Part shown: positions 1-64,000 of the stretch, in pieces
Layout of the letters: each line of letters begins with the position of its first letter
Position numbering within the stretch: position 1 is the stretch's first letter
Assembly: GCA_016234495.1 (NCBI GenBank)
Contig: JACRBI010000043.1
Location: forward strand, 1 to 64,000
Length of the DNA stretch: 64,000 nt
Source: Chloroflexota bacterium
GTDB taxonomy: Bacteria > Chloroflexota > Anaerolineae > Anaerolineales > Villigracilaceae
Direction: 5' to 3'
Position numbers and translations under genes: made by a program
Notes under the pieces: generated by a model
Database searches by the model: none
What the model was told of the DNA's origin: nothing
The model's input: the letters and a program-made list of their open reading frames with translations, nothing else

Positions 1-102
1 CGCAAACAGCGAATAAGCTCGCTCGCTATCCATGAGAATCTCATGGTTGCAGTCGGAGAGATCAAAAATATAATGCTCTCCCAATTTCAAAGTCACGTTC
101 AC
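1..102 (-). CDS. speD: S-adenosylmethionine decarboxylase-like protein, 5' end only
   Basis: A reading frame opens at a GTG (102) and runs off the left edge after 34 codons. GGAGG at 108-112 sits 5 nt upstream, a good ribosome-binding site. The N-terminus has the pattern G-x-H-x3-D-L-x2-C-x4-L-x-D, as in bacterial SpeD proenzymes, which make decarboxylated SAM for spermidine synthesis. The self-cleavage serine and the rest of the protein lie outside the window, so the call rests on this short pattern alone. It diverges from the MBL-fold gene to its right. Confidence 0.5.
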   Translation of the reverse strand, partial: MNVTLKLGEHYIFDLSDCNHEILMDSERAYSLFA

Positions 103-323
103 TCACACCTCCGGGGGTTAAAAAGATAAAGAACCCATTCGGGGACATAAACTTTTTATTTCAACCCGATCCGCAAGATGTTTGCCTTGCGTAACGAATG
201 AAACTGTTCCCGAACAGACTCTGTTGGGGGCATTTATACTATGTAATGGCTGAGTGTCAACCTTTTGCGAGAGCGGATTTTGGAGCACCGACTCTGCCAC
301 TGTTCATCTCATTCAATTTCTGG

Positions 324-335
324 TTAAATGCCTGC
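324..335 (+). promoter_or_regulatory. -10-like element placed for a leaderless mRNA
   Basis: TTAAAT (324-329) is followed by 6 nt and then the ATG at 336. No Shine-Dalgarno sequence is seen before this ATG. The spacing matches other starts in the window (15870, 29928, 51192). The hexamer is only a moderate match to TATAAT. Confidence 0.4.
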
Positions 336-1085
336 ATGACCATTCACCTGCTGAACTGCTTCACCTGCAATGCCCGTATTCCATCTAAAATGAAGACGGG
401 CATGCTTTGCCTGCTCGTTGAAACGGATCAAGGTCCTGTGCTCGTGGATACGGGACTCGGCACGCGCGACTACTCTGACCCAACCTGGTTCACGAATTTT
501 TTTCGCATCATCACCGTCATGCCCTTTGATGTCAGTGAAGCGGCAGTTCGCCAAATCCAAAAACTTGGCTACAAGCCTGAAGACATACAGCACATCATCC
601 TCACCCACATGCACTTTGACCATTGCGGCGGTCTGCCTGATTTTCCGCACGCAAAGGTTCATGTCCACAAGCGCGAATACGAGGCTTTCACTGACAAAAA
701 GATTCTGCACTGGGATGAGTATGCTTATATCCCACGCTATATCGCCCACCAACCTGAATTTAGTCTCTACGATAACGCCAATGAAAAATGGTACGACTTC
801 GCCGCCATTCGTCTGCCGTTTGAGCCTGAGATGTATTTCATACCATTACATGGACATTCACGCGGACATTGCGGTGTGGCAATCAAAGTCGAAAATGGCT
901 GGTTCTTTCATGCGGGGGATGCTGGCGCAGTTTATAACAATGAAACGCCAACGTGGTTAATTAAATTAGTCCTTGGCCCGCACGATCAGCGTCTGCGCCA
1001 ATTTATGCGGGCACATCCTGAAGTATTGGTCACCAACAGCCACATGGTTCCCGAATTCTTCGTTCAGCACAAAGTAATAAGGTAA
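336..1085 (+). CDS. MBL-fold metallo-hydrolase
   Basis: A 249-residue metallo-beta-lactamase fold protein. The zinc motif H-x-H-x-D-H is at residues 91-96 (HMHFDHCGG), and further ligands lie in GHSRGHCG and HAGDAG. The family includes lactonases and other hydrolases; the substrate cannot be told from sequence. An upstream ATG at 198 is in frame, but the extra 46 residues look like translated leader, and the usual family N-terminus begins at MTIHLLNC (336). There is no Shine-Dalgarno site; a -10-like TTAAAT lies 6 nt before the ATG, so translation may be leaderless. It ends 6 nt from the convergent permease gene. Confidence 0.85.
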   Translation: MTIHLLNCFTCNARIPSKMKTGMLCLLVETDQGPVLVDTGLGTRDYSDPTWFTNFFRIITVMPFDVSEAAVRQIQKLGYKPEDIQHIILTHMHFDHCGGLPDFPHAKVHVHKREYEAFTDKKILHWDEYAYIPRYIAHQPEFSLYDNANEKWYDFAAIRLPFEPEMYFIPLHGHSRGHCGVAIKVENGWFFHAGDAGAVYNNETPTWLIKLVLGPHDQRLRQFMRAHPEVLVTNSHMVPEFFVQHKVIR

Positions 1086-1091
1086 AAAAGG

Positions 1092-2429
1092 TTATTCATA
1101 TTTCAAGGCGTTGACGGGAATCATGGTCGCGGCGCGCAAGGCGGGATACAGGCCGGAGAGCATCCCTATCAGCGTGGAAAATATCAAGGCAAAAATGGGC
1201 AGCCAAATGGGCGTATAGACCGCGACACTGGGAGGCGGTCCGCCTTGTTGACTCGCTTGATTCGCCAGAAAAACAATCGCGAGGACATTCATCCCCTGCG
1301 CGGCCAGCCAGCCGATTACGATGCCGCCCAATCCGCCGATGAAGCCAATACCTGCGGCTTCGCCAAGAAAAATAGACAACACATCGCGGTTGGTGGCGCC
1401 GACGGCTTTCATCAAGCCGATCTCGCGCGTGCGTTCGAGGATTGACATCGCCATCGTGTTGGCGATGCCGATCGCAGCGACCAACAATGCGATCGCGCCT
1501 ACACCGCCAAAGATGACCTGCAAGACCACAAAAAAACTATTGATGCCCTGCAAATAGGATTGCGGCGTGATGGCTTGAAACCCCATCGCTGTGATCTGGT
1601 CTGCGATATCGAGAGCTTGATTCGCATCTTCAACTTTGACGATCACCTGACTATAGCCGTCCTTGTTGTAGTTGATGCGCGTTCCGTTCGCCCATTCGTT
1701 CAATGACTTGGTTAATGCCAGAGGCAGGTAGACTGAATAATCCGGTTCGCCGCCTGTCTCATTAAGCACTCCTGCAACACGCAGGCTGATTGTCTTTTTA
1801 GTTTCGTTCCCATTCTGATCGTATTTGAAGACGACCATTGATATTTGCTGATCCATTAAATCAGGCGGAGGCGGCGGTTCCTGTCCGGGACGCTGGCGGG
1901 GGTCATAAAAATTATTGGGGATCATCGACCCGATCACGATTGTCCCCCTCGACAGTGCGGTCACGCCCTGGCTTGCCTCCAACCCAAGGTTGGACAGGTC
2001 GTCGGTTGCGATGCCGATGATGTTCATGCCGCCTTCCAAACGCTGATAGCGAATCACGACGCCCGCATTTAAATAATCACGCGGGATAACAACCTTTACT
2101 CCGGGAATTTCCCGTAACTGTTCAAGGGCTGAGTTTGTGAGCAAGACGGGCTGGTCCAACTGGCTCGAATCCACGGAAACGCCGCCCATCATGAAAGGGC
2201 CGCCGCCTCCGCCAAACCCGCCTCCGTAGGTCGGCATGACATCGATCTGTGTCAGGTCGCCGATGCCATAAAGCGAGTCGGTGGCGCTTTTTTGCAAGCC
2301 GATCGCCAGCGAAACAAGGATGACAACAGCCGATGTGCCGATCACCACACCAATGGCGGTCAGCGCCACGCGCGCTTTTCGGCGGCCGAGGTTGCCAAAG
2401 ATGAGTCGAAACAGATCAATAAATTTCAT
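1092..2429 (-). CDS. ABC transporter permease, MacB/FtsX family
   Basis: A 445-residue permease of the MacB/LolC type: one N-terminal membrane helix (about residues 18-45), a large extracytoplasmic MacB_PCD-like region with a Gly-rich loop near residues 68-80, and a C-terminal FtsX domain with three helices. The segment ILERTREIGLMKAVGA is the characteristic FtsX coupling region. These permeases work with a LolD-like ATPase, here the gene at 4419-5144, to move substrates or transmit force across the membrane rather than import solutes. It starts 11 nt after the TIG-protein gene and is the last gene of this minus-strand unit. No strong ribosome-binding site is seen, so translational coupling is likely. 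Confidence 0.85.
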   Translation of the reverse strand: MKFIDLFRLIFGNLGRRKARVALTAIGVVIGTSAVVILVSLAIGLQKSATDSLYGIGDLTQIDVMPTYGGGFGGGGGPFMMGGVSVDSSQLDQPVLLTNSALEQLREIPGVKVVIPRDYLNAGVVIRYQRLEGGMNIIGIATDDLSNLGLEASQGVTALSRGTIVIGSMIPNNFYDPRQRPGQEPPPPPDLMDQQISMVVFKYDQNGNETKKTISLRVAGVLNETGGEPDYSVYLPLALTKSLNEWANGTRINYNKDGYSQVIVKVEDANQALDIADQITAMGFQAITPQSYLQGINSFFVVLQVIFGGVGAIALLVAAIGIANTMAMSILERTREIGLMKAVGATNRDVLSIFLGEAAGIGFIGGLGGIVIGWLAAQGMNVLAIVFLANQASQQGGPPPSVAVYTPIWLPIFALIFSTLIGMLSGLYPALRAATMIPVNALKYE

Positions 2430-2440
2430 GGGATTGCCAG

Positions 2441-4153
2441 CTACCCTTTACCGCCGCCACCCGCGGGAATCGGAATCACCTGTTCTTCAGGAATCGGTTC
2501 GCTGATTCCGCCGCCGGAATCCGGCGCAGCAGAATCAAGCCCAAGCACGCCAAGGATGAATCGCCAGACTTTATGGAAAAACGACTCCTCTTCAACGATG
2601 ATCTCTCCGCCGCCGCCACCCATTGACGGGTCAAGCGATGGGTCAATAAAAACTTCTTCAATAGTGAGTTCCAAAGTTTTAGTAACGATGCGCGGCTGAT
2701 TGAAATCGTCAGTGTAATCAATGGTGATCGCCAACTCCAAAGGTCCGGCGGCGTCCGGGAACACGGTCGAGTCAAAGGTGAAGTATCCGCCTGGGTCGAG
2801 CGACCCAACCAAAGTCGAGGAAGGATCGAGCGTTCCACCCGTCGCTTCGATGGTCATGCTGCCCAAAACGGAAGTCCGCTTGCCGAGGTTTACAACTTGA
2901 ATCGGCAGCGCGCCGGGTTGCCCCGCAAAAAACGGGTCGGGCGGACGATAAAAACTGATGTCTAAATTTGGCAGGCTATAAACAAGCAGGGTGATGACCT
3001 GGTCATCGTTCACCACTTCGCCATTTTTATTGACGTACGAAAAACTGATCTTCATCGGGTATGCGCCCGGCGTGGTGGATACGTTCACGATCAGGTTTTG
3101 CGTCACTTGCAATGCGCCGCCCGCGTCAAGGTCACCGAGCGACTGGATGTTCGAAGTTCCAACCGGCGCGAAATTCGTAAATTCGCCACTGCCGCCTGAA
3201 GTGCCGCCCGCTTGTGGAGTGCCTCCGCCTGACCCGGATGAGCCTCCGCCCACGATCATGGTGACACGCTTCGCGGTGGTGTTGCCCATGTTCTGGACTG
3301 TCATGCCGAGTTGGAATTGATCGCCGGGTTGGAGCGGGTCCACCGTCGACGCGTAGCTGGTGATGACCAATTGGGCAGTGTTCACGCCTGTGGGAGTGGC
3401 CGTCGGGTAGGCCACGCCCCCGCTGGTTGATTCGGCTTTGACCGGGGCAGTGAGCGTGAATTTATCTGAATACGCGGCGCCCTTGTCATCATAGTAAGTT
3501 AAAGTCACATCAATTGTGACAAATGTTTTTCCGGCCAATGATCCTTGCGAGATAAATCTCTGATCCACGCCAACACCACCGCCCGGAAGGACATTGCCCA
3601 GCACAGCCACCCCGCCGGTTTCCAGTGGGATCAGGTCAGGCGATGTGAAAACTGCCTGAACATTGAATGCAGTAGAACTGCCGGCGTTATTAAAATTCAC
3701 CGTGTATTTGAAAGATTTGTTCGAGGAGATCTGTTTATCGCTCGCCCCGGAGGATGATACTCTCATCTGCGGACGAGAAAATGGAGGGGGCGTTGAAGTT
3801 GCTGTGGGGGGAACAACAACTGGGGCGGTCACACTTAAAGCAACTGAAGTCAGCAGAGCGCCACCGTTCATTGAAACAGTAATCGTATGTGAGCCTACGG
3901 CAACACCTGCCGGGATTGTGGCAGTCAGCGTTTGATCGTTTAAAAAAGAAGTGGTCAAAGCAGAGCCATCCATCAAAACAACTGCCGTATTGTCAAAGCC
4001 AATTCCCGCAACTGTAATTGTGTTTGCGACATCATTAACAATACTAGCCGGCGTAACTGAAATAACATCCGCCGCATAAACCGGCGTGACCCACCCAGAC
4101 AAAAGTATCAATACAAGAAGCAGTGAAACAAAATATTTATTTTGAAATTTCAT
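2441..4153 (-). CDS. Secreted protein with TIG/IPT-like and CARDB-like domains
   Basis: A 570-residue exported protein. The signal peptide (about residues 1-27) ends at an A-x-A-type site (PVYA). Residues of about 28-115 resemble an IPT/TIG immunoglobulin fold; a short Pro/Thr linker follows, then repeated beta-rich segments like CARDB or NEW3 modules and a Gly-rich stretch. The C-terminus is acidic and then Gly-rich, without a sorting signal. The start at 4153 is preferred over the ATG at 4165 because GGGAG stands at the right distance. Lying between an ABC ATPase and a MacB-like permease, it may be their extracytoplasmic partner, the place held by MacA-type adaptors elsewhere. That role is inferred only from position. 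Confidence 0.75.
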   Translation of the reverse strand: MKFQNKYFVSLLLVLILLSGWVTPVYAADVISVTPASIVNDVANTITVAGIGFDNTAVVLMDGSALTTSFLNDQTLTATIPAGVAVGSHTITVSMNGGALLTSVALSVTAPVVVPPTATSTPPPFSRPQMRVSSSGASDKQISSNKSFKYTVNFNNAGSSTAFNVQAVFTSPDLIPLETGGVAVLGNVLPGGGVGVDQRFISQGSLAGKTFVTIDVTLTYYDDKGAAYSDKFTLTAPVKAESTSGGVAYPTATPTGVNTAQLVITSYASTVDPLQPGDQFQLGMTVQNMGNTTAKRVTMIVGGGSSGSGGGTPQAGGTSGGSGEFTNFAPVGTSNIQSLGDLDAGGALQVTQNLIVNVSTTPGAYPMKISFSYVNKNGEVVNDDQVITLLVYSLPNLDISFYRPPDPFFAGQPGALPIQVVNLGKRTSVLGSMTIEATGGTLDPSSTLVGSLDPGGYFTFDSTVFPDAAGPLELAITIDYTDDFNQPRIVTKTLELTIEEVFIDPSLDPSMGGGGGEIIVEEESFFHKVWRFILGVLGLDSAAPDSGGGISEPIPEEQVIPIPAGGGGKG

Positions 4154-4253
4154 TCGATCTCCCATTACAAATCTTCCGTAGGTCAGGTTTTATGCTCTGT
4201 AAATAATTAACTTCCCGTGACACTTGCGTCGCGCTTTCGCGGCCAGTGCGGTG

Positions 4254-4382
4254 TGTCGTTGCGAGCCGCCGTTCTCCCTGGCACCGCCCGCCAGGGCAGG
4301 TGTGGTTTTTGGCGGCGAAGCAATCTCCGTTTTAGCGAGGGGATTGCTTCGGGCGAAGAGCAGGAGCGCCCTCGCAACGACA
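4254..4382. repeat. Nested inverted repeat, GTCGTTGCGAG family
   Basis: TGTCGTTGCGAG (4254-4265) is perfectly inverted at 4371-4382. Inside it GAAGCAATCTCC (4317-4328) is inverted with one mismatch at 4339-4350. This nested form matches a dispersed intergenic palindrome type seen in many bacterial genomes. It occupies most of the 265-nt gap between the ABC ATPase and TIG genes, which otherwise holds no gene. Confidence 0.8.
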
Positions 4383-4387
4383 TGGTT

Positions 4388-4406
4388 GGCGGGTTACAAA
4401 CCCGCC
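4388..4406. repeat. Palindrome GGCGGGTT-n3-AACCCGCC
   Basis: An 8-bp perfect stem with a 3-nt loop, followed by CTAC. The same unit recurs at 35595-35613 and 44605-44623, each time in intergenic DNA. Confidence 0.85.
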
Positions 4407-4418
4407 CTACAATTCACT

Positions 4419-5144
4419 TTACTCACTGCCAGCCGGAGCCGCTTCCAACGTGGCAGATTTATATTCTTCCTCGCTAACCACGTGACCATCCAGCAGGAAT
4501 ATTTTATTCGTGGCGAAACGCGTCATGCGCGGATCGTGAGTCACGACCAGCACCGTCCGCCCGGAGCGGTGAAGGTCGGAGAGCAGCTGCATGACTGCAA
4601 TACCGCTGACGGTGTCAAGGTTGCCGGTCGGTTCATCAGCCAGGATCAGGCTTGGGTTGTTGACCAGCGCGCGGGCAACCGCGACCCGCTGTTGTTGTCC
4701 GCCTGAAAGCTCTGTTGGGCGGTGATGACTGCGATCTGCCAGCCCGACCTGCTCCAATAATTTGCGGGATTTTTCGCTGCGCTCCCCGACGGGCGTGCCG
4801 GTGAACTGCATCGGAAAGGCAACATTTTCAAGGGCATTCATGCTTGCGATCAAATTATAGGATTGAAAAATAAAGCCCATCGTGCGGCGGCGGAAAAGCG
4901 CCAGCGCATTTTCATCCATTTGATCGAGCCGTTCGTCACTGATCAAAATCTCGCCGGAGGTCGAACGATCCAACCCTCCGAGCAGATAAAGCAGACTACT
5001 TTTGCCCGATCCCGATGGTCCCATGACGACCGTGAAGGTGTGAGCATCAATATCCAGATCAACGCCGTCCAACGCGCGGACGATTGCCCCGCCCATTTGG
5101 TAGTGTTTTGTCAAGCCCCTGACGCGAATTAAAGGGGAAGTCAT
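4419..5144 (-). CDS. ABC transporter ATP-binding protein, LolD/MacB type
   Basis: A 241-residue ATPase with Walker [10 protein letters not shown] (near residue 42), a Q-loop (FQSYNLI), signature [15 protein letters not shown] and Walker [13 protein letters not shown]. These are typical of the LolD/MacB/FtsE group that pairs with FtsX-fold permeases. Its ATG overlaps the TGA of the Yip1 gene (ATGA, 5141-5144), which implies coupled translation. The partner permease is most likely the gene at 1092-2429. The C-terminal about 20 residues are not conserved. Confidence 0.9.
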
Positions 5145-5893
5145 AATCCTTGAGTGGCCATTCCGCCAATGTTTGAAACCAATGAGCCAAGCCCAGCCTG
5201 CGCCAGCAACAGGATTAGGAGGATAATGACCACACCTGTTATGGACTTATTCCTTGAGAGGCCGTCGGAGATCCCAAAACCGATAACCAGAAGGACGGCA
5301 CTCCACAGGAAAAACAAGTCCACACGCGACAGGATTTGCGAAGCAAATACCGCGCCGCCCGCAAACCCGGAAAGTCCCGGGCTGACAATTGCATGGCCGG
5401 CAAGCAGCATATAGACTACCCGCAGCAGGTCTCGCACAACGAAAGGCAGGTATGCCCAACCGACAACATTTAATGCTGTGCTCATCGAGCCACGCCCGCC
5501 TAACAACGTCGAGCCGAGATGCAGGACGCCGCTTAATATCAGCCAGCCAAGCCAAAGCGCCACCAGCGTTGAAACGAGCGGCATGACATAAACAAATACC
5601 GGGCCTTGTGTGGCTTGCTGTGCCTGCATGTAATTATTCTGCATGTCCGGAGTCCAGTATTGCCAATCTGGCGGAAGTGGGATTTCGCCCATCATGGCGG
5701 CGCGTGAGGTTAAATATCCGCTGACGATCACGCTGAGCAGGGTGGAAAAGCTTAATGTCAACATGGGAGTCAACCACGAGGAGCCGGTCTCGCCCGCGAT
5801 CTCTGTGAATGTCCGCTGAGGCTGAAACAGCGCTGTGAGCGTCCGCGCAAAATTTAATTTTCTGGATGGTCTCGATGAATTTATGTCAGTCAT
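5141..5893 (-). CDS. Yip1-family membrane protein
   Basis: About 250 residues with a short basic cytoplasmic N-terminus and five to six hydrophobic helices. The segment LFQPQRTFTEIAG followed by membrane helices and a Gly-rich loop (LGGRGSMSTALNVVGWAYLP) is typical of bacterial Yip1-domain proteins, whose function is poorly known. It is the first gene of a minus-strand unit with an ABC ATPase and, after a repeat-filled gap, the TIG protein and permease. Three in-frame ATGs (5959, 5932, 5893) are possible; 5893 is chosen because the family signal begins soon after it. Confidence 0.7.
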   Translation of the reverse strand: MTDINSSRPSRKLNFARTLTALFQPQRTFTEIAGETGSSWLTPMLTLSFSTLLSVIVSGYLTSRAAMMGEIPLPPDWQYWTPDMQNNYMQAQQATQGPVFVYVMPLVSTLVALWLGWLILSGVLHLGSTLLGGRGSMSTALNVVGWAYLPFVVRDLLRVVYMLLAGHAIVSPGLSGFAGGAVFASQILSRVDLFFLWSAVLLVIGFGISDGLSRNKSITGVVIILLILLLAQAGLGSLVSNIGGMATQGL

Positions 5894-5971
5894 AGTTTTT
5901 TTCCAGTGAAAAGGGTTAAAAAATTCTATCATGCTTTCCAAAATCAAGACTCGTGACAATTAACGAAAAAA

Positions 5972-5993
5972 CGGCTGGGAATGTTCCCAGCCG
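5972..5993 (-). terminator. Rho-independent terminator
   Basis: A 10-bp perfect stem (CGGCTGGGAA / TTCCCAGCCG) with a 2-nt loop, followed on the minus strand by a T run. It lies 137 nt past the end of the PIG-L gene. The stretch between (5994-6129) has two small hairpins (GCAACGT/ACGTTGC at 6003-6029 and AACGCGA/TCGCGTT near 6060-6077) and no ORF. Confidence 0.75.
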
Positions 5994-6129
5994 CCGAGTA
6001 GCGCAACGTGCTTTATGGCAAGACGTTGCAAATTAACAAATTAAACCGAAGATCTTTTTTAACGCGAATTTCGCGTTACAGGTTTTTGTTAGAGTAATTT
6101 GGAAAAGTTCAAAATCTTGCAGTACAGAA

Positions 6130-6972
6130 TTAAATATCGAACAAGTCACTCCGGCGACGGAACGTCTCGCTGACCGGCGGATGAGCCCGCATGTAATCTT
6201 CGCGCTCGCCGAAAAGCCGGGTGACAAATCCCATCAGTCCGCGCCGCATCTGCATCCCGCCCTGCGAGGCATGGGCGGCGCTGGCCCGGCTCTTGGCCTC
6301 CGCCACCGACTGCACATTCAAGCGGACATGCACGGGGAAATCCACGTCGGCGAGCTCCTTCAAGTTGATGTCGCCATTGCGGCCAAACTTTGCCGGGTCT
6401 TTGCCGAAGAGCGGCATCAGGCGGGTAGCGACCTTCAGGAATCCGCGTGGAAAGACCTGAAAGTAAAGCGCTTGCGGCTTGAAAGGCGAACCAGCCTGCG
6501 GGTGGAACGATTCGTCGTCTGCATTTGCGAAGGCCAGCACAGTCGCCTTGTGGATGTGGATATGGTCGGGGTGTTTGTATCCGCCGATCGGGTCAAAGGT
6601 GAGAACCACAGCAGGTTTCAACTCGCGGATATATTTCACGACGCGGCCTGCCACCTCTTCGATGGGAGCGTTGATCTGCGCGTCGGGATGCTGATTGGCT
6701 TCCATGCCGGGCATGCCAGAATCACGGTAGCCAAGGAAAAATACATCCTTCAAGCCAAGCTCCTTGGCGGCGTTCATCAATTCAGCGGTGCGCATTTCGG
6801 CAGTATCCTTGAAACCATTCAAGTGGATTTCATCCACGGTGCCGGCTTCGCCGCGTGTAGCGCAGACGTAATACACGTCATAGCCCTTGCTGGCATACAG
6901 CGCGAGCGTGCCGCCCAAGCCAAAAGATTCATCGTCGGGGTGCGCCAGAACTGCCAATAAAGTTTTTGTCAT
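6130..6972 (-). CDS. PIG-L/LmbE-family deacetylase
   Basis: A 280-residue zinc deacetylase. The metal motif A-H-P-D-D-E occupies residues 10-15, and the second His motif is in GYKHPDHIHIH near residue 138. The family removes N-acetyl groups from GlcNAc-type substrates (MshB and Mca in mycothiol, BshB in bacillithiol metabolism, PIG-L). No other thiol-pathway gene is nearby, so the substrate is unknown; adjacency to metB is only suggestive of sulfur metabolism. GAGG lies a few bases before the ATG. The gene diverges from metB across a strong inverted repeat. Confidence 0.85.
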   Translation of the reverse strand: MTKTLLAVLAHPDDESFGLGGTLALYASKGYDVYYVCATRGEAGTVDEIHLNGFKDTAEMRTAELMNAAKELGLKDVFFLGYRDSGMPGMEANQHPDAQINAPIEEVAGRVVKYIRELKPAVVLTFDPIGGYKHPDHIHIHKATVLAFANADDESFHPQAGSPFKPQALYFQVFPRGFLKVATRLMPLFGKDPAKFGRNGDINLKELADVDFPVHVRLNVQSVAEAKSRASAAHASQGGMQMRRGLMGFVTRLFGEREDYMRAHPPVSETFRRRSDLFDI

Positions 6973-7004
6973 TGTTTCCTCGTTTACGAAGTTATACCCA
7001 TCAC

Positions 7005-7053
7005 GGTCACAAATTGCGTCTTTTCTCTCTATGGAAAACGCAATTTGTGACCG
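7005..7053. repeat. Inverted repeat GGTCACAAATTGCG in a divergent promoter region
   Basis: A perfect 14-bp inverted repeat (7005-7018 and 7040-7053) flanked by ATACCC and GGGTAT. It lies between the PIG-L and metB genes, just upstream of the metB -10 box. A shorter version, CGGTCAC/GTGACCG, stands in the same kind of place at 27378-27433. Confidence 0.75.
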
Positions 7054-7062
7054 AGGGTATTA

Positions 7063-7068
7063 TATAAT
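7063..7068 (+). promoter_or_regulatory. metB -10 box
   Basis: A perfect TATAAT 66 nt before the metB start codon and immediately beyond the GGTCAC repeat. No good -35 hexamer is visible; that position falls within the right arm of the repeat. Confidence 0.55.
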
Positions 7069-7134
7069 CCAATTGTAATTTACCGGGTAATGACGCAGTA
7101 TGAAAATCGAACTTTACTTCCCAAAGGAGCAGAC

Positions 7135-8271
7135 ATGAAATTTGAAACTCTCGCAATCCACGCAGGTCAGGAGCCCGACCCAAACAACGGCGCGGTGATG
7201 ACGCCCGTTTACCTCACATCCACTTATATGCAGGATGGAATTGGCAAGCCGCGGCAGGGATATGAATATTCTCGCACACTGAATCCTACGCGCAAGGCAT
7301 TGCAGGACTGTCTCGCGGGTCTTGAAAACGGGAACTGGGGGCTGGCCTTTGCTTCAGGCATGGCAGCCACCGACACAGTTTTGCGGATGCTTGCGAGCGG
7401 AGACCATGTTGTAGCCGGTAACGATGTCTACGGCGGAACCTTCCGCCTCTTCGACAAAATCCTGCGCCGCTTCGGCCTGGACTTTACATTTGCCGACACA
7501 ACCGACCCGGAGAATCTCGCCGAGGCATTAACCCCGTCCACACGGATCGTGTGGCTGGAGACTCCCACCAATCCCCTGCTGGCTGTGACGGACATCCGCG
7601 CGGTTGCAGAGATCGTGAAAGCGCATCCGAACAAGCCGCTGTTGGTCGTGGACAATACCTTCGCCACGCCATATCTCCAACGTCCGCTGGAATTGGGAGC
7701 GGACTTGGTCGTTCATTCGATGACAAAATATCTTGGCGGACATTCAGATGTGGTCGGCGGCGCGATTGTCGGCAGGGATAAAGAACTTGGCGAGAAGCTG
7801 GCTTATTTACAAAATGCCATCGGCGGGATTCAAGGCCCGATGGATTCATTCCTTGTCCTGCGTGGAATTAAAACTTTACCCATCCGCATGGATCGTCACG
7901 CACAGAACGCGGAAAAGATCGTGGCGTTTCTGGAGAGGCAGAAAAATGTCAAACGGCTGATCTACCCATTTCACGAGAGCCACCCGCAGGTCCAGATTGC
8001 GAAGCGGCAAATGCTCAATGGCGGGGGAATGATCTCGTTCGTAATGAAAGATGGGAGGGACGCCGCTGTGCGGGTGGCGGAATCCACAAAAATATTTACG
8101 CTGGCAGAATCGCTCGGCGGAGTCGAATCGCTGATCGAAGTGCCGGCGGCGATGACGCATTTATCGGTGGTCGGCTCGGTGCTAGAAGTTGACCCGGGAC
8201 TCGTGCGGCTTTCGGTTGGAATTGAAAATGTGGATGACCTGCTCGCGGATTTGGAGCAGGCTTTGAAATAA
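7135..8271 (+). CDS. metB: Cystathionine gamma-synthase/lyase family, PLP enzyme
   Basis: A 378-residue Cys/Met-metabolism PLP enzyme. The Schiff-base lysine is K198 in SMTKYLGGHS, the same position as in E. coli MetB, and the substrate-binding Y-S-R (near residue 47) and LETPTNP motifs are present. Gamma-synthase, gamma-lyase and O-acylhomoserine sulfhydrylase activities cannot be told apart with confidence; the symbol is a best guess. The start at 7135 is chosen over 7090 because AAAGGAG (7123-7129) precedes it and the family N-terminus (F-x-T-x-A-I-H-A-G) follows. Its end lies 2 nt from the convergent SpoIIE gene. Confidence 0.85.
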   Translation: MKFETLAIHAGQEPDPNNGAVMTPVYLTSTYMQDGIGKPRQGYEYSRTLNPTRKALQDCLAGLENGNWGLAFASGMAATDTVLRMLASGDHVVAGNDVYGGTFRLFDKILRRFGLDFTFADTTDPENLAEALTPSTRIVWLETPTNPLLAVTDIRAVAEIVKAHPNKPLLVVDNTFATPYLQRPLELGADLVVHSMTKYLGGHSDVVGGAIVGRDKELGEKLAYLQNAIGGIQGPMDSFLVLRGIKTLPIRMDRHAQNAEKIVAFLERQKNVKRLIYPFHESHPQVQIAKRQMLNGGGMISFVMKDGRDAAVRVAESTKIFTLAESLGGVESLIEVPAAMTHLSVVGSVLEVDPGLVRLSVGIENVDDLLADLEQALK

Positions 8272-8273
8272 AT

Positions 8274-9509
8274 TTACACCGAACGAATCGCAACCAGCGT
8301 GACATCGTCGTCCTGCTTGGAGCCATCCTGAAAATTCACCAGAGTTTCAAGCAGATGGTCGCAAGCCTGTTGCGCGTTCATGTTGGATAAACCGCTTAAA
8401 GTTTTTTTGATGCGTTCCAACCCAAAGGGTTCGCCATGAGTATCGCGGCAATCTGTCATGCCGTCTGTGAATAACAGGAAGGTGGAACCCGGCGGCAGGG
8501 TGACAATACGCTCATCAAGCGTGACATCCTCCCATAATCCAAGCGCCATGCCCGAGCTATGCGGGATGCGTTCAACAGTTCCATCAGGATTCAGAATCAA
8601 AGGCGGCTCGTGCCCCGCGCGGGCATAACTGAACACGCGTGTTTTCAAATCGAGGATGCCATAAAGCACCGTGACGAACTGGGTTGATTTTTGCAAGCGG
8701 GTGATGTGGCGGTTGACCACTCGCAAGACTTCACCCGCCGTCAGGCCAATATCGGCTTCAGCCATGATGAGCGCATGTGCGCGCGCCATGAAAATTGCAG
8801 ACGGGATGCCTTTATCAGCCACGTCACCAATCAGGACTCCGACCTGATTATTTTTCAGAAGGAAGACATCATACAGATCGCCTCCCACCTGACGGGCAGG
8901 CAGGATGCGTGCGCCGAAATCAAATTCGTCCACCTTGGGCAATTCGTCGGGCAGGATACTTGTTTGAATATCAGCAGCAACTTGCAGTTCGCGCTCGAGG
9001 CGTTCCTTTTCAATCAATTGCGCCTGCGCCGTCTTCAGTTCATCGTAAGCGGTTTGAAGCTGCTTATTCTTTTCGGTGAGGTCATGGAAAGTTTGGGTGT
9101 TGGTCGCATCGAGGCGTTGACTCAAGACGCGCACCATCGAAGCAGAGAGTTCGGGGTTTTTCGTGGTCAGGTCGAGGAATTGAACGCGGCTCATGGACAG
9201 GAGAGTTGAATCTCCACGGGCGCGAACTGTCGCTGTGCGGTGCCCGCCGGGGGTGATGAGACTCATCTCGCCGAGATGTTCGCCTGCCCGCAGGAGGTTG
9301 AGTTGAAGTTCCTCCATTTGACCTGCGGCCAAAAGCACTTCGAGTTCCCCTTTGGTTACGATGTAAAAATGTTCGCCGGTGTCGCCTTCATGAAAAAGGA
9401 TTTCGCGGTCTTTCAATTCCTTCACATCCAGCGCAGATAGAATGCGGTCCAATTCATTTTCTGGCAGGTTGGCAAACAAAGGAATCTTCGAGAGCAGATT
9501 AAGGGTCAT
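8274..9509 (-). CDS. cNMP-binding / SpoIIE-type PP2C phosphatase
   Basis: A 411-residue signalling protein. Residues 1-120 form a cyclic-nucleotide-binding fold (FHEGDTGEHFYIVTKGELEV, then GEMSLI); about 125-180 is a coiled coil; about 190-411 is a SpoIIE/RsbU phosphatase with metal motifs VGGDLYDV, GDVADKG and LFTDGM. Such proteins dephosphorylate anti-anti-sigma factors or act in partner switching, here perhaps under nucleotide control. No anti-sigma or STAS gene is in the window. It follows the deoxynucleoside kinase gene by 5 nt, so the two are probably co-transcribed. Confidence 0.85.
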   Translation of the reverse strand: MTLNLLSKIPLFANLPENELDRILSALDVKELKDREILFHEGDTGEHFYIVTKGELEVLLAAGQMEELQLNLLRAGEHLGEMSLITPGGHRTATVRARGDSTLLSMSRVQFLDLTTKNPELSASMVRVLSQRLDATNTQTFHDLTEKNKQLQTAYDELKTAQAQLIEKERLERELQVAADIQTSILPDELPKVDEFDFGARILPARQVGGDLYDVFLLKNNQVGVLIGDVADKGIPSAIFMARAHALIMAEADIGLTAGEVLRVVNRHITRLQKSTQFVTVLYGILDLKTRVFSYARAGHEPPLILNPDGTVERIPHSSGMALGLWEDVTLDERIVTLPPGSTFLLFTDGMTDCRDTHGEPFGLERIKKTLSGLSNMNAQQACDHLLETLVNFQDGSKQDDDVTLVAIRSV

Positions 9510-9514
9510 GAGTA

Positions 9515-10159
9515 TTACCCTTGAGTCAAGTCCATTACTTCCTTGCCAGCCAGTTTATCCTGAATGCGCTGCACGACGAGATCCAAATGGACGGGCTGGT
9601 GAACAAAATCCAGATCGCTGGTTTGAATGGTCAAAACAGGACAAAGATCGAACTCGCTCAGCCATTCATCATAGAACGAATCAAGCAGGGATAAGTAGTC
9701 GAGGGTGATGCCTGTTTCCATATTGCGCGCGCGGCGGCGGATGCGGTCCATCAGGACGGGCACCGGCGCTTTGAGGTAGATCAGCAGGTCAGGGCGCGGC
9801 AGTCCGTTCACGACGACTTCGAACAATCGGCGGTAGGCAAGATAGTCGCGTTCTCCCAAATTTCCCATGTGATGCAGGGCGCGTGCGAAAATGTGCGCAT
9901 CTTCGTAAATGCTTCGGTCGAGGATGGCGGAACGCGCATCACGCGCGGCTTCGAGATATTGGTCTGCGCGATGTCCGAGGAAGAAGACTTGCAAATGAAA
10001 AGCCCAGGCGTGCATATCGCTGTAAAAGTCTGAGAGGTATGGGTTATCCGCCACAGATTCATAACCAGTCCACCAGCCGAGGCGGGCGCCGATCCGCTCT
10101 GTGAGGGTCGTCTTGCCTGCGCCGATATTCCCTGCCACCAATACCAGATGTTTTGCCAT
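9515..10159 (-). CDS. Deoxynucleoside kinase family protein
   Basis: A 214-residue kinase with the P-loop AGNIGAGKTTL (residues 7-17), the ERS-like motif LDRSIYEDAHIFA and the lid R-x-R-R-x-R region (MDRIRRRARNME). It matches the dNK/dGK-dCK family that phosphorylates deoxynucleosides in salvage; base specificity is unclear. The start at 10159 is the only one that places the P-loop normally. TAAAAT lies 10 nt upstream with no Shine-Dalgarno site, so the 5' leader is very short or absent. It diverges from the small ORF at 10234. Confidence 0.85.
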   Translation of the reverse strand: MAKHLVLVAGNIGAGKTTLTERIGARLGWWTGYESVADNPYLSDFYSDMHAWAFHLQVFFLGHRADQYLEAARDARSAILDRSIYEDAHIFARALHHMGNLGERDYLAYRRLFEVVVNGLPRPDLLIYLKAPVPVLMDRIRRRARNMETGITLDYLSLLDSFYDEWLSEFDLCPVLTIQTSDLDFVHQPVHLDLVVQRIQDKLAGKEVMDLTQG

Positions 10160-10201
10160 AGTGTTTGGTATTTTATCATGTATGGCTCTCCCACCCAGTG
10201 C

Positions 10202-10207
10202 TATAAT
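10202..10207 (+). promoter_or_regulatory. -10 box of the small ORF at 10234
   Basis: A perfect TATAAT 26 nt before the ATG, with GAAAGGAG between them. No convincing -35 is seen. Confidence 0.6.
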
Positions 10208-10233
10208 GAACGTAGAAATCGAAAGGAGAAACC

Positions 10234-10455
10234 ATGGCAACCAAAAAATCTGAAAACGGAAAGAAATTCAGCCGCGAGATACCGGAAGAAGTCCGCGAGC
10301 ATTACAAGAAAGCCCGTCAGGAAATGCGCGAGGCTGTCAAAGGTCTACTGCCGGAAGGCTTCCTCGAACACCGCCGCGCCGCCCGCAAGGAAATGATGCT
10401 GGCTGTGCGCAGTATGCTGGATGCAGCGATCGAAAAGATGGAAGAAAAAAAGTAA
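10234..10455 (+). CDS. Small charged helical protein, unknown
   Basis: A 73-residue protein rich in Lys, Arg and Glu, apparently all helical with heptad-like spacing (REHYKKARQEMREAVKGLLP). It has its own TATAAT box, an AAAGGAG ribosome-binding site at normal spacing and a following palindrome, so it is very likely a real gene. There are no membrane helices or cysteines, and I do not recognise the family. Nucleic-acid or membrane-surface binding would suit the charge but is a guess. Confidence 0.7.
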   Translation: MATKKSENGKKFSREIPEEVREHYKKARQEMREAVKGLLPEGFLEHRRAARKEMMLAVRSMLDAAIEKMEEKK

Positions 10456-10466
10456 CGAAAACCTTT

Positions 10467-10540
10467 AACCACAAAGTATAAAAAGTATCACGAAGGAAAC
10501 CCCAAAAAACCTTTGTGTTCCTTCGTGACACTTTGCGGTT
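10467..10540. repeat. Imperfect palindrome AACCACAAAGT...ACTTTGCGGTT
   Basis: Outer arms AACCACAAAGT and ACTTTGCGGTT enclose inner arms TCACGAAGGAA and TTCCTTCGTGA. It lies between convergent genes and may also terminate transcription. It resembles a dispersed repeat type common in Anaerolineae and other phyla. Confidence 0.75.
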
Positions 10541-10546
10541 AATTTT

Positions 10547-12232
10547 TTATTTTCTTCCCCCAAACACCACCCACAACAACGTCGCACCTGCAGCGCCCAG
10601 CAAGCCTCCCCCAAGTTGAGCATTCCCACTATTTAACAACATCACGCCGCTGACTAGAAACGCGGCGAAGACAACTCCGCCTGTCAGACGGTCCACCGAG
10701 CGCCCCAGCGCGCGGACTTCGCGCGTCACCTGCGGCGATTGAACCGTCAGCCCGCCCGATTCCATTTGCGCAAGCAGCCGGCTGGCCTGAGATGGCAAAG
10801 CGACAAACGCCTGCACCACATCCCCGGCTTGTTTCAGGAAATTATCCAAACTGAAAGCCGACGTGGCTTCCTCCTGCACGAGTTTGCCCGCATATGGCGA
10901 GAGTTGTTCCCATAAATTAAAGTTTGGATCAAGACCGGTACACATGCCTGAAAGGATCGCAACCGTGCGCACCAGCATCAGCAGGTCATTCGGCACCTGA
11001 AACGGAGTATCTACCATTACATCGCGCACCTTATGGCCGATATCGCGCACTTCGTTCGGGCGGACGTTCTTCAACTCGCTCATCGACATGCCCCAAAAGC
11101 GGTCGAACACGGCTGCAGACGCCTGCTCCAATGCCTGAGTGTCTGCGCCCGGCAGCAGGAATCCCAACTCTTTGTATGACTTGATCAAACGCGCCGCGTC
11201 GCGTGTGCCAACGGCAATGACAGTCTCGCGCAGAGCCATGCGAAGATTATCCGGCACATGCCCCACCATGCCAAAATCCACGAAGGTCAATTGCCAGCGC
11301 GCAGACTTGCGCTTGCTGCCCTTCGCGGGCGGCAGCGGCGTAACGAATAAATTCCCGGGGTGCGGGTCGGCGTGAAAAAATCCGTCTTCAAAAATTTGCT
11401 CGAGGTACACATCCAATAATTTCCGCGCCACTTCGCCGCGGTTAATGCCTGCGGCGGTGATGGCATCGTAATCCGTGATCTTGATCGCGAAAACATCTTC
11501 AAGGGTCAGCACGCGCAGTGTGGACAGTTCTCTTGCAACGCGCGGCACGTTCACGTATTTGTCGTCTTTGAAATTCTCAAAAAAAGTTTCAGCGTTATCG
11601 GCTTCGTGTTTGTAGTCAATCTCTTCGTGCAGGGTGGTTGAAAACTCACGCAGCAGGGCGGGCACATCGGCATGTTCGCGCACGGGGCGGTAATACATCA
11701 GCCAATGACCAACCCGCTGCAACGCTGACAGGTCAACGGTCACGATGGATGCGATGTTTGGGCGTTGGACTTTAACGACGACGTTAAGAAAATTCGCATC
11801 TTCCCCGCGCTGTAATCTGGCTCTGTGTACCTGTCCAAGTGACGCCGCTGCGAGCGGGTTCTCGTCAAACCATTCAAATTTTTCTGCGAGCGGAGCGCCG
11901 AGTTCCCGCTCTGCCAGTTGACGGATATCTGCAAAAGTTTCAGCGGGGACTTCATCCTGCAAATCGGCTAGGGTGTCGGTGATTTCGGGCGGAAGAATAT
12001 CAAGGCGCGAAGAAAGAAACTGCCCGACCTTGATCATCACGCCGCCCATGTGCAAAGCCAGCGCGCGAAAACGCAGCGCTTCGCGGCGAAAGCGTTCGGG
12101 ACGGGTGCGCTTTGCCAGTTGGCGAAAGCCAACCTTGCGAACGATCAGTTCCCAATAAATAAAGCGGGCGATGACACCCGTAAAAAAAGAAAGGATGCGG
12201 AGGTAACGTCCGCGCAAACGTGATGATTTCAT
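10547..12232 (-). CDS. ABC1/UbiB-family atypical kinase
   Basis: A 561-residue ABC1 protein. The family signature K-x-G-Q (IKVGQFLSSRLDILP, about residue 67), the Ala-rich loop AAASLGQVHRA, VVKVQRP, HADPHPGN and FVDFGMVG are all present. Two hydrophobic helices lie at the C-terminus (about 515-558). UbiB/ADCK relatives act in ubiquinone or lipid metabolism as membrane-bound ATPases; the substrate here is unknown. No ubi gene is nearby. The start overlaps the stop of a 7-codon upstream ORF (ATGA at 12229-12232). Confidence 0.9.
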   Translation of the reverse strand: MKSSRLRGRYLRILSFFTGVIARFIYWELIVRKVGFRQLAKRTRPERFRREALRFRALALHMGGVMIKVGQFLSSRLDILPPEITDTLADLQDEVPAETFADIRQLAERELGAPLAEKFEWFDENPLAAASLGQVHRARLQRGEDANFLNVVVKVQRPNIASIVTVDLSALQRVGHWLMYYRPVREHADVPALLREFSTTLHEEIDYKHEADNAETFFENFKDDKYVNVPRVARELSTLRVLTLEDVFAIKITDYDAITAAGINRGEVARKLLDVYLEQIFEDGFFHADPHPGNLFVTPLPPAKGSKRKSARWQLTFVDFGMVGHVPDNLRMALRETVIAVGTRDAARLIKSYKELGFLLPGADTQALEQASAAVFDRFWGMSMSELKNVRPNEVRDIGHKVRDVMVDTPFQVPNDLLMLVRTVAILSGMCTGLDPNFNLWEQLSPYAGKLVQEEATSAFSLDNFLKQAGDVVQAFVALPSQASRLLAQMESGGLTVQSPQVTREVRALGRSVDRLTGGVVFAAFLVSGVMLLNSGNAQLGGGLLGAAGATLLWVVFGGRK

Positions 12233-12252
12233 TTATGCACCGATGATTTCAT
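12229..12252 (-). CDS. Seven-codon upstream ORF, possible leader peptide
   Basis: ATG at 12252 opens the peptide MKSSVHK, whose TGA overlaps the ABC1-kinase ATG as ATGA. TAAAAT (12259-12264) lies 6 nt before this ATG, so the mRNA would be leaderless and ribosomes could load here and re-initiate on the kinase gene. GATGATTTCAT occurs twice, over each start codon, so the uORF may have arisen by local duplication of the start region. Confidence 0.4.
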   Translation of the reverse strand: MKSSVHK

Positions 12253-12292
12253 GCCTGGATTTTATCACCGCCGTTCGACGATCAAACCGCCA

Positions 12293-14218
12293 TTAAACTG
12301 CCGCTCTCAGGCGGACGGTGAAAGTTGTGCCTGCATTGACTTCGCTCTTCACCTCAATCTTCCCGCCCAATTCTTCAACCACCGATTTGACGATATACAG
12401 ACCTATGCCGCTGCCGGGGATTTCAGCCACTGTCACATTTTTTGCGCGATAAAATTTTTCAAACAAATGTGGAATGGCATCCGGGCTAATTCCCATGCCA
12501 TGGTCAATTATTTCCACGTTGACCAACCCATCCGTCAAGCCAACGAACACCTGAACTCCGCTTTCTTCTGGCGAAAACTTGACGGCATTGTTGATCAAAT
12601 TGATAAAGACCTGCTGTAATGCTCCGCTATCGCCAAGGATGTTTATGTTATTCTGCGGGGTGTTCAAAGTCAGCTTCACATTTTTTCTAAAAGCGATTGG
12701 CCCAACGGCTTGAAGAGCCTCCCTCAATACTGGCAGAAGATCAAGCGGAACACTTTCAAGTTTCATCATGCCGCTTTCGAGGCGGCCCGCCATCAACAGG
12801 TTGTCGATGTATTTTTTCTGGCGGTTAAGCTCGTTGCGCATGATGCGCCAATATTCAACCATCTCCTCCTGCGTCCCACCCTGTTGTATCAAATCAGACA
12901 TCAAAATGACCGCTGTCAGCGGCGTCCGCAATTCATGCGAGGCGCGGTTGATAAAGTCAGTTTTCATCTCGTTGAGGCGCACAATATCTGATATATCGCG
13001 GATTATGATCAGCGCTTCCTGCGGATTGATCGGATGCAGCCTGGATTCATAGATGCCGCTGCTGAACGGCAACTGGAATCCTTCAAGCCAGCAAGGTGCG
13101 GTAAAAGCGCTCTTATTTTCGCCGCCCAAAATCCTGGCGACAGTCTCTGCGGGCCAGGTTTCCCTGAGTTTTTTGCCCGTGATCATGTCACGATGAATAA
13201 ACAAAGGATGGTTTGAACTGGTGATGTAGTCGAGAATCGAGCCGTCTGATTTAATCCGAATTAACAGATCTGGAAAAGAGTCAACGATCATGCGGTTTCG
13301 GAATTCATTCGATCTGATCGTCTCTTCGTATTGAATACGCTGCAATGCCGCGCCGATGAGGTTTGTTGCAGTCTGTACCACGTCAAAATCAGTCAGCAGC
13401 CATGAAAGGCTGTTCTCGCGGTCAAACATACCCAGGAATCCCTTCGACCCAAAGAGACCTTGAACCGGAATCGCCAGAAAGGAAAACGGGGTTTTCTTTA
13501 CCTGCCCCGCTTCCAATTCGGACAAGACAGCGTTCGGATTCGCCACGAGTTTGTTTATAAACGGCTCAATGGCTGCCTGTGGGTCAAAGCTGCTCAACTT
13601 GTATTCCACCCAGCTGTAGCGAAGTTTAATTTGCGGGAGGCCGGAATATTTTTCAACCTCAAAAATTACACAGCTAAAAAGCTCCATTACATTGCCCAGC
13701 GATTCCAACACTTCAGAAATACCGGACTCGATATTTGGCGAACGGAACAGGCGGGCTGTGGCTTCACTAATGACAGAAAGGATGCGCCCATTCCTTCGCA
13801 AAAGTTTCTCGGCGGCTTTTCTCTCTGAAACATCGCGCACAATGCTTTGGATATAAATCGGCAAGCCCTGCTCATCAGAAACGATGGACGTGCTGATCTC
13901 AACGGGAATCAAACTTCCGTCTTTCTTTTTAAGTATCCTTTCATAGACGCTTGCCTGATCTTCGAACAAATCCCCCATCGACATGACGTTGCTTACATTC
14001 ATCCCCGTGAGCTCCACTTCGCTATAGCCAAGCAAGAGGAGAGCCTGACGGTTTGCGGTCAAATACCGCAGGTCCAACCCAATGATAAAAACACATTCTC
14101 CCGTCTGCTCAAACAATGTGCGGCCGTACTGACCTGCCTCCCAATCCTTCTTTTTGTTTTCCAGATTGACATGCAAATCAGGCAGATGAGACCCGGCGGG
14201 AATTTTCTTTTCATCCAT
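12293..14218 (-). CDS. PAS/GAF sensor histidine kinase
   Basis: About 641 residues: a PAS domain (about 30-145), a GAF-like region (about 155-305), a second PAS (about 310-405), HisKA with the phospho-acceptor His in SHELRTP, and a HATPase domain with N-box (INLINNAVKF), G1 (DHGMGIS) and G2 (GSGIGLYIVK). No membrane helix is seen, so it is probably cytoplasmic. The start at 14218 overlaps the stop of the hybrid kinase gene by 8 nt; a longer start at 14242 is possible. The overlap implies coupled synthesis with the upstream receiver-kinase. Confidence 0.88.
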   Translation of the reverse strand: MDEKKIPAGSHLPDLHVNLENKKKDWEAGQYGRTLFEQTGECVFIIGLDLRYLTANRQALLLLGYSEVELTGMNVSNVMSMGDLFEDQASVYERILKKKDGSLIPVEISTSIVSDEQGLPIYIQSIVRDVSERKAAEKLLRRNGRILSVISEATARLFRSPNIESGISEVLESLGNVMELFSCVIFEVEKYSGLPQIKLRYSWVEYKLSSFDPQAAIEPFINKLVANPNAVLSELEAGQVKKTPFSFLAIPVQGLFGSKGFLGMFDRENSLSWLLTDFDVVQTATNLIGAALQRIQYEETIRSNEFRNRMIVDSFPDLLIRIKSDGSILDYITSSNHPLFIHRDMITGKKLRETWPAETVARILGGENKSAFTAPCWLEGFQLPFSSGIYESRLHPINPQEALIIIRDISDIVRLNEMKTDFINRASHELRTPLTAVILMSDLIQQGGTQEEMVEYWRIMRNELNRQKKYIDNLLMAGRLESGMMKLESVPLDLLPVLREALQAVGPIAFRKNVKLTLNTPQNNINILGDSGALQQVFINLINNAVKFSPEESGVQVFVGLTDGLVNVEIIDHGMGISPDAIPHLFEKFYRAKNVTVAEIPGSGIGLYIVKSVVEELGGKIEVKSEVNAGTTFTVRLRAAV

Positions 14219-15353
14219 AAACGATGTCTTCCGGTCGGACATCGGGCAGGTCAGCCACTACCAGGCATCCATCGGGACTGTCAGCGATCTTCACGTCTCC
14301 CCCGAGGTGTCTAAAAGTGGCACGCGCAATGGTCAGCCCGACGCCCAGCCCATCGTGCTGGCGGGAATCTCCCTGACTGATCTGGTAAAACTTTTCAAAG
14401 ACCTTTTCGCGCAACTCCACGGGGACGCCCGGACCGTCATCGGAAACTGCAATCTTAACCCCACCATTGCGCCCGGGCTGGATGTCAAGATTGACCCGTC
14501 CGTTCTGCGAGCTGAACTTAAACGCATTATCCACAAGGTGCAAAACGGACTGTGTAAATTCCCTTCTTGCCGCCTTAACCTCCCCCTCGCCGATAATCTG
14601 GTGGGTAAAATTCAATCCCTTGCTGGCGTATCTCTCAAGCCGCTTATAGACAGGTTCGATGATGTGAATATCCAGATCAATGGACTGCCTGAAAGGATTC
14701 AAATTAACAAGGTCAACATTTGAGAGAATAATAATGTCCGAGACCAGCGACTCTAATTTATCCACATTCGAGAGCGCTGTCCGCAGAAAATAACTCTGCA
14801 GTTCAGGGTCGCTGAATTTATTATTGATGGCAAGTTCAAGCGGAGCGATGATATTCATCAACGGGGTGCGCAATTCATGGTGAAAATTTTGCAGGATCTC
14901 GTTTTTTAGTTTTTCCATATCCTGACGGGCGATTTCTGCCATTTGCTCGCGGCCCCGCCTCCGTTCAGTTTCGACGCGCCGCAACAAAGCATCAAGACGC
15001 GCGATCAATTCCTCCATGCCAAATGGTTTCGCGATGTAGTCATCTGCGCCATCGCGGATGCCTGCGAGTCGGTCATCCTTCCCCGAACGCGCTGTCAGAA
15101 ATATAAATGGAATTGACGAAGTTGACGGGTCGGCATTCAACAAGCGCTTCAACTCAAAACCGTCCGGCGGAGGCATCATCACGTCCGAGATAATCAAATC
15201 CGGCAGATGCTCGCGGGCTTTTCTCAAACCTTCGTTCCCATCCACAGCCTCTATGACCTGCAACCCGTGCCGCCTGATCGCAACGGCAACCCCCAATCGA
15301 ATAGCCGGCTCATCATCGATCACAAGAATTACAGGCGTTTTACCTTCATCCAT
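14211..15353 (-). CDS. Receiver domain - histidine kinase hybrid
   Basis: A 380-residue protein with an N-terminal receiver (1-125: acidic pair D13/D14, phospho-acceptor D57, T87, K109), a coiled linker, then HisKA with H159 (HHELRTP) and a HATPase domain (N-box HLVDNAFKF, DDGPGVP, GLGVGLTIA). Receiver-first hybrids without a DNA-binding output usually relay phosphate to a partner. The middle gene of three, it overlaps FHA by 1 nt (TAATG) and the PAS kinase by 8 nt, so the three likely act together. Confidence 0.9.
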   Translation of the reverse strand: MDEGKTPVILVIDDEPAIRLGVAVAIRRHGLQVIEAVDGNEGLRKAREHLPDLIISDVMMPPPDGFELKRLLNADPSTSSIPFIFLTARSGKDDRLAGIRDGADDYIAKPFGMEELIARLDALLRRVETERRRGREQMAEIARQDMEKLKNEILQNFHHELRTPLMNIIAPLELAINNKFSDPELQSYFLRTALSNVDKLESLVSDIIILSNVDLVNLNPFRQSIDLDIHIIEPVYKRLERYASKGLNFTHQIIGEGEVKAARREFTQSVLHLVDNAFKFSSQNGRVNLDIQPGRNGGVKIAVSDDGPGVPVELREKVFEKFYQISQGDSRQHDGLGVGLTIARATFRHLGGDVKIADSPDGCLVVADLPDVRPEDIVYG

Positions 15354-15745
15354 TAATGGTTTTCCTCAAGTCCCTGCCGGCCGCGCAGGCTTTGTGTTGT
15401 TCCGGTTGCCTTGATCTGGATATTCGGGTTGTGATTCACGAACATGATATTGATGTTTATAAAAGATATCAGGTCGCCGGAATTAAGCACGCATCTCTCA
15501 ATTTGTTTGCCGTTCACAAAAGTACCGCTGGTGGAATTTTTATCGTACAAAACGTATTTTCCATCCTCATTCACGATCTCGGCGTGGAAGCGGGACAGGA
15601 ATTCCTCGTGGAATACAATGTCGTTGCGCAAGTGCCGCCCAAGTGTGGTTTTCGGTTTTGTAAGAGGAATCATCTGGCGGTTCACGATCAGGTACACGCC
15701 CTGCTGAGGTGATGTTGGTTCCTCAATATCATCCGTGTCATCCAT
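15353..15745 (-). CDS. FHA-domain protein
   Basis: A 130-residue protein that is nearly all one forkhead-associated domain: TTLGRHLRNDIVF, SRFHAEI and STSGTFVNG supply the Arg, Ser, His and Asn residues that bind phospho-threonine peptides. A Ser/Thr kinase would be expected to make the ligand, but none is in the window. It is the first gene of the signalling unit. The ATG at 15745 follows GTGAGG at good spacing and is preferred over the GTG at 15757. Confidence 0.88.
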   Translation of the reverse strand: MDDTDDIEEPTSPQQGVYLIVNRQMIPLTKPKTTLGRHLRNDIVFHEEFLSRFHAEIVNEDGKYVLYDKNSTSGTFVNGKQIERCVLNSGDLISFININIMFVNHNPNIQIKATGTTQSLRGRQGLEENH

Positions 15746-15857
15746 TTTAGACCTCACTTTTATTTAAACGTCATCTTCAAAACGCAATAATCTTACTACA
15801 AGAACTGGCACAGCCAGGCATAAAATTTCTCAAATGCAATCAGCCCCGTCCAGCATG

Positions 15858-15869
15858 TATAATGGAGGC
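15858..15869 (+). promoter_or_regulatory. Leaderless-type promoter of obgE
   Basis: A perfect TATAAT (15858-15863) is followed by GGAGGC and then the ATG. If transcription starts about 7 nt past the -10 box, it starts at the ATG itself. GGAGG would be only 1 nt from the start codon, too close for a normal Shine-Dalgarno site. Confidence 0.6.
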
Positions 15870-17132
15870 ATGTTTATAGATCAAGTTAATATTCACGTAA
15901 AATCAGGCAAAGGCGGAGACGGAATGGTTCACTTCCGCCGCGAGAAGTTTGTACCCCTTGGCGGTCCCGATGGCGGTGACGGCGGCAGGGGCGGCAATGT
16001 CATCTTTGAGGTAAAAGCTACCCTCAATACATTATCTGCGTTTCGGCAAAATGAAAAGTTTGCAGCCGAGCCCGGCAAGAACGGCGGCGGCTCTGAAATG
16101 ACCGGGCGCGGCGGCAAAGACCTCATCATTTATATTCCGCCCGGCACGGTCATCTACGACGCTGAGACTGGCGATCTGCTCGGCGACCTGACCACCCCCG
16201 GTCAACAGCTGCTCGTCTGCAAAGGCGGGCGCGGTGGACTTGGGAATCAGCATTACGCCACCTCGCGCAACCAGGCGCCACGCACAGCGGAACGAGGCGA
16301 ACCGCATGAGGAGAAAATGCTGCGCCTCGAACTTAAGCTGATAGCTGATATCGGCATCATCGGCTTGCCCAACGCTGGGAAATCCACCCTGCTGGCGGCA
16401 CTGACGAATGCCAAGCCAAAGATCGGCGACTATCCATTTACGACGCTCGAACCAAACCTCGGCGTGGCAAATATTGACGCTGATACCACCGTCGTCATGG
16501 CAGACATCCCCGGCCTGATCGAAGGCGCAGCGGAAGGCGCCGGGCTGGGGCATGACTTCCTGCGGCACATTCAGCGCACGCGCGTGCTCATCCACATGGT
16601 GGACGGACTGGGCGAAGACCCGCTGGCAGACTTCAGCCAGATCAACAGTGAATTGGCGCTCTTCGACCCGAACCTCGCAAAAAAACCGCAGATCGTCGTG
16701 CTCAATAAAATAGATCAGCCTGATGTGCAGGAACGATTAAAAAACATCAAGGCCAGTTTCAAAAAGAAAAAAATTGAATTGTTGACAGCCTCCGCAATGG
16801 CACGTACCAACACGCGTGACATTCTCATTGCTGCTCATCAAAGGCTGGCTGACCTCCCGATCGAAGAGTTGGAAGAGTCACTGCCAGTGTACAAACCGCC
16901 CATTGACCCGAACCAATTCGAGATCCAGCAGGAAGCGGCTGACAAGTGGCGGGTCAGCGGCGTGGCCATCGAACGATCTGCAAAGATGACTTATTGGGAA
17001 CACGATGGCTCCCTGCGTCGCTTCCAAAAACTAATGGAAAGACTCGGCGTGGACAAGGCTCTGCGTGAAGCAGGCGTGCATGAAGGCGACTCGGTATTCA
17101 TTGGCGACTTTGAATTGGAGTGGAAGGATTAA
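15870..17132 (+). CDS. obgE: Obg GTPase
   Basis: A 420-residue essential GTPase of ribosome assembly and stress control. The Gly-rich OBG fold (residues 1-158) is followed by the G domain with G1 GLPNAGKSTLL, G3 DIPGLIEGA and G4 NKID, and a C-terminal OCT domain (about 345-420). Length and order are normal. The start at 15870 (MFIDQV) is the conserved N-terminus; the ATG at 15834 would add 12 unrelated residues. It diverges from the FHA gene. A hypothetical gene follows after 15 nt, perhaps in the same transcript. Confidence 0.95.
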   Translation: MFIDQVNIHVKSGKGGDGMVHFRREKFVPLGGPDGGDGGRGGNVIFEVKATLNTLSAFRQNEKFAAEPGKNGGGSEMTGRGGKDLIIYIPPGTVIYDAETGDLLGDLTTPGQQLLVCKGGRGGLGNQHYATSRNQAPRTAERGEPHEEKMLRLELKLIADIGIIGLPNAGKSTLLAALTNAKPKIGDYPFTTLEPNLGVANIDADTTVVMADIPGLIEGAAEGAGLGHDFLRHIQRTRVLIHMVDGLGEDPLADFSQINSELALFDPNLAKKPQIVVLNKIDQPDVQERLKNIKASFKKKKIELLTASAMARTNTRDILIAAHQRLADLPIEELEESLPVYKPPIDPNQFEIQQEAADKWRVSGVAIERSAKMTYWEHDGSLRRFQKLMERLGVDKALREAGVHEGDSVFIGDFELEWKD

Positions 17133-17147
17133 CTCCAAAGGAAAATC

Positions 17148-17561
17148 ATGTCTTCAAAAACACGGCCAAGACAACACTTGCTGGTGATCGGGCTGATAAC
17201 AATTGGAATGATTTTTACGGCATTCTTTGGAATGCGCGCATTCCATGCCCTGAGAAAATTCAACGGTCACCGACCGCCCCCGCCCGGTAAAGTGGAAACA
17301 GATGTCGAATTGATTCGCGATTGGATGACCATCCCGTTCATCTCAAGAACCTACCAGGTTCCGCCTGATGTGATTTTCGAAACGTTGAAAATTACTCCGC
17401 AAAAAAATCACGACAAAAGCTTGAAGGTTTTGAATGACGAATATTTCCCAGACCAGGACGGATATGTTCTGAGTCTGGTCAAGGCAACGGTTCTCGCGCA
17501 TCAGCCGCAGCCGAACCCTGACTCTGCGTCAACCGAAGTTCCCACGCTGACAGCGCCCTAG
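17148..17561 (+). CDS. Membrane-anchored protein, unknown
   Basis: A 137-residue protein with a basic N-terminus, one membrane helix (about residues 11-31), a Pro-rich stretch (RPPPPGK), then a soluble region with PPDVIFETL and NDEYFP motifs and a Pro/Thr tail. I do not recognise a named family. AAAGGA stands before the ATG. Lying 15 nt after obgE and 13 nt before the DedA gene, it probably shares their transcript. Confidence 0.65.
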   Translation: MSSKTRPRQHLLVIGLITIGMIFTAFFGMRAFHALRKFNGHRPPPPGKVETDVELIRDWMTIPFISRTYQVPPDVIFETLKITPQKNHDKSLKVLNDEYFPDQDGYVLSLVKATVLAHQPQPNPDSASTEVPTLTAP

Positions 17562-17574
17562 CAAGAAAATTTTC

Positions 17575-18168
17575 ATGTCGGAATATCTTCTTACGCAAGT
17601 TATTAATTTTGGCGCGCCTTTGCTTGGCTTGATATTATTTTTAGGCGCCCTCGGCCTGCCCATCGGCGCATCGGTGGTGTTGATCGCGGCAGGCGCATTC
17701 AGTCAGCAGGGAATTTTGAGCTGGCCCAGCGCGGCGCTGCTCGGGTTAATCGGCGCACTCCTTGGCGACATGCTTAGTTTTGGCATGGGGTACTATGCAA
17801 AAGATTGGGCGCAAAAAAAGTTTGGCAAATCTGCCGCGTGGAGAAATGCGCGTACATCTTTTCAGCAGCGCGCAGGTGTGACGATTTTTTTCACACGCTG
17901 GCTCGTGACCGCGATTGCCATTCCCACCAACTTGATCGCGGGCGGCAGCGGATACAAATTCTCGCGCTTCATGCTTTACGATGTCAGCGGGGAAATCATG
18001 TGGATTGTGCTCTACGGCGGGCTGGGATATTTATTTGGCAGTCAATGGGAACTGGTCAGCGAATTCCTCAGCAACTTTGGCGGCCTGATTCTCGGTCTGT
18101 TATTGTTTGGCTACGGTATCCGACAGGCATGGAATCGAAAACAGAAAACAAAAAAGGTTGAGGCATAA
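17575..18168 (+). CDS. DedA-family membrane protein
   Basis: A 197-residue integral membrane protein. The segments GALLGDMLSFGMGYY and FFTRWLVTAIAIPTNLIAGGS carry the family's conserved acidic residue and the F-x-R-(W/F) motif. DedA/VTT proteins are now seen as lipid scramblases or carrier-lipid flippases, and are needed for envelope stability. The 3' end overlaps a bidirectional terminator. Confidence 0.88.
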   Translation: MSEYLLTQVINFGAPLLGLILFLGALGLPIGASVVLIAAGAFSQQGILSWPSAALLGLIGALLGDMLSFGMGYYAKDWAQKKFGKSAAWRNARTSFQQRAGVTIFFTRWLVTAIAIPTNLIAGGSGYKFSRFMLYDVSGEIMWIVLYGGLGYLFGSQWELVSEFLSNFGGLILGLLLFGYGIRQAWNRKQKTKKVEA

Positions 18169-18184
18169 AATCTCAACCTTTTTT
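18150..18184. terminator. Bidirectional Rho-independent terminator
   Basis: AAAAAAGGTTGAG (18150-18162) pairs with CTCAACCTTTTTT (18172-18184). It overlaps the last codons of the DedA gene and serves both this gene and the convergent membrane-protein gene. Confidence 0.85.
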
Positions 18185-18186
18185 AT

Positions 18187-19290
18187 TTAAAATGTATGCT
18201 TGAAAACGCTATCCTGTTTCAATGATCTGCTCACCGAGTAAATCGTCATCCCTAAAAACAGCAAGATCGCTACCTCGTTGAGAAGTCCGCCCCACATGCG
18301 GACAGTAAACTGGTTGGCAAGGTCGCCGGCCAAACGCAGCGCCAGCGAAATGTGCAGCAAGGTCAGGTGAATGTAGAATGACTTTTGAAAATTGATTGGC
18401 ACACCCAGCAGCGCGGGAAAGATGATTGGCGCGTGACCGAAGATCATCGAGATGACAAAACCGACAAAGACGGCGTGAAGCGCCGCGTCATATCTTGGAC
18501 CTGCGGCCTGCGCACCATAAACCAGGTTGATCGCTCCTCCGGTGCCCATCCACAAAAACCCCAAGGCAAGACACCACGCAATGTATCTCGTCAGCGGCAG
18601 GCGGTGACGCAGGTTGCGCCAGGCGATGTCGTTTGGCACAGACCAAACTGCCAGCGCCAGCATCCCCAACCCGCTCAGGCGTGTGCCCAATTGCAGGTTG
18701 AATAAAGTGACTATCACGCCGGCGATGAATACAAAAGCGACTGCGGCAAAAATATTTTGCTGCCTGCGCGACGGCTTCAAAACACGATTGAGTTCCAGCC
18801 GCTCGCCGCAAATGGTGAGGATCAAAAATGCCTGCCACCAGAACACAACCTGAAAAATTGCACTGCCTGTCAGCCAGAGGATGTTTCCCAGCAGCCATGC
18901 TAGCGACCCAAGGAACATGACAACGGCGTGCAGGGCAAACTCGCGCCGAACGATATGCCCCAGGATAACGACTCCGCCCAAACTGGCAGCCGTGAGCAGG
19001 ATCGGCCCAAAGGGTTGATTCTGCACCAGCAGCGAGACCAGCCACCCCGTCGCGGCGAGAAGCGGCACTCCATACATCCAGCGGATTTTCAACGCGACCA
19101 CGCGCTCGAGGGCGATCAACGCGCCGAGGAAACCGGAGATCATCAAAGGTCCATGAAGCATGGCAAGTGAAGAGACTGGGGTTGGAATCTGCCAGCCCAA
19201 ACGCAAAAGCCCCGCCCAGAGCGCAAAGATAAACGCCAGCAGAGACAATGCCAGGAATGGAATCGGAGTTCGGTTAATTTTCATTGACAT
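18187..19290 (-). CDS. NnrS-like multi-helix membrane protein
   Basis: A 367-residue protein with about eleven or twelve hydrophobic helices. Histidines recur within helices (LHGPLMISGFLG near residue 46; LHAVFVGFVISMIFGHAP near 270; IHLTLLHISL), reminiscent of NnrS proteins, which bind haem and copper in nitric-oxide stress. The match is by pattern only and could be another oxidase-like family. There is no ribosome-binding site: the ATG follows directly on the T run of the slyD terminator, so a second ATG at 19284 or read-through expression is possible. Confidence 0.5.
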   Translation of the reverse strand: MSMKINRTPIPFLALSLLAFIFALWAGLLRLGWQIPTPVSSLAMLHGPLMISGFLGALIALERVVALKIRWMYGVPLLAATGWLVSLLVQNQPFGPILLTAASLGGVVILGHIVRREFALHAVVMFLGSLAWLLGNILWLTGSAIFQVVFWWQAFLILTICGERLELNRVLKPSRRQQNIFAAVAFVFIAGVIVTLFNLQLGTRLSGLGMLALAVWSVPNDIAWRNLRHRLPLTRYIAWCLALGFLWMGTGGAINLVYGAQAAGPRYDAALHAVFVGFVISMIFGHAPIIFPALLGVPINFQKSFYIHLTLLHISLALRLAGDLANQFTVRMWGGLLNEVAILLFLGMTIYSVSRSLKQDSVFKHTF

Positions 19291-19328
19291 AAAAAAAACC
19301 GCAGGCGGCTTGAGCCATGGCCCTGCGG
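19291..19328 (-). terminator. slyD terminator
   Basis: CCGCAGG and CCTGCGG arms (19299-19305, 19322-19328) with a 16-nt loop, then eight T on the minus strand. The T run ends exactly at the next gene's ATG (19290). Confidence 0.7.
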
Positions 19329-19340
19329 AGTTTGTTTGGT

Positions 19341-19829
19341 TTAGTGGTGATGTCCCTCTTCATGGACGTGACCGTGATCAAGTTCCTCTTTGGTGGGGTC
19401 GCGCAAGGCAACCACCTTCACGTTGAAGTGCAGTTCCGCGCCTGCGAGCGGGTGGTTGAAGTCAAGGCGCACAGACTCGTCGGTGATGCTTTCGATGCGC
19501 GCATATTGATTTTTACCTTCATCATCGGTGACGCTCAACTCCACGCCTTCTTCGATCTGCAGGTCGCTGGGAAAATCACTGCGCGGCACATCCATGAATC
19601 CTTCCTCGTCGAATTCACCATAGCCGTCTGCGGGAGAGACCACAACGTCCTTGCTCTCACCGATCTTCATGCCGATCATTTCACGTTCCAGCCCGGGCAC
19701 AATATTGTCATAACCTGCGAGGAATTGCAAAGGTCCCTGTCCGTCTGAAGAATCGAGGACTTCGCCATCCACTGTCAGCTTGTAATCCATTGAAACAACC
19801 AAACCATCCTGTACTGTATCTTTGCTCAT
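19341..19829 (-). CDS. slyD: FKBP-type peptidyl-prolyl isomerase, SlyD-like
   Basis: A 162-residue SlyD-type protein with a split FKBP domain (VVSMDYKLTVDGEVLDSS, then FLAGYDNIVPGLEREMIGMKIG), an insert-in-flap chaperone domain (about 70-125), and a His-rich tail (HGHVHEEGHHH) able to bind nickel, as in SlyD. It acts in cytoplasmic protein folding and metal delivery. AAAGGA precedes the ATG; TACAAT lies about 30 nt upstream. Confidence 0.92.
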   Translation of the reverse strand: MSKDTVQDGLVVSMDYKLTVDGEVLDSSDGQGPLQFLAGYDNIVPGLEREMIGMKIGESKDVVVSPADGYGEFDEEGFMDVPRSDFPSDLQIEEGVELSVTDDEGKNQYARIESITDESVRLDFNHPLAGAELHFNVKVVALRDPTKEELDHGHVHEEGHHH

Positions 19830-19915
19830 TTTTTATCCTTTCAAAATTTAATGCGCACATTGTACCAGTGAATAAGAGGGTCAAAGGTTTGAAGGTTGAA
19901 AGTTGTAGGTCAACC

Positions 19916-19943
19916 CCTAATTCCTAATCCCTAATTCCTAATT
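19916..19943. repeat. CTAATTC direct-repeat array
   Basis: Tandem CCTAATTCC / CTAATCC units directly before the ATP-grasp -10 box. A related run, on the other strand, is at 47801-47823. Confidence 0.6.
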
Positions 19944-19956
19944 TATAATGCCATCC
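19944..19956 (+). promoter_or_regulatory. Leaderless-type promoter of the ATP-grasp gene
   Basis: TATAATGCCATCCATG: a perfect -10 hexamer, 7 nt, then ATG at 19957. The other in-frame ATG (19948) lies inside the -10 box, so 19957 is the likelier start. No Shine-Dalgarno site. Confidence 0.6.
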
Positions 19957-20838
19957 ATGCGATATGACTTATGCCTGCCGTGGTACTGGGAATATGACGA
20001 TTCTTTCGTCGGGATGGTGGAGCGCGCCTGCATTGAAGAAGGGATTTCCCTTTGGCAGATCAAGCCCGATAATCTACTTGAATCCATTACTGCGCTTTAC
20101 AAGGGAATCACAACTTTCAAGACGCTCTTGAATCGCGGACAGGGTGAAGCGATCTTCGACCCGATTCCACGCTGGGCAAAGGAGTTCGGTGCGCGCCGCA
20201 TCAACCCGCTGGAGGTTTCGGCGTGGTCGGAAGATAAAGCCACGATGCACCTTGAACTGATCAACAGCGGACTGCATACGCCATACACCATTTTGCTTGC
20301 TCCTTTCCTCGAACAGCCTGTCATTCCGCCCATTGACCTGACCCCGCTCGGCGAAAATTTTGTCATCAAGCCTTCCAACGGCGGAGGCGGTGAAGGCGTG
20401 ATCATTGGTGCGTCATCCATTGAAGAAATTTTGCAGGCGCGCATGGAATTCCCCGAGCAGAAATATTTAATTCAAGCGCATGTCACCCCGCGCGTGATCA
20501 AAGGCACGCCCGCCTGGTTCCGCGTCTTTTACGCCAATGGCGAAACGTATCCCTGCTGGTGGGATACAACGACGCACATCTATCAAAATGTCACAGCGGA
20601 GGATGAGTCTCAGTATCGCCTGGGCAGGCTGCGGGATGTGACGAAGCGCATCGCATCCATTTGCAGGCTGGATTGGTTCAGCACAGAAATCGCATTGGCA
20701 AAAGAGCTCATCGTCGTGGATTATGTCAACGATGAGATTGATACGCGCGTCCAGTCGCAGGCTATGGACGGCGTTCCCGATGAAATCATGGAAGGCATTG
20801 CAAAGCAACTTGTAAAGATTGCAAAAGAGCAGGTATGA
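19957..20838 (+). CDS. ATP-grasp domain protein, unknown substrate
   Basis: A 293-residue protein of the ATP-grasp fold. The Gly-rich loop FVIKPSNGGGGEGV (about residue 135) follows the usual lysine of the ATP site, and the later E-I-A...VDYVNDEID part fits the Mg-binding strand of RimK/carboxylate-amine ligases. The order N-domain, hinge, ATP-grasp agrees with that fold. There are no neighbouring peptide or cofactor genes, so the substrate cannot be guessed. The gene appears leaderless. Confidence 0.7.
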   Translation: MRYDLCLPWYWEYDDSFVGMVERACIEEGISLWQIKPDNLLESITALYKGITTFKTLLNRGQGEAIFDPIPRWAKEFGARRINPLEVSAWSEDKATMHLELINSGLHTPYTILLAPFLEQPVIPPIDLTPLGENFVIKPSNGGGGEGVIIGASSIEEILQARMEFPEQKYLIQAHVTPRVIKGTPAWFRVFYANGETYPCWWDTTTHIYQNVTAEDESQYRLGRLRDVTKRIASICRLDWFSTEIALAKELIVVDYVNDEIDTRVQSQAMDGVPDEIMEGIAKQLVKIAKEQV

Positions 20839-20839
20839 C

Positions 20840-21338
20840 AGAAGGCGGCGAGCGGAATGCAGAATATGTGATGGAGGAAAAATGGCTTACGAGGAATTAA
20901 AAGGTCATAGGGATTTGAAAGTGTATCAATTGGCTTATAAGCTGGCGATGGAAATATTTCACGAGACCAAAGTCTTTCCAAAAAGACGAGCGTTATTCAT
21001 TGACCGATCAGATTCGCCGTTGTTCGAGAAGTGTTGCCGCAAATATTGCCGAAGGTTTTCGCAAAAGAAAATATCCAAAAATGTTCCTAAGCAAACTCGC
21101 AGATGCAGACGGTGAAGCCACCGAAACACAAGTCTGGTTGGATTTCGCCCGCGACTGCGAATATCTTACTCCTAAACGTCAAGCCGAACTTCAAAAAAGC
21201 TACGAAGATGTTGGAAGAATGCTTGGCAAAATGATGTCCATGCCCGAAAAGTTCACCCCCTCCAATCAACGCCACGAAGAATAAAAGCCGCTTTCTGCTT
21301 TCCGCTTTTTGCCTTGTGCATTCTGCTTTCCGCCTTCT
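20840..21338. repeat. Inverted flanking repeats around the four-helix-bundle gene
   Basis: AGAAGGCGG with GCGGAATGCAGAAT (20840-20865) appears inverted as ATTCTGCTTTCCGCCTTCT at 21320-21338; further CTTTCTGCTTTCCGC copies lie at 21291-21330. The repeats bracket only the frameshifted four-helix-bundle ORF. Confidence 0.6.
20882..21284 (+). pseudogene. Four-helix-bundle protein (S23/IVP family), frameshifted
   Basis: Two overlapping frames together encode the standard about 133-residue four-helix-bundle protein. The first frame gives MAYEELKGHRDLKVYQLAYKL and stays good up to VFPK; the other resumes with the core TDQIRRCSRSVAANIAEGF and continues to the end. The break is at a run of five A (20980-20984) where four would keep the frame. 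GGAGG precedes the ATG by 4 nt. Family members occur as inserts in 23S rRNA genes and as Avd-like proteins of retroelements, but many stand alone. The extra A may be a sequencing error, a real mutation or a slippery site. Confidence 0.8.
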
Positions 21339-21417
21339 GCTATCCACCTTCCGCACTCCTACAACTACATATTCAATCAAACGTACATACCGTAGTCCAT
21401 TTCCACAAGGAGCACTC

Positions 21418-22362
21418 ATGCCCAATATTCTCGAAGTCCAAAACCTCGTTAAAAATTATGGTGACTTTCAAGCCGTAAAAGGTGTGTCGTTCAATATTGA
21501 AGAAGGGGAAATTTTCAGCCTGCTCGGACCCAACGGCGCGGGCAAGACTACGACCATCTCCATGCTGTCCACTTTATACACACCTACATCCGGTGACGCA
21601 GCCATTGGCGGACATTCTGTCACAAAAGACCCGATGGCCGTGCGCGGCGTGATCGGTGTTGTCCCGCAAGACCTCGCTTTGTACGAAGACCTGACCGCCC
21701 GCGAGAACTTGATCTTTTGGGGGCAGATGTATAACTTAAGCGGCAAGGCGCTCAACTCACGGGTGGACGAAGTGCTGGAGCAAATCGGCTTGACCGATAA
21801 AGCAAAAAATCGAGTCAAAACTTTTTCAGGCGGCATGAAGCGCCGTGTCAACATCGGCGTTGGGCTGCTCCACAAACCGCGCCTGCTCTTCATGGACGAA
21901 CCCACCGTCGGCATTGACCCGCAATCGCGCCGCGCGATTTTGGATACTGTCAAAGACTTGAACAAGCAAGGCATGACCTTGCTCTACACCACGCATTACA
22001 TGGAAGAAGCCGAGGAACTCTCCAACCGCGTCGGCATCATTGACCACGGCGAGCTGATCGCACTGGGCACGCAGAAGGAACTCACCCAGCAGGTTGGTCA
22101 AGCTGAAACGCTGATTCTGCATATTGGCGAGAACGACGATTCAGAAGCCCTCGCTGTGACACTTAAAACCATTCAGGGCGTGCAGCAAGCTGAAGCCGTT
22201 GACCACGAAGTCTCGATCGTCTGCGCTGAAGCCGAAGATGTGCTGGCGGCTGTCGTCACCAAAGCTAACGACCGCGGCATCAAGATTCGCTCGATCGATA
22301 TCCGCGAGCCGAATCTCGAAGCGGTGTTTTTGCATCTCACTGGCAGAGCGTTGCGTGACTGA
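21418..22362 (+). CDS. ABC-2 exporter ATP-binding protein
   Basis: A 314-residue ATPase of the DrrA/CcmA group: Walker A GPNGAGKTT (about residue 39), signature FSGGMKRRVNIG, Walker B LLFMDEPTVGID, H-loop TTHYMEEAE, and a C-terminal about 80-residue regulatory extension typical of drug and lipid exporters. ATG at 21418 follows AAGGAG; the upstream in-frame ATG (21316) reads through repeat sequence. The first gene of a three-gene exporter with two permeases. Confidence 0.92.
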   Translation: MPNILEVQNLVKNYGDFQAVKGVSFNIEEGEIFSLLGPNGAGKTTTISMLSTLYTPTSGDAAIGGHSVTKDPMAVRGVIGVVPQDLALYEDLTARENLIFWGQMYNLSGKALNSRVDEVLEQIGLTDKAKNRVKTFSGGMKRRVNIGVGLLHKPRLLFMDEPTVGIDPQSRRAILDTVKDLNKQGMTLLYTTHYMEEAEELSNRVGIIDHGELIALGTQKELTQQVGQAETLILHIGENDDSEALAVTLKTIQGVQQAEAVDHEVSIVCAEAEDVLAAVVTKANDRGIKIRSIDIREPNLEAVFLHLTGRALRD

Positions 22363-22371
22363 CACGAGACC

Positions 22372-22429
22372 ATTGACGATAGACCGTAGACCATATAAAA
22401 CGGCCAATCGTCCAATGTCCATCGTCAAT
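22372..22429. repeat. Inverted repeat ATTGACGAT/ATCGTCAAT
   Basis: A 9-bp perfect inverted repeat (22372-22380, 22421-22429) with GACCGTAGACC-like units between. It fills the gap between the exporter ATPase and its first permease. Confidence 0.6.
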
Positions 22430-22440
22430 ACGGAGTATTC

Positions 22441-23700
22441 ATGCTAAAAACATTTCTCATCGGTATCAAAGATTTACGCCTCGCGTTCCGCGACCGCGCC
22501 GCGCTGATTCTTATGCTGGCCGCGCCATTCGTGCTGACGCTCGGCCTCGGCCTCGTCACGGGACGTTTCAGCGGCAATAACAACAGCGGGCTTTCCGACA
22601 TTCCCGTCATCATCGTCAATTTGGATAATGACCAGATGGGAGATGCATTGACAGATGTATTCACTTCGGAAGAACTTGCCGATTTGATGGAACCAGTTCT
22701 CGGGTCCGACCCCGAAGCGGCGCGCCAGTTAATTGACGAAGATCAAGCTGCGGCGGTTGTCATCATCCCCAAAGGCTTTACCCGATCCATCATCCCGCAG
22801 GAAAACAATTTTGCCACCCCTTCAGACCCGGTAAAAATCGAAGTGTACGCCAACCCGTCGCGGCGCACGAGCGCAGGCATCGTCAAATCCATCGTGGATG
22901 AATTTCTCAGCCGCGTGGAAGAAGGCCGTGTCAGCGGCAGTGTATCCATTTTTCAGCTCATGCTCAGCGGGCGAATCACACCCGGCCAGGCCCAGGCTGC
23001 GGGCATCGCCATGACCGAACAATTACAAACCAACACCACCGACAGCGACCTTGCGATCAAATTAAATTCATCCACTGCTGCCGGCGAGGAAGTGGACTTC
23101 GATATTCTCGCCTATCTTGCCCCCGGCATGGCGCTGATGTTTTTGATGTACACCGTCAGTTATGGCGGGCGTTCCATCCTTGCAGAAAAAACTCAAGGCA
23201 CACTGCCGCGTTTGCTGGTCTCACCCACAAGTTCATCTCAAATTTTAGGCGGCAAAGTCTTTGGCATCTTCTTAACCGGCGCAGCGCAAATGTTAATTCT
23301 CATCGGCGCATCGTCGTTGTTCTTCCAACTCAAATGGGGCGACCCAATTGGAGTGATTGTTCTTGTGCTTGCGGCGGTCTTCGGCGCAACAGGCTGGGGC
23401 ATGTTCATCACCGCGCTGGCACGCACGCCCGCGCAGGTCGCCAGCATCGGGACGGCCGTCATGCTGATCTTCGGCATCCTCGGCGGGAGCTTCATCAGCC
23501 TCGATCAAATGCCGCCTGCGATTCAAACCTTTAGCAGGATCACTCCCAACTCGTGGGCATTGGATGGATTCACCACACTGGGACTCGGCGGGACGTTGAC
23601 GAATCTTTCCACGCCGATAGCGGCCCTGCTCGCGATGGGCATTTCCTTGTTTTTGGTTTCTGTTGCGCTGTTCGGCAAAAAGAATTTGGTGCAGAAATGA
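22441..23700 (+). CDS. ABC-2 type exporter permease
   Basis: A 419-residue permease: one N-terminal helix (about 20-42), a large extracytoplasmic domain (about 50-230) and five to six C-terminal helices, the YhgE/ABC-2 layout. EKTQGTLPRLLVSPTS is the conserved coupling segment before helix 3. CGGAG lies 5 nt upstream of the ATG. The next permease starts within its stop codon (ATGA). Confidence 0.88.
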   Translation: MLKTFLIGIKDLRLAFRDRAALILMLAAPFVLTLGLGLVTGRFSGNNNSGLSDIPVIIVNLDNDQMGDALTDVFTSEELADLMEPVLGSDPEAARQLIDEDQAAAVVIIPKGFTRSIIPQENNFATPSDPVKIEVYANPSRRTSAGIVKSIVDEFLSRVEEGRVSGSVSIFQLMLSGRITPGQAQAAGIAMTEQLQTNTTDSDLAIKLNSSTAAGEEVDFDILAYLAPGMALMFLMYTVSYGGRSILAEKTQGTLPRLLVSPTSSSQILGGKVFGIFLTGAAQMLILIGASSLFFQLKWGDPIGVIVLVLAAVFGATGWGMFITALARTPAQVASIGTAVMLIFGILGGSFISLDQMPPAIQTFSRITPNSWALDGFTTLGLGGTLTNLSTPIAALLAMGISLFLVSVALFGKKNLVQK

Positions 23701-24893
23701 AAAAAATATTTGCCATTGCCTGGAAGGACGCCATCGTCCGTTTTGCAAGTTCATCGGAGCTGCTGTTCTTCATCATTCTCCCGCTCGTTTTTACTTTCCT
23801 GCTTGCGGGTGGAACGCCCTCGAACGATGACGACAACCGCATCCATCTTGTTGTTGTCGATCAGGCAAATACCGCCATCTCACAAAACATCATCACCGAG
23901 TTGGAAAAATCCACAGCGGTGCGGCCAGAATTATTATCGTTGAAAGAAGCCGAAGACCTTTTTGATTCGCGCCGCGCAAACGTGATCTTAGTCATCCCGG
24001 CCGGGCTTGACCTGCATGCCATCCAAAACGGCACAGCGCAATTGGATATCCGTCAGCAACCCAACAGCCTCGACGCAACCGTCGCCGTGCGCGCAGTGCA
24101 GACCGCCATCCGCAGTGTCAGCAGCGCAGTCAATGCCGCGAATCATGCCGTCAAAACAGCCGAAGAGAATGGCGGATTCAAATCCGAAGCGGAACGTCTG
24201 GCATATTTTGACGACGCTTTGAAGCTGGCTCAGACCATGCAGAAAGATGCTCCAGAGCGGGTAACTGTCATCGAAGGCTCAACCCCAGACCAGATTGAGT
24301 ATGATCCGCGCGCCAGTTCATCCGCCGGACAGCTCATCACGTGGGTGTTCATTCCGCTGTTCGGCATCTCTGCCTTGTTTGCCTACGAACGTCAACAGGG
24401 AACTCTGCGCCGCATCCTGACCACGCCGACGAGCAAAGCCGCGTATCTGTTCGGCACAATTTCAGGTCAGGTCGTGATGGCGCTTGTACAAATGTCGCTG
24501 CTGGTGATGTTTGGAAGTCTGGTAATGAAACTCAGTTGGGGGCGCGAGCCGCTCGCGCTTTTTGTCATTCTCACATCTGCCGCAGTAGCCGCCGGCGCGA
24601 TCGGCACAGCGATGGGCACGTTCATCAAGACCGAAGGGCAAGCCAGCGGGTTGAGCATCATGGCTGGCATGGTCATGGCGCTCATGGGCGGATGCTGGTA
24701 TCCGATCGAGTTGTTTCCCTCTTTTGTTCAGAACATCGTCAAGATTTTACCGACGACATGGGCAATGCAAGGTCTGCTTGACCTCGTCCTGCGCGGCGGC
24801 GGGCTGACGGAAATCCTGCCCGAAGCGGGAGTCCTGCTTGGGTTTGCCACAATTTTCTTTTCAATTGGCGTAGTGCGATTCAGATACGAATAG
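23697..24893 (+). CDS. ABC-2 type exporter permease, second subunit
   Basis: A 398-residue paralogue of the preceding permease with the same layout: N-terminal helix, extracytoplasmic domain with a coiled region (about 120-190), then ERQQGTLRRILTTPTS and C-terminal helices. The ATG overlaps the upstream TGA (ATGA at 23697-23700). The two permeases and the ATPase at 21418 form a heteromeric exporter; the substrate is unknown. The in-frame ATG at 23553 lies inside the previous gene and is not used. Confidence 0.88.
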   Translation: MKKIFAIAWKDAIVRFASSSELLFFIILPLVFTFLLAGGTPSNDDDNRIHLVVVDQANTAISQNIITELEKSTAVRPELLSLKEAEDLFDSRRANVILVIPAGLDLHAIQNGTAQLDIRQQPNSLDATVAVRAVQTAIRSVSSAVNAANHAVKTAEENGGFKSEAERLAYFDDALKLAQTMQKDAPERVTVIEGSTPDQIEYDPRASSSAGQLITWVFIPLFGISALFAYERQQGTLRRILTTPTSKAAYLFGTISGQVVMALVQMSLLVMFGSLVMKLSWGREPLALFVILTSAAVAAGAIGTAMGTFIKTEGQASGLSIMAGMVMALMGGCWYPIELFPSFVQNIVKILPTTWAMQGLLDLVLRGGGLTEILPEAGVLLGFATIFFSIGVVRFRYE

Positions 24894-24902
24894 TTCCAGA
24901 AA

Positions 24903-24943
24903 GCAAAAGACGGAAGGCAGTCAACCTGCTTTCCGTCTTTTGC
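24903..24943. terminator. Bidirectional hairpin after the exporter operon
   Basis: An 18-bp stem with one mismatch, arms 24903-24920 and 24926-24943 (GCAAAAGACGG.../...CCGTCTTTTGC), loop TCAAC. It stands between convergent genes. It may also belong to the AGACGGAAGG-type repeat family of this genome. Confidence 0.7.
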
Positions 24944-24959
24944 TGTTTACTTTCTGATC

Positions 24960-25487
24960 TTACTTTACCATTCCCACTTTTACATTCACATTCAATTTAT
25001 CGCCGATTTCTTCGAGTTCATCACTCAAGACATGAAAGTTTAAATGCGGCGGGACAAGGACAATTCCCTTCATCATGAACAAGGGCGTGCCGCTCATCGG
25101 CGCTGGCGCGGAGCTTGTGTCCATATTTTCGATGTTAATGTTCTGCGTGGCAAGATGATGTGATATTTCATGGATGATGCCTTCATGGTCGGCGCCTGTC
25201 ACTTCGATCTCGTACGGAAGCCAGCCCGCAAATTTCTTCGAGTCAGATTCCGTTTCGAGCAGGGTGACTTGATACCCCTCCGAGCGCATTGATTGAAAAT
25301 CACCATTGAGGTTTGAAAGCTCGCTATCGGAAACCGTCACCAGCATCAGCATGGCAAATTCCCCGCCGAGGCGCGTCATGCGGCTGGCTTCCACATTGCC
25401 GCCATGTCCGGCGATCACACTCGTCACATGGTCAACGATCCCAATTTTGTCACGGCCTGTCAGGGTCAATACAATATTCTTCGGCAT
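24960..25487 (-). CDS. ACT-domain protein, GcvR-like
   Basis: A 175-residue protein made of two ACT domains (about 3-85 and 90-172). LTLTGRDKIGIVDHVTSVI and VTGADHEGIIHEISHHL are the ligand-binding turns. GcvR-type proteins sense glycine and control the glycine-cleavage regulator; no gcv gene is nearby. GGGAG stands 6 nt before the ATG at 25487, while the longer start at 25547 reads leader. Confidence 0.85.
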   Translation of the reverse strand: MPKNIVLTLTGRDKIGIVDHVTSVIAGHGGNVEASRMTRLGGEFAMLMLVTVSDSELSNLNGDFQSMRSEGYQVTLLETESDSKKFAGWLPYEIEVTGADHEGIIHEISHHLATQNINIENMDTSSAPAPMSGTPLFMMKGIVLVPPHLNFHVLSDELEEIGDKLNVNVKVGMVK

Positions 25488-25546
25488 AGGAAACTCCCAT
25501 TTATATATTTTTTCTTGTGCGGTAAAACCGAGTATAGCATATGGCA

Positions 25547-27178
25547 TTATTGATGAATATCCTTCTTTTCAAGGTAATCGCTGTATCCGCCCTGATATTC
25601 AACCAGTTGACCATTCTCAATTACAAGCAGCCGCTCGACAGTGCGGTCAAGAAAATAACGATCATGCGAAATGACCAGCACCGTGCCAACAAAATCTTCG
25701 AGAGCCTGTTCAAGCACTTCGGCCGATGCGATGTCAAGGTTGTTGGTCGGTTCATCGAGCAGGAGAAAATTTGCGCCCGATAAAACCACCAGCGCCAACT
25801 GCAAGCGGCTGCGCTCACCGCCTGAGAGGTCGCCGATTCTTTGCGAGACTTGTTTGTAGGTGAAAAGGTAATGCAGTAAAAATGCCGTAGCTCTTGATTC
25901 GCTCATCTCACCCGCATAGCGGACAGCATCCACGACAGTTTGATTGAAATCAAGCGTCTCATGCTCCTGTGCGTAATGCCCAATGGAGATGCTGGGACCA
26001 ATTTTGATCTCGCCAGAGTCAGGGTGTTCCTGCCCGAGGATCATTCTCAGCAAAACAGATTTCCCCGCGCCGTTTGGGCCGATCACCCCAACCCGTTCGC
26101 CATGCCAGATGGTTTCATTGAGATTTGAAAATATTTTCCTAGCGCCAAATGATTTTGAAATACCAGCGAGTTCCAAAACTTTGTTCGAACCGCGCCAGCC
26201 GCTGAGTCGCAAGTCCATGCGCTTGCGGTCCAAATTTGGCTTGTCAATTTTATCGACACGCGCCATGCGCGCTTCCATGGCATGGATGCGGCTGGCAAAT
26301 TTATCGCTGAATTGAACCCAAACCCGATAACGCTTAATCGCCATTTCCATGCGGGCGAGTCCGCGCTGCTGGATTTGAAACAACTCCTCCTGCCGAGCCA
26401 ACCTCAATTCCTTGTCAGTGATAAAGGACGAGTAATCGCCTTCGAACAAAGTCAACTTGCCGTCTTCCAATTCGGCAATGTGCGTCACACAGGCATCGAG
26501 CAGGTAGCGGTCATGTGAGATCAACACAACCGTTCCTTCATATCCGCGGATCAGCTTTTCGAGGAATATTTTTCCAGGCAGGTCAAGATGGTTATCAGGC
26601 TCATCGAGCAGGAGGATGTCAGGACGGACGAGAAGCAGGCGCGCCAACCCGATCAGTTTTTTCTGTCCCCCGCTCAAAACGGACAGGGGTTTGGTCAGTT
26701 CACTTTGAGCGAGTCCCAGCCCGAGCAGCAAGTCGCGCACGCGCGCGGGATACGAGTCACCGCCGAGGGCGTGATACTCTTCGATAAGTTTATGCTGTGC
26801 TTCAAGCGCGCGTTGAAGTTTGCGCTCATCGCCATAGATTTCGGGATCGCTCAAGCTATTTTCCACGCGTTCCAATTCAGCATGGACTTCCGCCACACGC
26901 GGATTGCCTGCGAGCGCGGCATCCAGCGCTGTCAGCGAAGAATCAAGCTCGGGTGACTGAGGCAGGTATCCCGTTGTAATGAGCCGGGCGCGGGTGATCG
27001 CTCCGCCCATTTCGGGAGAATGCTTACCTTCGATCAATTTAAACAGCGAGGATTTCCCCGCGCCATTCGCGCCGATCAAGCCGATCTTTTGCCCGCGTTG
27101 GATTTCCCAATTTAAATTTTCAAAGATGCGTTTTGCGCCAAGTACCAATGTGATGTTTGCGAGTTGAAGTTGTACCAT
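25547..27178 (-). CDS. ABC-F family ATPase
   Basis: A 543-residue soluble protein with two ABC domains joined by the ABC-F linker rich in charged helices (about 225-305). Walker A motifs GANGAGKSS and GPNGAGKSV, signatures LSGGQKKLIG and LSGGERSRLQ, and Walker B LLLDEPDNHLD and LLLDEPTNNLD. ABC-F proteins act on the ribosome in elongation or antibiotic protection; the subfamily is not clear. ATG at 27178 follows AAAGG at 5 nt. A terminator at 27209-27240 separates it from the small ORF upstream. Confidence 0.9.
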   Translation of the reverse strand: MVQLQLANITLVLGAKRIFENLNWEIQRGQKIGLIGANGAGKSSLFKLIEGKHSPEMGGAITRARLITTGYLPQSPELDSSLTALDAALAGNPRVAEVHAELERVENSLSDPEIYGDERKLQRALEAQHKLIEEYHALGGDSYPARVRDLLLGLGLAQSELTKPLSVLSGGQKKLIGLARLLLVRPDILLLDEPDNHLDLPGKIFLEKLIRGYEGTVVLISHDRYLLDACVTHIAELEDGKLTLFEGDYSSFITDKELRLARQEELFQIQQRGLARMEMAIKRYRVWVQFSDKFASRIHAMEARMARVDKIDKPNLDRKRMDLRLSGWRGSNKVLELAGISKSFGARKIFSNLNETIWHGERVGVIGPNGAGKSVLLRMILGQEHPDSGEIKIGPSISIGHYAQEHETLDFNQTVVDAVRYAGEMSESRATAFLLHYLFTYKQVSQRIGDLSGGERSRLQLALVVLSGANFLLLDEPTNNLDIASAEVLEQALEDFVGTVLVISHDRYFLDRTVERLLVIENGQLVEYQGGYSDYLEKKDIHQ

Positions 27179-27208
27179 GATGACCTTTGTGTGAGTGCAT
27201 GCTAAATA

Positions 27209-27240
27209 TAAAAAAACGCCGCAGGGCAAGCCTGCGGCGT
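27209..27240 (-). terminator. Strong Rho-independent terminator
   Basis: ACGCCGCAGG / CCTGCGGCGT, a 10-bp perfect stem with a 5-nt loop, followed on the minus strand by seven T. It ends the short transcript of the 31-codon ORF and insulates the ABC-F gene. Confidence 0.85.
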
Positions 27241-27261
27241 TGGAAAGTTAAAGAAATACTT

Positions 27262-27357
27262 TCAGTACACAGGCGCGATTCCAGAAGGTGATGCGAAGAT
27301 GAAACCGCGTACGCCTATGATGAGTGGAGATTTTCCTGCGCTGAAGTTGTAAATCAT
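27262..27357 (-). CDS. 31-codon ORF with its own promoter and terminator, unknown
   Basis: A short ORF (starting MIYNFSAGKSPLIIGVRGF) opens 7 nt after a perfect TATAAT and stops 22 nt before a strong terminator, giving a transcript of about 150 nt. There is no Shine-Dalgarno site; translation would be leaderless. No known family is recognised. The same unit could be a small RNA with the ORF there by chance. The competing frame to 27484 crosses the promoter and is less likely. Confidence 0.45.
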   Translation of the reverse strand: MIYNFSAGKSPLIIGVRGFIFASPSGIAPVY

Positions 27358-27370
27358 GTTTGACATTATA
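27358..27370 (-). promoter_or_regulatory. Leaderless-type promoter of the 31-codon ORF
   Basis: TATAATGTCAAACATG: perfect -10 box (27365-27370), 7 nt, then ATG. GTGACC lies 8 nt upstream of the -10 box, part of the repeat shared with the metB region. Confidence 0.6.
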
Positions 27371-27377
27371 CCGCACT

Positions 27378-27433
27378 CGGTCACGAACTACGCTTTTTTT
27401 GAAGGTGGAAAGCGCACGCGAAGCGTGTGACCG
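27378..27433. repeat. CGGTCAC/GTGACCG inverted repeat in a divergent promoter region
   Basis: A 7-bp perfect inverted pair (27378-27384, 27427-27433), each arm facing outward to a -10 region: the 31-codon ORF on the minus strand and the nuclease on the plus strand. It resembles the element at 7005-7053. Confidence 0.55.
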
Positions 27434-27460
27434 TGGGTATTGCATAACTGAAATCTGTGG

Positions 27461-27472
27461 CAAAATAGAAAC
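27461..27472 (+). promoter_or_regulatory. Possible leaderless promoter of the nuclease gene
   Basis: CAAAAT, 6 nt, then ATG at 27473; no Shine-Dalgarno site. The hexamer departs from TATAAT at the first and third positions. Confidence 0.35.
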
Positions 27473-28312
27473 ATGACAGAACAATTGCGCACCCTCAGCC
27501 AGTCATCTCTACAGGATTACAGCGATTGTCCGCGCCGCTTTGAACTGCGCTATATCCAACGCCTCACCTACCCCGCCGCCGAAGCCGAGCCTGCCCTCGA
27601 AAACGAAAAACATCAGCAGGAGGGCGAATATTTTCACCGCCTCGTGCAGCAGCATCTCATCGGCATTCCCGCGGAACAAGTCGGAAAATTGGCGAACACC
27701 GATAACCTGCAAAGGTGGTGGGAAAATTATTTACATGCGCCAGACCTCCGAGGTCTCGCGCAGCGCCCTGTGGGTGGAGACCTCGGAGGTCTGTATGCGG
27801 AAGCGACCCTCTCCGCGCCTCTTGGAAATTTTCGATTGGTCGCAAAGTATGATCTGATCGCCATCGGCGGTGGCAAAGCCACGATCTACGATTGGAAGAC
27901 ATATCGCAAACGGCCAAAGAACGACTGGCTGCACATTCGCTGGCAGACGCGTGTTTATCGCGCACTGCTTGTGCAGGCTGGGGCGCATCTCAATGGAGGA
28001 AACCCTTTCACGCCCGAGCAAATCGAAATGGTCTACTGGTTCGCCGACTTCCCCACCGAACCCGCGCACTTCCCCTATCATGCCGACCAATATAAACGGG
28101 ATTGGGATGCCCTGACAAAAATTGCAGGTGAAATAAGATCCGCGTCTTCCTTTCCGAAAACTGATGAAGTCTCGAAATGCAGTTTCTGCCCTTACAGATC
28201 CTACTGCGACAGAGGCATCCGCGCCGGCGATGCCGCCGACGCCGAACTGGAAACCGCCGCCGAGGAATTGTTCGATATCAATTTTGAGCAGATCGGCGAA
28301 ATAGCATTTTAA
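27473..28312 (+). CDS. PD-(D/E)XK nuclease, Cas4/AddB-like, with Fe-S cysteines
   Basis: A 279-residue RecB-type nuclease. S-x-S-x-L-Q-D-Y-S-D-C-P-R-R-F opens the fold with C19; three more cysteines lie at C236, C239 and C245 (C-x2-C-x5-C), the pattern that binds a 4Fe-4S cluster in Cas4 and AddB. The active site is in VAKYDLI and IYDWKTY (D...D-x-K). There is no CRISPR array or helicase gene nearby, so it is probably a stand-alone repair exonuclease. Two palindromic repeats sit in frame at residues of about 90-107. Confidence 0.85.
   Translation: MTEQLRTLSQSSLQDYSDCPRRFELRYIQRLTYPAAEAEPALENEKHQQEGEYFHRLVQQHLIGIPAEQVGKLANTDNLQRWWENYLHAPDLRGLAQRPVGGDLGGLYAEATLSAPLGNFRLVAKYDLIAIGGGKATIYDWKTYRKRPKNDWLHIRWQTRVYRALLVQAGAHLNGGNPFTPEQIEMVYWFADFPTEPAHFPYHADQYKRDWDALTKIAGEIRSASSFPKTDEVSKCSFCPYRSYCDRGIRAGDAADAELETAAEELFDINFEQIGEIAF
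27741..27793. repeat. Paired AGACCTCGGAGGTCT palindromes inside the nuclease gene
   Basis: CAGACCTCCGAGGTCT (27741-27756) is perfectly inverted at 27778-27793; each half is itself a palindrome. The whole is read in frame as part of the nuclease (APDLRGL...GGDLGGL). Confidence 0.85.
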
Positions 28313-28320
28313 GCATGTAA

Positions 28321-28349
28321 AGCATCCTTGACACAACGTCAGGGATGTT
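28321..28349 (+). terminator. Hairpin after the nuclease gene
   Basis: AGCATCCTTGAC (28321-28332) and GTCAGGGATGTT (28338-28349) form a 12-bp stem with two G-U pairs and a 5-nt loop, followed by TTTA. It overlaps the -35 box of the next promoter. Confidence 0.55.
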
Positions 28350-28356
28350 TTATACT
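28328..28356 (+). promoter_or_regulatory. Near-consensus sigma-70 promoter
   Basis: TTGACA (28328-28333), a 17-nt spacer and TATACT (28351-28356): one of the best -35/-10 pairs in the window. It drives the membrane-protein/HTH pair. Confidence 0.85.
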
Positions 28357-28362
28357 CCGCGA

Positions 28363-28380
28363 TGTAAAGGGTACTTTACA
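28363..28380. promoter_or_regulatory. Operator-like palindrome TGTAAAG-n4-CTTTACA
   Basis: A perfect 7-bp dyad at the expected transcription start. A third TGTAAAG half-site lies upstream of the -35 box at 28316-28322. The placement suits a repressor; the HTH protein encoded in the same operon is the natural candidate. Confidence 0.65.
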
Positions 28381-28399
28381 CTGAAAAAGGAGCAACTCT

Positions 28400-28804
28400 A
28401 TGAAATCAATCGAAGTCATGGTGAAATCCCTCAGAAATGTCGCCATCTGGCTTTTTGTCTACGCCATTGTTCTGACAGCCAGTGGCTCCATTCTTTTATT
28501 ATCGCCTGTCACAAACAACTTTCTGGGGATGCTTATCGCCGTTTCCCCTGTTATCCCGGTGGCTTTCATATTGCACTCGATCATGCAATTGCTTCAGCAC
28601 AGTGATGAACTTCAACAAAGGATACAGCTTCTTTCAATTGGGTTCTCGGCTGCCACCACCGGGCTTGGCACATTCGCCTACGGCCTGCTGGAAAATTACA
28701 TCGGCTATCCACAATTCCCTCCGCTGCCATCCTCATTTATTCTGCCCATCATGGTATTTCTTTGGGCGATCGGGATGCTGTACTTTAAGTGGAGATACAG
28801 ATGA
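28400..28804 (+). CDS. Four-helix membrane protein, unknown
   Basis: A 134-residue protein with four predicted membrane helices (about 13-35, 38-60, 80-102, 113-131) and a basic C-terminus. AAAGGAG lies 7 nt before the ATG. It is translated with the following HTH gene (ATGA overlap at 28801-28804). Small membrane proteins paired with YozG-like regulators are common in bacteria, and their role is mostly unknown. Confidence 0.75.
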   Translation: MKSIEVMVKSLRNVAIWLFVYAIVLTASGSILLLSPVTNNFLGMLIAVSPVIPVAFILHSIMQLLQHSDELQQRIQLLSIGFSAATTGLGTFAYGLLENYIGYPQFPPLPSSFILPIMVFLWAIGMLYFKWRYR

Positions 28805-29010
28805 AAAATATACTCAAAATTCTGCGCGCCGAACGTGATTGGTCACAGGCTGACCTTGCGGAAAAGCTGGGCGTCTCGCGGCAAACAGTCAATGCCATCG
28901 AGAACGAGAAATATGATCCCAGCCTGCCGTTGGCATTCAAGATCGCGGAGCTATTTGAAAAGAAGATCGAGGAGATATTTGTTCCGGAGCAAAAAAATAA
29001 CTCGCACTAG
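28801..29010 (+). CDS. XRE/YozG-like HTH regulator
   Basis: A 69-residue single-domain repressor-type HTH protein. LRAERDWSQADLAEKLGVS with QTVNAIENEKYDPS is the classic Cro/C1 helix-turn-helix followed by helix 4. The start at 28801 overlaps the TGA of the membrane-protein gene; the in-frame ATG at 28789 lies inside that gene. It probably regulates its own operon through the TGTAAAG sites at 28316-28380, and may be controlled by its membrane partner. Confidence 0.88.
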   Translation: MKNILKILRAERDWSQADLAEKLGVSRQTVNAIENEKYDPSLPLAFKIAELFEKKIEEIFVPEQKNNSH

Positions 29011-29046
29011 ACTTTATCGGAATTTACTTTTCTATTTCCGAGATTG

Positions 29047-29928
29047 TCATTGATCAATATAAACCCCAAAATGATTTGCGACCGGTCTTTCGCGCCCGGG
29101 GATGTAACTGTCAATTGGCGAATTCAAGATGATCGGCTCGCCATTTTCCCCTTCGATCACCATTGTGGATGAGCCGCCGCCGTCCAAGACCATGGCAAAG
29201 TGCGCGCCCAAATCCTTGAGTAACTGCGCCAACTCCTGAAAGGTCGCGCCTGCGCTATAAAACGGCTGACGTCCGTCCACAACGACCAGATAAAGCCAGC
29301 GCCCGTTTCTGTTGATTCCAATCGCGGTGCGCGGATGAACTATAGAATTATCCAAATCAGAGACGATCTCCCCAGCCAGGATCAACATGCGATCCCCGGA
29401 GATTGCTTGAAAAATATTACTCGGCTGTCTATTGAAAGTAAGGGCATTTCTGCGGCTGATGTAAAGCGTAGGCTCAGGCTTGATATCCTGCAACCCATCG
29501 GCATAGACCTCCCCTTGTGAAGCGGTGAGCCCATTCGGGGTGACAGGGTCGTCTGTGTGCGGGTAATAATCCACGGGAGTGCGCGACCACCACGGGAAGA
29601 ATCCATCACCGTTGATGGCGATCTGGAGGCCGTACTCATCCAGGAACTGGGAGGTTGTCCGCGCTTTAAGTGCGCCTCCTTCCACGTCATCTCGCGGTGT
29701 GACGAGGAATTGCATCCTTTTGGTTTTGGTATCAATCACCAATACATGCGCGATCATCGAATGCGGAAGATATCGAACCATGCGCTGATATGTCACGCCG
29801 TCCAGTAATTCTTTTTTGACAGGCACGGGAGTTGGACGGCCATTCGCAATAAACAGGTATACACCAGCCAAAGTCAGCGGAATTAAGAGAAATCCCCACA
29901 GCCATTTGATTTTCTTCTTTAATCTCAT
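29047..29928 (-). CDS. Phosphodiester glycosidase (NAGPA) family protein
   Basis: A 293-residue protein with a basic N-terminus and membrane anchor (about 8-28), so it acts outside the membrane. The C-terminal half carries the NAGPA/DUF2233 signature: HPRTAIGIN, LVVVDGRQPFYSAG and MVLDGGGSSTMVI. Relatives remove N-acetylglucosamine from phosphodiester links or act in exopolysaccharide turnover. No polysaccharide cluster is present. TAAAAT stands 6 nt before the ATG with no Shine-Dalgarno site, so it is a strong leaderless candidate. Confidence 0.85.
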   Translation of the reverse strand: MRLKKKIKWLWGFLLIPLTLAGVYLFIANGRPTPVPVKKELLDGVTYQRMVRYLPHSMIAHVLVIDTKTKRMQFLVTPRDDVEGGALKARTTSQFLDEYGLQIAINGDGFFPWWSRTPVDYYPHTDDPVTPNGLTASQGEVYADGLQDIKPEPTLYISRRNALTFNRQPSNIFQAISGDRMLILAGEIVSDLDNSIVHPRTAIGINRNGRWLYLVVVDGRQPFYSAGATFQELAQLLKDLGAHFAMVLDGGGSSTMVIEGENGEPIILNSPIDSYIPGRERPVANHFGVYIDQ

Positions 29929-29940
29929 GGTCTTATTTTA
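29929..29940 (-). promoter_or_regulatory. Leaderless-type promoter
   Basis: TAAAAT (29935-29940), 6 nt, then ATG at 29928. Confidence 0.55.
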
Positions 29941-29968
29941 ACGAAATAAGATGAAGGGAAAATAAAAA

Positions 29969-29990
29969 GAGACAGGCGCTTGCCTGTCTC
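29969..29990 (-). terminator. Terminator after the DUF1385 gene
   Basis: GAGACAGGC / GCCTGTCTC, a 9-bp perfect stem with a 4-nt loop, followed on the minus strand by TTTTTATTTT. Confidence 0.8.
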
Positions 29991-30006
29991 CTAAACTACG
30001 AAAACC

Positions 30007-30888
30007 CTAGGCCACAATTTCGCTTTCAGCTTTACGCATGGACTGGAAGGATGCAATCGCAACCTCCAGCATGGAATGGTCGGGCATGCGTGTTGTCAGA
30101 TGCTGAAGCGCCAGGTTGGGTTTGATTAACAACTGGACAATCGGGTTATCCAAATGGTTTGCTGTCCAGCGGATGTATTCAATGGCAATCCCTGCGAGAA
30201 TAGGGATAAATAAAATCCGCGTGGCGAGCCTCCAGAAGATGGGCATGGGACCAAGGGCGGTAAAAATCAAAATGGACAGCAAAACCAGTGTGAGCAAAAA
30301 GGCTGTCCCGCAGCGGGCATGTTCAATGGGATATTTCGCAACTTCATCGGGAGTCAATTCCGCGCCTGCTTCAAAGGCATTGATGGTCTTATGTTCCGCG
30401 CCGTGATACATGAAAAGCCGCTTCACATCTGGCATGAAACTGATTCCCCAAATGTAGCCGATCAGGAACAGCAAACGTAATACGCCTTCGACGAGGTTGT
30501 TGAGCCAGGGACTCCAGCCGAGATAATGTTCGGCAAGACCGCCAAGGCCGGCGGGAAGCAAAAAGAAAAGCCCAATGCCGAGGGTCAGTGACAGGCCCAG
30601 GGTCAGAAAAAGAGCCGGGCCTTCCAGTTTTTCATCCTCACCGGTTTGGGTGTTCGCTGAAATTGTCAGGGCGTTCATTCCCAATCCGAGGGCATCCCAC
30701 AAAAGAATAGATCCGCGCAAAAATGGGATTTTGGTAATGCCCGAGCGGTACACGGTCGCGAGTTTTTGGGTGTGAATTGCGATATTGCCGTCGGGTGCGC
30801 GCATGGCAATGGCATAGGCTTTTTGCCCGCGCATCATCACGCCTTCAATGACGGCCTGTCCGCCGTAAGTAATAATTCGATCTTCCAT
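30007..30888 (-). CDS. DUF1385 membrane protein, YqhQ-like
   Basis: A 293-residue protein starting with the diagnostic TYGGQAVIEGVMMRG and holding four to five membrane helices plus a cytoplasmic H-G-A-E-H-K motif (YHGAEHKTINAFE). The family (YqhQ in Bacillus) is widespread, and its biochemical role is not known. It follows the M20 peptidase gene across a perfect palindrome (30908-30940) and ends at a good terminator. Confidence 0.9.
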   Translation of the reverse strand: MEDRIITYGGQAVIEGVMMRGQKAYAIAMRAPDGNIAIHTQKLATVYRSGITKIPFLRGSILLWDALGLGMNALTISANTQTGEDEKLEGPALFLTLGLSLTLGIGLFFLLPAGLGGLAEHYLGWSPWLNNLVEGVLRLLFLIGYIWGISFMPDVKRLFMYHGAEHKTINAFEAGAELTPDEVAKYPIEHARCGTAFLLTLVLLSILIFTALGPMPIFWRLATRILFIPILAGIAIEYIRWTANHLDNPIVQLLIKPNLALQHLTTRMPDHSMLEVAIASFQSMRKAESEIVA

Positions 30889-30907
30889 TAATTTTTTTCC
30901 TGTAAAA

Positions 30908-30940
30908 ATTGTAGGGGCGGGGTAACCCCGCCCCTACAAT
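30908..30940. repeat. Perfect palindrome, 15-bp stem
   Basis: ATTGTAGGGGCGGGG / CCCCGCCCCTACAAT with a TAA loop. The last base is the first base of the M20 stop codon. It belongs to the GTAGGGGCGGG-type dispersed family and could end or protect the peptidase mRNA. Confidence 0.85.
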
Positions 30941-32310
30941 CATTTGAAATTATAAAAAAAGTGAGTGAACGCTTCGATGCCTTTATACCATGTCGGCAGG
31001 TGAAGTCTTTCATTGGGTGAATGGACGTTGTCATCGGGCAGGCCGAAGCCGCTGAGCAGGGAGTCAGCGCCGACATATTTTTGCAGCAGGACGACAGATC
31101 CAATCGAGCCGCCTTCACGTTTGAAATATGGCCGCCTGCCCCAGACAGATTCGAGCGCCTTTGCAAGCGCCTGCACGCCCGCCGAACTGCTGTCGGTGAT
31201 GGCCGCGCCCGCGTTGTGCAAATTGGTCAATTCCCATTTGATGGTTTTGGGCGCGTTCTTTTTGAGATATGCTTTCATTTGTTTGGCCACTTCCTCGGGG
31301 TTTTGATCTGGCACGAGGCGGCAGGAAATTTTCGCCATCGCCCACGCGGGCAATACTGTCTTTGCGCCTTGCCCGGTGAAGCCAGAAATCAAACCATTTA
31401 TTTCCAAAGTTGGCCGCGCGCCAACACGTTCGGATGGAATAAATTGCGGTTCGCCCCACAAGGCTGGCGCACCGGTGATCGAGAGCAACTCCTTGTTGCT
31501 GACAGGCAGGCGCTTGAATTCTTCATGCTCCTTTTTGCTCAACTTGCGAACTTTATCGTAAAAGCCGGGCAAGGTAATTTTGCCGTTTTTATCGTGCATG
31601 CCCGCGATCAACTCGATCAAAGCCTGCGCGGGGTTGTGAATCGTTCCGCCAAATATGCCTGAATGCAAATCCTTGTCAGGGCCGTACACTTTCAATTCAA
31701 AATATGCGAGACCGCGCAAGCCGGTTGTGATGGTCGGTTTGTCAGCGCCCATCATGCCTGCATCGGGATTCAAACAATAATCACAGGCAAGCATCTCTTT
31801 ATTATTTTTGATGAATTCCCCGAGATGCTCCGACCCGATCTCTTCCTCGCCTTCGATCAGCCATTTGACATTGACGGGCAATCCTGTCGTGCGGACAATT
31901 GCTTCTACCGCTTTGAGAGAAGCCATCACCTGGCCTTTCATGTCCGAAGAGCCGCGCGCGAAAAGATAATCTCCGCGCACAACCGCGCCGAACGGATCGG
32001 ATGACCACAACTCGAATGGGTCAACGGGTTGAACGTCATAATGGCCGTAGATCATCACAGTCGGCGCGGATTTTCCTGCGCCAAGCCACTCCCCATAAAC
32101 AACAGGATGCCCAGCCGTGGGCATGATCTGCACATTGTCCATATTTATGGAACGCAGCTGCGCGGCCACCCATTCGGCGGCGCGCTGAAGGTCGGCTTTA
32201 TTCTCACTGAGAGTTGAAATGGAAGGGATCGCAAGAAAATCCTTCAACTCGCTTAAATAGCGTTCGCCGTTTCCGCGAACATAATTCAAAGCTTGCAGAG
32301 TTTCTGACAT
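30940..32310 (-). CDS. M20 family dipeptidase
   Basis: A 456-residue metallopeptidase. Metal ligands appear in order: YGHYDVQP (His), SSDMKGQ (Asp), EGEEEIGSEH (catalytic and metal Glu), and the C-terminal His in DNVHSPNE. The dimerisation domain lies at about 200-330. These enzymes cleave dipeptides or deacylate amino acids in the cytoplasm. AAGGAG precedes the ATG. The peptide-binding protein gene just upstream suggests a link with peptide uptake. Confidence 0.9.
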   Translation of the reverse strand: MSETLQALNYVRGNGERYLSELKDFLAIPSISTLSENKADLQRAAEWVAAQLRSINMDNVQIMPTAGHPVVYGEWLGAGKSAPTVMIYGHYDVQPVDPFELWSSDPFGAVVRGDYLFARGSSDMKGQVMASLKAVEAIVRTTGLPVNVKWLIEGEEEIGSEHLGEFIKNNKEMLACDYCLNPDAGMMGADKPTITTGLRGLAYFELKVYGPDKDLHSGIFGGTIHNPAQALIELIAGMHDKNGKITLPGFYDKVRKLSKKEHEEFKRLPVSNKELLSITGAPALWGEPQFIPSERVGARPTLEINGLISGFTGQGAKTVLPAWAMAKISCRLVPDQNPEEVAKQMKAYLKKNAPKTIKWELTNLHNAGAAITDSSSAGVQALAKALESVWGRRPYFKREGGSIGSVVLLQKYVGADSLLSGFGLPDDNVHSPNERLHLPTWYKGIEAFTHFFYNFK

Positions 32311-32358
32311 GTGAGATTCTCCTTTTCAATGTACTGCAACATTAATGCTGCGATACGG

Positions 32359-34047
32359 TTACGGCGCGACGGTTGGAATTGGAGTCCGTTCAATTGCGCG
32401 GCGTGTTACGAGATACCATTCCGTGATCAGCGCGAGTCGGTCACTGATATCATACATCGGCGCGACCTGTACACCCTGCACCTGCGCATCCACGCCGTAG
32501 GAATAGACGGGGTAATACAGCGGCAAGGACGGCATTTCTTTGGTGAAGATCACCTGAAAGTTACGATACAAACGCGCGCGCGATTCAAAGTCTGTTTGTG
32601 TGCGTGCAGTCTCGATGAACTCGCTGGCTGTGCGGCTGTCCCATTGCGAGTAATTCTGTCCGCCGGTGGCTTCAGCCTGATGCCAGAAAAGGTATGGATC
32701 CGGGTCCGGCGTCCGCGAGGTGTTGATATCTGCAAGCGCGGCTTGATAGTTGCGCGTGGCGAGAAAATCTCTTTCCAGTGAGTCGTACGTGACGCTTTGC
32801 AGGTCGATCCTGACACCGATCAATGCCCAGTTTGCTTGAATGGTTTGAGCGATCTGGGTGTGGATCGTGTCATCGGAGTGTACCAGTACAAAGGTCAGAG
32901 GTTGACCGTCTTTTGCACGCACGTCTCCGCCGCCGGCAGTGATCACATATCCTTCGTCCTTGAGCAAGGCCATGGCGGCATCAGGGTCATAAACGTAGTG
33001 TTGAATTTCGTTGTAATATGCCCATGAGCCCGGCAGGATGGGGCCGTCTGCGATAATGGCCTGTCCCTGCATGATGTGCGAGACAATAGTGTTGCGGTTA
33101 ATGCCAAGCAGAAGCGCCTGCCGAATTTTTTCGTTTTGCAGGAATTGCGCGCTGGGATTATTTAGATTTAAGAAGACCAACCCCAGTTGCGGCAAACGAC
33201 TCGTGTGAACGGACAAAGTCGGTTCTGCCAACGCCTGCGGCAAGACATCATTTGTGAGCTGGCTGATGCCGAGGACTTGTCCCTGCTGATATGCATCAAA
33301 TGCGGAGGCTGAGGTTGGGTAATAACGAAATACGACCTGCTCGATAAACGGCTTGGGCAAATAATATTTTTCATTTGCCGCGAGCATCACGCCGCTGATT
33401 TGCCCGCCGCTGGTCATGAGCTGGTTAAATTTGTACGGACCGCTGCCGACCGGGTTTAAATTAAACTCGGCGGTGGAAAGCTGGTCAGCGGGAACGGATT
33501 CAAGCAGGTGCTTCGGCAGAACTCCGAAAGTGGCGTAATCTAAAAATGGGGCGAATGGTTCTGGGAGTTTGAATTGCAGCGTCTTTTCGTCAAAGCGCTT
33601 GATCTCAATTTGAGTCCACAGGTCTTTGATGTCCTGTGGGAAGAGCGAGCCAGCGCTCTTTATCAATTCGATGGTAAAAATGACATCGTCGCTTGTGACC
33701 GGCTGCCCGTCATGCCAGACCGCATTCGGTCTTATTGAGAAATTGTATAACGTGCCGTCGGGAGATGTGCCCCAAGCTTCGGCCAGGTCCGGCTGAGGCA
33801 GTCCGCGTGAATCGAAGCGGATCAACCCGCTAAAGAGCAATCGGTTGATATCGCGATCGGCTGGGTTATTCCAATCCAACATGGGATTCAGCCGCCCCAT
33901 GGAGCCAATCAGCGCCTCGGTGTAAATTCCGCCGGGCGCGGCTTCGGGCAAAGTAACAACACTTATCGGCTTTTGGCTGAGCAGCAATAAAGCGACGATC
34001 ACAACCGTAACTGCAACAACCAAAATCTGCCAGCGTAGTCTTTTCAT
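32359..34047 (-). CDS. Peptide/oligopeptide-binding protein (SBP family 5)
   Basis: A 562-residue extracytoplasmic binding protein. An N-terminal membrane segment (about 5-25) acts as signal or anchor; no lipobox Cys is seen. The SBP_bac_5 pattern is clear: RLNPMLDWNNPADRDINRLLFSGL, then LAEAWGTSPDGTLYNFSIRP and W-H-D-G-Q-P-V-T-S-D-D-V. No permease or ATPase gene is adjacent, so it must use components coded elsewhere. The gene begins 18 nt after the secG terminator, without a clear ribosome-binding site. Confidence 0.88.
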   Translation of the reverse strand: MKRLRWQILVVAVTVVIVALLLLSQKPISVVTLPEAAPGGIYTEALIGSMGRLNPMLDWNNPADRDINRLLFSGLIRFDSRGLPQPDLAEAWGTSPDGTLYNFSIRPNAVWHDGQPVTSDDVIFTIELIKSAGSLFPQDIKDLWTQIEIKRFDEKTLQFKLPEPFAPFLDYATFGVLPKHLLESVPADQLSTAEFNLNPVGSGPYKFNQLMTSGGQISGVMLAANEKYYLPKPFIEQVVFRYYPTSASAFDAYQQGQVLGISQLTNDVLPQALAEPTLSVHTSRLPQLGLVFLNLNNPSAQFLQNEKIRQALLLGINRNTIVSHIMQGQAIIADGPILPGSWAYYNEIQHYVYDPDAAMALLKDEGYVITAGGGDVRAKDGQPLTFVLVHSDDTIHTQIAQTIQANWALIGVRIDLQSVTYDSLERDFLATRNYQAALADINTSRTPDPDPYLFWHQAEATGGQNYSQWDSRTASEFIETARTQTDFESRARLYRNFQVIFTKEMPSLPLYYPVYSYGVDAQVQGVQVAPMYDISDRLALITEWYLVTRRAIERTPIPTVAP

Positions 34048-34064
34048 AATTTTTGGAAATAAAG

Positions 34065-34110
34065 AAAGGCCGCCGCAGCCCCGTCATAATGGAGCAATGG
34101 TTCGGCGGCC
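34065..34110 (-). terminator. secG terminator
   Basis: GGCCGCCG and CGGCGGCC arms with a long loop, then TTTCTTTATTT on the minus strand, just before the next start codon. Confidence 0.65.
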
Positions 34111-34129
34111 CTTCGTAGGCAAATGGTTT

Positions 34130-34354
34130 TTATTTCGCGAGAATGATGATAGCGATCACCAGGCCGAAGAACACCGCGCTAAGCCCGATCGTCACCCAAA
34201 ATAGGATGCGCTCAATGCCGCGGCGGGCGGTGAAGACTCCGCCAGTGTCGGCACCGGTCAGGCCGCCCAACCCCGCGCCTTTGCTTTGCAGGATGACGCT
34301 GAGGATCAAACCTATCGAGGTTATAATCAGCGCAATATTTAGAAACTTTTCCAT
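34130..34354 (-). CDS. secG: Protein translocase subunit SecG
   Basis: A 74-residue SecG: two membrane helices (about 3-22 and 50-72) and the conserved loop LQSKGAGLGG, followed by GGVFTARRG. It assists SecYE in protein export. AAGGAGG lies 8 nt before the ATG at 34354; the longer frame to 34432 has no support. Confidence 0.92.
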   Translation of the reverse strand: MEKFLNIALIITSIGLILSVILQSKGAGLGGLTGADTGGVFTARRGIERILFWVTIGLSAVFFGLVIAIIILAK

Positions 34355-34448
34355 TAGATATGCCTCCTTGAATTTAGCGGGCAGATTATACCTGTTTCGG
34401 AAGCGAATCGTCAACAAAGGTTTTTTGTCCATTTACATTTACGTGATG

Positions 34449-34467
34449 CAGGGTCGGGGTAACCCTG
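34449..34467. repeat. Degenerate CAGGGT/ACCCTG repeat copy
   Basis: CAGGGTCGGGGTAACCCTG, a degenerate copy of the palindrome at 30908-30940, just before the PHP gene. Confidence 0.55.
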
Positions 34468-34485
34468 TCTCTACTGAGGAATTTT

Positions 34486-35547
34486 ATGCCTGAAGTGATT
34501 GTCAACCTACACATGCATACACGTTATTCTGATGGAAGCGGAACGCACCGCGACATTGCCCGAGCAGCAATTGCCGCCGGCGTGGACGCGGTCATCGTCA
34601 CCGACCACAACGTGCTGGTGCAGGGTTTCGAAGGCTACTACAAAGAGAAGAACAAAAAGTTATTAATGCTGATCGGCGAGGAAGTCCACGACCAGGCGCG
34701 CGACCCGCAAAAAAATCACCTGCTGGTATTCGGTGCCGGGCGCGAACTTGCGACCTTCGCAGAAAACCCGCAGCAGTTAATTAATCAAGTACGCGACTCC
34801 GGCGGAATATCTTTCCTCGCCCATCCGGACGACCCCGAATCGCCTGCGTTCAAGGAGATCGATATTTCCTGGGTGGATTGGTCGGTTCAAAACTACACAG
34901 GCATCGAACTGTGGAACGCGCTCAGCGAATTGAAAACCATCCTCCCCACCAAACTGCACGGCGCGCTCTACGCCTTCTTTCCATCGCTGGTCGCGCACCA
35001 TCCCATTCACTCCACGATTGCCAAATGGGATGAATTGCTTTCGCACGGTCGGCGCGTGGTGGCCATCGGCGGCTCGGATGCGCACGCGCTGCACATGAGT
35101 CTGGCGGGCATCAGCCGCGTGATCTTTCCGTATGAATTTCATTTCCGCACGGTGAACACCCATGTAATTTTGGATGACTCTCTGAGCGGGGATGTGACTG
35201 CCGACAAGAAAGCGATCTATGCCGCGCTGGCAGAGGGTCATTGCTTCGTTGGGTATGATCTCCCCGCATCCACCCGTGGATTCCGCTTCACGGCGCAGGG
35301 TCACGACAAAACCGCGATCATGGGCGATGAACTCCCAGCAAAAGGCGGGGTGACCTTGCAGGCAAAACTCCCTTCCGAAGCTGAGATTCGCCTGTTGAAA
35401 GACGGCGAGGTGATTCAGACCTGGAAGAAGAACTTATCCTGCACGCATATCACCACGGAGCCGGGCGTTTATCGGGTGGAGGCCTATCGCAGGTATTTGG
35501 GAAAATTGCGCGGCTGGATTTACAGCAACCCGATCTACGTGAGGTAA
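34486..35547 (+). CDS. PHP-domain metal-dependent phosphoesterase
   Basis: A 353-residue protein. The PHP motif I is NLHMHTRYSDGS, followed by TDHNVL (motif II), FLAHPDD and GGSDAH, giving the metal-binding His and Asp set of the PHP fold. Relatives include nucleotide phosphatases, histidinol phosphatase and polymerase proofreading domains. The C-terminal about 90 residues form an extra beta-rich domain. GAGG lies 6 nt before the ATG. Confidence 0.85.
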   Translation: MPEVIVNLHMHTRYSDGSGTHRDIARAAIAAGVDAVIVTDHNVLVQGFEGYYKEKNKKLLMLIGEEVHDQARDPQKNHLLVFGAGRELATFAENPQQLINQVRDSGGISFLAHPDDPESPAFKEIDISWVDWSVQNYTGIELWNALSELKTILPTKLHGALYAFFPSLVAHHPIHSTIAKWDELLSHGRRVVAIGGSDAHALHMSLAGISRVIFPYEFHFRTVNTHVILDDSLSGDVTADKKAIYAALAEGHCFVGYDLPASTRGFRFTAQGHDKTAIMGDELPAKGGVTLQAKLPSEAEIRLLKDGEVIQTWKKNLSCTHITTEPGVYRVEAYRRYLGKLRGWIYSNPIYVR

Positions 35548-35554
35548 TCTGTGG

Positions 35555-35613
35555 GTCAGGCTTCCAGCCTGACTATTTTAGGGAACACATGTTTGGCGGG
35601 TTGCAAACCCGCC
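35555..35613. repeat. Two adjacent palindromes: GTCAGGCT and GGCGGGTT types
   Basis: GTCAGGCT-n3-AGCCTGAC (35555-35573) and GGCGGGTT-n3-AACCCGCC (35595-35613). The same pair of types stands at 44413-44431 and 44605-44623. Confidence 0.8.
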
Positions 35614-35730
35614 CTACAACCGGGACCAGCCCTCAGTTAAGTCCGAAGCGGGGCTTCATCCAAAGCAGAATTTTTGTGGTAAACTTCGGCCGCTATTAAA
35701 TCAGGTACGTCTTAATACACGTGCCTTTCC

Positions 35731-35786
35731 GTTCCTGGCAGGCCCACGGCTTGAATAGGAACAAACCCATGGAAAGGAGGTTTTCC
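35731..35786 (+). promoter_or_regulatory. Structured leader of the rpsF operon
   Basis: GTTCCT (35731-35736) pairs with AGGAAC (35757-35762) around a GC-rich loop. Next, GGAAA / TTTCC (35771-35786) places the GGAGG Shine-Dalgarno site in a hairpin loop. rpsF operons are autoregulated by S6:S18 in many bacteria; whether this RNA carries that motif I cannot confirm. Confidence 0.4.
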
Positions 35787-35788
35787 CT

Positions 35789-36073
35789 ATGCGTAGTTAT
35801 GAATTAGTTTGTGTTATCCAGCCTGATCTGGATGAAACCGCTTTTAACAGTGTGGTTGAAAAAGTTAAAGGCTGGATCAGTGATTCAGGCGGTACGGTGG
35901 ACAAGGTTGATGTTTGGGGCCGCCGCAAGCTGGCCTATATCATCAAGAAGCACCGCGAAGGTCAGTTCGTTTTGCTGAACCTGACGATGAATCCGTCCGC
36001 CGCTTCTGATCTCGAACGCAATTTGCGTTATCAGGAGCCGATCATTCGCCACATGCTTTCTGTCGCTGGTTAG
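35789..36073 (+). CDS. rpsF: 30S ribosomal protein S6
   Basis: A 94-residue S6: YELVCVIQPDLDE and the WGRRKLAYIIKKHREGQFV core are diagnostic. It binds S18 and the central domain of 16S rRNA. AAAGGAGG lies 9 nt before the ATG. The first gene of rpsF-ssb-rpsR, a conserved order. Confidence 0.97.
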   Translation: MRSYELVCVIQPDLDETAFNSVVEKVKGWISDSGGTVDKVDVWGRRKLAYIIKKHREGQFVLLNLTMNPSAASDLERNLRYQEPIIRHMLSVAG

Positions 36074-36118
36074 TTTATTCGTTGCATTGCCCGGTAATTT
36101 TTACCAAGGAGATCAATC

Positions 36119-36538
36119 ATGAGCCGAGGCCTAAATAAAGTTCAGATCATTGGACATCTCGGAAAAGACCCTGAGATGCGCTACACGCCTTCAGGAAAGC
36201 CCGTGACCACCTTCTCTGTGGCGGTCAGCCGTTCGTGGAACAGCGCGGATGGAGAACGTCACAGCGAAACCGAGTGGTTCAATGTGGTGGCCTGGGGTAA
36301 CCTTGCAGAGATTTGCAAACAGTATCTCGTAAAGGGACAACAGGTGTACGTTGAAGGACGTTTGCAGACCCGCCGCTGGGACGATAAAGAAGGTCAGAAA
36401 CATACCAGCGTGGAGATCGTTGCAAATGAGATGATGATGCTGGGCGACCGACGCGATGCAAACAGCCATGCTCAGGATACCGAGCCAACCTCCGCCGAAA
36501 ATGGTTCTGCCATGGCGGAGGATGAATTTCCGTTCTAG
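36119..36538 (+). CDS. ssb: Single-stranded DNA-binding protein
   Basis: A 139-residue SSB: an OB-fold (residues 1-105; LNKVQIIGHLGKDPEMRYT, SETEWFNVVAWGNLAEIC) and a short acidic tail ending EDEFPF, the partner-binding tip. The linker is very short compared with the E. coli protein. GGAG precedes the ATG. Confidence 0.96.
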   Translation: MSRGLNKVQIIGHLGKDPEMRYTPSGKPVTTFSVAVSRSWNSADGERHSETEWFNVVAWGNLAEICKQYLVKGQQVYVEGRLQTRRWDDKEGQKHTSVEIVANEMMMLGDRRDANSHAQDTEPTSAENGSAMAEDEFPF

Positions 36539-36554
36539 TTTTTTGGAGTAAATC

Positions 36555-36839
36555 ATGAGTGAAGAACGTAGTTATTCGGGCGGCGAAGGCGGTGGTGACC
36601 GCAAGTTTTTCGCAAAGCCCAAGTTTTGTCAATTTTGCGCAGACAAGCTGCTGGTCATCGATTACAAAAAGACCGACCTGCTCCGCAAATATATAACCGA
36701 AGAAGGCAAGATCCGCCCCCGCCGCCAGACTGGCGCATGCGCGAAGCACCAGCGTGTGGTGGCGGCAGCCGTCAAGCAGGCGCGCCATGTGGCATTTTTG
36801 CCGTTCAGCGGCAAGTCATTGGATGATGGTCGTTCCTAG
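36555..36839 (+). CDS. rpsR: 30S ribosomal protein S18
   Basis: A 94-residue S18 with a Gly-rich N-terminus. CQFC with the later ACAKHQR keeps the Cys/His set of a zinc-binding (C+) S18. [11 protein letters not shown] and [10 protein letters not shown] are the family core. TTGGAG lies 8 nt upstream of the ATG. Confidence 0.96.
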
Positions 36840-36856
36840 TTGCCGATAGAATTTCG

Positions 36857-36889
36857 CGGGGCATGGAATTGCAAAGCATCCATGCCCCG
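36857..36889 (+). terminator. Hairpin after rpsR
   Basis: CGGGGCATGG / CCATGCCCCG, 10 bp perfect, 13-nt loop; the following T content is low (TATTTATG), so it may be a weak terminator or an mRNA 3' end. Confidence 0.6.
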
Positions 36890-36960
36890 TATTTATGTAA
36901 CCCCTCGTCCCGCATAAATATTTAGAAGGGAATTCCTGAGGGTCTGAAGGAGTATTAAAC

Positions 36961-38325
36961 ATGGCCGATGATTCGGGCAAGAAGGCAGTTTTACATAAGA
37001 AGCACGTTGCCCGCCTTCAACGTGAAAAACAGCAAAGCCGCGTAATTCTCTATACATTTATTGGCATTCTTGCCGCCGTTGTGCTTTTGCTTTTATACGG
37101 ATATTTGGATATTAATGTTTTCCAGCTCAAGCGCCCTGTCGCAAAGGTTGGAGATACTGAAATTCTTGTGAATCAGCTTCAGCCGCGCGTGCGCTTGCAG
37201 CGTCAGCAGATATTGGGGCAATACAATATGTATCAGCAATATGCCCAGTTTGGCATGGACGTCACAACCCAATTGACGCAGCTTGAATCCCAGCTTAATG
37301 CGCCTGTTGACATAGGTCAGACGGTATTGGATCAATTGATCGATGAGCAGATTGTCCGTTTGGAAGCGGAGAAGCGCGGCATCACATTCAGCGACGCGGA
37401 ACTGGAAGAAGTGAAAGAACTCTCCTTCGCTTTCTTCCCCAACGGTTCACCCACACCTTCCGTCACGCCGACCCAGATAATCACGCCGGAAATCCCGGCT
37501 GAGGCATACAAGGTCGTCACGAAGACGCCGCTCCCGAGCGCCACACCTGAAGTAACTGCAACCCCGGAGGTGACGTCAACCACTGCGCCGACCGCGACAG
37601 CGACCGCCACACTTGAGCCGGCACCCACAGCGACAGCAGGCCCAACCTCGACACCGGAGCCAACCGCCACGCCCTACACAATCGAAGGCTTCCAGGAAAG
37701 ATACAAAGAGACCCAGGGCAGAATGTCTGCCATCGGGCTAAGCGACAAGGATTTCCTCGCGTTCTTCGAGATTCAAATCCTCGAAAGAAAGCTCATCGAA
37801 GAACTCACCAAGGACGTTCCCCACATTGAGAAACAAGTCTGGGCGCGTCACATCCTGGTTGAGGATGAAGTTGCCGCGCTCAGCGTCATTGACCGATTAA
37901 ATAGCGGCGAAGATTTTGCCGTTCTCGCTCAGGAACTGTCAACTGATACCGGTTCCGGCGCAAATGGCGGCGACCTGGGCTGGTTCGGCAGCGGACAAAT
38001 GGTGGCTGAATTTGAAACCGCAGCATTCGCCCTGGAAAACCCCGGCGATTACACCAAAACACCGGTTCAAAGCCAGTTCGGATTCCACATCATCCAATTG
38101 ATCGCCAAGCAGGATCGTCCGCTCTCTGCCGAGCAGTACGATGCCGCGAAAAGCAAAGTCTACTCTGACTGGCTTGCCGCCGCCCGCGAAACGTACGGCG
38201 TAGAGATATTCGATATCTGGCAGCAATATGTGCCCACCGAGCCGAATTTTGTTTCTGTCGCAACCGACGTTGCAAGGACAGCAACAAAAGCGGCAAAAGT
38301 CGCCACAAAAACACCAAAACCATAG
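36961..38325 (+). CDS. Parvulin-type (PpiC/SurA-like) extracytoplasmic foldase
   Basis: A 454-residue protein: basic N-terminus, a membrane anchor (about 28-50), a SurA-N-like helical region, a Thr/Pro/Ala-rich linker (about 160-238), and a C-terminal PpiC domain (about 290-390) with WARHILVEDE, ANGGDLGWFG and QSQFGFHIIQL. It should help fold proteins outside the membrane. GAAGGAG precedes the ATG. Thr/Pro-rich linkers of this kind recur in the genome (see the TIG protein). Confidence 0.9.
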   Translation: MADDSGKKAVLHKKHVARLQREKQQSRVILYTFIGILAAVVLLLLYGYLDINVFQLKRPVAKVGDTEILVNQLQPRVRLQRQQILGQYNMYQQYAQFGMDVTTQLTQLESQLNAPVDIGQTVLDQLIDEQIVRLEAEKRGITFSDAELEEVKELSFAFFPNGSPTPSVTPTQIITPEIPAEAYKVVTKTPLPSATPEVTATPEVTSTTAPTATATATLEPAPTATAGPTSTPEPTATPYTIEGFQERYKETQGRMSAIGLSDKDFLAFFEIQILERKLIEELTKDVPHIEKQVWARHILVEDEVAALSVIDRLNSGEDFAVLAQELSTDTGSGANGGDLGWFGSGQMVAEFETAAFALENPGDYTKTPVQSQFGFHIIQLIAKQDRPLSAEQYDAAKSKVYSDWLAAARETYGVEIFDIWQQYVPTEPNFVSVATDVARTATKAAKVATKTPKP

Positions 38326-38396
38326 CAAGACAAGGATAAATGATGAAGGCTGAATGAACGACAAAAAATCCTGAAATCATTTTCAAGCTACGAGCA

Positions 38397-38435
38397 AGTA
38401 AAACGCCCGACTCAAATTGAGTTGGGCGTTTTACT
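38397..38435. terminator. Bidirectional terminator between the parvulin and smc genes
   Basis: 19-nt arms (38397-38415, 38417-38435) of AGTAAAACGCCC...GGGCGTTTTACT with one G-U pair. The rest of the gap 38326-38498 is a CTTCATCC/CTTTTTACTTCTC-rich stretch without a gene. Confidence 0.85.
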
Positions 38436-38498
38436 TCTCGCTTTTTACTTCTCACACTCTTCTATCATCCTTCATCTTTCCTGCTTCATCCTTTTCCC

Positions 38499-41400
38499 CT
38501 ATCCTCGCTTCAACATATCATCCGTGACTTGATCCAGCCGCAGGCTGATGATCTGACTGGCCGAGTCGCGCCCCATCGTCACGCCGTAGATGATGTCTGC
38601 GGCCTGCACGGTGTTGCGGTTATGGGTGATGATGATGAACTGCGTATCCTTGCTCAGGTCCACGAGTAGGTCGCGGAAGCGCCCCACGTTGGCTTCATCG
38701 AGCATCGCGTCCACTTCATCCATCACGCAGACCGGAGTGGGCGAAACTTTTAGCAGTGCGAACACCAACGCAATCGCAGTCAGGCTTCTTTCACCGCCGG
38801 AGAGCAAAGCCAGTCCCTGCTCACGCCGGCCCGGCAGACGCGCTTCGATTTCGATTCCAGTGTCAACCAGATTCTCGGGGTCAGTCAACGCCAATCGTGC
38901 CGACCCGCCGCCAAACAAACGCACAAATGTTTCGCGGAATTGTTTGTCCACCGCATCAAACGTGCGGACGAATTCCCGTTTGGTGATCTCGTCCAACTCG
39001 GCCACGACCTGCTTCAAATCCAATTCGGCTTTTCGCAGGTCTTCCACTTGCGTCTTCATGAACGTATATCGTTCGCTTTCCTGCTCATATTCCGTCTTCG
39101 CATCCGGGTTGATCGGCCCCATGCGGCGCAACACCGCGCGATGATGCGTCAACTGTTCTTCAAGCTCCGGTGCAAGTTCGGTCACAACAGGCAATTGCTC
39201 GACCATGCCATCCAGCGGCAAAGGCACCGGGCCAGAAACATCTTCGGCGTACTCAAACATCACCAGACCAAAATCGTCCGTGATCTTTTGATGCAGGTTG
39301 TCCAACGCTTCCTGCTTGCGCATTTGCTCCAACTGCACCTGTCCAAACGAACGCTCCGTATTGGCAAAGATGCGCTGTGCGTTCACTTCCGACTCCTGCA
39401 ATCGCTTCTCTTCCTGTTCCGCAGATTCCAGATCTTTTTCAGCGGGTTCGATCAGCACGCGCATTTCCTCAATCTGACCGTGCAAGCCTGTCTCGTTTTC
39501 GCGCAGGCGAGTTTTTTCATGATCCAAACCGTGCAATGAATTTTCCGCATCCTGCAATCGCGCCGCCAATTCAACACGGCGCGCATCCAGGCGCATGATC
39601 TCCTTTGCGCGTTCATCTTTCTTTGCGCTTGCGCCCGCCAAACTTTGCTCCGCCACGGCTGCGCGCGTGCTCCAATATGCCGATTGTTCCTGCAATTCCT
39701 CGGCTGAAAATTCCGTGAACCTGCCGGCGATTTCCTTCGAATGCGCGAGGATCTCGGCTGAACGATTCTCGACATCAATTTGCGATTCAATAATTTTTTG
39801 CTGGATCGAAACAGAGTCCTGTGCCTCGGCTTCCAACTGCGTCAACTGGTTTTTCTGCCACTCAAGCTGACGCTGCGCCGATTCAGACTCCAGCCCGGCC
39901 TGCTGCTCCATCTCTTGAATTTCACCCAGGCTGACGCGGGCTTCGCGCGCATCGGTCTCGGTTTGCATTAGTTCACGCTGCGCCTCCGCCAGTTGATTCG
40001 ACAATCGTTCAACCAAATCGTTTGATTCGGCGATGCGGGTCATCAACTCGCTCAAAGCGGCTTCGAATTCCCTTTTTCGGCGCGGCCTGCTCAACGCGGA
40101 GGAGGAAGCGGTTTTGCCAGCGATGATCAATCCGTCGCCGCGGAAAACTTCCCCGCGCAGAGTCACCACCCGCGCATGAGTCGGCAAATCCCGAATCAAT
40201 CTGCGGGCAGAATTTCTATCGCGCGCGATCAAAGTCTGACCGAGCATCAAACGAACCACCCCGCTCAATTCCTCCGGCGAGCGGACGAGTTCGGAAGCAA
40301 CACCGAGTAGATCGTCAGAGACTTCAGATGTTTTTAAAACTTCCGAAGTCTGTGTTAATGGCAATAACGCCGCGCGGCCCGCGCCTTCGGCTTCGAGCAA
40401 ACTCAAGGCTTCTTCCAGTTGATCGGCATCGAGCAAGACCGCATCGAGCGTATCGCCCAGCGCTGCTGCGATCGCAATCTCAAGCTCGGCGGGGACATCA
40501 AGCGCGGCGCTCAACGCCCCGCGCGCGCCTGTGAGCTTTGAATGCCGCGCCGCATCCAGCAAATAGCGCGCGCCTTCGGCATAGCCTGCCAGCGATTGCT
40601 CGGATTGTTCCAGCACTTCGAGTTGAGCCTTGAAGCGCGAATGATCTGACTCTTCCCTGGTGCGTTGTTCGAGCGCCTCGCGCCGCCGACGGTCAATTGT
40701 TTCAACTTCCTTTTTCGTGCTGATGACTTTTTCTTCAGCGGATTGCAATTCAAGGCTGGCGCGATCGCGCTCATTATGGACAGCTTCGTATTGCGCCTTT
40801 GCATTCGCCAACAGCGACTCGCCGTTTGCGATGGCGGCTTTGGTCTGTTCGATCTTTTGGGTCTGCGATTCGAGGCGCGACTTAAGTTCATCCAGGCGCG
40901 CGTTATTTTCGGCACGCTGCTGGCTGAGGCTTTCGATTTGCGTCCGTGTGTGTGCAAGCTGTTCTTCCAGCGAAGCGCGTTCAGACTGGCGCGATTGCAG
41001 GGAAACCTGCGCGTTCGCAAGCTGGGATTTTGCTTCTTCATATTCGTTTTGAATGCGAGCCGCGTCCTGCTCCGCTTCGCCATAACGCTCGTTGGCAAGG
41101 TGCAATTCATTCCTGGCATTTTCCTGGTCAGAAAGTATGGACGCTTGAGCATTGGTCAACGAACGGCGGCGTTCTTCGAGCACGGCCAACTCGCGGCTGA
41201 TGGCTTCACGCTGGTTGTGCAACTCGGCTGCCTGACGATGCCAGCCATTTAGCTGGGCACGCAAACCAGATAGCCGCTCACGAAAGGCTGAAAACTCCGC
41301 TTGAGTTTTTTCGTGGACGATGCGCGCTTCACGCACGCGAGATTCCTGTCCGCGCACTGATTCGCGGGCGTCGGTCAGATCGCGCTGGGCGCGATGCCAG

Positions 41401-42104
41401 TGATAGCCGTACCACTCGCGCAAGGTGATCTTCATGTCTGCCTGAGCGCGCGCAAAGTCAATCGCGCGTTTGGCTTGCCGCTCCAAACTACGGATGCGCG
41501 GCTCGAGTTCGGCCATGATGTCGAGCACACGTTCAAGGTTGCGCTCGGTGTTTTCAAGGCGTTTGAGGGCATCGTCACGGCGCGAGCGATACAACCCCAC
41601 GCCCGCGGCTTCTTCGAACAAACGGCGGCGGTCATCTGCCTTCAGCGCGAGGGACGCATCCACCAAACCTTGACCCAGGATGGTATAAGTCCGCTCGCTT
41701 AAGCCGGCCTGCGCCAGAAGCTCGTTCATCTCGCGCAAGCGCACATGCTGGGCATTGATTAAATAATCGTTGTGCCCGTCACGGTGCGCGGTGCGCGAGA
41801 GCGCCACCTCGGAAAAATCCACAGGCAGCCATTGCTCGGTATTGTCGAAGGTGATCGTGGCTTGCGCCATGCCTGCCCGAGCGCGATGCTCGGAGCCGGA
41901 GAAGATCATGTCTTCTGTTTTCTTGCCGCGCAAAAGCGTGTACGATTGCTCACCCAGCACCCAGCGCAGAGAATCGGCAATGTTCGATTTGCCGGAGCCG
42001 TTTGGCCCGACGATGGCGGTAATTCCGCTCGCGAATTCAAAGACCGTCCGCGAAGCAAAAGTTTTATATCCTTGCAGTTCGAGAGATTTTAGGCGAAGAG
42101 GCAT
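38499..42104 (-). CDS. smc: Chromosome segregation protein SMC
   Basis: A 1201-residue SMC. Walker A GPNGSGKSN is near residue 32; two long coiled coils flank a hinge (about 510-680), and the C-terminal head has signature LLSGGERSLTAIAL and Walker B CVMDEVDAMLDEANV. It condenses and organises the chromosome with ScpAB. ATG at 42104 gives the conserved N-terminus (LKSLELQGYKTFA). GAAAAT lies 6 nt upstream and no ribosome-binding site is seen. A short repeat (40319-40351) is read through within the hinge as TSEVLKTSEV. Confidence 0.95.
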   Translation of the reverse strand: MPLRLKSLELQGYKTFASRTVFEFASGITAIVGPNGSGKSNIADSLRWVLGEQSYTLLRGKKTEDMIFSGSEHRARAGMAQATITFDNTEQWLPVDFSEVALSRTAHRDGHNDYLINAQHVRLREMNELLAQAGLSERTYTILGQGLVDASLALKADDRRRLFEEAAGVGLYRSRRDDALKRLENTERNLERVLDIMAELEPRIRSLERQAKRAIDFARAQADMKITLREWYGYHWHRAQRDLTDARESVRGQESRVREARIVHEKTQAEFSAFRERLSGLRAQLNGWHRQAAELHNQREAISRELAVLEERRRSLTNAQASILSDQENARNELHLANERYGEAEQDAARIQNEYEEAKSQLANAQVSLQSRQSERASLEEQLAHTRTQIESLSQQRAENNARLDELKSRLESQTQKIEQTKAAIANGESLLANAKAQYEAVHNERDRASLELQSAEEKVISTKKEVETIDRRRREALEQRTREESDHSRFKAQLEVLEQSEQSLAGYAEGARYLLDAARHSKLTGARGALSAALDVPAELEIAIAAALGDTLDAVLLDADQLEEALSLLEAEGAGRAALLPLTQTSEVLKTSEVSDDLLGVASELVRSPEELSGVVRLMLGQTLIARDRNSARRLIRDLPTHARVVTLRGEVFRGDGLIIAGKTASSSALSRPRRKREFEAALSELMTRIAESNDLVERLSNQLAEAQRELMQTETDAREARVSLGEIQEMEQQAGLESESAQRQLEWQKNQLTQLEAEAQDSVSIQQKIIESQIDVENRSAEILAHSKEIAGRFTEFSAEELQEQSAYWSTRAAVAEQSLAGASAKKDERAKEIMRLDARRVELAARLQDAENSLHGLDHEKTRLRENETGLHGQIEEMRVLIEPAEKDLESAEQEEKRLQESEVNAQRIFANTERSFGQVQLEQMRKQEALDNLHQKITDDFGLVMFEYAEDVSGPVPLPLDGMVEQLPVVTELAPELEEQLTHHRAVLRRMGPINPDAKTEYEQESERYTFMKTQVEDLRKAELDLKQVVAELDEITKREFVRTFDAVDKQFRETFVRLFGGGSARLALTDPENLVDTGIEIEARLPGRREQGLALLSGGERSLTAIALVFALLKVSPTPVCVMDEVDAMLDEANVGRFRDLLVDLSKDTQFIIITHNRNTVQAADIIYGVTMGRDSASQIISLRLDQVTDDMLKRG
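40319..40351. repeat. Palindromic repeat inside the smc hinge
   Basis: AGACTTCAGATGT and ACTTCCGAAGTCT arms, 11 of 13 paired. It is read in frame by smc as two similar peptides (TSEV...TSEV). It resembles the AGACCTCGGAGGTCT units at 27741 and 60623. Confidence 0.65.
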
Positions 42105-42206
42105 GTTCTCATTTTCGATTTCAGATTTTTTGTGTTTACAGGTTTGAAGGTTTAAAAGTTGGCAGGTTATGGAGAATCTTTCCAACCTTCCAACTTGAAA
42201 ACGTTT

Positions 42207-42917
42207 TTACAAAATTCCCAGATTTTTCAGCGCATCCTGCGCGGCGGCATGTTCGGCATTGCCCTTGCTCGTGCCTGTGCCGCTTCCCTTTTCAACACCC
42301 GCAATCTCAACCACCATTTCAAAGACTACTGCATGGTCGGGTCCGCTTGTGCCGACCACGCGATAGCGCGGCGCGCCTAATTTCTTTGACTGCGACCATT
42401 CTTGCAGTTGACTCTTTGGGTCGTGGATTTCCTTCAGGACGAGTTCACGAGATTCTTCCAGTCTCGGGTTGACAAACGCTTCCGCCGCACCGAGACCTGA
42501 GTCTAAATACAATGCGCCGATCAGCGCTTCGAAAGCCGACCCAAGCAAATTGTCACGGTCACGGCCGCCGGAGGATATTTCTCCGCGACCAAGCCGCATC
42601 GCGCGTCCAAGGTCCAGTTTGCGGGCGAACTTGGCGAGCTGATCGTTGCGGACAAGCGCTGAGCGCATTTTGGTCAAGTCGCCTTCAGGCATCTCGGGGA
42701 AACGATTAAACACCCATGCACCGACGATGAAATCCAGTACGGCGTCACCGAGGAATTCAAGGCGCTCGTTATCTTCAACCGCCTGCGAGTTCTCGTTCAG
42801 GTACGATCGGTGGGTCAGAGCACGCGTCAGCAAAGATAAATTTGAAAAGGACAGACCCAGCCGTCGGCTTAGGTCAGATGCGGATTCTACATCCCGCGCA
42901 TGATTTACAGATACCAC
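42207..42917 (-). CDS. rnc: Ribonuclease III
   Basis: A 236-residue RNase III: catalytic domain with DNERLEFLGDAVLDF and the second metal site in NLLGSAFEALIGALYLD, then a C-terminal dsRNA-binding domain (KSQLQEWSQSKKLGAPRY). The frame is open to 43058, but that N-terminus is not conserved; the GTG at 42917 follows GGGAGG at 6 nt and leaves a normal-length enzyme. The upstream leader holds a long stem (42980-43020). Confidence 0.9.
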   Translation of the reverse strand: MVSVNHARDVESASDLSRRLGLSFSNLSLLTRALTHRSYLNENSQAVEDNERLEFLGDAVLDFIVGAWVFNRFPEMPEGDLTKMRSALVRNDQLAKFARKLDLGRAMRLGRGEISSGGRDRDNLLGSAFEALIGALYLDSGLGAAEAFVNPRLEESRELVLKEIHDPKSQLQEWSQSKKLGAPRYRVVGTSGPDHAVVFEMVVEIAGVEKGSGTGTSKGNAEHAAAQDALKNLGIL

Positions 42918-42979
42918 AGGGAACCTCCCGGAACTCAGGGAGCGCCAAACCCCCTCCGTTGTCCCACTTTGCGGATTCA

Positions 42980-43020
42980 CCTCCTCCAAATTCGGTATCG
43001 AGAGTCGAATATAGGGGAGG
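42980..43020 (-). promoter_or_regulatory. Long stem-loop in the rnc leader
   Basis: Arms 42980-42994 and 43006-43020 pair over 15 positions with two mismatches and an 11-nt loop, 63 nt upstream of the rnc GTG. One arm contains GGAGGAGG. Its place and length resemble RNase III self-cleavage sites. Confidence 0.5.
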
Positions 43021-43144
43021 CCGGGCAGGGGCAGGGTCTCGCGGTCCATCAGTTCCAAATATTAAGCGGGCTGAATTGTAACCTGAATTTTTAGTGAAGG
43101 CAGTTTTTTAAGATAAAATCAGCCAATTCCTGCCGGAGGGCGCT

Positions 43145-44074
43145 GTGACTGAAATCAGTAATGAGACAAGGTTCCTACATGCAATTGAAATGGGGTTGGG
43201 CGCGTGGCAATGGGGAGATCGTGTCGTTTGGGCGTATGGGCAGAAATATTCAGACAAGGAATTGCGCGAGGGCTTTGAGGTTTCGCTTAACCTTGGCGTG
43301 CGCTTCGTTGATACGGCTGAAACTTATGGTTCGGGGTATTCAGAAAGATTGCTCGGCAAATTTTTAAAAGACATAGACCAGCCAGTGCTGGTGGCAACCA
43401 AGTTCTTCCCCTGGCCGTGGAAAATCACGAAGGGATTTATTCCGCGCGCACTGAGAGGCAGCCTCGACCGGCTCGGGCTGGAATCAGTGGACCTGTATCA
43501 AATCCACTGGCCGTCTTTCACTTTAAGTCCTGAGGCAATGATGGAAGGCATGGTGGAATGCGTCAAGCGCGGCATGACGCGCACAGTGGGCGTCTCCAAC
43601 TTTGACGAAAAGCGCATGATCCGCGCCTACACCACGCTCGCGCGGCACGGGATTCCGCTGGCATCCAATCAGGTGCATTACAGCCTCTTGACCCGCGACG
43701 TGGAAAGGAACGGAACGCTCGCTCGCTGCAAAGAACTTGGCATCCGCATGATCGCGTATTCTCCGCTGGAGAAGGGCCTGCTCTCCGGAAAATATTCAAC
43801 GCAGAATCCCCCGCCCGGAGTCCGCGGCTCGCATTATGCCGACATGCTCAAAAAACTTCCACCCGTGATAAAGCTTCTGCAAGAACTCGGGCAAACACAC
43901 GGCAAGACTGCAACGCAAGTATCGCTCAACTGGCTGATCTGCAAAGGCGCATTACCCATCCCCGGCGCAAAGAACGTTAAACAGGCAGACGAAAATGCCG
44001 GCGGCGCAGGCTGGCGATTGACAGAAGACGAAGTAGCCAGACTGGACGAAGCCACTAAAGACATTCACCGATAA
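43145..44074 (+). CDS. Aldo/keto reductase
   Basis: A 309-residue (beta/alpha)8 reductase. The tetrad is visible: Asp and Tyr in FVDTAETYGSGYSE, Lys in LVATKFFP, His in YQIHWPS; NADPH-site motifs PIPGAKNVKQADENAGG stand near the C-terminus. The substrate is unknown. The start is a GTG with CCGGAGGGC before it; a GATAAAATC -10-like box lies about 35 nt upstream. Confidence 0.9.
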   Translation: MTEISNETRFLHAIEMGLGAWQWGDRVVWAYGQKYSDKELREGFEVSLNLGVRFVDTAETYGSGYSERLLGKFLKDIDQPVLVATKFFPWPWKITKGFIPRALRGSLDRLGLESVDLYQIHWPSFTLSPEAMMEGMVECVKRGMTRTVGVSNFDEKRMIRAYTTLARHGIPLASNQVHYSLLTRDVERNGTLARCKELGIRMIAYSPLEKGLLSGKYSTQNPPPGVRGSHYADMLKKLPPVIKLLQELGQTHGKTATQVSLNWLICKGALPIPGAKNVKQADENAGGAGWRLTEDEVARLDEATKDIHR

Positions 44075-44085
44075 TCTTCTTTGAA

Positions 44086-44385
44086 ATGACACCCTCCCGC
44101 GCATTTCTCCACGGATTTCTGTTCGGACTCTTGATCTTTACCCTCGCCAATGTCCTTGCTGCGCATCTGCTCTCGGACTGCGGCCTGCCAGCCATACTGG
44201 GGGCTGATTCCTGCGCTGACGATATTGCGCGCGCCGGCTTCCCGTTGATATTCTTCGAACAGGGCGGGTTTGCCTACCGAAGTATTTTCAATCTTCCCTA
44301 CCTATTTCTCGACAGTTTTATCGGGCTGCTATTTTCCGCGCTCTGCGGTTTTTTCACAGCTTGGAGAAAGAGTCGAAACCAATAA
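44086..44385 (+). CDS. Small membrane protein, unknown
   Basis: A 99-residue protein with two membrane helices (about 8-28 and 70-92) separated by a loop with two cysteines (LLSDCGLP, ADSCADD) that could form a disulfide outside. There is no recognised family. It starts 11 nt after the aldo/keto reductase, without a clear Shine-Dalgarno site. Confidence 0.6.
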   Translation: MTPSRAFLHGFLFGLLIFTLANVLAAHLLSDCGLPAILGADSCADDIARAGFPLIFFEQGGFAYRSIFNLPYLFLDSFIGLLFSALCGFFTAWRKSRNQ

Positions 44386-44412
44386 TAGATCTCTTGCAAA
44401 TGTCACTCGTAG

Positions 44413-44431
44413 GTCAGGCGTTTAGCCTGAC
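44413..44431. repeat. Palindrome GTCAGGC-n5-GCCTGAC
   Basis: A 7-bp perfect stem; same type as 35555-35573. The gap 44386-44666 holds this and two other repeats and no gene. Confidence 0.75.
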
Positions 44432-44486
44432 GTCTTGTGAAATTTTGGGTAGTGGGCTTGACTAAATGAAATCGAATATTTTTTTA

Positions 44487-44556
44487 CCACCGAGACGCAG
44501 AGAACGCGGAGAAATCCCCTTGAAAATCTCTGCGAACTCCGCGCCTCTGCGGTGAT
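44487..44556. repeat. Imperfect palindrome CACCGAGACGCAGAG...CTCTGCGGTG
   Basis: Arms CACCGAGACGCAGAGAACGC and the inverted CGCGCCTCTGCGGTG with GCGAACTCCGCG between. A known type of dispersed repeat by its look. Confidence 0.65.
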
Positions 44557-44604
44557 AGATGGCTGGCATCATTTACGCAAACCCATTACCAAATTTTGAA
44601 GTAT

Positions 44605-44623
44605 GGCGGGTTGAAAACCCGCC
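44605..44623. repeat. Palindrome GGCGGGTT-n3-AACCCGCC
   Basis: The third copy of this unit in the window (with 4388 and 35595). Confidence 0.85.
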
Positions 44624-44666
44624 CGACAAGGACTTATGCAAAAAGTCCAATATTATAGAGGAGAAA

Positions 44667-45098
44667 ATGATGGACACATTTAATTGGCTCATCACAGGAT
44701 TTGGAATCTTTACCGGTATAGCAGGCGCTGTATGCAGTGTTGTCATCCCCATTTTGTTTATTGGTGGGTTTGGCTATTTTATTTACAAGCGCAACCAGCA
44801 AAGCGCATCCTACCGTCAGGCGGCACAATCATGGCTGAGTACTAGCGGCAGGGTGCTGATGTCATCTGTGCAGTCGCGAAGAAGCGGAAACAGCACATCG
44901 ATTTTCCCGGTGGTTGCCTATCAATACGATGTAGATGGAAAGACCTATCAAGGAAAAACCATCAAGGCGGGCGAGCAATTTTTGAACGTTCGTATTTACG
45001 GTCAGGCACAGGCAACAGTGGAGCGTTACCCAGCAGGCGCCACGGTCACTGTTTATTACAACCCGTCCAACCCGTCTGAATCTGCGCTGGAAAGATAG
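44667..45098 (+). CDS. DUF3592-type membrane protein
   Basis: A 143-residue protein: one membrane helix (about 10-38), a basic turn, then a beta-rich extramembrane domain with YQYDVDGKTYQG and the closing VTVYYNPSNPSESALE, characteristic of DUF3592. Function unknown. GAGGAG lies 4 nt before the ATG, and TATTAT stands just upstream. An ATG at 44559 in frame would read the repeats and is not used. Confidence 0.8.
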   Translation: MMDTFNWLITGFGIFTGIAGAVCSVVIPILFIGGFGYFIYKRNQQSASYRQAAQSWLSTSGRVLMSSVQSRRSGNSTSIFPVVAYQYDVDGKTYQGKTIKAGEQFLNVRIYGQAQATVERYPAGATVTVYYNPSNPSESALER

Positions 45099-45116
45099 CG
45101 GACTTCAGCCCACGTA

Positions 45117-46055
45117 ATGCAACTTAAGCCACCCCTCATTCTCATCGTCGGGCCGACTGCTGTCGGCAAAACTGAACTCGCGATTCAACTCGCAGAGAAA
45201 TTGAACGGCGAAATCATCTCTGCGGATTCGCGCCTCTTTTATCGCGGCATGGATATTGGCACCGCAAAGCCATCTCTCGAAGAACGCGCGCGTGTGCCGC
45301 ATTATTTAATTGACATCGTTAATCCGGACGAAACACTCAGCCTGGCAGTCTTTCAGGAGAAGGCAAAAGAAATCATCGCGGATATTCACGCCCGTGGCAA
45401 ACTCCCCTTTTTGGTGGGCGGCACGGGACAGTACGTCCGCGCGGTGACGCAGGGATGGACGCCGCCAGAAGTTGAGGCGAACGAGCGGTTGAGAGGTGAA
45501 TTGGAAAAGATCTCTTCGCGAGAGGAAAGAGGCCCTGAGTGGCTACACGCGGAGCTGCATCGCCTTGACCCTGAGTCTGCAGCAAAGATAGATGCCCGTA
45601 ATGTAAGAAGGACTATCCGCGCGCTGGAAGTCATCCTTACAACAGGCAGGAAATTTTCGGAACAGCGCGGTCAGGCCGAATCGCCGTATCGGCTTATAAC
45701 GATCGGGCTGACTCGTCCGCGACCTGAATTGTATCAACGCGTGGATGAACGGATCGAGCTTATGTTTGCCAACGGGTTTGTTGACGAAGTCAGAGGGCTG
45801 CTTGACGCTCCGCGAAGCTACTCGCCGTCCCTGCCAAGCATGTCGGCGATCGGGTACCGGGAATGTGTCGGCGTAGTGAAAGGCTTGTTGACGGAGGAGC
45901 AGGCAAAGGCGGAGATGAGACGCGTGACCCGCATCTTTGTCCGCAGGCAGGCAAATTGGTTCAAGGAATCCGACCCGAACATCATGTGGTTTCAGGTCAA
46001 AAGTGGAGTTATCGATGAAATAGAGAAAACCATTCGCCAATTGATTGACTTTTGA
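45117..46055 (+). CDS. miaA: tRNA dimethylallyltransferase
   Basis: A 312-residue MiaA: P-loop GPTAVGKTELAI, ISADSRLFYRGMDIGTAKP, VGGTGQYVRAVTQGW and the C-terminal RRQANWFK motif. It adds the dimethylallyl group to A37 of tRNAs reading UNN codons. It follows DUF3592 by 18 nt without a clear ribosome-binding site. Confidence 0.95.
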   Translation: MQLKPPLILIVGPTAVGKTELAIQLAEKLNGEIISADSRLFYRGMDIGTAKPSLEERARVPHYLIDIVNPDETLSLAVFQEKAKEIIADIHARGKLPFLVGGTGQYVRAVTQGWTPPEVEANERLRGELEKISSREERGPEWLHAELHRLDPESAAKIDARNVRRTIRALEVILTTGRKFSEQRGQAESPYRLITIGLTRPRPELYQRVDERIELMFANGFVDEVRGLLDAPRSYSPSLPSMSAIGYRECVGVVKGLLTEEQAKAEMRRVTRIFVRRQANWFKESDPNIMWFQVKSGVIDEIEKTIRQLIDF

Positions 46056-46073
46056 TTCTTGATTGTATATACT
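46045..46073 (+). promoter_or_regulatory. Sigma-70 promoter of the acyl-CoA ligase gene
   Basis: TTGACT (46045-46050), a 17-nt spacer, TATACT (46068-46073). The -35 overlaps the miaA end. Confidence 0.75.
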
Positions 46074-46101
46074 ACACGTATACCCTGAAGGAGGAGCAAC
46101 T

Positions 46102-47799
46102 ATGAACAACCGTCCGTGGCTGGCGCATTATGATAAAGGTGTGCCGCAAACAATCGAATATCCGAAAGTGCCGTTGTTTCATTTTTTGGAGGAAGCCGCG
46201 CGCAAGTATCCTGACCGTGCCTGTACGATATTTAAAGGCGCGGTCATTTCTTATCGCGAGATGAATGCTCAAACTGACCGCATGGCGGCGGCTCTGGTTG
46301 AGATGGGCGTGAAGAAGGGTGATCGGGTGGGAATTTTCATGCCGAACATACCGCAATTTGTGATTGCATATTTCGGAATTCTTAAAGCAGGCGGAGTGGT
46401 GGTTGCTGTAAACCCCACCTATCCTGTCGACGAGATCGTTATGCCGGCGAACGACGCGAACATTGAGATCATGTTCACCATGAGTCGTTTTTACGATAAG
46501 GTGAAAGCTGCGCGCGAAAAATCAAAAATCAAGCGCATCATTGTTACAAACATCAAAGAGACCCTGCCGCCCATCACGCGGCTGTTGTTTACACTGGTGA
46601 AAGAAAAGAAGGAAGGCGACCGGGTTGAGTCGCTTGCGAATGGCGATGTGTGGATGAAAGACCTGCTTGAAAAACACGCGAACTCACCAAAAACAAACGT
46701 GGGTGTGACGCCTGATGACACCGCGATCTTCCAGTACTCTGGCGGAACAACCGGTGTGCCCAAAGCGGCAGTAGCGATGCACCGCAATGTGGTCGCAAAT
46801 ACACTTCAGATCAAAAGCTGGATGACCGGTTTGGTGGAAGGCGGGGAAGTCGTGCTGATGGGAATTCCTCTTTTCCATGTGTACGGCATGGTGGCGGGAA
46901 TGAATTTTGGAATGGTGATCGGCGCGAGTTTGGTGATGGTGCCGAATGCGCGAGACTTAAAAGATGTGCTGGTCAACATCAGCAAATACAAGGCTTCCAT
47001 TTTCCCCGGTGTTCCGTTGCTGTACAACGGGCTAAATAATCATGCGGATGTAAAAGCAGGAAAGTATGATCTTTCATCCATCAAAGCCTGCATCTCAGGC
47101 TCTGCCCCATTGATGCGCGAAACAAAGGAACAGTTTGAGAAGTTGACTGGCGGAAAATTGTTCGAAGCGTACGGACTCTCTGAAGCGCCCACAGGCACCC
47201 ATTGCAACCCATTGAATGGCGAAAACAAAGTCGGCTCGATCGGCATGCCGCTGCCCGACGTGGACGTGAAGATTATCAGCCTCGATGATGGTGAAACCGA
47301 AATGGCGCAAGGCGAGATCGGCGAGATCGTCCTCAACGGCCCGCAAGTGATGAAGGGCTATCACAACATGCCCACAGAAACAGCCAACAGCCTGCGTCAA
47401 ATGAAGGACGGGAAGACTTGGCTGTTCACTGGTGACATCGCACGCATGGACGAGGACGGTTACTTCTACATCGTTGACCGCAAGAAGGAACTGATCAAGC
47501 CCGGCGGATTCCAGGTCTGGCCGCGTGAAGTGGAAGAAGCCATCATGGATCACCCCAAAGTGCTGGAAGTCGGCGTGGGCGGCATCCCCGACCCGCAGCG
47601 CGGCGAAACCGTCAAAGCGTGGATCGTCGTCAAACCCGGGCAGGAGTTAACAGAAGCCGAACTCAAGGCTTTCTGCAAGGAGCATCTGGCTCCGTACAAA
47701 GTGCCGACCCATTATGAATTCCGCACCGAACTGCCCAAGACCACGGTCGGAAAGATCCTGCGCCGCGAGTTGGTGAGACAGCATAAGGAAGGGAAATAG
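46102..47799 (+). CDS. Long-chain fatty acid-CoA ligase
   Basis: A 565-residue AMP-binding enzyme. P-loop YSGGTTGVPKAAV (about residue 215), A5 motif EAYGLSEAP, A7 WLFTGDIARMDEDGYFYIVDR, and the A10 lysine in PKTTVGKILRREL. It activates fatty acids to acyl-CoA in the cytoplasm for degradation or lipid synthesis. AAGGAGGAG lies 7 nt before the ATG. It stands alone between miaA and a bidirectional terminator; chain length is not deducible. Confidence 0.92.
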   Translation: MNNRPWLAHYDKGVPQTIEYPKVPLFHFLEEAARKYPDRACTIFKGAVISYREMNAQTDRMAAALVEMGVKKGDRVGIFMPNIPQFVIAYFGILKAGGVVVAVNPTYPVDEIVMPANDANIEIMFTMSRFYDKVKAAREKSKIKRIIVTNIKETLPPITRLLFTLVKEKKEGDRVESLANGDVWMKDLLEKHANSPKTNVGVTPDDTAIFQYSGGTTGVPKAAVAMHRNVVANTLQIKSWMTGLVEGGEVVLMGIPLFHVYGMVAGMNFGMVIGASLVMVPNARDLKDVLVNISKYKASIFPGVPLLYNGLNNHADVKAGKYDLSSIKACISGSAPLMRETKEQFEKLTGGKLFEAYGLSEAPTGTHCNPLNGENKVGSIGMPLPDVDVKIISLDDGETEMAQGEIGEIVLNGPQVMKGYHNMPTETANSLRQMKDGKTWLFTGDIARMDEDGYFYIVDRKKELIKPGGFQVWPREVEEAIMDHPKVLEVGVGGIPDPQRGETVKAWIVVKPGQELTEAELKAFCKEHLAPYKVPTHYEFRTELPKTTVGKILRRELVRQHKEGK

Positions 47800-47800
47800 A

Positions 47801-47823
47801 GATTAGGTGATTAGGAATTAGGT
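47801..47823. repeat. GATTAGG repeat run
   Basis: GATTAGGTGATTAGGAATTA, the inverted type of the CTAATTCC array at 19916. Confidence 0.5.
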
Positions 47824-47828
47824 AACAT

Positions 47829-47862
47829 AAAAGATGCCTCCGATATTTTGGAGGCATCTTTT
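47829..47862. terminator. Bidirectional terminator
   Basis: AAAAGATGCCTCC / GGAGGCATCTTTT, a 13-bp perfect stem with an 8-nt loop, between the convergent acyl-CoA ligase and ftsH genes. Confidence 0.9.
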
Positions 47863-47873
47863 ATGTTTATTTT

Positions 47874-49742
47874 TTACGCGACCTGTGGTGTTCCACTCTT
47901 TTTCTTGCCCAAAGGTGCTGGGAAGAGGATTTCAAAGTCTTCGCGGTTGATCGATTCAACTTCAAGAAGTTTCTGGGCGATCAAATCCAATTGTTTGCGA
48001 TATTTCTTAACCAAAGCCTTGGCTTGTTTGTAGGCATCTTCCACAAGCTTGCGGACTTCGCGGTCAATTTGCTCGGCAACCGCTTCAGAGTAATCGCGTT
48101 GTTCCGAGATTTCGCGGCCAAGGAAGATCATCTCTTCTTTTTGGCCATAGGTCATGGTGCCCATTTCAGCGCTCATGCCCAGACGGGTCACCATGGCACG
48201 CGCCATGCGAGTGACCTGCTCAATGTCATTGGACGCACCGGAGGTAATATCATCGAAGATTAATTCTTCCGCTGCCCGTCCGCCAAGCGCCATTGCAAGG
48301 GTGGCGAGCATTTTCTTGCGCGACATCAGGATGCGGTCTTCATCGGGGCGGAACCAGGTTACGCCGCCGGCCTGTCCGCGTCCAACGATGGTCACCTTCT
48401 GCACGGGGTCTGCTTCAGCGATGGCATTTGCCACTATCGCATGACCAGCTTCATGGTAGGCAATGATGCGCTTCTCTTCATCAGAGATAAGCCGCGACTT
48501 GCGTTCCGGTCCCATCACTACGCGTTCAATCGCTTCTTCCAATTCAGGCTGAGCAATGGATTTCTTGTTGCGGCGGGCGGCAAGGATGGCACTTTCGTTG
48601 ACGAGGTTTTCCAAATCCGCGCCGACAAACCCGGGCGTGCCTCGCGCAATTGAAGCAAGGTCAGCCTGCGGATCGAGCGGCTTGCCTTTGACATGCACTT
48701 TGAGGATGGCTTCGCGTCCCTTTACATCGGGGCGATCCAAGGTCACGCGGCGGTCAAAGCGACCGGGGCGCAAAAGCGCCGGGTCAAGAATATCGGGGCG
48801 GTTGGTTGCGGCGACGATAATCACGTTCGTGTCTGTGTCAAAGCCATCCATCTCGACGAGCATTTGATTCAAGGTCTGCTCGCGCTCATCGTGGGAGCCG
48901 CCGAGTCCCGCTCCGCGCTGACGACCGACGGCATCAATTTCATCAACGAAAATAATGCAGGGCGAATGTCGCTTGGCCTGATCAAACAAATCGCGCACGC
49001 GGCTCGCGCCAACGCCGACGAACATCTCCACAAATTCAGAACCGGAGATGGAGAAGAAAGGCACGCCGGCTTCGCCGGAGACAGCCTTCGCCAACAAGGT
49101 CTTGCCTGTGCCGGGAGGCCCAACCAGCAAAACACCCTTCGGAATGCGCGCGCCAAGTTGAATGAACTTCTGCGGTTCTTTCAGGAATTCAACGATCTCA
49201 GCCAACTCCTGCTTCGACTCCTCCGCGCCGGCCACATCAGCAAATGTGACGGTTGGATGCTCGCCGCTAAACATGCGGGCGCGGCTCTTGCCGAAGGACA
49301 TGGCAGCATTGTTACTGCCCTGCGCCTGACGGAAAATAAACCACAGCACGCCGCCCATGAACAGCACCGGCAGAAGGTACAACGCGCCGCTCAAAACACC
49401 GCCCCAGACAGAAGGCGCGCGGACTTCGATTTTAACTTTTTCAGGGGCGAGCTGGTCCATCGTAACGCCAAGACTGCTAAGTTGTTCGACTAAGGTAGCA
49501 TTTGACTCTTTACGGGATTCAACGCCCTCTTCTTCTGTGCCATTTTTATAAACCACAGTGAAAGTATCGTCGCTCTTAATAATGATCTGAGCAACCTCGC
49601 CATCCTGCACGGCTTTCGCCACTTCATTAATGGTGAGAGGTTTTACCGTACTGGTGTTGTCGCGAAAAGCCATGAAAAGCATGGCGCCGATGGCGACGAT
49701 CAGAAGGAAGTACACAAAAAACGATTGACTACGGGAATTCAC
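47874..49742 (-). CDS. ftsH: ATP-dependent membrane protease FtsH
   Basis: A 622-residue FtsH: two membrane helices (about 7-25 and 112-134), AAA domain with Walker A GPPGTGKT, Walker B IIFVDEID and the arginine-finger region, then the zinc protease domain HEAGH. It degrades misfolded membrane proteins and short-lived regulators. The start is a GTG at 49742, 5 nt after GGAGG, which gives the normal N-terminus; the ATG at 49871 lies upstream of the promoter. Confidence 0.95.
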
Positions 49743-49772
49743 GGAATCCTCCAAATTTTGACTAGCGGCTGG

Positions 49773-49778
49773 ATTATA
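49773..49778 (-). promoter_or_regulatory. ftsH -10 box
   Basis: A perfect TATAAT 30 nt before the GTG start. The remaining gap to the exonuclease gene (49779-49898) has no gene. Confidence 0.65.
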
Positions 49779-49898
49779 CCAAGCCATCCCCTTAGACGAC
49801 GCGTGGAGGGGAAATTTTATATGATATTCTAATGCGGCTCTTTTCGACGGGAAGGCTGCCGTCAAAAACAAACGGGCGGAATCTGCGCCTTGAAATCC

Positions 49899-50660
49899 TT
49901 AAACCAGCACCAATTCCACCGGGCAATGATCTGACCCCATCACCTTCTCGTGGATGATGACATCCTTCACGTGCGGCAGGAGCTTTTCCGAAACAAGGAA
50001 ATAATCCAGCCTCCAGCCAATGCCGCGTTGGCGGGCATTCAGGCGGTACGTCCACCAAGTGTATTCAACCTTGTCCGGATACAAATGACGGTACACATCC
50101 ACAAAGCCATGATCAAGAAATTTTTGCACCCACTCGCGCTCTTCGGGCAGAAACCCAGAAGTCTTCACATTCTCTTTTGGATTCTTCAAATCGATGGGCA
50201 TGTGCGCGGTGTTGAAATCGCCGGTGATGATGATACTCTCGCCTCTTTTATGAAGCGCGTCGCACAGGCTGAGTAAATGGGAATAGAACCCCAGTTTGTA
50301 ATCCACGCGCTCCTGACCGCGCTGTCCGTTCGGGAAGTAAATGTTGAATAGACGGCAACCAGCTCCAACGGTTTGAATGACGCGCCCTTCCACATCAAAC
50401 TGCTCACCGCCCATACCGATCACGATCTCATCGGGCTGTTCTTTGAAAAAGGTCGCCACTCCGCTGTAGCCTGGGCGTTGAGCGGGATTCCATGCGAAAG
50501 GCAATTTCAACTGGGAGCGCTGTTCATCGTTTAGTTGTTCCGGGCGCGCTTTGACTTCCTGCAAACACAAGGCATCGGGCTGCTGCTCGAAAGCCCAATC
50601 CAGTGCGTTCTTGCCAAGCGCGGCGCGGATGCCATTCACGTTCCAGGTTATGATTTTCAT
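49899..50660 (-). CDS. xthA: Exodeoxyribonuclease III
   Basis: A 253-residue AP endonuclease/exonuclease of the EEP fold: MKIITWNVNGIRAAL, CLQEVKA (metal Glu), GDFNTAH, RLDYFLVS and GSDHCPV (catalytic His) in the standard order. It acts in base-excision repair. AAAGGG stands shortly before the ATG. It diverges from the receiver gene. Confidence 0.94.
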   Translation of the reverse strand: MKIITWNVNGIRAALGKNALDWAFEQQPDALCLQEVKARPEQLNDEQRSQLKLPFAWNPAQRPGYSGVATFFKEQPDEIVIGMGGEQFDVEGRVIQTVGAGCRLFNIYFPNGQRGQERVDYKLGFYSHLLSLCDALHKRGESIIITGDFNTAHMPIDLKNPKENVKTSGFLPEEREWVQKFLDHGFVDVYRHLYPDKVEYTWWTYRLNARQRGIGWRLDYFLVSEKLLPHVKDVIIHEKVMGSDHCPVELVLV

Positions 50661-50723
50661 TCTTTTACCCTTTGTTATTTTGCATCATCATAAATCATGT
50701 CTTTGATGTAATGTTGCTTAATG

Positions 50724-50737
50724 GTAAACTTGTTTAC
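50724..50737. promoter_or_regulatory. Dyad GTAAACTTGTTTAC
   Basis: A 6-2-6 dyad 15 nt before the receiver gene's ATG, in the divergent region with xthA. It could be an operator; no partner is known. Confidence 0.3.
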
Positions 50738-50752
50738 ACAGATCGGAGCGAC

Positions 50753-51148
50753 ATGGAAAATACAACTGTAAAACGAATTCTTTGCATCGAGGATGAACCG
50801 GAGATGATCGACCTGATCCGACTCATTCTTGGCCGCCGCGGTTTTGAGGTGTACGGTGCCGCCGGCGGAGTGGAGGGCGCAAGATTGGTCCGTGAAATGC
50901 TCCCAGACCTTGTGCTGCTCGACTTGATGATGCCTGACATGGACGGCTGGGAAGTATACCAACAAATGAAAGCCGACACCGTCACGCGTGATATTCCTGT
51001 GATCGTCGTCACTGCCAAAGCGCAAAACATAGACAAAGTGCTGGGTCTGCACATCGCAAAGGTGGATGATTACATCGCCAAGCCCTTTGGTCCGCAGGAA
51101 TTAATGGACAGTGTCGAAAAAATTCTCGGCCAGAAAACAGATTCCTAA
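50753..51148 (+). CDS. Stand-alone response-regulator receiver
   Basis: A 131-residue CheY-like protein. Acidic residues E13/D14, phospho-acceptor D57 (LLDLMMPDMDG), T in VVTAKA, and K in IAKPFG are all present; there is no output domain. The ATG at 50753 follows CGGAG; the upstream frame to 50672 crosses the promoter region. No kinase is adjacent, so it could take phosphate from the kinases at 12-15 kb, which is a guess. Confidence 0.88.
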   Translation: MENTTVKRILCIEDEPEMIDLIRLILGRRGFEVYGAAGGVEGARLVREMLPDLVLLDLMMPDMDGWEVYQQMKADTVTRDIPVIVVTAKAQNIDKVLGLHIAKVDDYIAKPFGPQELMDSVEKILGQKTDS

Positions 51149-51179
51149 AAAGTTCGGGGGCTGAACGGCCGCCCTGTTT

Positions 51180-51191
51180 TACAATTACATC
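51180..51191 (+). promoter_or_regulatory. Leaderless-type promoter of DUF192
   Basis: TACAAT (51180-51185), 6 nt, ATG at 51192; no Shine-Dalgarno site. Confidence 0.5.
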
Positions 51192-51563
51192 ATGCAGTAC
51201 TCCATCATCATAAAAAACCTGAGCAAAGGGATTGAAAAGCCTGTGCGCGTGGGATATTGTGATTCGTTTGCGTGCCGCCTGCGCGGACTCATGTTCCGAT
51301 CCCGCCTCGATCGTGACGCGGGACTGCTCCTGGTCGAAAAAGCTGATTCACGCCTCGACACTTCCATCCACATGCTTTTTGTCCCATTTGACCTCGCCGT
51401 ATTTTGGATCAATTCTGAAATGACCGTTGTTGACAAGGTCATGGCCAAATCATGGCGGCCAGTCTATTTCCCGAAGGCAGCCGCAAGATTTACATTGGAG
51501 ATTCACCCGCTGCGCTGGGGGGATTATGAAATTGGAGACAAGGTTGAGTTTGAAAATGTATAA
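51192..51563 (+). CDS. DUF192 protein
   Basis: A 123-residue protein of the DUF192 (YcgN-like beta-barrel) family: C-x4-C-R-L-R-G-L-M-F-R, GLLLVEKADS, SIHMLFVPFDLAVFWI and V-x-S/K-x-W-R-P are diagnostic. Members are small extracytoplasmic or cytoplasmic proteins of unknown role. No signal peptide is seen. The next gene starts within its last codons (8-nt overlap). Confidence 0.85.
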   Translation: MQYSIIIKNLSKGIEKPVRVGYCDSFACRLRGLMFRSRLDRDAGLLLVEKADSRLDTSIHMLFVPFDLAVFWINSEMTVVDKVMAKSWRPVYFPKAAARFTLEIHPLRWGDYEIGDKVEFENV

Positions 51564-52953
51564 GAGATTAATATTTGTCTTCCTGCTATCATTATCTGTA
51601 TTGTTCGCACCTCAACAGGTATCCGCGCAGGAAGCAAGCGGCCCGGTCTACATTGTGCAATCAGGCGACAGCCTTTCGATCATTGCTTTACGCTTCAGCG
51701 TAGACCTCGCAGAATTAATGTCAGCCAATGGGATCACAGACCCAAATCAACTGGATGCCGGTCAACAACTTGTCATTCCCGGGCTCGACGGCATCACAGG
51801 GGTGATCAATACCCAATTCATCAATTTTGGTGATTCCTTCCGCAGTCTCACCCGCCGCACCCAGGTTCCGTTGGACCTGTTCAAGAAGTTGAATCATATC
51901 GTCAGCCCAAGCGAATTCTACGTGGGGATAAACATGATCGTGCCTGTTCAGGATGGGAGTCAAAATCTCAACAAACGCATCTCAACTGGCGGCGGCGAAT
52001 CACTGCTCGAAGCGGCGATCAAACAAAATACAGACGTGTGGACGATTGCCCATTACAACAGCCTGCAAGGGTCATGGGATGTCCTGCCAGACGATACCCT
52101 TTTCGCGCCGGGCGAAAGCGACAGACAAAGCGCAAGCGGATTGCCTTCGGCTTTTTTGAGCGCCGAGATACGCGACCTGCCCATCAAACAGGGCGGCACG
52201 GGCGTGATCAAAGTAAAGACCGCCCCCGATGTCACACTTGGAGGAATTCTGGTTGACCATCAACTGCATTTCTTCTCAATGGAAGATGGAACACAGGTTG
52301 CCATGCAAGGTGTGCATTCTTTGCTTCAACCTGGTATATATCCCCTGCGCCTAGACGCAACACTGCCTGATGGAAGTAGACAATCCTATGAACAAATGGT
52401 GTTGATTGTCTCAGGCAACTATCCCGACGCCGTCATCAATGGAGTTGACCCACTCACCCTTGACCCAAAAGTAATTGACGCAGAGAATCAACAAGTCCTT
52501 TCTATTGTAAATCCCGTCACCCCTGAAACCTACTGGCAGGCACCTTTCACTTTGCCGGTAGATACCCAATCTTGCATACGGGCGTGGTACGGCGAACGAA
52601 GGTCTTATAACGACGGTGCATACAACAATTTTCACGCCGGGGTGGATTATGGCGTCTGCTCCGAGGCTCATCCATTCGACGCCTATGCGCCTGCAGCAGG
52701 CATCATTGTTTTCACCGGACCCGTTGTCGTTTGTGGCAATATGACCATCATAGATCATGGACAGGGAGTCTATAGCAAATTCTGTCATCAAGATGAATTT
52801 TATGTAACCACCGGTGAACGCGTGGAAGCTGGGCAATTAGTCGGCAAAATTGGGGGGACTGGCCGCTCCAACGGTCCGCACCTTCATTGGGAATTATGGG
52901 TTAATAGCGTGCAGGTCGAGCCGCTTGATTGGTTGGATCAGGCCTACCCGTAG
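51556..52953 (+). CDS. LysM - M23 metallopeptidase
   Basis: A 465-residue exported protein: signal peptide (about 1-26, cleaved after VSA), a LysM domain (YIVQSGDSLSIIALRFS, about 33-78), two more LysM-like segments, a middle domain, and a C-terminal M23 peptidase (about 345-465) with NFHAGVDYG and GPHLHWELW. M23 enzymes cut peptidoglycan cross-bridges, and LysM holds them to the wall. The Zn ligand set looks intact (H...D, H-x-H). The start at 51556 overlaps the DUF192 end. Confidence 0.88.
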   Translation: MYKRLIFVFLLSLSVLFAPQQVSAQEASGPVYIVQSGDSLSIIALRFSVDLAELMSANGITDPNQLDAGQQLVIPGLDGITGVINTQFINFGDSFRSLTRRTQVPLDLFKKLNHIVSPSEFYVGINMIVPVQDGSQNLNKRISTGGGESLLEAAIKQNTDVWTIAHYNSLQGSWDVLPDDTLFAPGESDRQSASGLPSAFLSAEIRDLPIKQGGTGVIKVKTAPDVTLGGILVDHQLHFFSMEDGTQVAMQGVHSLLQPGIYPLRLDATLPDGSRQSYEQMVLIVSGNYPDAVINGVDPLTLDPKVIDAENQQVLSIVNPVTPETYWQAPFTLPVDTQSCIRAWYGERRSYNDGAYNNFHAGVDYGVCSEAHPFDAYAPAAGIIVFTGPVVVCGNMTIIDHGQGVYSKFCHQDEFYVTTGERVEAGQLVGKIGGTGRSNGPHLHWELWVNSVQVEPLDWLDQAYP

Positions 52954-53006
52954 CGGGGTCATACATGCTTTTAGTGGAAAGCCCCGCCACTTTGTAGAAG
53001 GATGCG

Positions 53007-53035
53007 TTGCACGTCCTCCATGAGTATGCTAAACT
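53007..53035 (+). promoter_or_regulatory. Sigma-70 promoter of the cNMP-binding gene
   Basis: TTGCAC, 17-nt spacer, TAAACT, 21 nt before the ATG. Confidence 0.6.
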
Positions 53036-53056
53036 CTTGAAAAGGATTTCAAGCAC

Positions 53057-53548
53057 ATGAACAACCTCGTCAACTTCTTAAAGCAGTGCGATATTTTTTA
53101 CCAGTTTACGCCAACTCAACTGGAGATGGTTGCAAATTTGTGCCGGGAGATAACCTTTAATGCGGGGGAGATCATCTTTCAAGAAAACAGTGACAGCAAG
53201 GAATTGTATGTGATCGCTCAAGGCGAGGTGGATATTTTGATCAATGGCGGGGCGAGCGGCGAACTTGAAAAAATCGAAACCGCTGTGGCATTGCTCCGCA
53301 GAGGGCAGTCTTTTGGTGAAGTAGCATTGGTGGATGAAGGACTGCGCTCGGCTTCGGCGCGCGCGGCTCAAAAGGATACCCGGCTGCTTGTCATACAACG
53401 CGATAAACTGATCATGCTCTGTGAGACGTATCCGCAACTGGGCTACCGCCTGATGTATAACCTGGCCGCGGACCTCGCCATGAAAATTCGCAATACAGAC
53501 CTGCGGATTCGCGAGCAGTTGTTATACAAACCACAGGACAGAAAATAA
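53057..53548 (+). CDS. Cyclic-nucleotide-binding domain protein
   Basis: A 163-residue protein made almost only of a cNMP-binding fold (about 10-135): FQENSDSKELYVIAQGEVDILI, then SFGEVALVDEGLRSASARA with the phosphate-binding cassette. There is no DNA-binding or enzyme domain, so it may act by protein contact. It resembles the N-terminus of the SpoIIE phosphatase at 8274. AAAGGA precedes the ATG. Confidence 0.88.
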   Translation: MNNLVNFLKQCDIFYQFTPTQLEMVANLCREITFNAGEIIFQENSDSKELYVIAQGEVDILINGGASGELEKIETAVALLRRGQSFGEVALVDEGLRSASARAAQKDTRLLVIQRDKLIMLCETYPQLGYRLMYNLAADLAMKIRNTDLRIREQLLYKPQDRK

Positions 53549-53644
53549 GACAACCTTTCCTCAAAAATAGCTGGAAAGGGTAAAAGTCTAGACACAAGTA
53601 CTTGACCACAGACAAAAATCACTTTATTATTCCTACTTAATAAA

Positions 53645-53843
53645 ATTGAAAGGGCTGTATAATAGTGGTTAGTGTAAGCCGCGAAAATCCATATAGAAAG
53701 GGTTTTTCGGGCTTTCTTTGTATACGAACCAATTTCGAGGAAAAGGAGGTGAGGCTGACATAGCAAGCATTGTCCGCTGGTTGTTGTCTCCCGCGCGTGC
53801 GGGAATTCGAATTCACCTAACAAAATTTTGGAGGAGTAAGAAA
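53645..53843 (+). promoter_or_regulatory. Long structured leader of the liv operon
   Basis: TATAAT at 53657-53662 would give about a 175-nt leader. AGAAAG/CTTTCT (53695-53717) and CCGCGAAAA/TTTTCGG form overlapping, mutually exclusive hairpins. AAGGAGGTGA (53742-53751) is a perfect Shine-Dalgarno sequence with no start codon at normal distance, and its AGGTGA can pair with TCACCT near 53815, closing over TCCCGC/GCGGGA. The real livK site is GGAGGAG at 53830-53836. Confidence 0.45.
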
Positions 53844-55094
53844 ATGTCTAAGCGTTTCTTCGCTGTACTTTCTGTGCTCGTTATCGCCAGCATGGCCCTT
53901 GCGGCATGTGGTGGCGCTGGTGGTGGCGCAGGCGCCACACTTAAGATCGTCTCCAGCCTTCCCATGACTGGTTCATCATTGACCCAGACTCAGACCATCG
54001 TTAACGCCATGCAGTTGCGCCTCGAACAGGCCGATTACAAAGCCTGCGGTGGAAAATACACCATTGAATACGAAGCCTGGGATGACGCCTCTGCCGCCCT
54101 CGGCAAATGGGATCCTGCGGTTGAGACTGAAAACGCCAACAAGGCCGCTGCTGATGCCTCGATCATTGCGTACCTCGGTACCTTCAACTCTGGCGCTGCC
54201 AAGCTCTCCATTCCGATCTTGAACAATGCCGGCCCGTTGACCATGATCTCCCCCGCCAACACCAACCCCGGTTTGACCAAGGCTGACAAGGATCTTCCCG
54301 GCGTAACTGATTCCTACTATCCCACCGGCACCCGCTCCTACTCCCGCGTTGTAGCCGCTGATGATATCCAGGGCAAAGTTGCCGCGAACTTCGTAAAATC
54401 CCTCGGCGCCACCACCGTTTACATCCTCGATGACCAGGAACTTTACGGTAAGGGTGTTGCTGATGTGTTCGAAGCCACCGCCAAAGAAATCGGTTTGACA
54501 GTTGTCGGCCACGAAGGCATTGACCCGAAGGCTGCTGACTACAAAGCCTTGATGACCAAGATCTCCACCAGCAACAACGGCGGCGCTCCTGATGCCATCT
54601 ATGTTGGCATGGTCGTTGACAACAACGCTTCCCAGCTCTTGAAGGACAAGGTCGCGATCATGGGCGACAACGAAACCGTCAAGTACGTTGGTCCCGATGG
54701 CATCCAGACCCAGGCTTTCATTGACGGCGCTGGCGCTGATGTTGCTGAAGGCACATACGCTTCAGTGGCTGGCCTCGCTCTCGACAAACTGCCTCCCGCT
54801 GGTTTGCAGTTCGTGAAAGACTACACCGCCAAATTCGGCGCCCTCACTGAACCCTACGCTGTGTATGGTTACGAGACCATGAACGTGGCTCTCAAGGCGA
54901 TCGAAGATGTCTGCGCCGCTGGTGGCAACCCCACTGACCGCGCCGCGATCAACTCTGCAGTGTTCGCGATCAAGAACTTTGACGGCTCTCTCGGCACCTG
55001 GTCATTTGACGCCAATGGCGACACCAGCTTGACCGACATGACCTTCTATCAGGTTCAGGGCGGCGCGTACGTTGCCGTCGGCACCTTCAAGTAA
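53844..55094 (+). CDS. livK: Branched-chain amino-acid-binding lipoprotein
   Basis: A 416-residue periplasmic-type binding protein. A lipoprotein signal ends LAAC with C22 as the lipid-bearing residue, followed by a Gly-rich linker. The Peripla_BP_6 fold is clear: LKIVSSLPMTGSS, AYLGTFNSGAAKLSIPILN, VYILDDQELYGKG. It binds leucine-type or related amino acids outside the membrane for LivHMGF. ATG at 53844 follows GGAGGAG. Codon use is strongly biased to C-ending codons, as in highly expressed genes. Confidence 0.92.
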   Translation: MSKRFFAVLSVLVIASMALAACGGAGGGAGATLKIVSSLPMTGSSLTQTQTIVNAMQLRLEQADYKACGGKYTIEYEAWDDASAALGKWDPAVETENANKAAADASIIAYLGTFNSGAAKLSIPILNNAGPLTMISPANTNPGLTKADKDLPGVTDSYYPTGTRSYSRVVAADDIQGKVAANFVKSLGATTVYILDDQELYGKGVADVFEATAKEIGLTVVGHEGIDPKAADYKALMTKISTSNNGGAPDAIYVGMVVDNNASQLLKDKVAIMGDNETVKYVGPDGIQTQAFIDGAGADVAEGTYASVAGLALDKLPPAGLQFVKDYTAKFGALTEPYAVYGYETMNVALKAIEDVCAAGGNPTDRAAINSAVFAIKNFDGSLGTWSFDANGDTSLTDMTFYQVQGGAYVAVGTFK

Positions 55095-55117
55095 GATAAG
55101 AATTCTCTCGTAAGTCC

Positions 55118-55150
55118 GGGGGCGGCACTAGTGCCGCCCCCCATCCTTTT
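55118..55150 (+). terminator. Intra-operon hairpin after livK
   Basis: GGGGGCGGCAC-TA-GTGCCGCCCCC, 11-bp perfect stem, then CATCCTTTTTG. Between livK and livH it should lower distal transcription or protect the livK mRNA. Confidence 0.75.
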
Positions 55151-55176
55151 TGAAGAGCATGTAAAAGAGGAGAATT

Positions 55177-56292
55177 ATGGAAACCGCCAAAAAAGGATTT
55201 AACTGGAGACGATTCGCCATCGCCTCTCTTGTTTTATATATAGTTTTTCTTATCGGTCCTATCGTCGGCTTGGATATTCCGGTGGTTGCCGCTGCAATTA
55301 AAGCCAACCCGCTTCAACTGGTTCAATTTTTAATTATTGGAATTTCGAACGGAGCGATCATCGCCATCATCGCTCTGGGTTACACCATGGTTTACGGCAT
55401 TATCGAGCTGATCAATTTTGCACATGGCGATGTCTACATGATCGGCGTTTTCACCTCATTAACAGTCCTTTCAGTAACCGGCACTCTGGAAAGTAAAGAT
55501 CCAGTCAAAATTGTATTAGGACTTATCTTTGCATTGGTTGTCGCCATCGTATTCTGCGCGGTCCTAAACGCAACCATTGAGAGGCTCGCCTATAGGCGTC
55601 TTCGCAATGCCCCGCGTCTGGCTCCATTGATCTCCGCGATTGGCATGTCATTCATCATTGAAAATATCGGCCTCATGTGGGCGGCACAAGCATGGCTTGT
55701 TCCATCCTTTGGAACAACCGGTGGGGCGTCTCAAAAAGTGTTTCCCGATATGCTCGGCGTGTTATTCACAAGCCTTGGCTGGAACATAAACTTACTTGCT
55801 TCATCAGGTCTGGCTCTTCGATTGACAATCAAGGACGTGCTGGTGATCGTCCTGGCTGTTGTGCTAATGATCGGTTTATATTTGTTCGTTCAACGCACGC
55901 GGCTTGGCAAAGCCATGCGCGCCACCGCGCAAAACCGCGACGCCGCCAAAATGCTTGGCATTGACATTGACTGGGTCATCACTGCCACCTTTCTGATCGG
56001 CGGCGGGCTTGCAGGCGCTGCTGGTTTAATGGCTGGTTTGTATAATAATACCGCCTGGTGGTTCATGGGATTCCGCGCGGGTTTGCAATCCTTTACTGCG
56101 GCCGTGCTGGGCGGTATTGGCAACATCACCGGCGGCATGTTGGGCGGCTTCCTGATCGGGCTGCTCGCCTCATTCAGCGATGGCTACCTCAATGCACGCT
56201 GGACAAACGCGTTGGTTTTTGCAACGCTGGTTCTCATTCTATTATTCCGTCCCACCGGCTTGCTTGGTGAACAGACGGGGCAAAAAGCCTAA
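55177..56292 (+). CDS. livH: Branched-chain amino-acid permease LivH
   Basis: A 371-residue permease with about eight helices and the LivH core ALGYTMVYGIIELINFAHGDVYM, then ATAQNRDAAKMLGID (the ATPase-coupling loop). The N-terminus carries about 45 extra residues with one helix. AGAGGAG precedes the ATG. It forms a heterodimer with LivM. Confidence 0.93.
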   Translation: METAKKGFNWRRFAIASLVLYIVFLIGPIVGLDIPVVAAAIKANPLQLVQFLIIGISNGAIIAIIALGYTMVYGIIELINFAHGDVYMIGVFTSLTVLSVTGTLESKDPVKIVLGLIFALVVAIVFCAVLNATIERLAYRRLRNAPRLAPLISAIGMSFIIENIGLMWAAQAWLVPSFGTTGGASQKVFPDMLGVLFTSLGWNINLLASSGLALRLTIKDVLVIVLAVVLMIGLYLFVQRTRLGKAMRATAQNRDAAKMLGIDIDWVITATFLIGGGLAGAAGLMAGLYNNTAWWFMGFRAGLQSFTAAVLGGIGNITGGMLGGFLIGLLASFSDGYLNARWTNALVFATLVLILLFRPTGLLGEQTGQKA

Positions 56293-56303
56293 GAGGTGTA
56301 TCC

Positions 56304-57875
56304 ATGAAAATTATGAGGTCAGGTATCACCTTCGGCATCATCGCCGGTTTGCTCACGTTTCTTTTTGGGGGCTGGTCTGTGGCAGTGATCGGTTCCTTAA
56401 TGGGGGTTGGTCTCGGAATGGGGCTTGGCAGCGGACTCGAACGCAAGGATCCGTTTAAAATAGCAAAGGATGTTGCGCCAACCGCAGTAGTTGCCGGCGC
56501 AATCCTCACACTGCTCAGCCTATACCAGAATGGTTTTGTTCAAGACGCCATCGGAAAACAACCCGCTCAATTAAATGTCATGATCTTCGGCAACCTGATC
56601 GGTTTCCTCGGCGCTGTTCTTTTCACAACTTTACTCGCAGGAATGCACGGCCTCCCGGAAAAGCAGGAACAAAAATGGAAGATGATCCTGCTCGCTGTTT
56701 TGGTCGTTGCCTTCCCGTTCATTGACAAGCTGACAGCCCTGCGCTGGACCGCCCAGATTATTTTCGCCTTGATCTTCGTGATCCTTGGGCTTGGTTTGAA
56801 TATCGTGGTCGGATACGCTGGTCTGTTGGATCTTGGGTACGCAGCGTTCTTCGCCATCGGCGCTTACACCACCGGCATCCTCTCCTCGCCGCAACACGGT
56901 CTCTTCATGAACTTTTGGCTGGTGATCTGGATCGCTGCGGCCATGGCTGCCGTTTGGGGATTTATGCTCGGCGCGCCAACCCTGCCGCTTAGGGGTGACT
57001 ACCTTGCCATTGTCACGCTCGGCTTCGGCGAGATCGTTCCCGTGCTTTTCAAGAACCTGATCGATGTAACCATCAAAGAACCATTAACCTGCTGGATTCT
57101 GCCGGGTATTATCCGCCTTTTTGGCGGCGAAACAACCATGGCATGTATTACGCTTCTATCACACGAAGATCTTACAGCCGGCGAAAAAGGCATCAGTCCA
57201 ATTGGCCGCCCGATCATCCCGATTATCAACTACGAATTTGAATCATCCAATCCCATCCCCTGGTACTTCCTGATCATTGCCATCATTCTGGTGTCAGTGT
57301 TCATTATCCGCCGCCTGCGCGACAGCCGCCTCGGCAGGGCATGGATGGCCATTCGCGAAGACGAGCTTGCTGCCGCACAAATGGGAATTGACCCCGTTAA
57401 AACAAAATTAGCCGCCTTCGCAATGGGTGCTACATTCTCAGGTTTTGCGGGAGCTTTCTACGCAGCTTATATCGCGGGTATCTTCCCCAGCGTGTTTGAT
57501 TTCAGCGCGTCCATTATCATTTTGTGCGTCGTCATCCTGGGCGGTATCGGTAACATCAACGGCGTGATTGTTGGCGGACTTGTCATTATGACAGCCGATC
57601 GCCTATTCCTGCCGGCGCTCAAAGATTTCCTCGCATCACTTTTGACGCATACAGTTCTCCCGTCAATCAGTGACCCGGTGGTTCAGCTTGCAGTGAAGGA
57701 TAATGCCAACCCGATCCTGTATCGATTTCTATTATTCGGCTTGACATTGGTCATCATGATGGCGGTTCGCCCTGAAGGCTTGCTTCCGAATGCGCAAGTC
57801 CGCGCGGAACTTCACCCGGAAGATAACTCTGTTGAAGCAGCGACTCCTATGGCAAAAAATTCGAGCAAAGGATAG
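56304..57875 (+). CDS. livM: Branched-chain amino-acid permease LivM, long form
   Basis: A 523-residue LivM. The conserved core (about 165-470: LGLNIVVGYAGLLDLGYAAFFAIGAY, LPLRGDYLAIVTLGFGEI, REDELAAAQMGID) is preceded by about 150 residues with four extra helices, and about 40 residues are inserted near 265-310. Most LivM proteins are 320-430 residues long. AGAGG lies before the ATG, and livG follows after 9 nt. Confidence 0.92.
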   Translation: MKIMRSGITFGIIAGLLTFLFGGWSVAVIGSLMGVGLGMGLGSGLERKDPFKIAKDVAPTAVVAGAILTLLSLYQNGFVQDAIGKQPAQLNVMIFGNLIGFLGAVLFTTLLAGMHGLPEKQEQKWKMILLAVLVVAFPFIDKLTALRWTAQIIFALIFVILGLGLNIVVGYAGLLDLGYAAFFAIGAYTTGILSSPQHGLFMNFWLVIWIAAAMAAVWGFMLGAPTLPLRGDYLAIVTLGFGEIVPVLFKNLIDVTIKEPLTCWILPGIIRLFGGETTMACITLLSHEDLTAGEKGISPIGRPIIPIINYEFESSNPIPWYFLIIAIILVSVFIIRRLRDSRLGRAWMAIREDELAAAQMGIDPVKTKLAAFAMGATFSGFAGAFYAAYIAGIFPSVFDFSASIIILCVVILGGIGNINGVIVGGLVIMTADRLFLPALKDFLASLLTHTVLPSISDPVVQLAVKDNANPILYRFLLFGLTLVIMMAVRPEGLLPNAQVRAELHPEDNSVEAATPMAKNSSKG

Positions 57876-57884
57876 GAGGCTGAC

Positions 57885-58661
57885 ATGGCATTCTTTGAAG
57901 CAAAAGCAATTACGATGACATTCGGCGGTTTAACAGCCGTAAACAAAGTCAACTTGAATATTGAAAAAGGCATGATCGCCAGTGTGATCGGCCCGAACGG
58001 CGCAGGCAAAACAACCTTCTTCAATACCATCACGCGGGTTTACGTCCCAACAAGCGGAGAGATGACTTTTGATGGAACTGACCTTGCTGGAAAACGCCCA
58101 TTTGATATTACCAAGCTGGGCATCGCGCGCACCTTCCAAAACATTCGCCTTTTTGCGAACATGTCGGCGATGGAAAATGTCCTCGTCGGGCAGCATTGCC
58201 GCCTGACGTCAAATTTGATCGGGCAGGTACTTCACACGCAGGCAACCATGAATGAGGAGGCGGAAGCGCGTGCCCGCGCGCTTGACATGCTCGAGTATGT
58301 CGGTCTCCGCCGCAGTGACGCTGAAGTGACCGCGAAGAACCTTCCATACGGTTTGCAAAGACGCCTCGAGATCGCGCGCGCGCTCGCATCCAAACCCAAA
58401 CTCCTGCTCCTCGATGAGCCAACCGCAGGCATGAATCCGAACGAAACGATCGACCTGACCAACTTTATCCAGCGGCTGCGCAAGGAGCTTGACCTGACCA
58501 TTTTGTTGATCGAGCATCATATGCGCGTGGTAATGGCGATTTCAGACCGCGTTTCTGTTTTGGATTACGGCGAAAAGATCGCAGAAGGTTCGCCTGCGGA
58601 AGTTCAAAAGAACGAGCGTGTGATCGAAGCTTATCTTGGCAAAGGCACGTCACATAAATAA
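57885..58661 (+). CDS. livG: Branched-chain amino-acid ATPase LivG
   Basis: A 258-residue ABC ATPase of the LivG group: Walker A GPNGAGKTT, LGIARTFQNIRLFANMSAMENV, signature NLPYGLQRRLEIARAL, Walker B LLLDEPTAGMNP and a C-terminal LivG tail. TAGGAG lies before the ATG. Confidence 0.94.
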   Translation: MAFFEAKAITMTFGGLTAVNKVNLNIEKGMIASVIGPNGAGKTTFFNTITRVYVPTSGEMTFDGTDLAGKRPFDITKLGIARTFQNIRLFANMSAMENVLVGQHCRLTSNLIGQVLHTQATMNEEAEARARALDMLEYVGLRRSDAEVTAKNLPYGLQRRLEIARALASKPKLLLLDEPTAGMNPNETIDLTNFIQRLRKELDLTILLIEHHMRVVMAISDRVSVLDYGEKIAEGSPAEVQKNERVIEAYLGKGTSHK

Positions 58662-58676
58662 GAGGCGAGGCAGACA

Positions 58677-59384
58677 ATGCTTGAATTAAAAGATGTCCAC
58701 ACTTACTACGGCAATATCCACGCCTTAAAAGGGATTTCACTCACAGTCAATGACGGCGAAATCGTCACATTGATCGGCTCGAACGGCGCAGGCAAAAGCA
58801 CCACGCTGCGAACCATTCAAGGATTGAACAAACCCCGCTCAGGATCAGTTGTCCTCAACGGCGTTGAGCTGCACAAACTCCCGGCGCATGAGATCGCCGC
58901 GCTCGGGGTTGCCCAAAGCCCTGAAGGCCGCATGATCTTCCCGCGCATGACCGTAATGGAAAATCTCGAAATGGGCGCCTACATGCGCAAGGATTTAACT
59001 TCGTTCAACGATGACCTTGAACATGTCTTTTCGCTGTTCCCGCGCCTGAAGGAGCGCGTCACCCAAAAAGGCGGGACACTCTCCGGTGGCGAACAGCAAA
59101 TGCTCGCCATGGGACGCGCGCTCATGGCCAAGCCGAAGATCCTGCTGCTGGACGAACCATCCATGGGGCTTGCGCCTTTGCTGGTTGAGTTGATCTTCGA
59201 CACCATCAAACAACTCAACAAGGAAGGCACCACCATTTTGCTGGTGGAGCAAAACGCGTTGATGGCGCTCTCCATTGCCCATCGAGGTTATGTCCTTCAA
59301 ACTGGCGAGATCATTTTGAGCGACAGCGCGCAAAACCTCAAGAATGACGAAATGGTACAGAAGTCATATCTCGGCGTGGAGTAA
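58677..59384 (+). CDS. livF: Branched-chain amino-acid ATPase LivF
   Basis: A 235-residue ABC ATPase: GSNGAGKSTTLRTI, VAQSPEGRMIFPRMTVMENL, LSGGEQQMLAMGRAL and LLLDEPSMGLAP are typical of LivF. It pairs with LivG under LivHM. The operon ends at a hairpin 21 nt on. Confidence 0.94.
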   Translation: MLELKDVHTYYGNIHALKGISLTVNDGEIVTLIGSNGAGKSTTLRTIQGLNKPRSGSVVLNGVELHKLPAHEIAALGVAQSPEGRMIFPRMTVMENLEMGAYMRKDLTSFNDDLEHVFSLFPRLKERVTQKGGTLSGGEQQMLAMGRALMAKPKILLLDEPSMGLAPLLVELIFDTIKQLNKEGTTILLVEQNALMALSIAHRGYVLQTGEIILSDSAQNLKNDEMVQKSYLGVE

Positions 59385-59405
59385 ACTGAAAATAAATAGC
59401 TTGTG

Positions 59406-59446
59406 AGAAACCCGTTTTCCGCGAAAGCGAGAGAGCGGGTTTCTTC
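59406..59446 (+). terminator. Terminator of the liv operon
   Basis: AGAAACCCG / CGGGTTTCT, 9 bp perfect, 21-nt loop, followed by TCTAAAT. The next ATG is 14 nt beyond. Confidence 0.65.
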
Positions 59447-59460
59447 TAAATATAAAAGTC

Positions 59461-60615
59461 ATGAACCTACCAGACACAGCGGATATCGTAATAATCGGCG
59501 GAGGCGTGATGGGAGCCAGCGCGGCTTATCACCTCGCCCAACGCGGAATGAACAACATCGTTCTGCTCGAAAAAGAGAATTTCTTCGGGCAGGGAGCGAC
59601 AGGCAGGTGCGCCGGCGGAGTCCGCTATCAATTCTCAACCGAGATCAATGTCAGGTTGTCAATTGAAAGCCTGCCAATGCTCGAAAGATTCAAAGAAGAG
59701 ATTGGGCAGGATGTCGGCTATAAACAATGCGGGTATTTGCTGGTCGCGACCCATGAAAAAATTGCCGATAAATTTAAATACAACGTTGACCTGCAAAATA
59801 AAATGGGAGTATCAACCCAACTACTGAGCGGTGATGAAGTCCGCGCGCGCCTGCCGTTGATGAAATTCGATGACGCGCTTGCAGGCACGTTCAACCAAAA
59901 AGACGGAGTCGTTGACCCAAACAGCGTGGTGATGGGTTACATCAGCGCGGCGCAAAAACTGGGCGTAAAATCATTCACCGGCGCGGAGGTAGTTGGCATC
60001 ACTGTCAGCGGCGATCATGTTGACGAGGTGCAAACAACTCTCGGCGGAATCAAGACGCGCATGATATTGAATGCAGCCGGACCGTGGGCGGGTCAAATCG
60101 GGATGATGGCTGGAGTGAACATCCCAGTCATTCCCCTGCGCAGACAGATGTTCACAACAAGTCCGCTGATGGAATTGCCGGCAGATTTTCCATTCGTCAT
60201 TGATTTTGCAAAGTCGCTTTATTTTCACCGCGAAGGTGAGGGACTTTTGATCGGCATGAGCAACCAAAATGAATTGCCCGGCTTTGACCAAAACGTGGAT
60301 GACGATTTCGAAATGATCAACCTCGATGCAGCGATCGAGCGAATGCCGATTGTGGAAAAGGCGCAGCGCGCTTCACACTGGGCAGGCTTGTACGAAGTTA
60401 CGCCAGACGCGCACCCGATCTTTGGAAGCACAGACATAAATGGATTTTTTATTTGCTCAGGATTCTCCGGGCATGGATTCATGCATGGTCCCATCTCCGG
60501 AAAGTTGATGAGCGAATTTATTCTGGACGGAAAATTTTCAAGCGTGGATGTTTCGATGCTAGATCTGAAACGCTTCGAGGAAGGCCGCTTGATTCAAGAG
60601 TACAATGTGGTGTAA
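59461..60615 (+). CDS. FAD-dependent oxidoreductase, DAO family
   Basis: A 384-residue amine or imino-acid oxidase/dehydrogenase. The dinucleotide motif IIGGGVMGASAAYHLAQRG is at residues 10-28; GATGRCAGGVR and the C-terminal CSGFSGHGFMHGP complete the FAD site seen in sarcosine and glycine oxidases and dimethylglycine dehydrogenases. The substrate is not clear, but its place after the amino-acid importer suggests an amino acid or N-methylated amine. Its ATG stands 14 nt past the liv terminator, with no Shine-Dalgarno site. Confidence 0.88.
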   Translation: MNLPDTADIVIIGGGVMGASAAYHLAQRGMNNIVLLEKENFFGQGATGRCAGGVRYQFSTEINVRLSIESLPMLERFKEEIGQDVGYKQCGYLLVATHEKIADKFKYNVDLQNKMGVSTQLLSGDEVRARLPLMKFDDALAGTFNQKDGVVDPNSVVMGYISAAQKLGVKSFTGAEVVGITVSGDHVDEVQTTLGGIKTRMILNAAGPWAGQIGMMAGVNIPVIPLRRQMFTTSPLMELPADFPFVIDFAKSLYFHREGEGLLIGMSNQNELPGFDQNVDDDFEMINLDAAIERMPIVEKAQRASHWAGLYEVTPDAHPIFGSTDINGFFICSGFSGHGFMHGPISGKLMSEFILDGKFSSVDVSMLDLKRFEEGRLIQEYNVV

Positions 60616-60621
60616 ATTTAC

Positions 60622-60637
60622 CAGACCTGACAGGTCT
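60622..60637. repeat. AGACCT-n3-AGGTCT palindrome
   Basis: CAGACCTGACAGGTCT lies in the 39-nt gap before the CinA-like gene. It is related to the paired palindrome inside the nuclease gene. Confidence 0.7.
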
Positions 60638-60654
60638 ATCTAAACGAGACAAAA

Positions 60655-61809
60655 ATGACATCAGCAGAGATCATCACAATTGGCACTGAAATATTACTCG
60701 GCGAGATCGTGGATACCAACACCCGCTATCTCGCGCGGACGCTGCGCGGCCTCGGCGTGGACTTGTATCGCACGATCACCATCGGTGACAACGAAGACCG
60801 CATTGCAGACGCAATCCGCAAATCGATGGAACGCGCCGATATTGTCATCACCACCGGTGGGCTTGGCCCGACGATCGACGACCCAACGCGCGAGGCAGTA
60901 GCAAAAGCCGCGGGCGTGGAAACCGAATTTCGCGAAGACCTGTGGCGACAGGTGGTCGAAACCATCGGCAGATATGGCCGCACGCCGTCTGAAAACCAGA
61001 AACGTCAGGCGTATGTTCCCAAAGGCGCGATCGGGGTTCGAAACCCTGTCGGCACCGCCCCATGTTTTATCGTCGAATTCCCCTCACCCAGTTTAGGAGA
61101 TCAGGCGGGAGTGAAGGCAGTGATCTCATTGCCCGGCGTTCCAAACGAAATGGAACATGTTTTACATGAGTCCATCATTCCATACCTCCAAAAAAGATTC
61201 AATCTCGATGAAATTATAAAAGTCCGCGTGCTGCGTTGCGCAGGACTTGGCGAAGGCATGATCGACGAAAAAATAGCCGACCTTGAAATGCTGCGCAACC
61301 CGACCGTTGGCTTGTCGGCACACACCGGCATTGTGGATGTTCGCATCGCCGCGAAGGCAAAAAGCGAAAGCGAAACGAATGCCATGATCGCGGAGGTCGA
61401 GTCGCAGGTCCGCGAAAGACTCGGCTATGTCGTATTTGGCGCTGATGAAGATACGCTCGAAGAGGTCACGCTGGATTTGATCGCAAAGCGCGGCATGACT
61501 CTCACCGCCATTGAATCAAACCTGAACGGATACCTGGCGCGAACGCTGCGCGTTCCGCACGCCGTTTCCTACTCCAATCTGACGCCTGATGCGCTCATGC
61601 AAACATTGCGCGCCGCCCGCGCTGATTCTGACCTGGCTTTGGGCGTCTCGGTCTATCCCGAAGAAGGCAGCGCTGAAATGGCCATGATCACTCCGCGCTG
61701 TGAAAAGACTCACCGCATTACCTACGGCGGGTCGCCACGCAGTCTGCCATATTGGGTCGTGAACCTGGCGATCAACTGGCTGCGCACGACAGTTGAGGAA
61801 ATGAAATAA
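60655..61809 (+). CDS. cinA: CinA-like protein with degenerate C-terminal domain
   Basis: A 384-residue protein. The N-terminal MoCF-like domain is well kept (IITIGTEILLGEIVDTNTRYLA, ITTGGLGPTIDDPTREAVA), as is the middle KH-like part. The C-terminal PncC-type amidase domain is recognisable (IAKRGMTLTAIES) but the E-S-C-T-G-G motif is replaced by E-S-N-L-N-G, so nicotinamide-nucleotide deamidase activity is unlikely. CinA proteins with both domains handle ADP-ribose and NMN repair. It overlaps the M14 gene by 1 nt (TAATG). Confidence 0.88.
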   Translation: MTSAEIITIGTEILLGEIVDTNTRYLARTLRGLGVDLYRTITIGDNEDRIADAIRKSMERADIVITTGGLGPTIDDPTREAVAKAAGVETEFREDLWRQVVETIGRYGRTPSENQKRQAYVPKGAIGVRNPVGTAPCFIVEFPSPSLGDQAGVKAVISLPGVPNEMEHVLHESIIPYLQKRFNLDEIIKVRVLRCAGLGEGMIDEKIADLEMLRNPTVGLSAHTGIVDVRIAAKAKSESETNAMIAEVESQVRERLGYVVFGADEDTLEEVTLDLIAKRGMTLTAIESNLNGYLARTLRVPHAVSYSNLTPDALMQTLRAARADSDLALGVSVYPEEGSAEMAMITPRCEKTHRITYGGSPRSLPYWVVNLAINWLRTTVEEMK

Positions 61810-62786
61810 TGCCCCCGGCACGCCGCCGCAAAGATTCATTCTGGGTGATCGTGGCATGGGTGTTGAACATTGCAGGACTTGGCGGCATTGCCCTTGTGCT
61901 GGTCGCGTATTTTGCACTCCAGCCCGCGTTCGCCGCCCCGCAAAATTTAGAATCCATTTCCACTGCCGCGCTGCCCGCAACCTACACCCCGAATCCAAAT
62001 TCGTTTTATCTGCCAACCGTCACGCCCAATCCGCGTTCGACGTTGATCGTTGTCCAAACGCTCACGCCTTTTGTACTTGAAAACGTCGCCATTCGCCCAA
62101 GCGTGATCGGATATTCGGTTTCTGGGCGGCCGCTCGACGTGTACACATTTGGCAGCGGAGAACGTCAGCGCATGATCGTGGCGGGCATCCACGGCGGCTA
62201 TGAATGGAACACCATCGCGCTCGCGGATGAACTCATCAAATACATTTACGAGCACCCTGAAGTCATACCCAGCGACGTGACGCTTTTTATCCTGCGCAAC
62301 ATGAATCCAGATGGCGACGCGCGCGACCACGGAATTGACGGGCGCGTCAATGATCACGGCGTGGATTTGAATCGCAACTTCCCGACGAATTGGGCTGCCG
62401 ACTGGGATCGTGACGGCTGCTGGAACTACGGTCCGACCACGGGTGGAACTGGTCCAGCCTCCGAGCCAGAGACTCGCGCCGTGATGGGATTCCTGCAAAA
62501 TCATAGAATCGAAACGTTGATCAGCTACCACAGCGCGGCGCTCGGTGTTTTCCCGGGCGGCGAACCGTGGGAGGAAAGGTCAACTCAATTTGCAAAAGCG
62601 CTTGGCAAAGCAACAGGCTATCCCTTTCCGCCGATCGATACAGGCTGCAAATTCACCGGCACGCTCGCAGACTACGCCGTGGAACTGGGCGCGGTTTCAG
62701 TGGACATGGAACTTTCCACACACAAATCCACCGACTTCAAAAAGAATATAAAAGCTTTGAATATTTTGTTAAACTGGCAGAAATAA
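61809..62786 (+). CDS. M14-family zinc carboxypeptidase, membrane-anchored
   Basis: A 325-residue protein: basic N-terminus, one membrane helix (about 11-35), a Thr/Pro-rich stretch, and an M14 peptidase domain with IHGGYEWNT (zinc His and Glu), RNMNPDG, VDLNRNFP, SYHSA (zinc His) and the catalytic Glu in VDMELSTH. It should cut peptides or peptidoglycan stems outside the membrane. The zinc motif has the H-G-G-Y-E spacing in place of the more common H-x-x-E. Start coupled to cinA. Confidence 0.87.
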   Translation: MPPARRRKDSFWVIVAWVLNIAGLGGIALVLVAYFALQPAFAAPQNLESISTAALPATYTPNPNSFYLPTVTPNPRSTLIVVQTLTPFVLENVAIRPSVIGYSVSGRPLDVYTFGSGERQRMIVAGIHGGYEWNTIALADELIKYIYEHPEVIPSDVTLFILRNMNPDGDARDHGIDGRVNDHGVDLNRNFPTNWAADWDRDGCWNYGPTTGGTGPASEPETRAVMGFLQNHRIETLISYHSAALGVFPGGEPWEERSTQFAKALGKATGYPFPPIDTGCKFTGTLADYAVELGAVSVDMELSTHKSTDFKKNIKALNILLNWQK

Positions 62787-62795
62787 CCATTCGTA

Positions 62796-62850
62796 GGGGC
62801 GACCCGCCCACCGAGAGCCAACATACCGATTAATCATGAAGGGTCGCCCC
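62796..62850. repeat. Inverted repeat GGGGCGACCC/GGGTCGCCCC
   Basis: A 10-bp perfect inverted pair (62796-62805, 62841-62850) with a 35-nt loop, preceded by GTA; a diverged member of the GTAGGGGCGGG type. It fills the gap between the M14 and amidohydrolase genes. Confidence 0.7.
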
Positions 62851-62884
62851 TTACTACTACATAATCAACAACAAAGGAGCATGA

Positions 62885-64000
62885 ATGACTCAAAACGCAA
62901 ACACTCTTTTCACGAATGCCATCGTCCTCACAATGGACGGGAAATTAAATCAATACGACCGCGGAGCAGTTGCAGTCAAAGATGACCTGATCATCGCCGT
63001 CGGGCCAGAGCTGGAAATTACGAGCGAATATTCCGCCGAAGAAACAATTGATTGCGGCGGCAAAGTGCTCATGCCCGGGCTGGTAAACGCGCACACCCAT
63101 GTCCCCATGACCCTCCTGCGCGGGCTGGCCGATGACCTGCGACTCGATGTCTGGTTAATGGGTTACATGCTGCCTGTGGAACGCGAATTCGTCACACCTG
63201 AATTTGTGCGGCTGGGGACATTGCTTGCCTGCGCCGAACAAATCCGCAGCGGCGTGACCACCTTCAACGACATGTACTTTTTTGAAGACGCCATCGCTCA
63301 AGCCACCGCCGAGGCGGGGATGCGCGCAGTCTGCGGTCAGAGCGTGATGAAATATCCCGCGCCTGACGCGCCCTCGTTTGAAGACTCACTGGCAATGGCG
63401 CGCGAATTCATCAAGAAATGGAAAGACCATCCGCTGATCGTGCCTGCGGTCGCGCCGCACGCGCCCTACTCCACCACGCCCGAGATTCTTCGCACATGCG
63501 CCAACCTTGCCTGCGAATTCGATGTGCCTTTGCATATCCACATTTCCGAAACCGCGTTTGAAGTTGAAACCATGCGCAAGGAACAAGGCATGCCCGTCGT
63601 TCCTTATGTCAAAAAGCAGGGAATTCTCGAAGCCAAGGTAATCGCCGCTCATTGCGTCCACATTGACTTTGGCGAAATGAAAACGCTGCAGCACGTCAAC
63701 GCCGGTGTTGCGCACAATCCATCCTCAAATCTAAAACTCGCTTCGGGGTTTGCTCCCGTGCAAAAGATGCTCGAGATAGGACTCAATGTCGGCATTGGCA
63801 CAGACGGCCCCGCATCCAATAACGATCTCGATATGTTTGAGGAAGTGCGACTCGCCTCCTTCGTTGCAAAAGCCTCCAGCAATGACCCGACTGTCGTGCC
63901 AGCGGCGACCGCCCTCTTAATGGCTACCCGTATGGGCGCACAGGCGCTTCACATCGGACATTTGACAGGGTCGCTCGAAGCAGGCAAACGCGCCGACCTG
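62885..64000 (+). CDS. mtaD: MTA/SAH deaminase-type amidohydrolase, 3' end missing
   Basis: 372 codons are open to the right edge. The amidohydrolase metal motif is in VNAHTHVPMTLLRG, with HIHISE, AAHCVH and IGTDGPASNNDLDMFEE in order, as in 5-methylthioadenosine/S-adenosylhomocysteine deaminases and the TRZ/ATZ group. MTA is made in spermidine synthesis, which links it loosely to the speD-like gene at the left edge. ATG at 62885 follows AAAGGAGC; an ATG at 62881 is out of frame. Guanine deaminase-like activity cannot be ruled out. Confidence 0.85.
   Translation, partial: MTQNANTLFTNAIVLTMDGKLNQYDRGAVAVKDDLIIAVGPELEITSEYSAEETIDCGGKVLMPGLVNAHTHVPMTLLRGLADDLRLDVWLMGYMLPVEREFVTPEFVRLGTLLACAEQIRSGVTTFNDMYFFEDAIAQATAEAGMRAVCGQSVMKYPAPDAPSFEDSLAMAREFIKKWKDHPLIVPAVAPHAPYSTTPEILRTCANLACEFDVPLHIHISETAFEVETMRKEQGMPVVPYVKKQGILEAKVIAAHCVHIDFGEMKTLQHVNAGVAHNPSSNLKLASGFAPVQKMLEIGLNVGIGTDGPASNNDLDMFEEVRLASFVAKASSNDPTVVPAATALLMATRMGAQALHIGHLTGSLEAGKRADL

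What the first reader, a model, noticed from the sequence alone, without database searches (positions are those of the whole stretch)
20840..21338. Frameshifted four-helix-bundle gene bracketed by inverted repeats
The gene needs removal of one A in an A5 run (20980-20984) to read as the full family protein. AGAAGGCGG...GCAGAAT on the left returns inverted on the right, so the ORF and its repeats form a unit of about 500 bp between two unrelated genes. Proteins of this family are found in rRNA inserts and near retroelements. The unit may be a small mobile cassette, and the A run may be an error, a decay mutation or a slippage site.
Basis: partly seen in the sequence, partly recalled or inferred. 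Interest (0 to 1): 0.5.

Follow-up and report, generated by a model that had tools for sequence, protein, structure and literature searches.

The report
Hairpin-armed gene cassettes between operon genes
A small four-helix-bundle gene sits between two arrays of a short repeated DNA word that mirror each other, and the same arrangement, with a word that changes with the branch of the protein family, recurs at gene-to-gene junctions in many bacteria, which suggests a widespread and little-noticed kind of mobile cassette.

Summary
The gene (PF05635, four helix bundle) is frame-broken at the A5 run and bracketed by inverted repeats, which are tandem arrays of a 7-bp word (TTCTGCT/TTCCGCC). All 10 PF05635 loci of this genome, read by eye, have such inverted arrays (7 of 10 by score). 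By score, 57 of 80 loci from this genus and order pass and 53 of 79 named loci from many phyla, against 10 of 389 other genes. The word differs between elements but follows the protein, also where flanking genes are unrelated (0 of 500 and 0 of 1000 permutations). Elements lie mostly in sense at stop-codon/RBS junctions. At one junction related genomes show clean, filled and ORF-less hairpin states, or an unrelated cargo gene (GxxExxY nuclease family, mostly 9-bp words). Best reading: a selfish hairpin-armed cassette, the operon counterpart of the S23/IVP intervening sequences of 23S rRNA and REPIN/RAYT-like in logic. How it moves and what the protein binds are inferred. The frameshift looks like decay or an error; relatives are intact there.

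The parts
19948..20838 (+). Upstream gene, ATP-grasp-like by weak match only; its stop codon 20836-20838 touches the left arm
   Evidence: ORF; PF14305 16.5 bits, below the cut-off 25; matches in 32 of 41 genus genomes
20839..20865 (+). Left arm: about four degenerate heptamers, G-rich in gene sense (GCAGAAG/GCGGAAT type)
20873..20877 (+). Ribosome-binding-site-like GGAGG
   Evidence: read; no scan was run
20882..21284 (+). Four-helix-bundle gene (PF05635), frame broken at the A5 run 20980-20984
21288..21358 (+). Right arm: about ten degenerate heptamers (TTCTGCT/TTCCGCC type), the inverse of the left arm
21418..22362 (+). Downstream gene, ABC transporter ATPase
   Evidence: PF00005 121 bits
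22368..22429 (+). ORF-less hairpin of inverted heptamer arrays (GACGATA type) at the next junction, between the ABC ATPase stop and the next start codon
   Evidence: hairpin score 26 against 99% null 20, period 7; its word did not match coding-element arms beyond chance (p 0.74)

Best explanation
The 500-bp unit is one copy of a family of small selfish cassettes. Each is: a mostly G-rich tandem array of a short word (7 bp, sometimes 8) that starts at or near the stop codon of an upstream gene; a four-helix-bundle gene, mostly in sense; and the inverse array, ending near the ribosome-binding site of the next gene. Lying in sense at a stop/start junction, it is transcribed with the operon and harms neither neighbour. 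In RNA, or single-stranded DNA, the arms pair into a terminal stem. The encoded ring-forming four-helix protein most likely binds its own word, repeated every 7 nt, and protects or helps to move the stem-bracketed strand. Copies reach new junctions rarely, mostly between genomes, then decay: the ORF breaks (as here), is lost, and leaves an ORF-less hairpin or a lone array. Shown here: anatomy, enrichment, word-protein linkage, sense placement, filled, clean and ORF-less states of one junction, and a second cargo family in the same frame. Inferred: binding of the word by the protein, the RNA stage, the mechanism of movement, and the direction hairpin-from-cassette.
For: Enrichment: 57 of 80 PF05635 genes pass IR>28 and 53 of 79 named loci, against 10 of 389 other ORFs and 7 of 133 ORFs with at least 40 bp non-coding DNA on both sides. 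Period: of 105 elements best lag 7 in 78, 8 in 22, 9 in 4, 10 in 1 (lags 5-10). Linkage: among 3014 pairs without protein-level flank similarity arm similarity rises from about 0.25 below 45% identity to 0.45 at 65-80%, 0 of 500 permutations; in 53 named elements, 1340 pairs, from 0.23 to 0.65 (2 pairs), 0 of 1000. Orientation: both neighbours in sense 62, both antisense 0, of 80; 52 and 4 of 79 named. Site states. Second cargo GxxExxY: 19 of 23 pass, at the thiolase junction in 2 genomes. ORF-less hairpins: 18 of 23 share a word with coding elements. Fold: relatives 2gsc, 2rld and DGR Avd 4dwl.
Against: No transposase or reverse transcriptase in the unit and no PF00078 RT in this genome. No recent duplicates among the copies held: best identity within a genome median 0.45, maximum 0.62 of 57 genes; 0.51 among all ten of this genome. 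Complementarity beyond the shared word is significant in only 21 of 105 elements. The fold of this copy as a whole is only mildly better than shuffles (z -1.4), though the arms pair. 23 of 80 and 26 of 79 loci do not pass the threshold; by the 99% of mispaired flanks only 22 of 80 and 21 of 79 pass, as words recur between elements. Four of 79 named genes are antisense to both neighbours, all with passing arms. That the pheS|pheT junction was occupied twice is not shown: one clade of those genes is not rejected (AU p 0.24).
Confidence: 0.6

Rival explanations
1. Host regulator, not a selfish element: the protein binds the arrays in the operon mRNA and tunes expression or stability of the neighbouring genes; the ORF-less hairpins are its other targets.
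For: Sense placement at stop/RBS junctions, word-protein linkage, ORF-less hairpins with the same words; the pheS|pheT junction is filled in 15 of 30 loci and those genes may be one old clade.
Against: Clean junctions at the same sites in other species (20 of 30 at znuC|znuB, 3 and 2 of 30 at the others), unrelated operons, decayed ORFs (this copy; L009; L052), unrelated cargo families at one junction.
Confidence: 0.2
2. DNA-level hairpin mobility, as for REPINs: the arms are recognised as single-stranded hairpins and moved by an enzyme supplied in trans; the four-helix protein is an accessory.
For: A coding unit bracketed by inverted words plus ORF-less hairpins of the same words resembles the REPIN/RAYT layout (PMC3116915 passages). 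No reverse transcriptase by PF00078 in the genome.
Against: The strong sense bias (62 to 0; 52 to 4) is not expected of DNA insertion unless antisense copies are selected against. No trans enzyme was identified; Y1 transposases were not searched.
Confidence: 0.15
3. Passive hitch-hiking: tandem words arise by replication slippage and are copied between inverted arms by template switching; the gene merely lodged between them and both spread by ordinary recombination.
For: At pheS|pheT both arms differ in word between sister groups whose proteins are 58-66% alike; lone arrays are common.
Against: Words track the protein where flanks are unrelated, across phyla; other genes are rarely bracketed (7 of 133).
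Confidence: 0.05

Closest known systems
23S rRNA intervening sequences with S23/IVP ORF (e.g. Coxiella burnetii IVS)
   Same: Same protein family (Pfam name of PF05635); about 430-nt element; ORF inside; terminal inverted repeats forming a stem of about 28 bp (PMC4990558, passages)
   Different: Lies between protein genes, not in rRNA; arms are tandem 7-bp arrays whose word changes with the protein; ORF-less and alternative-cargo versions at the same junctions
REPIN / RAYT system
   Same: A gene with inverted words beside it and many ORF-less hairpins of those words between genes (PMC3116915, passages)
   Different: Protein is a four-helix bundle or a PD-(D/E)XK-family protein, not a Y1 transposase; word is a 7-9 bp tandem array, not a palindrome; strong sense bias
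Avd of diversity-generating retroelements
   Same: Fold (4dwl_D, TM 0.73/0.89) and weak sequence kinship (NF033474 42.6 bits against cut-off 80 for L038)
   Different: No reverse transcriptase in this genome by PF00078
Intergenic heptamer tandem repeats (TAACTGA in Beggiatoaceae; STRR of cyanobacteria, the latter recalled)
   Same: 7-bp tandem arrays, mainly intergenic (PMC4679880, passages)
   Different: That paper counts direct repeats of one word, with one inverted case, and the terms 'four helix' and 'S23' do not occur in its main text

Membership tests
PF05635 / TIGR02436 four helix bundle protein | Profile match over the curated cut-off | tested here: met
   C-terminal part 86.7 bits against 33.8; intact relative L038 110 bits against 24 for TIGR02436
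23S rRNA intervening sequence | Lies inside an rRNA gene | tested here: not met
   Downstream neighbour is an ABC ATPase gene, upstream a protein-coding ORF; no Rfam match up to E 1 in 19700-22600
23S rRNA intervening sequence | Terminal inverted repeats able to form a stem around an S23p ORF | tested here: met
   arms pair in the predicted fold
23S rRNA intervening sequence | RNase III excision | not testable with these tools
   needs RNA
REPIN/RAYT | Y1 (HUH) transposase gene | tested here: not met
   The gene in the unit matches PF05635 and bAvd only; the genome was not searched for Y1 genes
REPIN/RAYT | Inverted words beside the gene plus ORF-less hairpins of the same words | tested here: met
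   (18 of 23 hand-picked hairpins)
Diversity-generating retroelement | Reverse transcriptase | tested here: not met
   No PF00078 match in the genome (98% complete)
Insertion sequence / transposon | Transposase between terminal inverted repeats | tested here: not met
   Only PF05635/bAvd matches between the arms
Insertion sequence / transposon | Target-site duplication | tested here: inconclusive
   Clean and filled junctions compared; insertion at the stop codon, but arm sequence merges with stop and RBS so a duplication cannot be read

The most novel reading that the evidence does not exclude
A pan-bacterial class of RNA-borne selfish cassettes lives at stop/start junctions of operons. Its termini are inverted tandem arrays of a 7-bp (four-helix cargo) or 9-bp (GxxExxY cargo) word; each protein clade reads its own word with a repeated subunit, as TRAP reads spaced triplets (recalled), and the dispersed ORF-less hairpins are its non-autonomous offspring. 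The rRNA intervening sequences are the branch that settled in rRNA.
Probability: 0.4. Interest if true: 0.92.

Novelty: new variant of a known kind. Interest (0 to 1): 0.78.

Why it matters
The S23/IVP four-helix proteins have no known function and the origin of their rRNA inserts is unclear (so stated in PMC4990558 passages). If these proteins are the word-readers of hairpin-armed cassettes, their function becomes directly testable: does the protein of one clade bind the word of that clade? It would also explain two puzzles of genome annotation at once: the many orphan 'four helix bundle protein' and 'GxxExxY protein' genes, and the degenerate heptamer repeats between operon genes. The word-to-protein pairing offers a natural code between a protein and a short nucleic-acid word.

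Tried and rejected
Programmed frameshifting at the A run: rejected, since relatives L037, L106 and L040 lack the run and read through intact. A plain inverted repeat: rejected, the arms are tandem arrays. Chance: rejected. Diversity-generating retroelement or retron: no reverse transcriptase by PF00078. Known RNA family: none up to E 1. A strict hairpin census with a heavy mismatch penalty found 9 hairpins, 2 of them marked periodic, and missed degenerate ones; it was replaced by a laxer scan after stop codons. Location of lone arrays relative to genes is not used: the ORF caller is crude and puts 12 of 24 inside ORFs. The unit-order shuffle gave a weak result (21 of 105). Repeated occupation of pheS|pheT by separate clades, as the first tree suggested, was tested and is not shown (AU p 0.24, 15 against 15 rows, quick tree); I withdrew it, and it did not carry the odds. 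A target duplication could not be read. Papers: nine searches listed nothing, by title and abstract start, that ties four-helix/S23 or GxxExxY genes to inverted heptamer arrays; the library lacks most subscription papers and holds few preprints, so this is no proof of absence. Papers seen as passages: PMC4990558, PMC11637426, PMC4679880, PMC3116915; PMC11270868 was searched for five terms with no hit; the rest only as listings and abstract starts.

Full report
What is there. Between an upstream gene (19948-20838; ATP-grasp-like only by a sub-threshold match) and an ABC transporter ATPase gene lies a four-helix-bundle gene of PF05635. Its two parts are in different frames around the A5 run. The left arm begins right after the upstream stop codon. 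It and the right arm are inverse to one another, and each is a tandem array of a degenerate heptamer. Of the periods 4 to 15 only 7, and its double 14, appear in the window at the threshold used; the two 7-bp places are this right arm and 19909-19952.

The same thing elsewhere in the genome. The genome (G000, 4.1 Mb, 98% complete) has 10 PF05635 loci. Read by eye, all ten are bracketed by inverted arrays of differing words, for example AATTAGG, ATGGAGA, GTGTC-type, GACGATG, GAATTATG, CGATTTA; L004 has an 8-bp unit. By score 7 of 10 exceed 28; L003 has 28, L005 and L010 24. In all ten, by eye, the left array starts within, or within a few bases of, the stop codon of a co-directional upstream gene. 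Gene names such as pheS, pheT, znuC, znuB, thiolase, and the peptidase, are my reading of translations, not the result of a call.

How general. PF05635 occurs in 54 of 61 genomes of the genus and order. I read 80 genes from 80 loci (81 found, one dropped for a short flank); these are the highest-scoring matches of capped lists, plus the ten of this genome. The local alignment of left flank to inverted right flank exceeds 28, the 99th percentile of 2000 random positions, in 57 of 80; 28 is also the 95th percentile of mispaired flanks, whose 99th is 42, passed by 22 of 80. Mispairs score high because words recur. Carriers that pass include records of Chloroflexota, Bacteroidota, Planctomycetota, Acidobacteriota, Verrucomicrobia-type (Opitutaceae), Pseudomonadota, Poribacteria, KSB1, Nitrospirae and Nomurabacteria, many of them named strains. 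Not passing: among others the cyanobacterial record (Hydrocoleum L223, 26), Geothrix oryzisoli (L247, 28), and the Methanophagales, Actinobacteria, Gemmatimonadetes, Elusimicrobia, Nitrospinota and Alphaproteobacteria records. Controls: 10 of 389 other ORFs pass, 5 of 134 of 90-250 aa, and 7 of 133 ORFs with at least 40 bp non-coding DNA on both sides; one of these (c38:281094) is a cassette with another cargo, and two of the ten (c38:372151, c38:265482) have a separate hairpin on each side. Among 105 passing elements with arms of 24 nt or more, the best of the lags 5-10 for the left arm is 7 in 78, 8 in 22, 9 in 4, 10 in 1.

Word and protein go together. With outer flanks compared by tblastx and again at protein level, 3014 of 3160 pairs show no flank similarity. 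Among them arm similarity is about 0.25 below 45% protein identity, 0.27 at 45-55%, 0.39 at 55-65%, 0.45 at 65-80% and 0.38 for the two pairs above 80%; the correlation is modest (0.15) but no permutation of 500 reached it. In the 53 named elements, 1340 pairs without flank similarity, it rises from 0.23 to 0.39 at 55-65% and 0.65 for two pairs above 65%; correlation 0.32, 0 of 1000 (without the flank filter). On the tree clades tend to carry words: the clade of this gene (L006, L037, L038, L106) GCAGAA-type; others TCAGC/TTAGC, GTTGA, CA-GTGT-type, TAGTC/TAGTT (8-bp), GGTTGAA. In many arms five positions are kept and two (three in 8-bp arrays) vary, which I read by eye; a ring protein with one word per subunit would give this, by analogy with TRAP (recalled). 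Solved relatives are 2gsc and 2rld; PMC4990558 (passage) describes the Xanthomonas S23p structure as a homopentamer of four-helix bundles. The AlphaFold model of L038, an intact relative, has pLDDT 95.1 and matches 2gsc, 2rld and, more weakly (E 0.01), DGR Avd 4dwl.

Sense and site. Of 80 genes, both neighbours are in sense in 62, upstream only in 12, downstream only in 4; 2 lack an upstream ORF and none has both antisense (crude ORF caller). In the named set 52, 9, 6, and 4 with both antisense, 8 incomplete, of 79; the four antisense ones have passing arms. The 5' arm has more G than C in 71 of 80.

Junctions across species. For this unit 30 loci, own included, were read. L043, L064 and L070 have the upstream gene next to the ABC gene without the four-helix gene; L070 carries an ORF-less hairpin of the same word, L064 what looks like half an arm. 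L052 has another gene after the upstream gene and then, directly before the ABC gene, a copy of the same clade with an internal deletion, an array before it (of a drifted word) and a short CCTTCTGCC-type remnant after it. In L068 a relative of the gene lies on the other side of the upstream gene. In the rest another gene or other DNA follows. Three further junctions, 30 loci each. pheS|pheT: 15 with the four-helix gene, 3 clean (10-11 bp), 12 with 62-110 bp, most holding a hairpin or lone array by eye. znuC|znuB: 4 with the gene, 20 clean (13 bp overlap to 11 bp gap), 6 longer, five of them with arrays by eye and some with remnants of the gene; 16 of the 30 are matches of only 57-73% identity. 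Thiolase: 6 with the gene, 2 with a GxxExxY gene (L200, L208), 2 clean (L203, L219), 20 with 44-94 bp, most of them by eye ORF-less inverted arrays of several words. Clean and filled sequences show insertion at the stop codon, before the RBS. The pheS|pheT genes fall into groups with their own words, but that they are one clade is not rejected (p 0.24); repeated occupation rests on the thiolase junction, where unrelated cargo genes and several words occur.

A second cargo. GxxExxY / PDDEXK_3 (PF13366, TIGR04256) occurs in 35 of 41 relatives, with 12 matches, some of them fragments, in this genome. Of 30 loci 7 lacked the motif used to place the gene; of the other 23, 19 pass IR>28, with best period 9 in 10, 8 in 4, 10 in 3, 11 and 6 in one each. 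ORF-less hairpins: of 396 ORF ends in 464 kb, 108 have a hairpin above the 99% of mononucleotide shuffles, terminators included. I picked 23 periodic ones by hand; 18 of 23 match a coding-element word better than versions with the positions of the word permuted (60 permutations each), 5 do not, the window's own at 22368-22429 among them. Three of four ORF-less hairpins folded have z -5 to -7.5, the L070 one z -1.2.

Against. No recent within-genome duplicates among the copies held, no RT by PF00078, little complementarity beyond the word (21 of 105), mild fold z for this copy, 23 of 80 and 26 of 79 loci below threshold. These argue against a busy transposon and leave the route of movement open. 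I commit to a rarely moving selfish cassette whose protein reads its own arms; the reading is 0.6 as a whole, with the cassette itself near certain and the RNA stage the least certain step.

Noticed in passing
window 22368-22429: ORF-less hairpin of inverted GACGATA-type heptamer arrays between the ABC ATPase stop and the next start codon, one junction downstream of the finding.
   Followed up: partly
window 19880-19952: Two abutting lone heptamer arrays of different words (AAGGTTGA-type, then CCTAATT-type) upstream of the ATP-grasp-like gene; no significant inverted partner for the second.
   Followed up: partly
window about 10450-10549 and 42110-42209, minus strand: ORF-less periodic hairpins directly after ORF ends, with words like those of GxxExxY (CACGAAGG) and four-helix (GTTGGAAG) elements.
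   Followed up: partly
window 47800-47870: Lone AATTAGG array directly beside a terminator-like hairpin between convergent ORFs.
   Followed up: no
L009 (G000:C42:16867-17154): A second four-helix gene of the same genome is broken, by an in-frame TAG.
   Followed up: no
G000 contig C53 7755-8220 and C43 9094-9443: Fragmented, apparently decaying PF13366 copies, some with stops inside.
   Followed up: no
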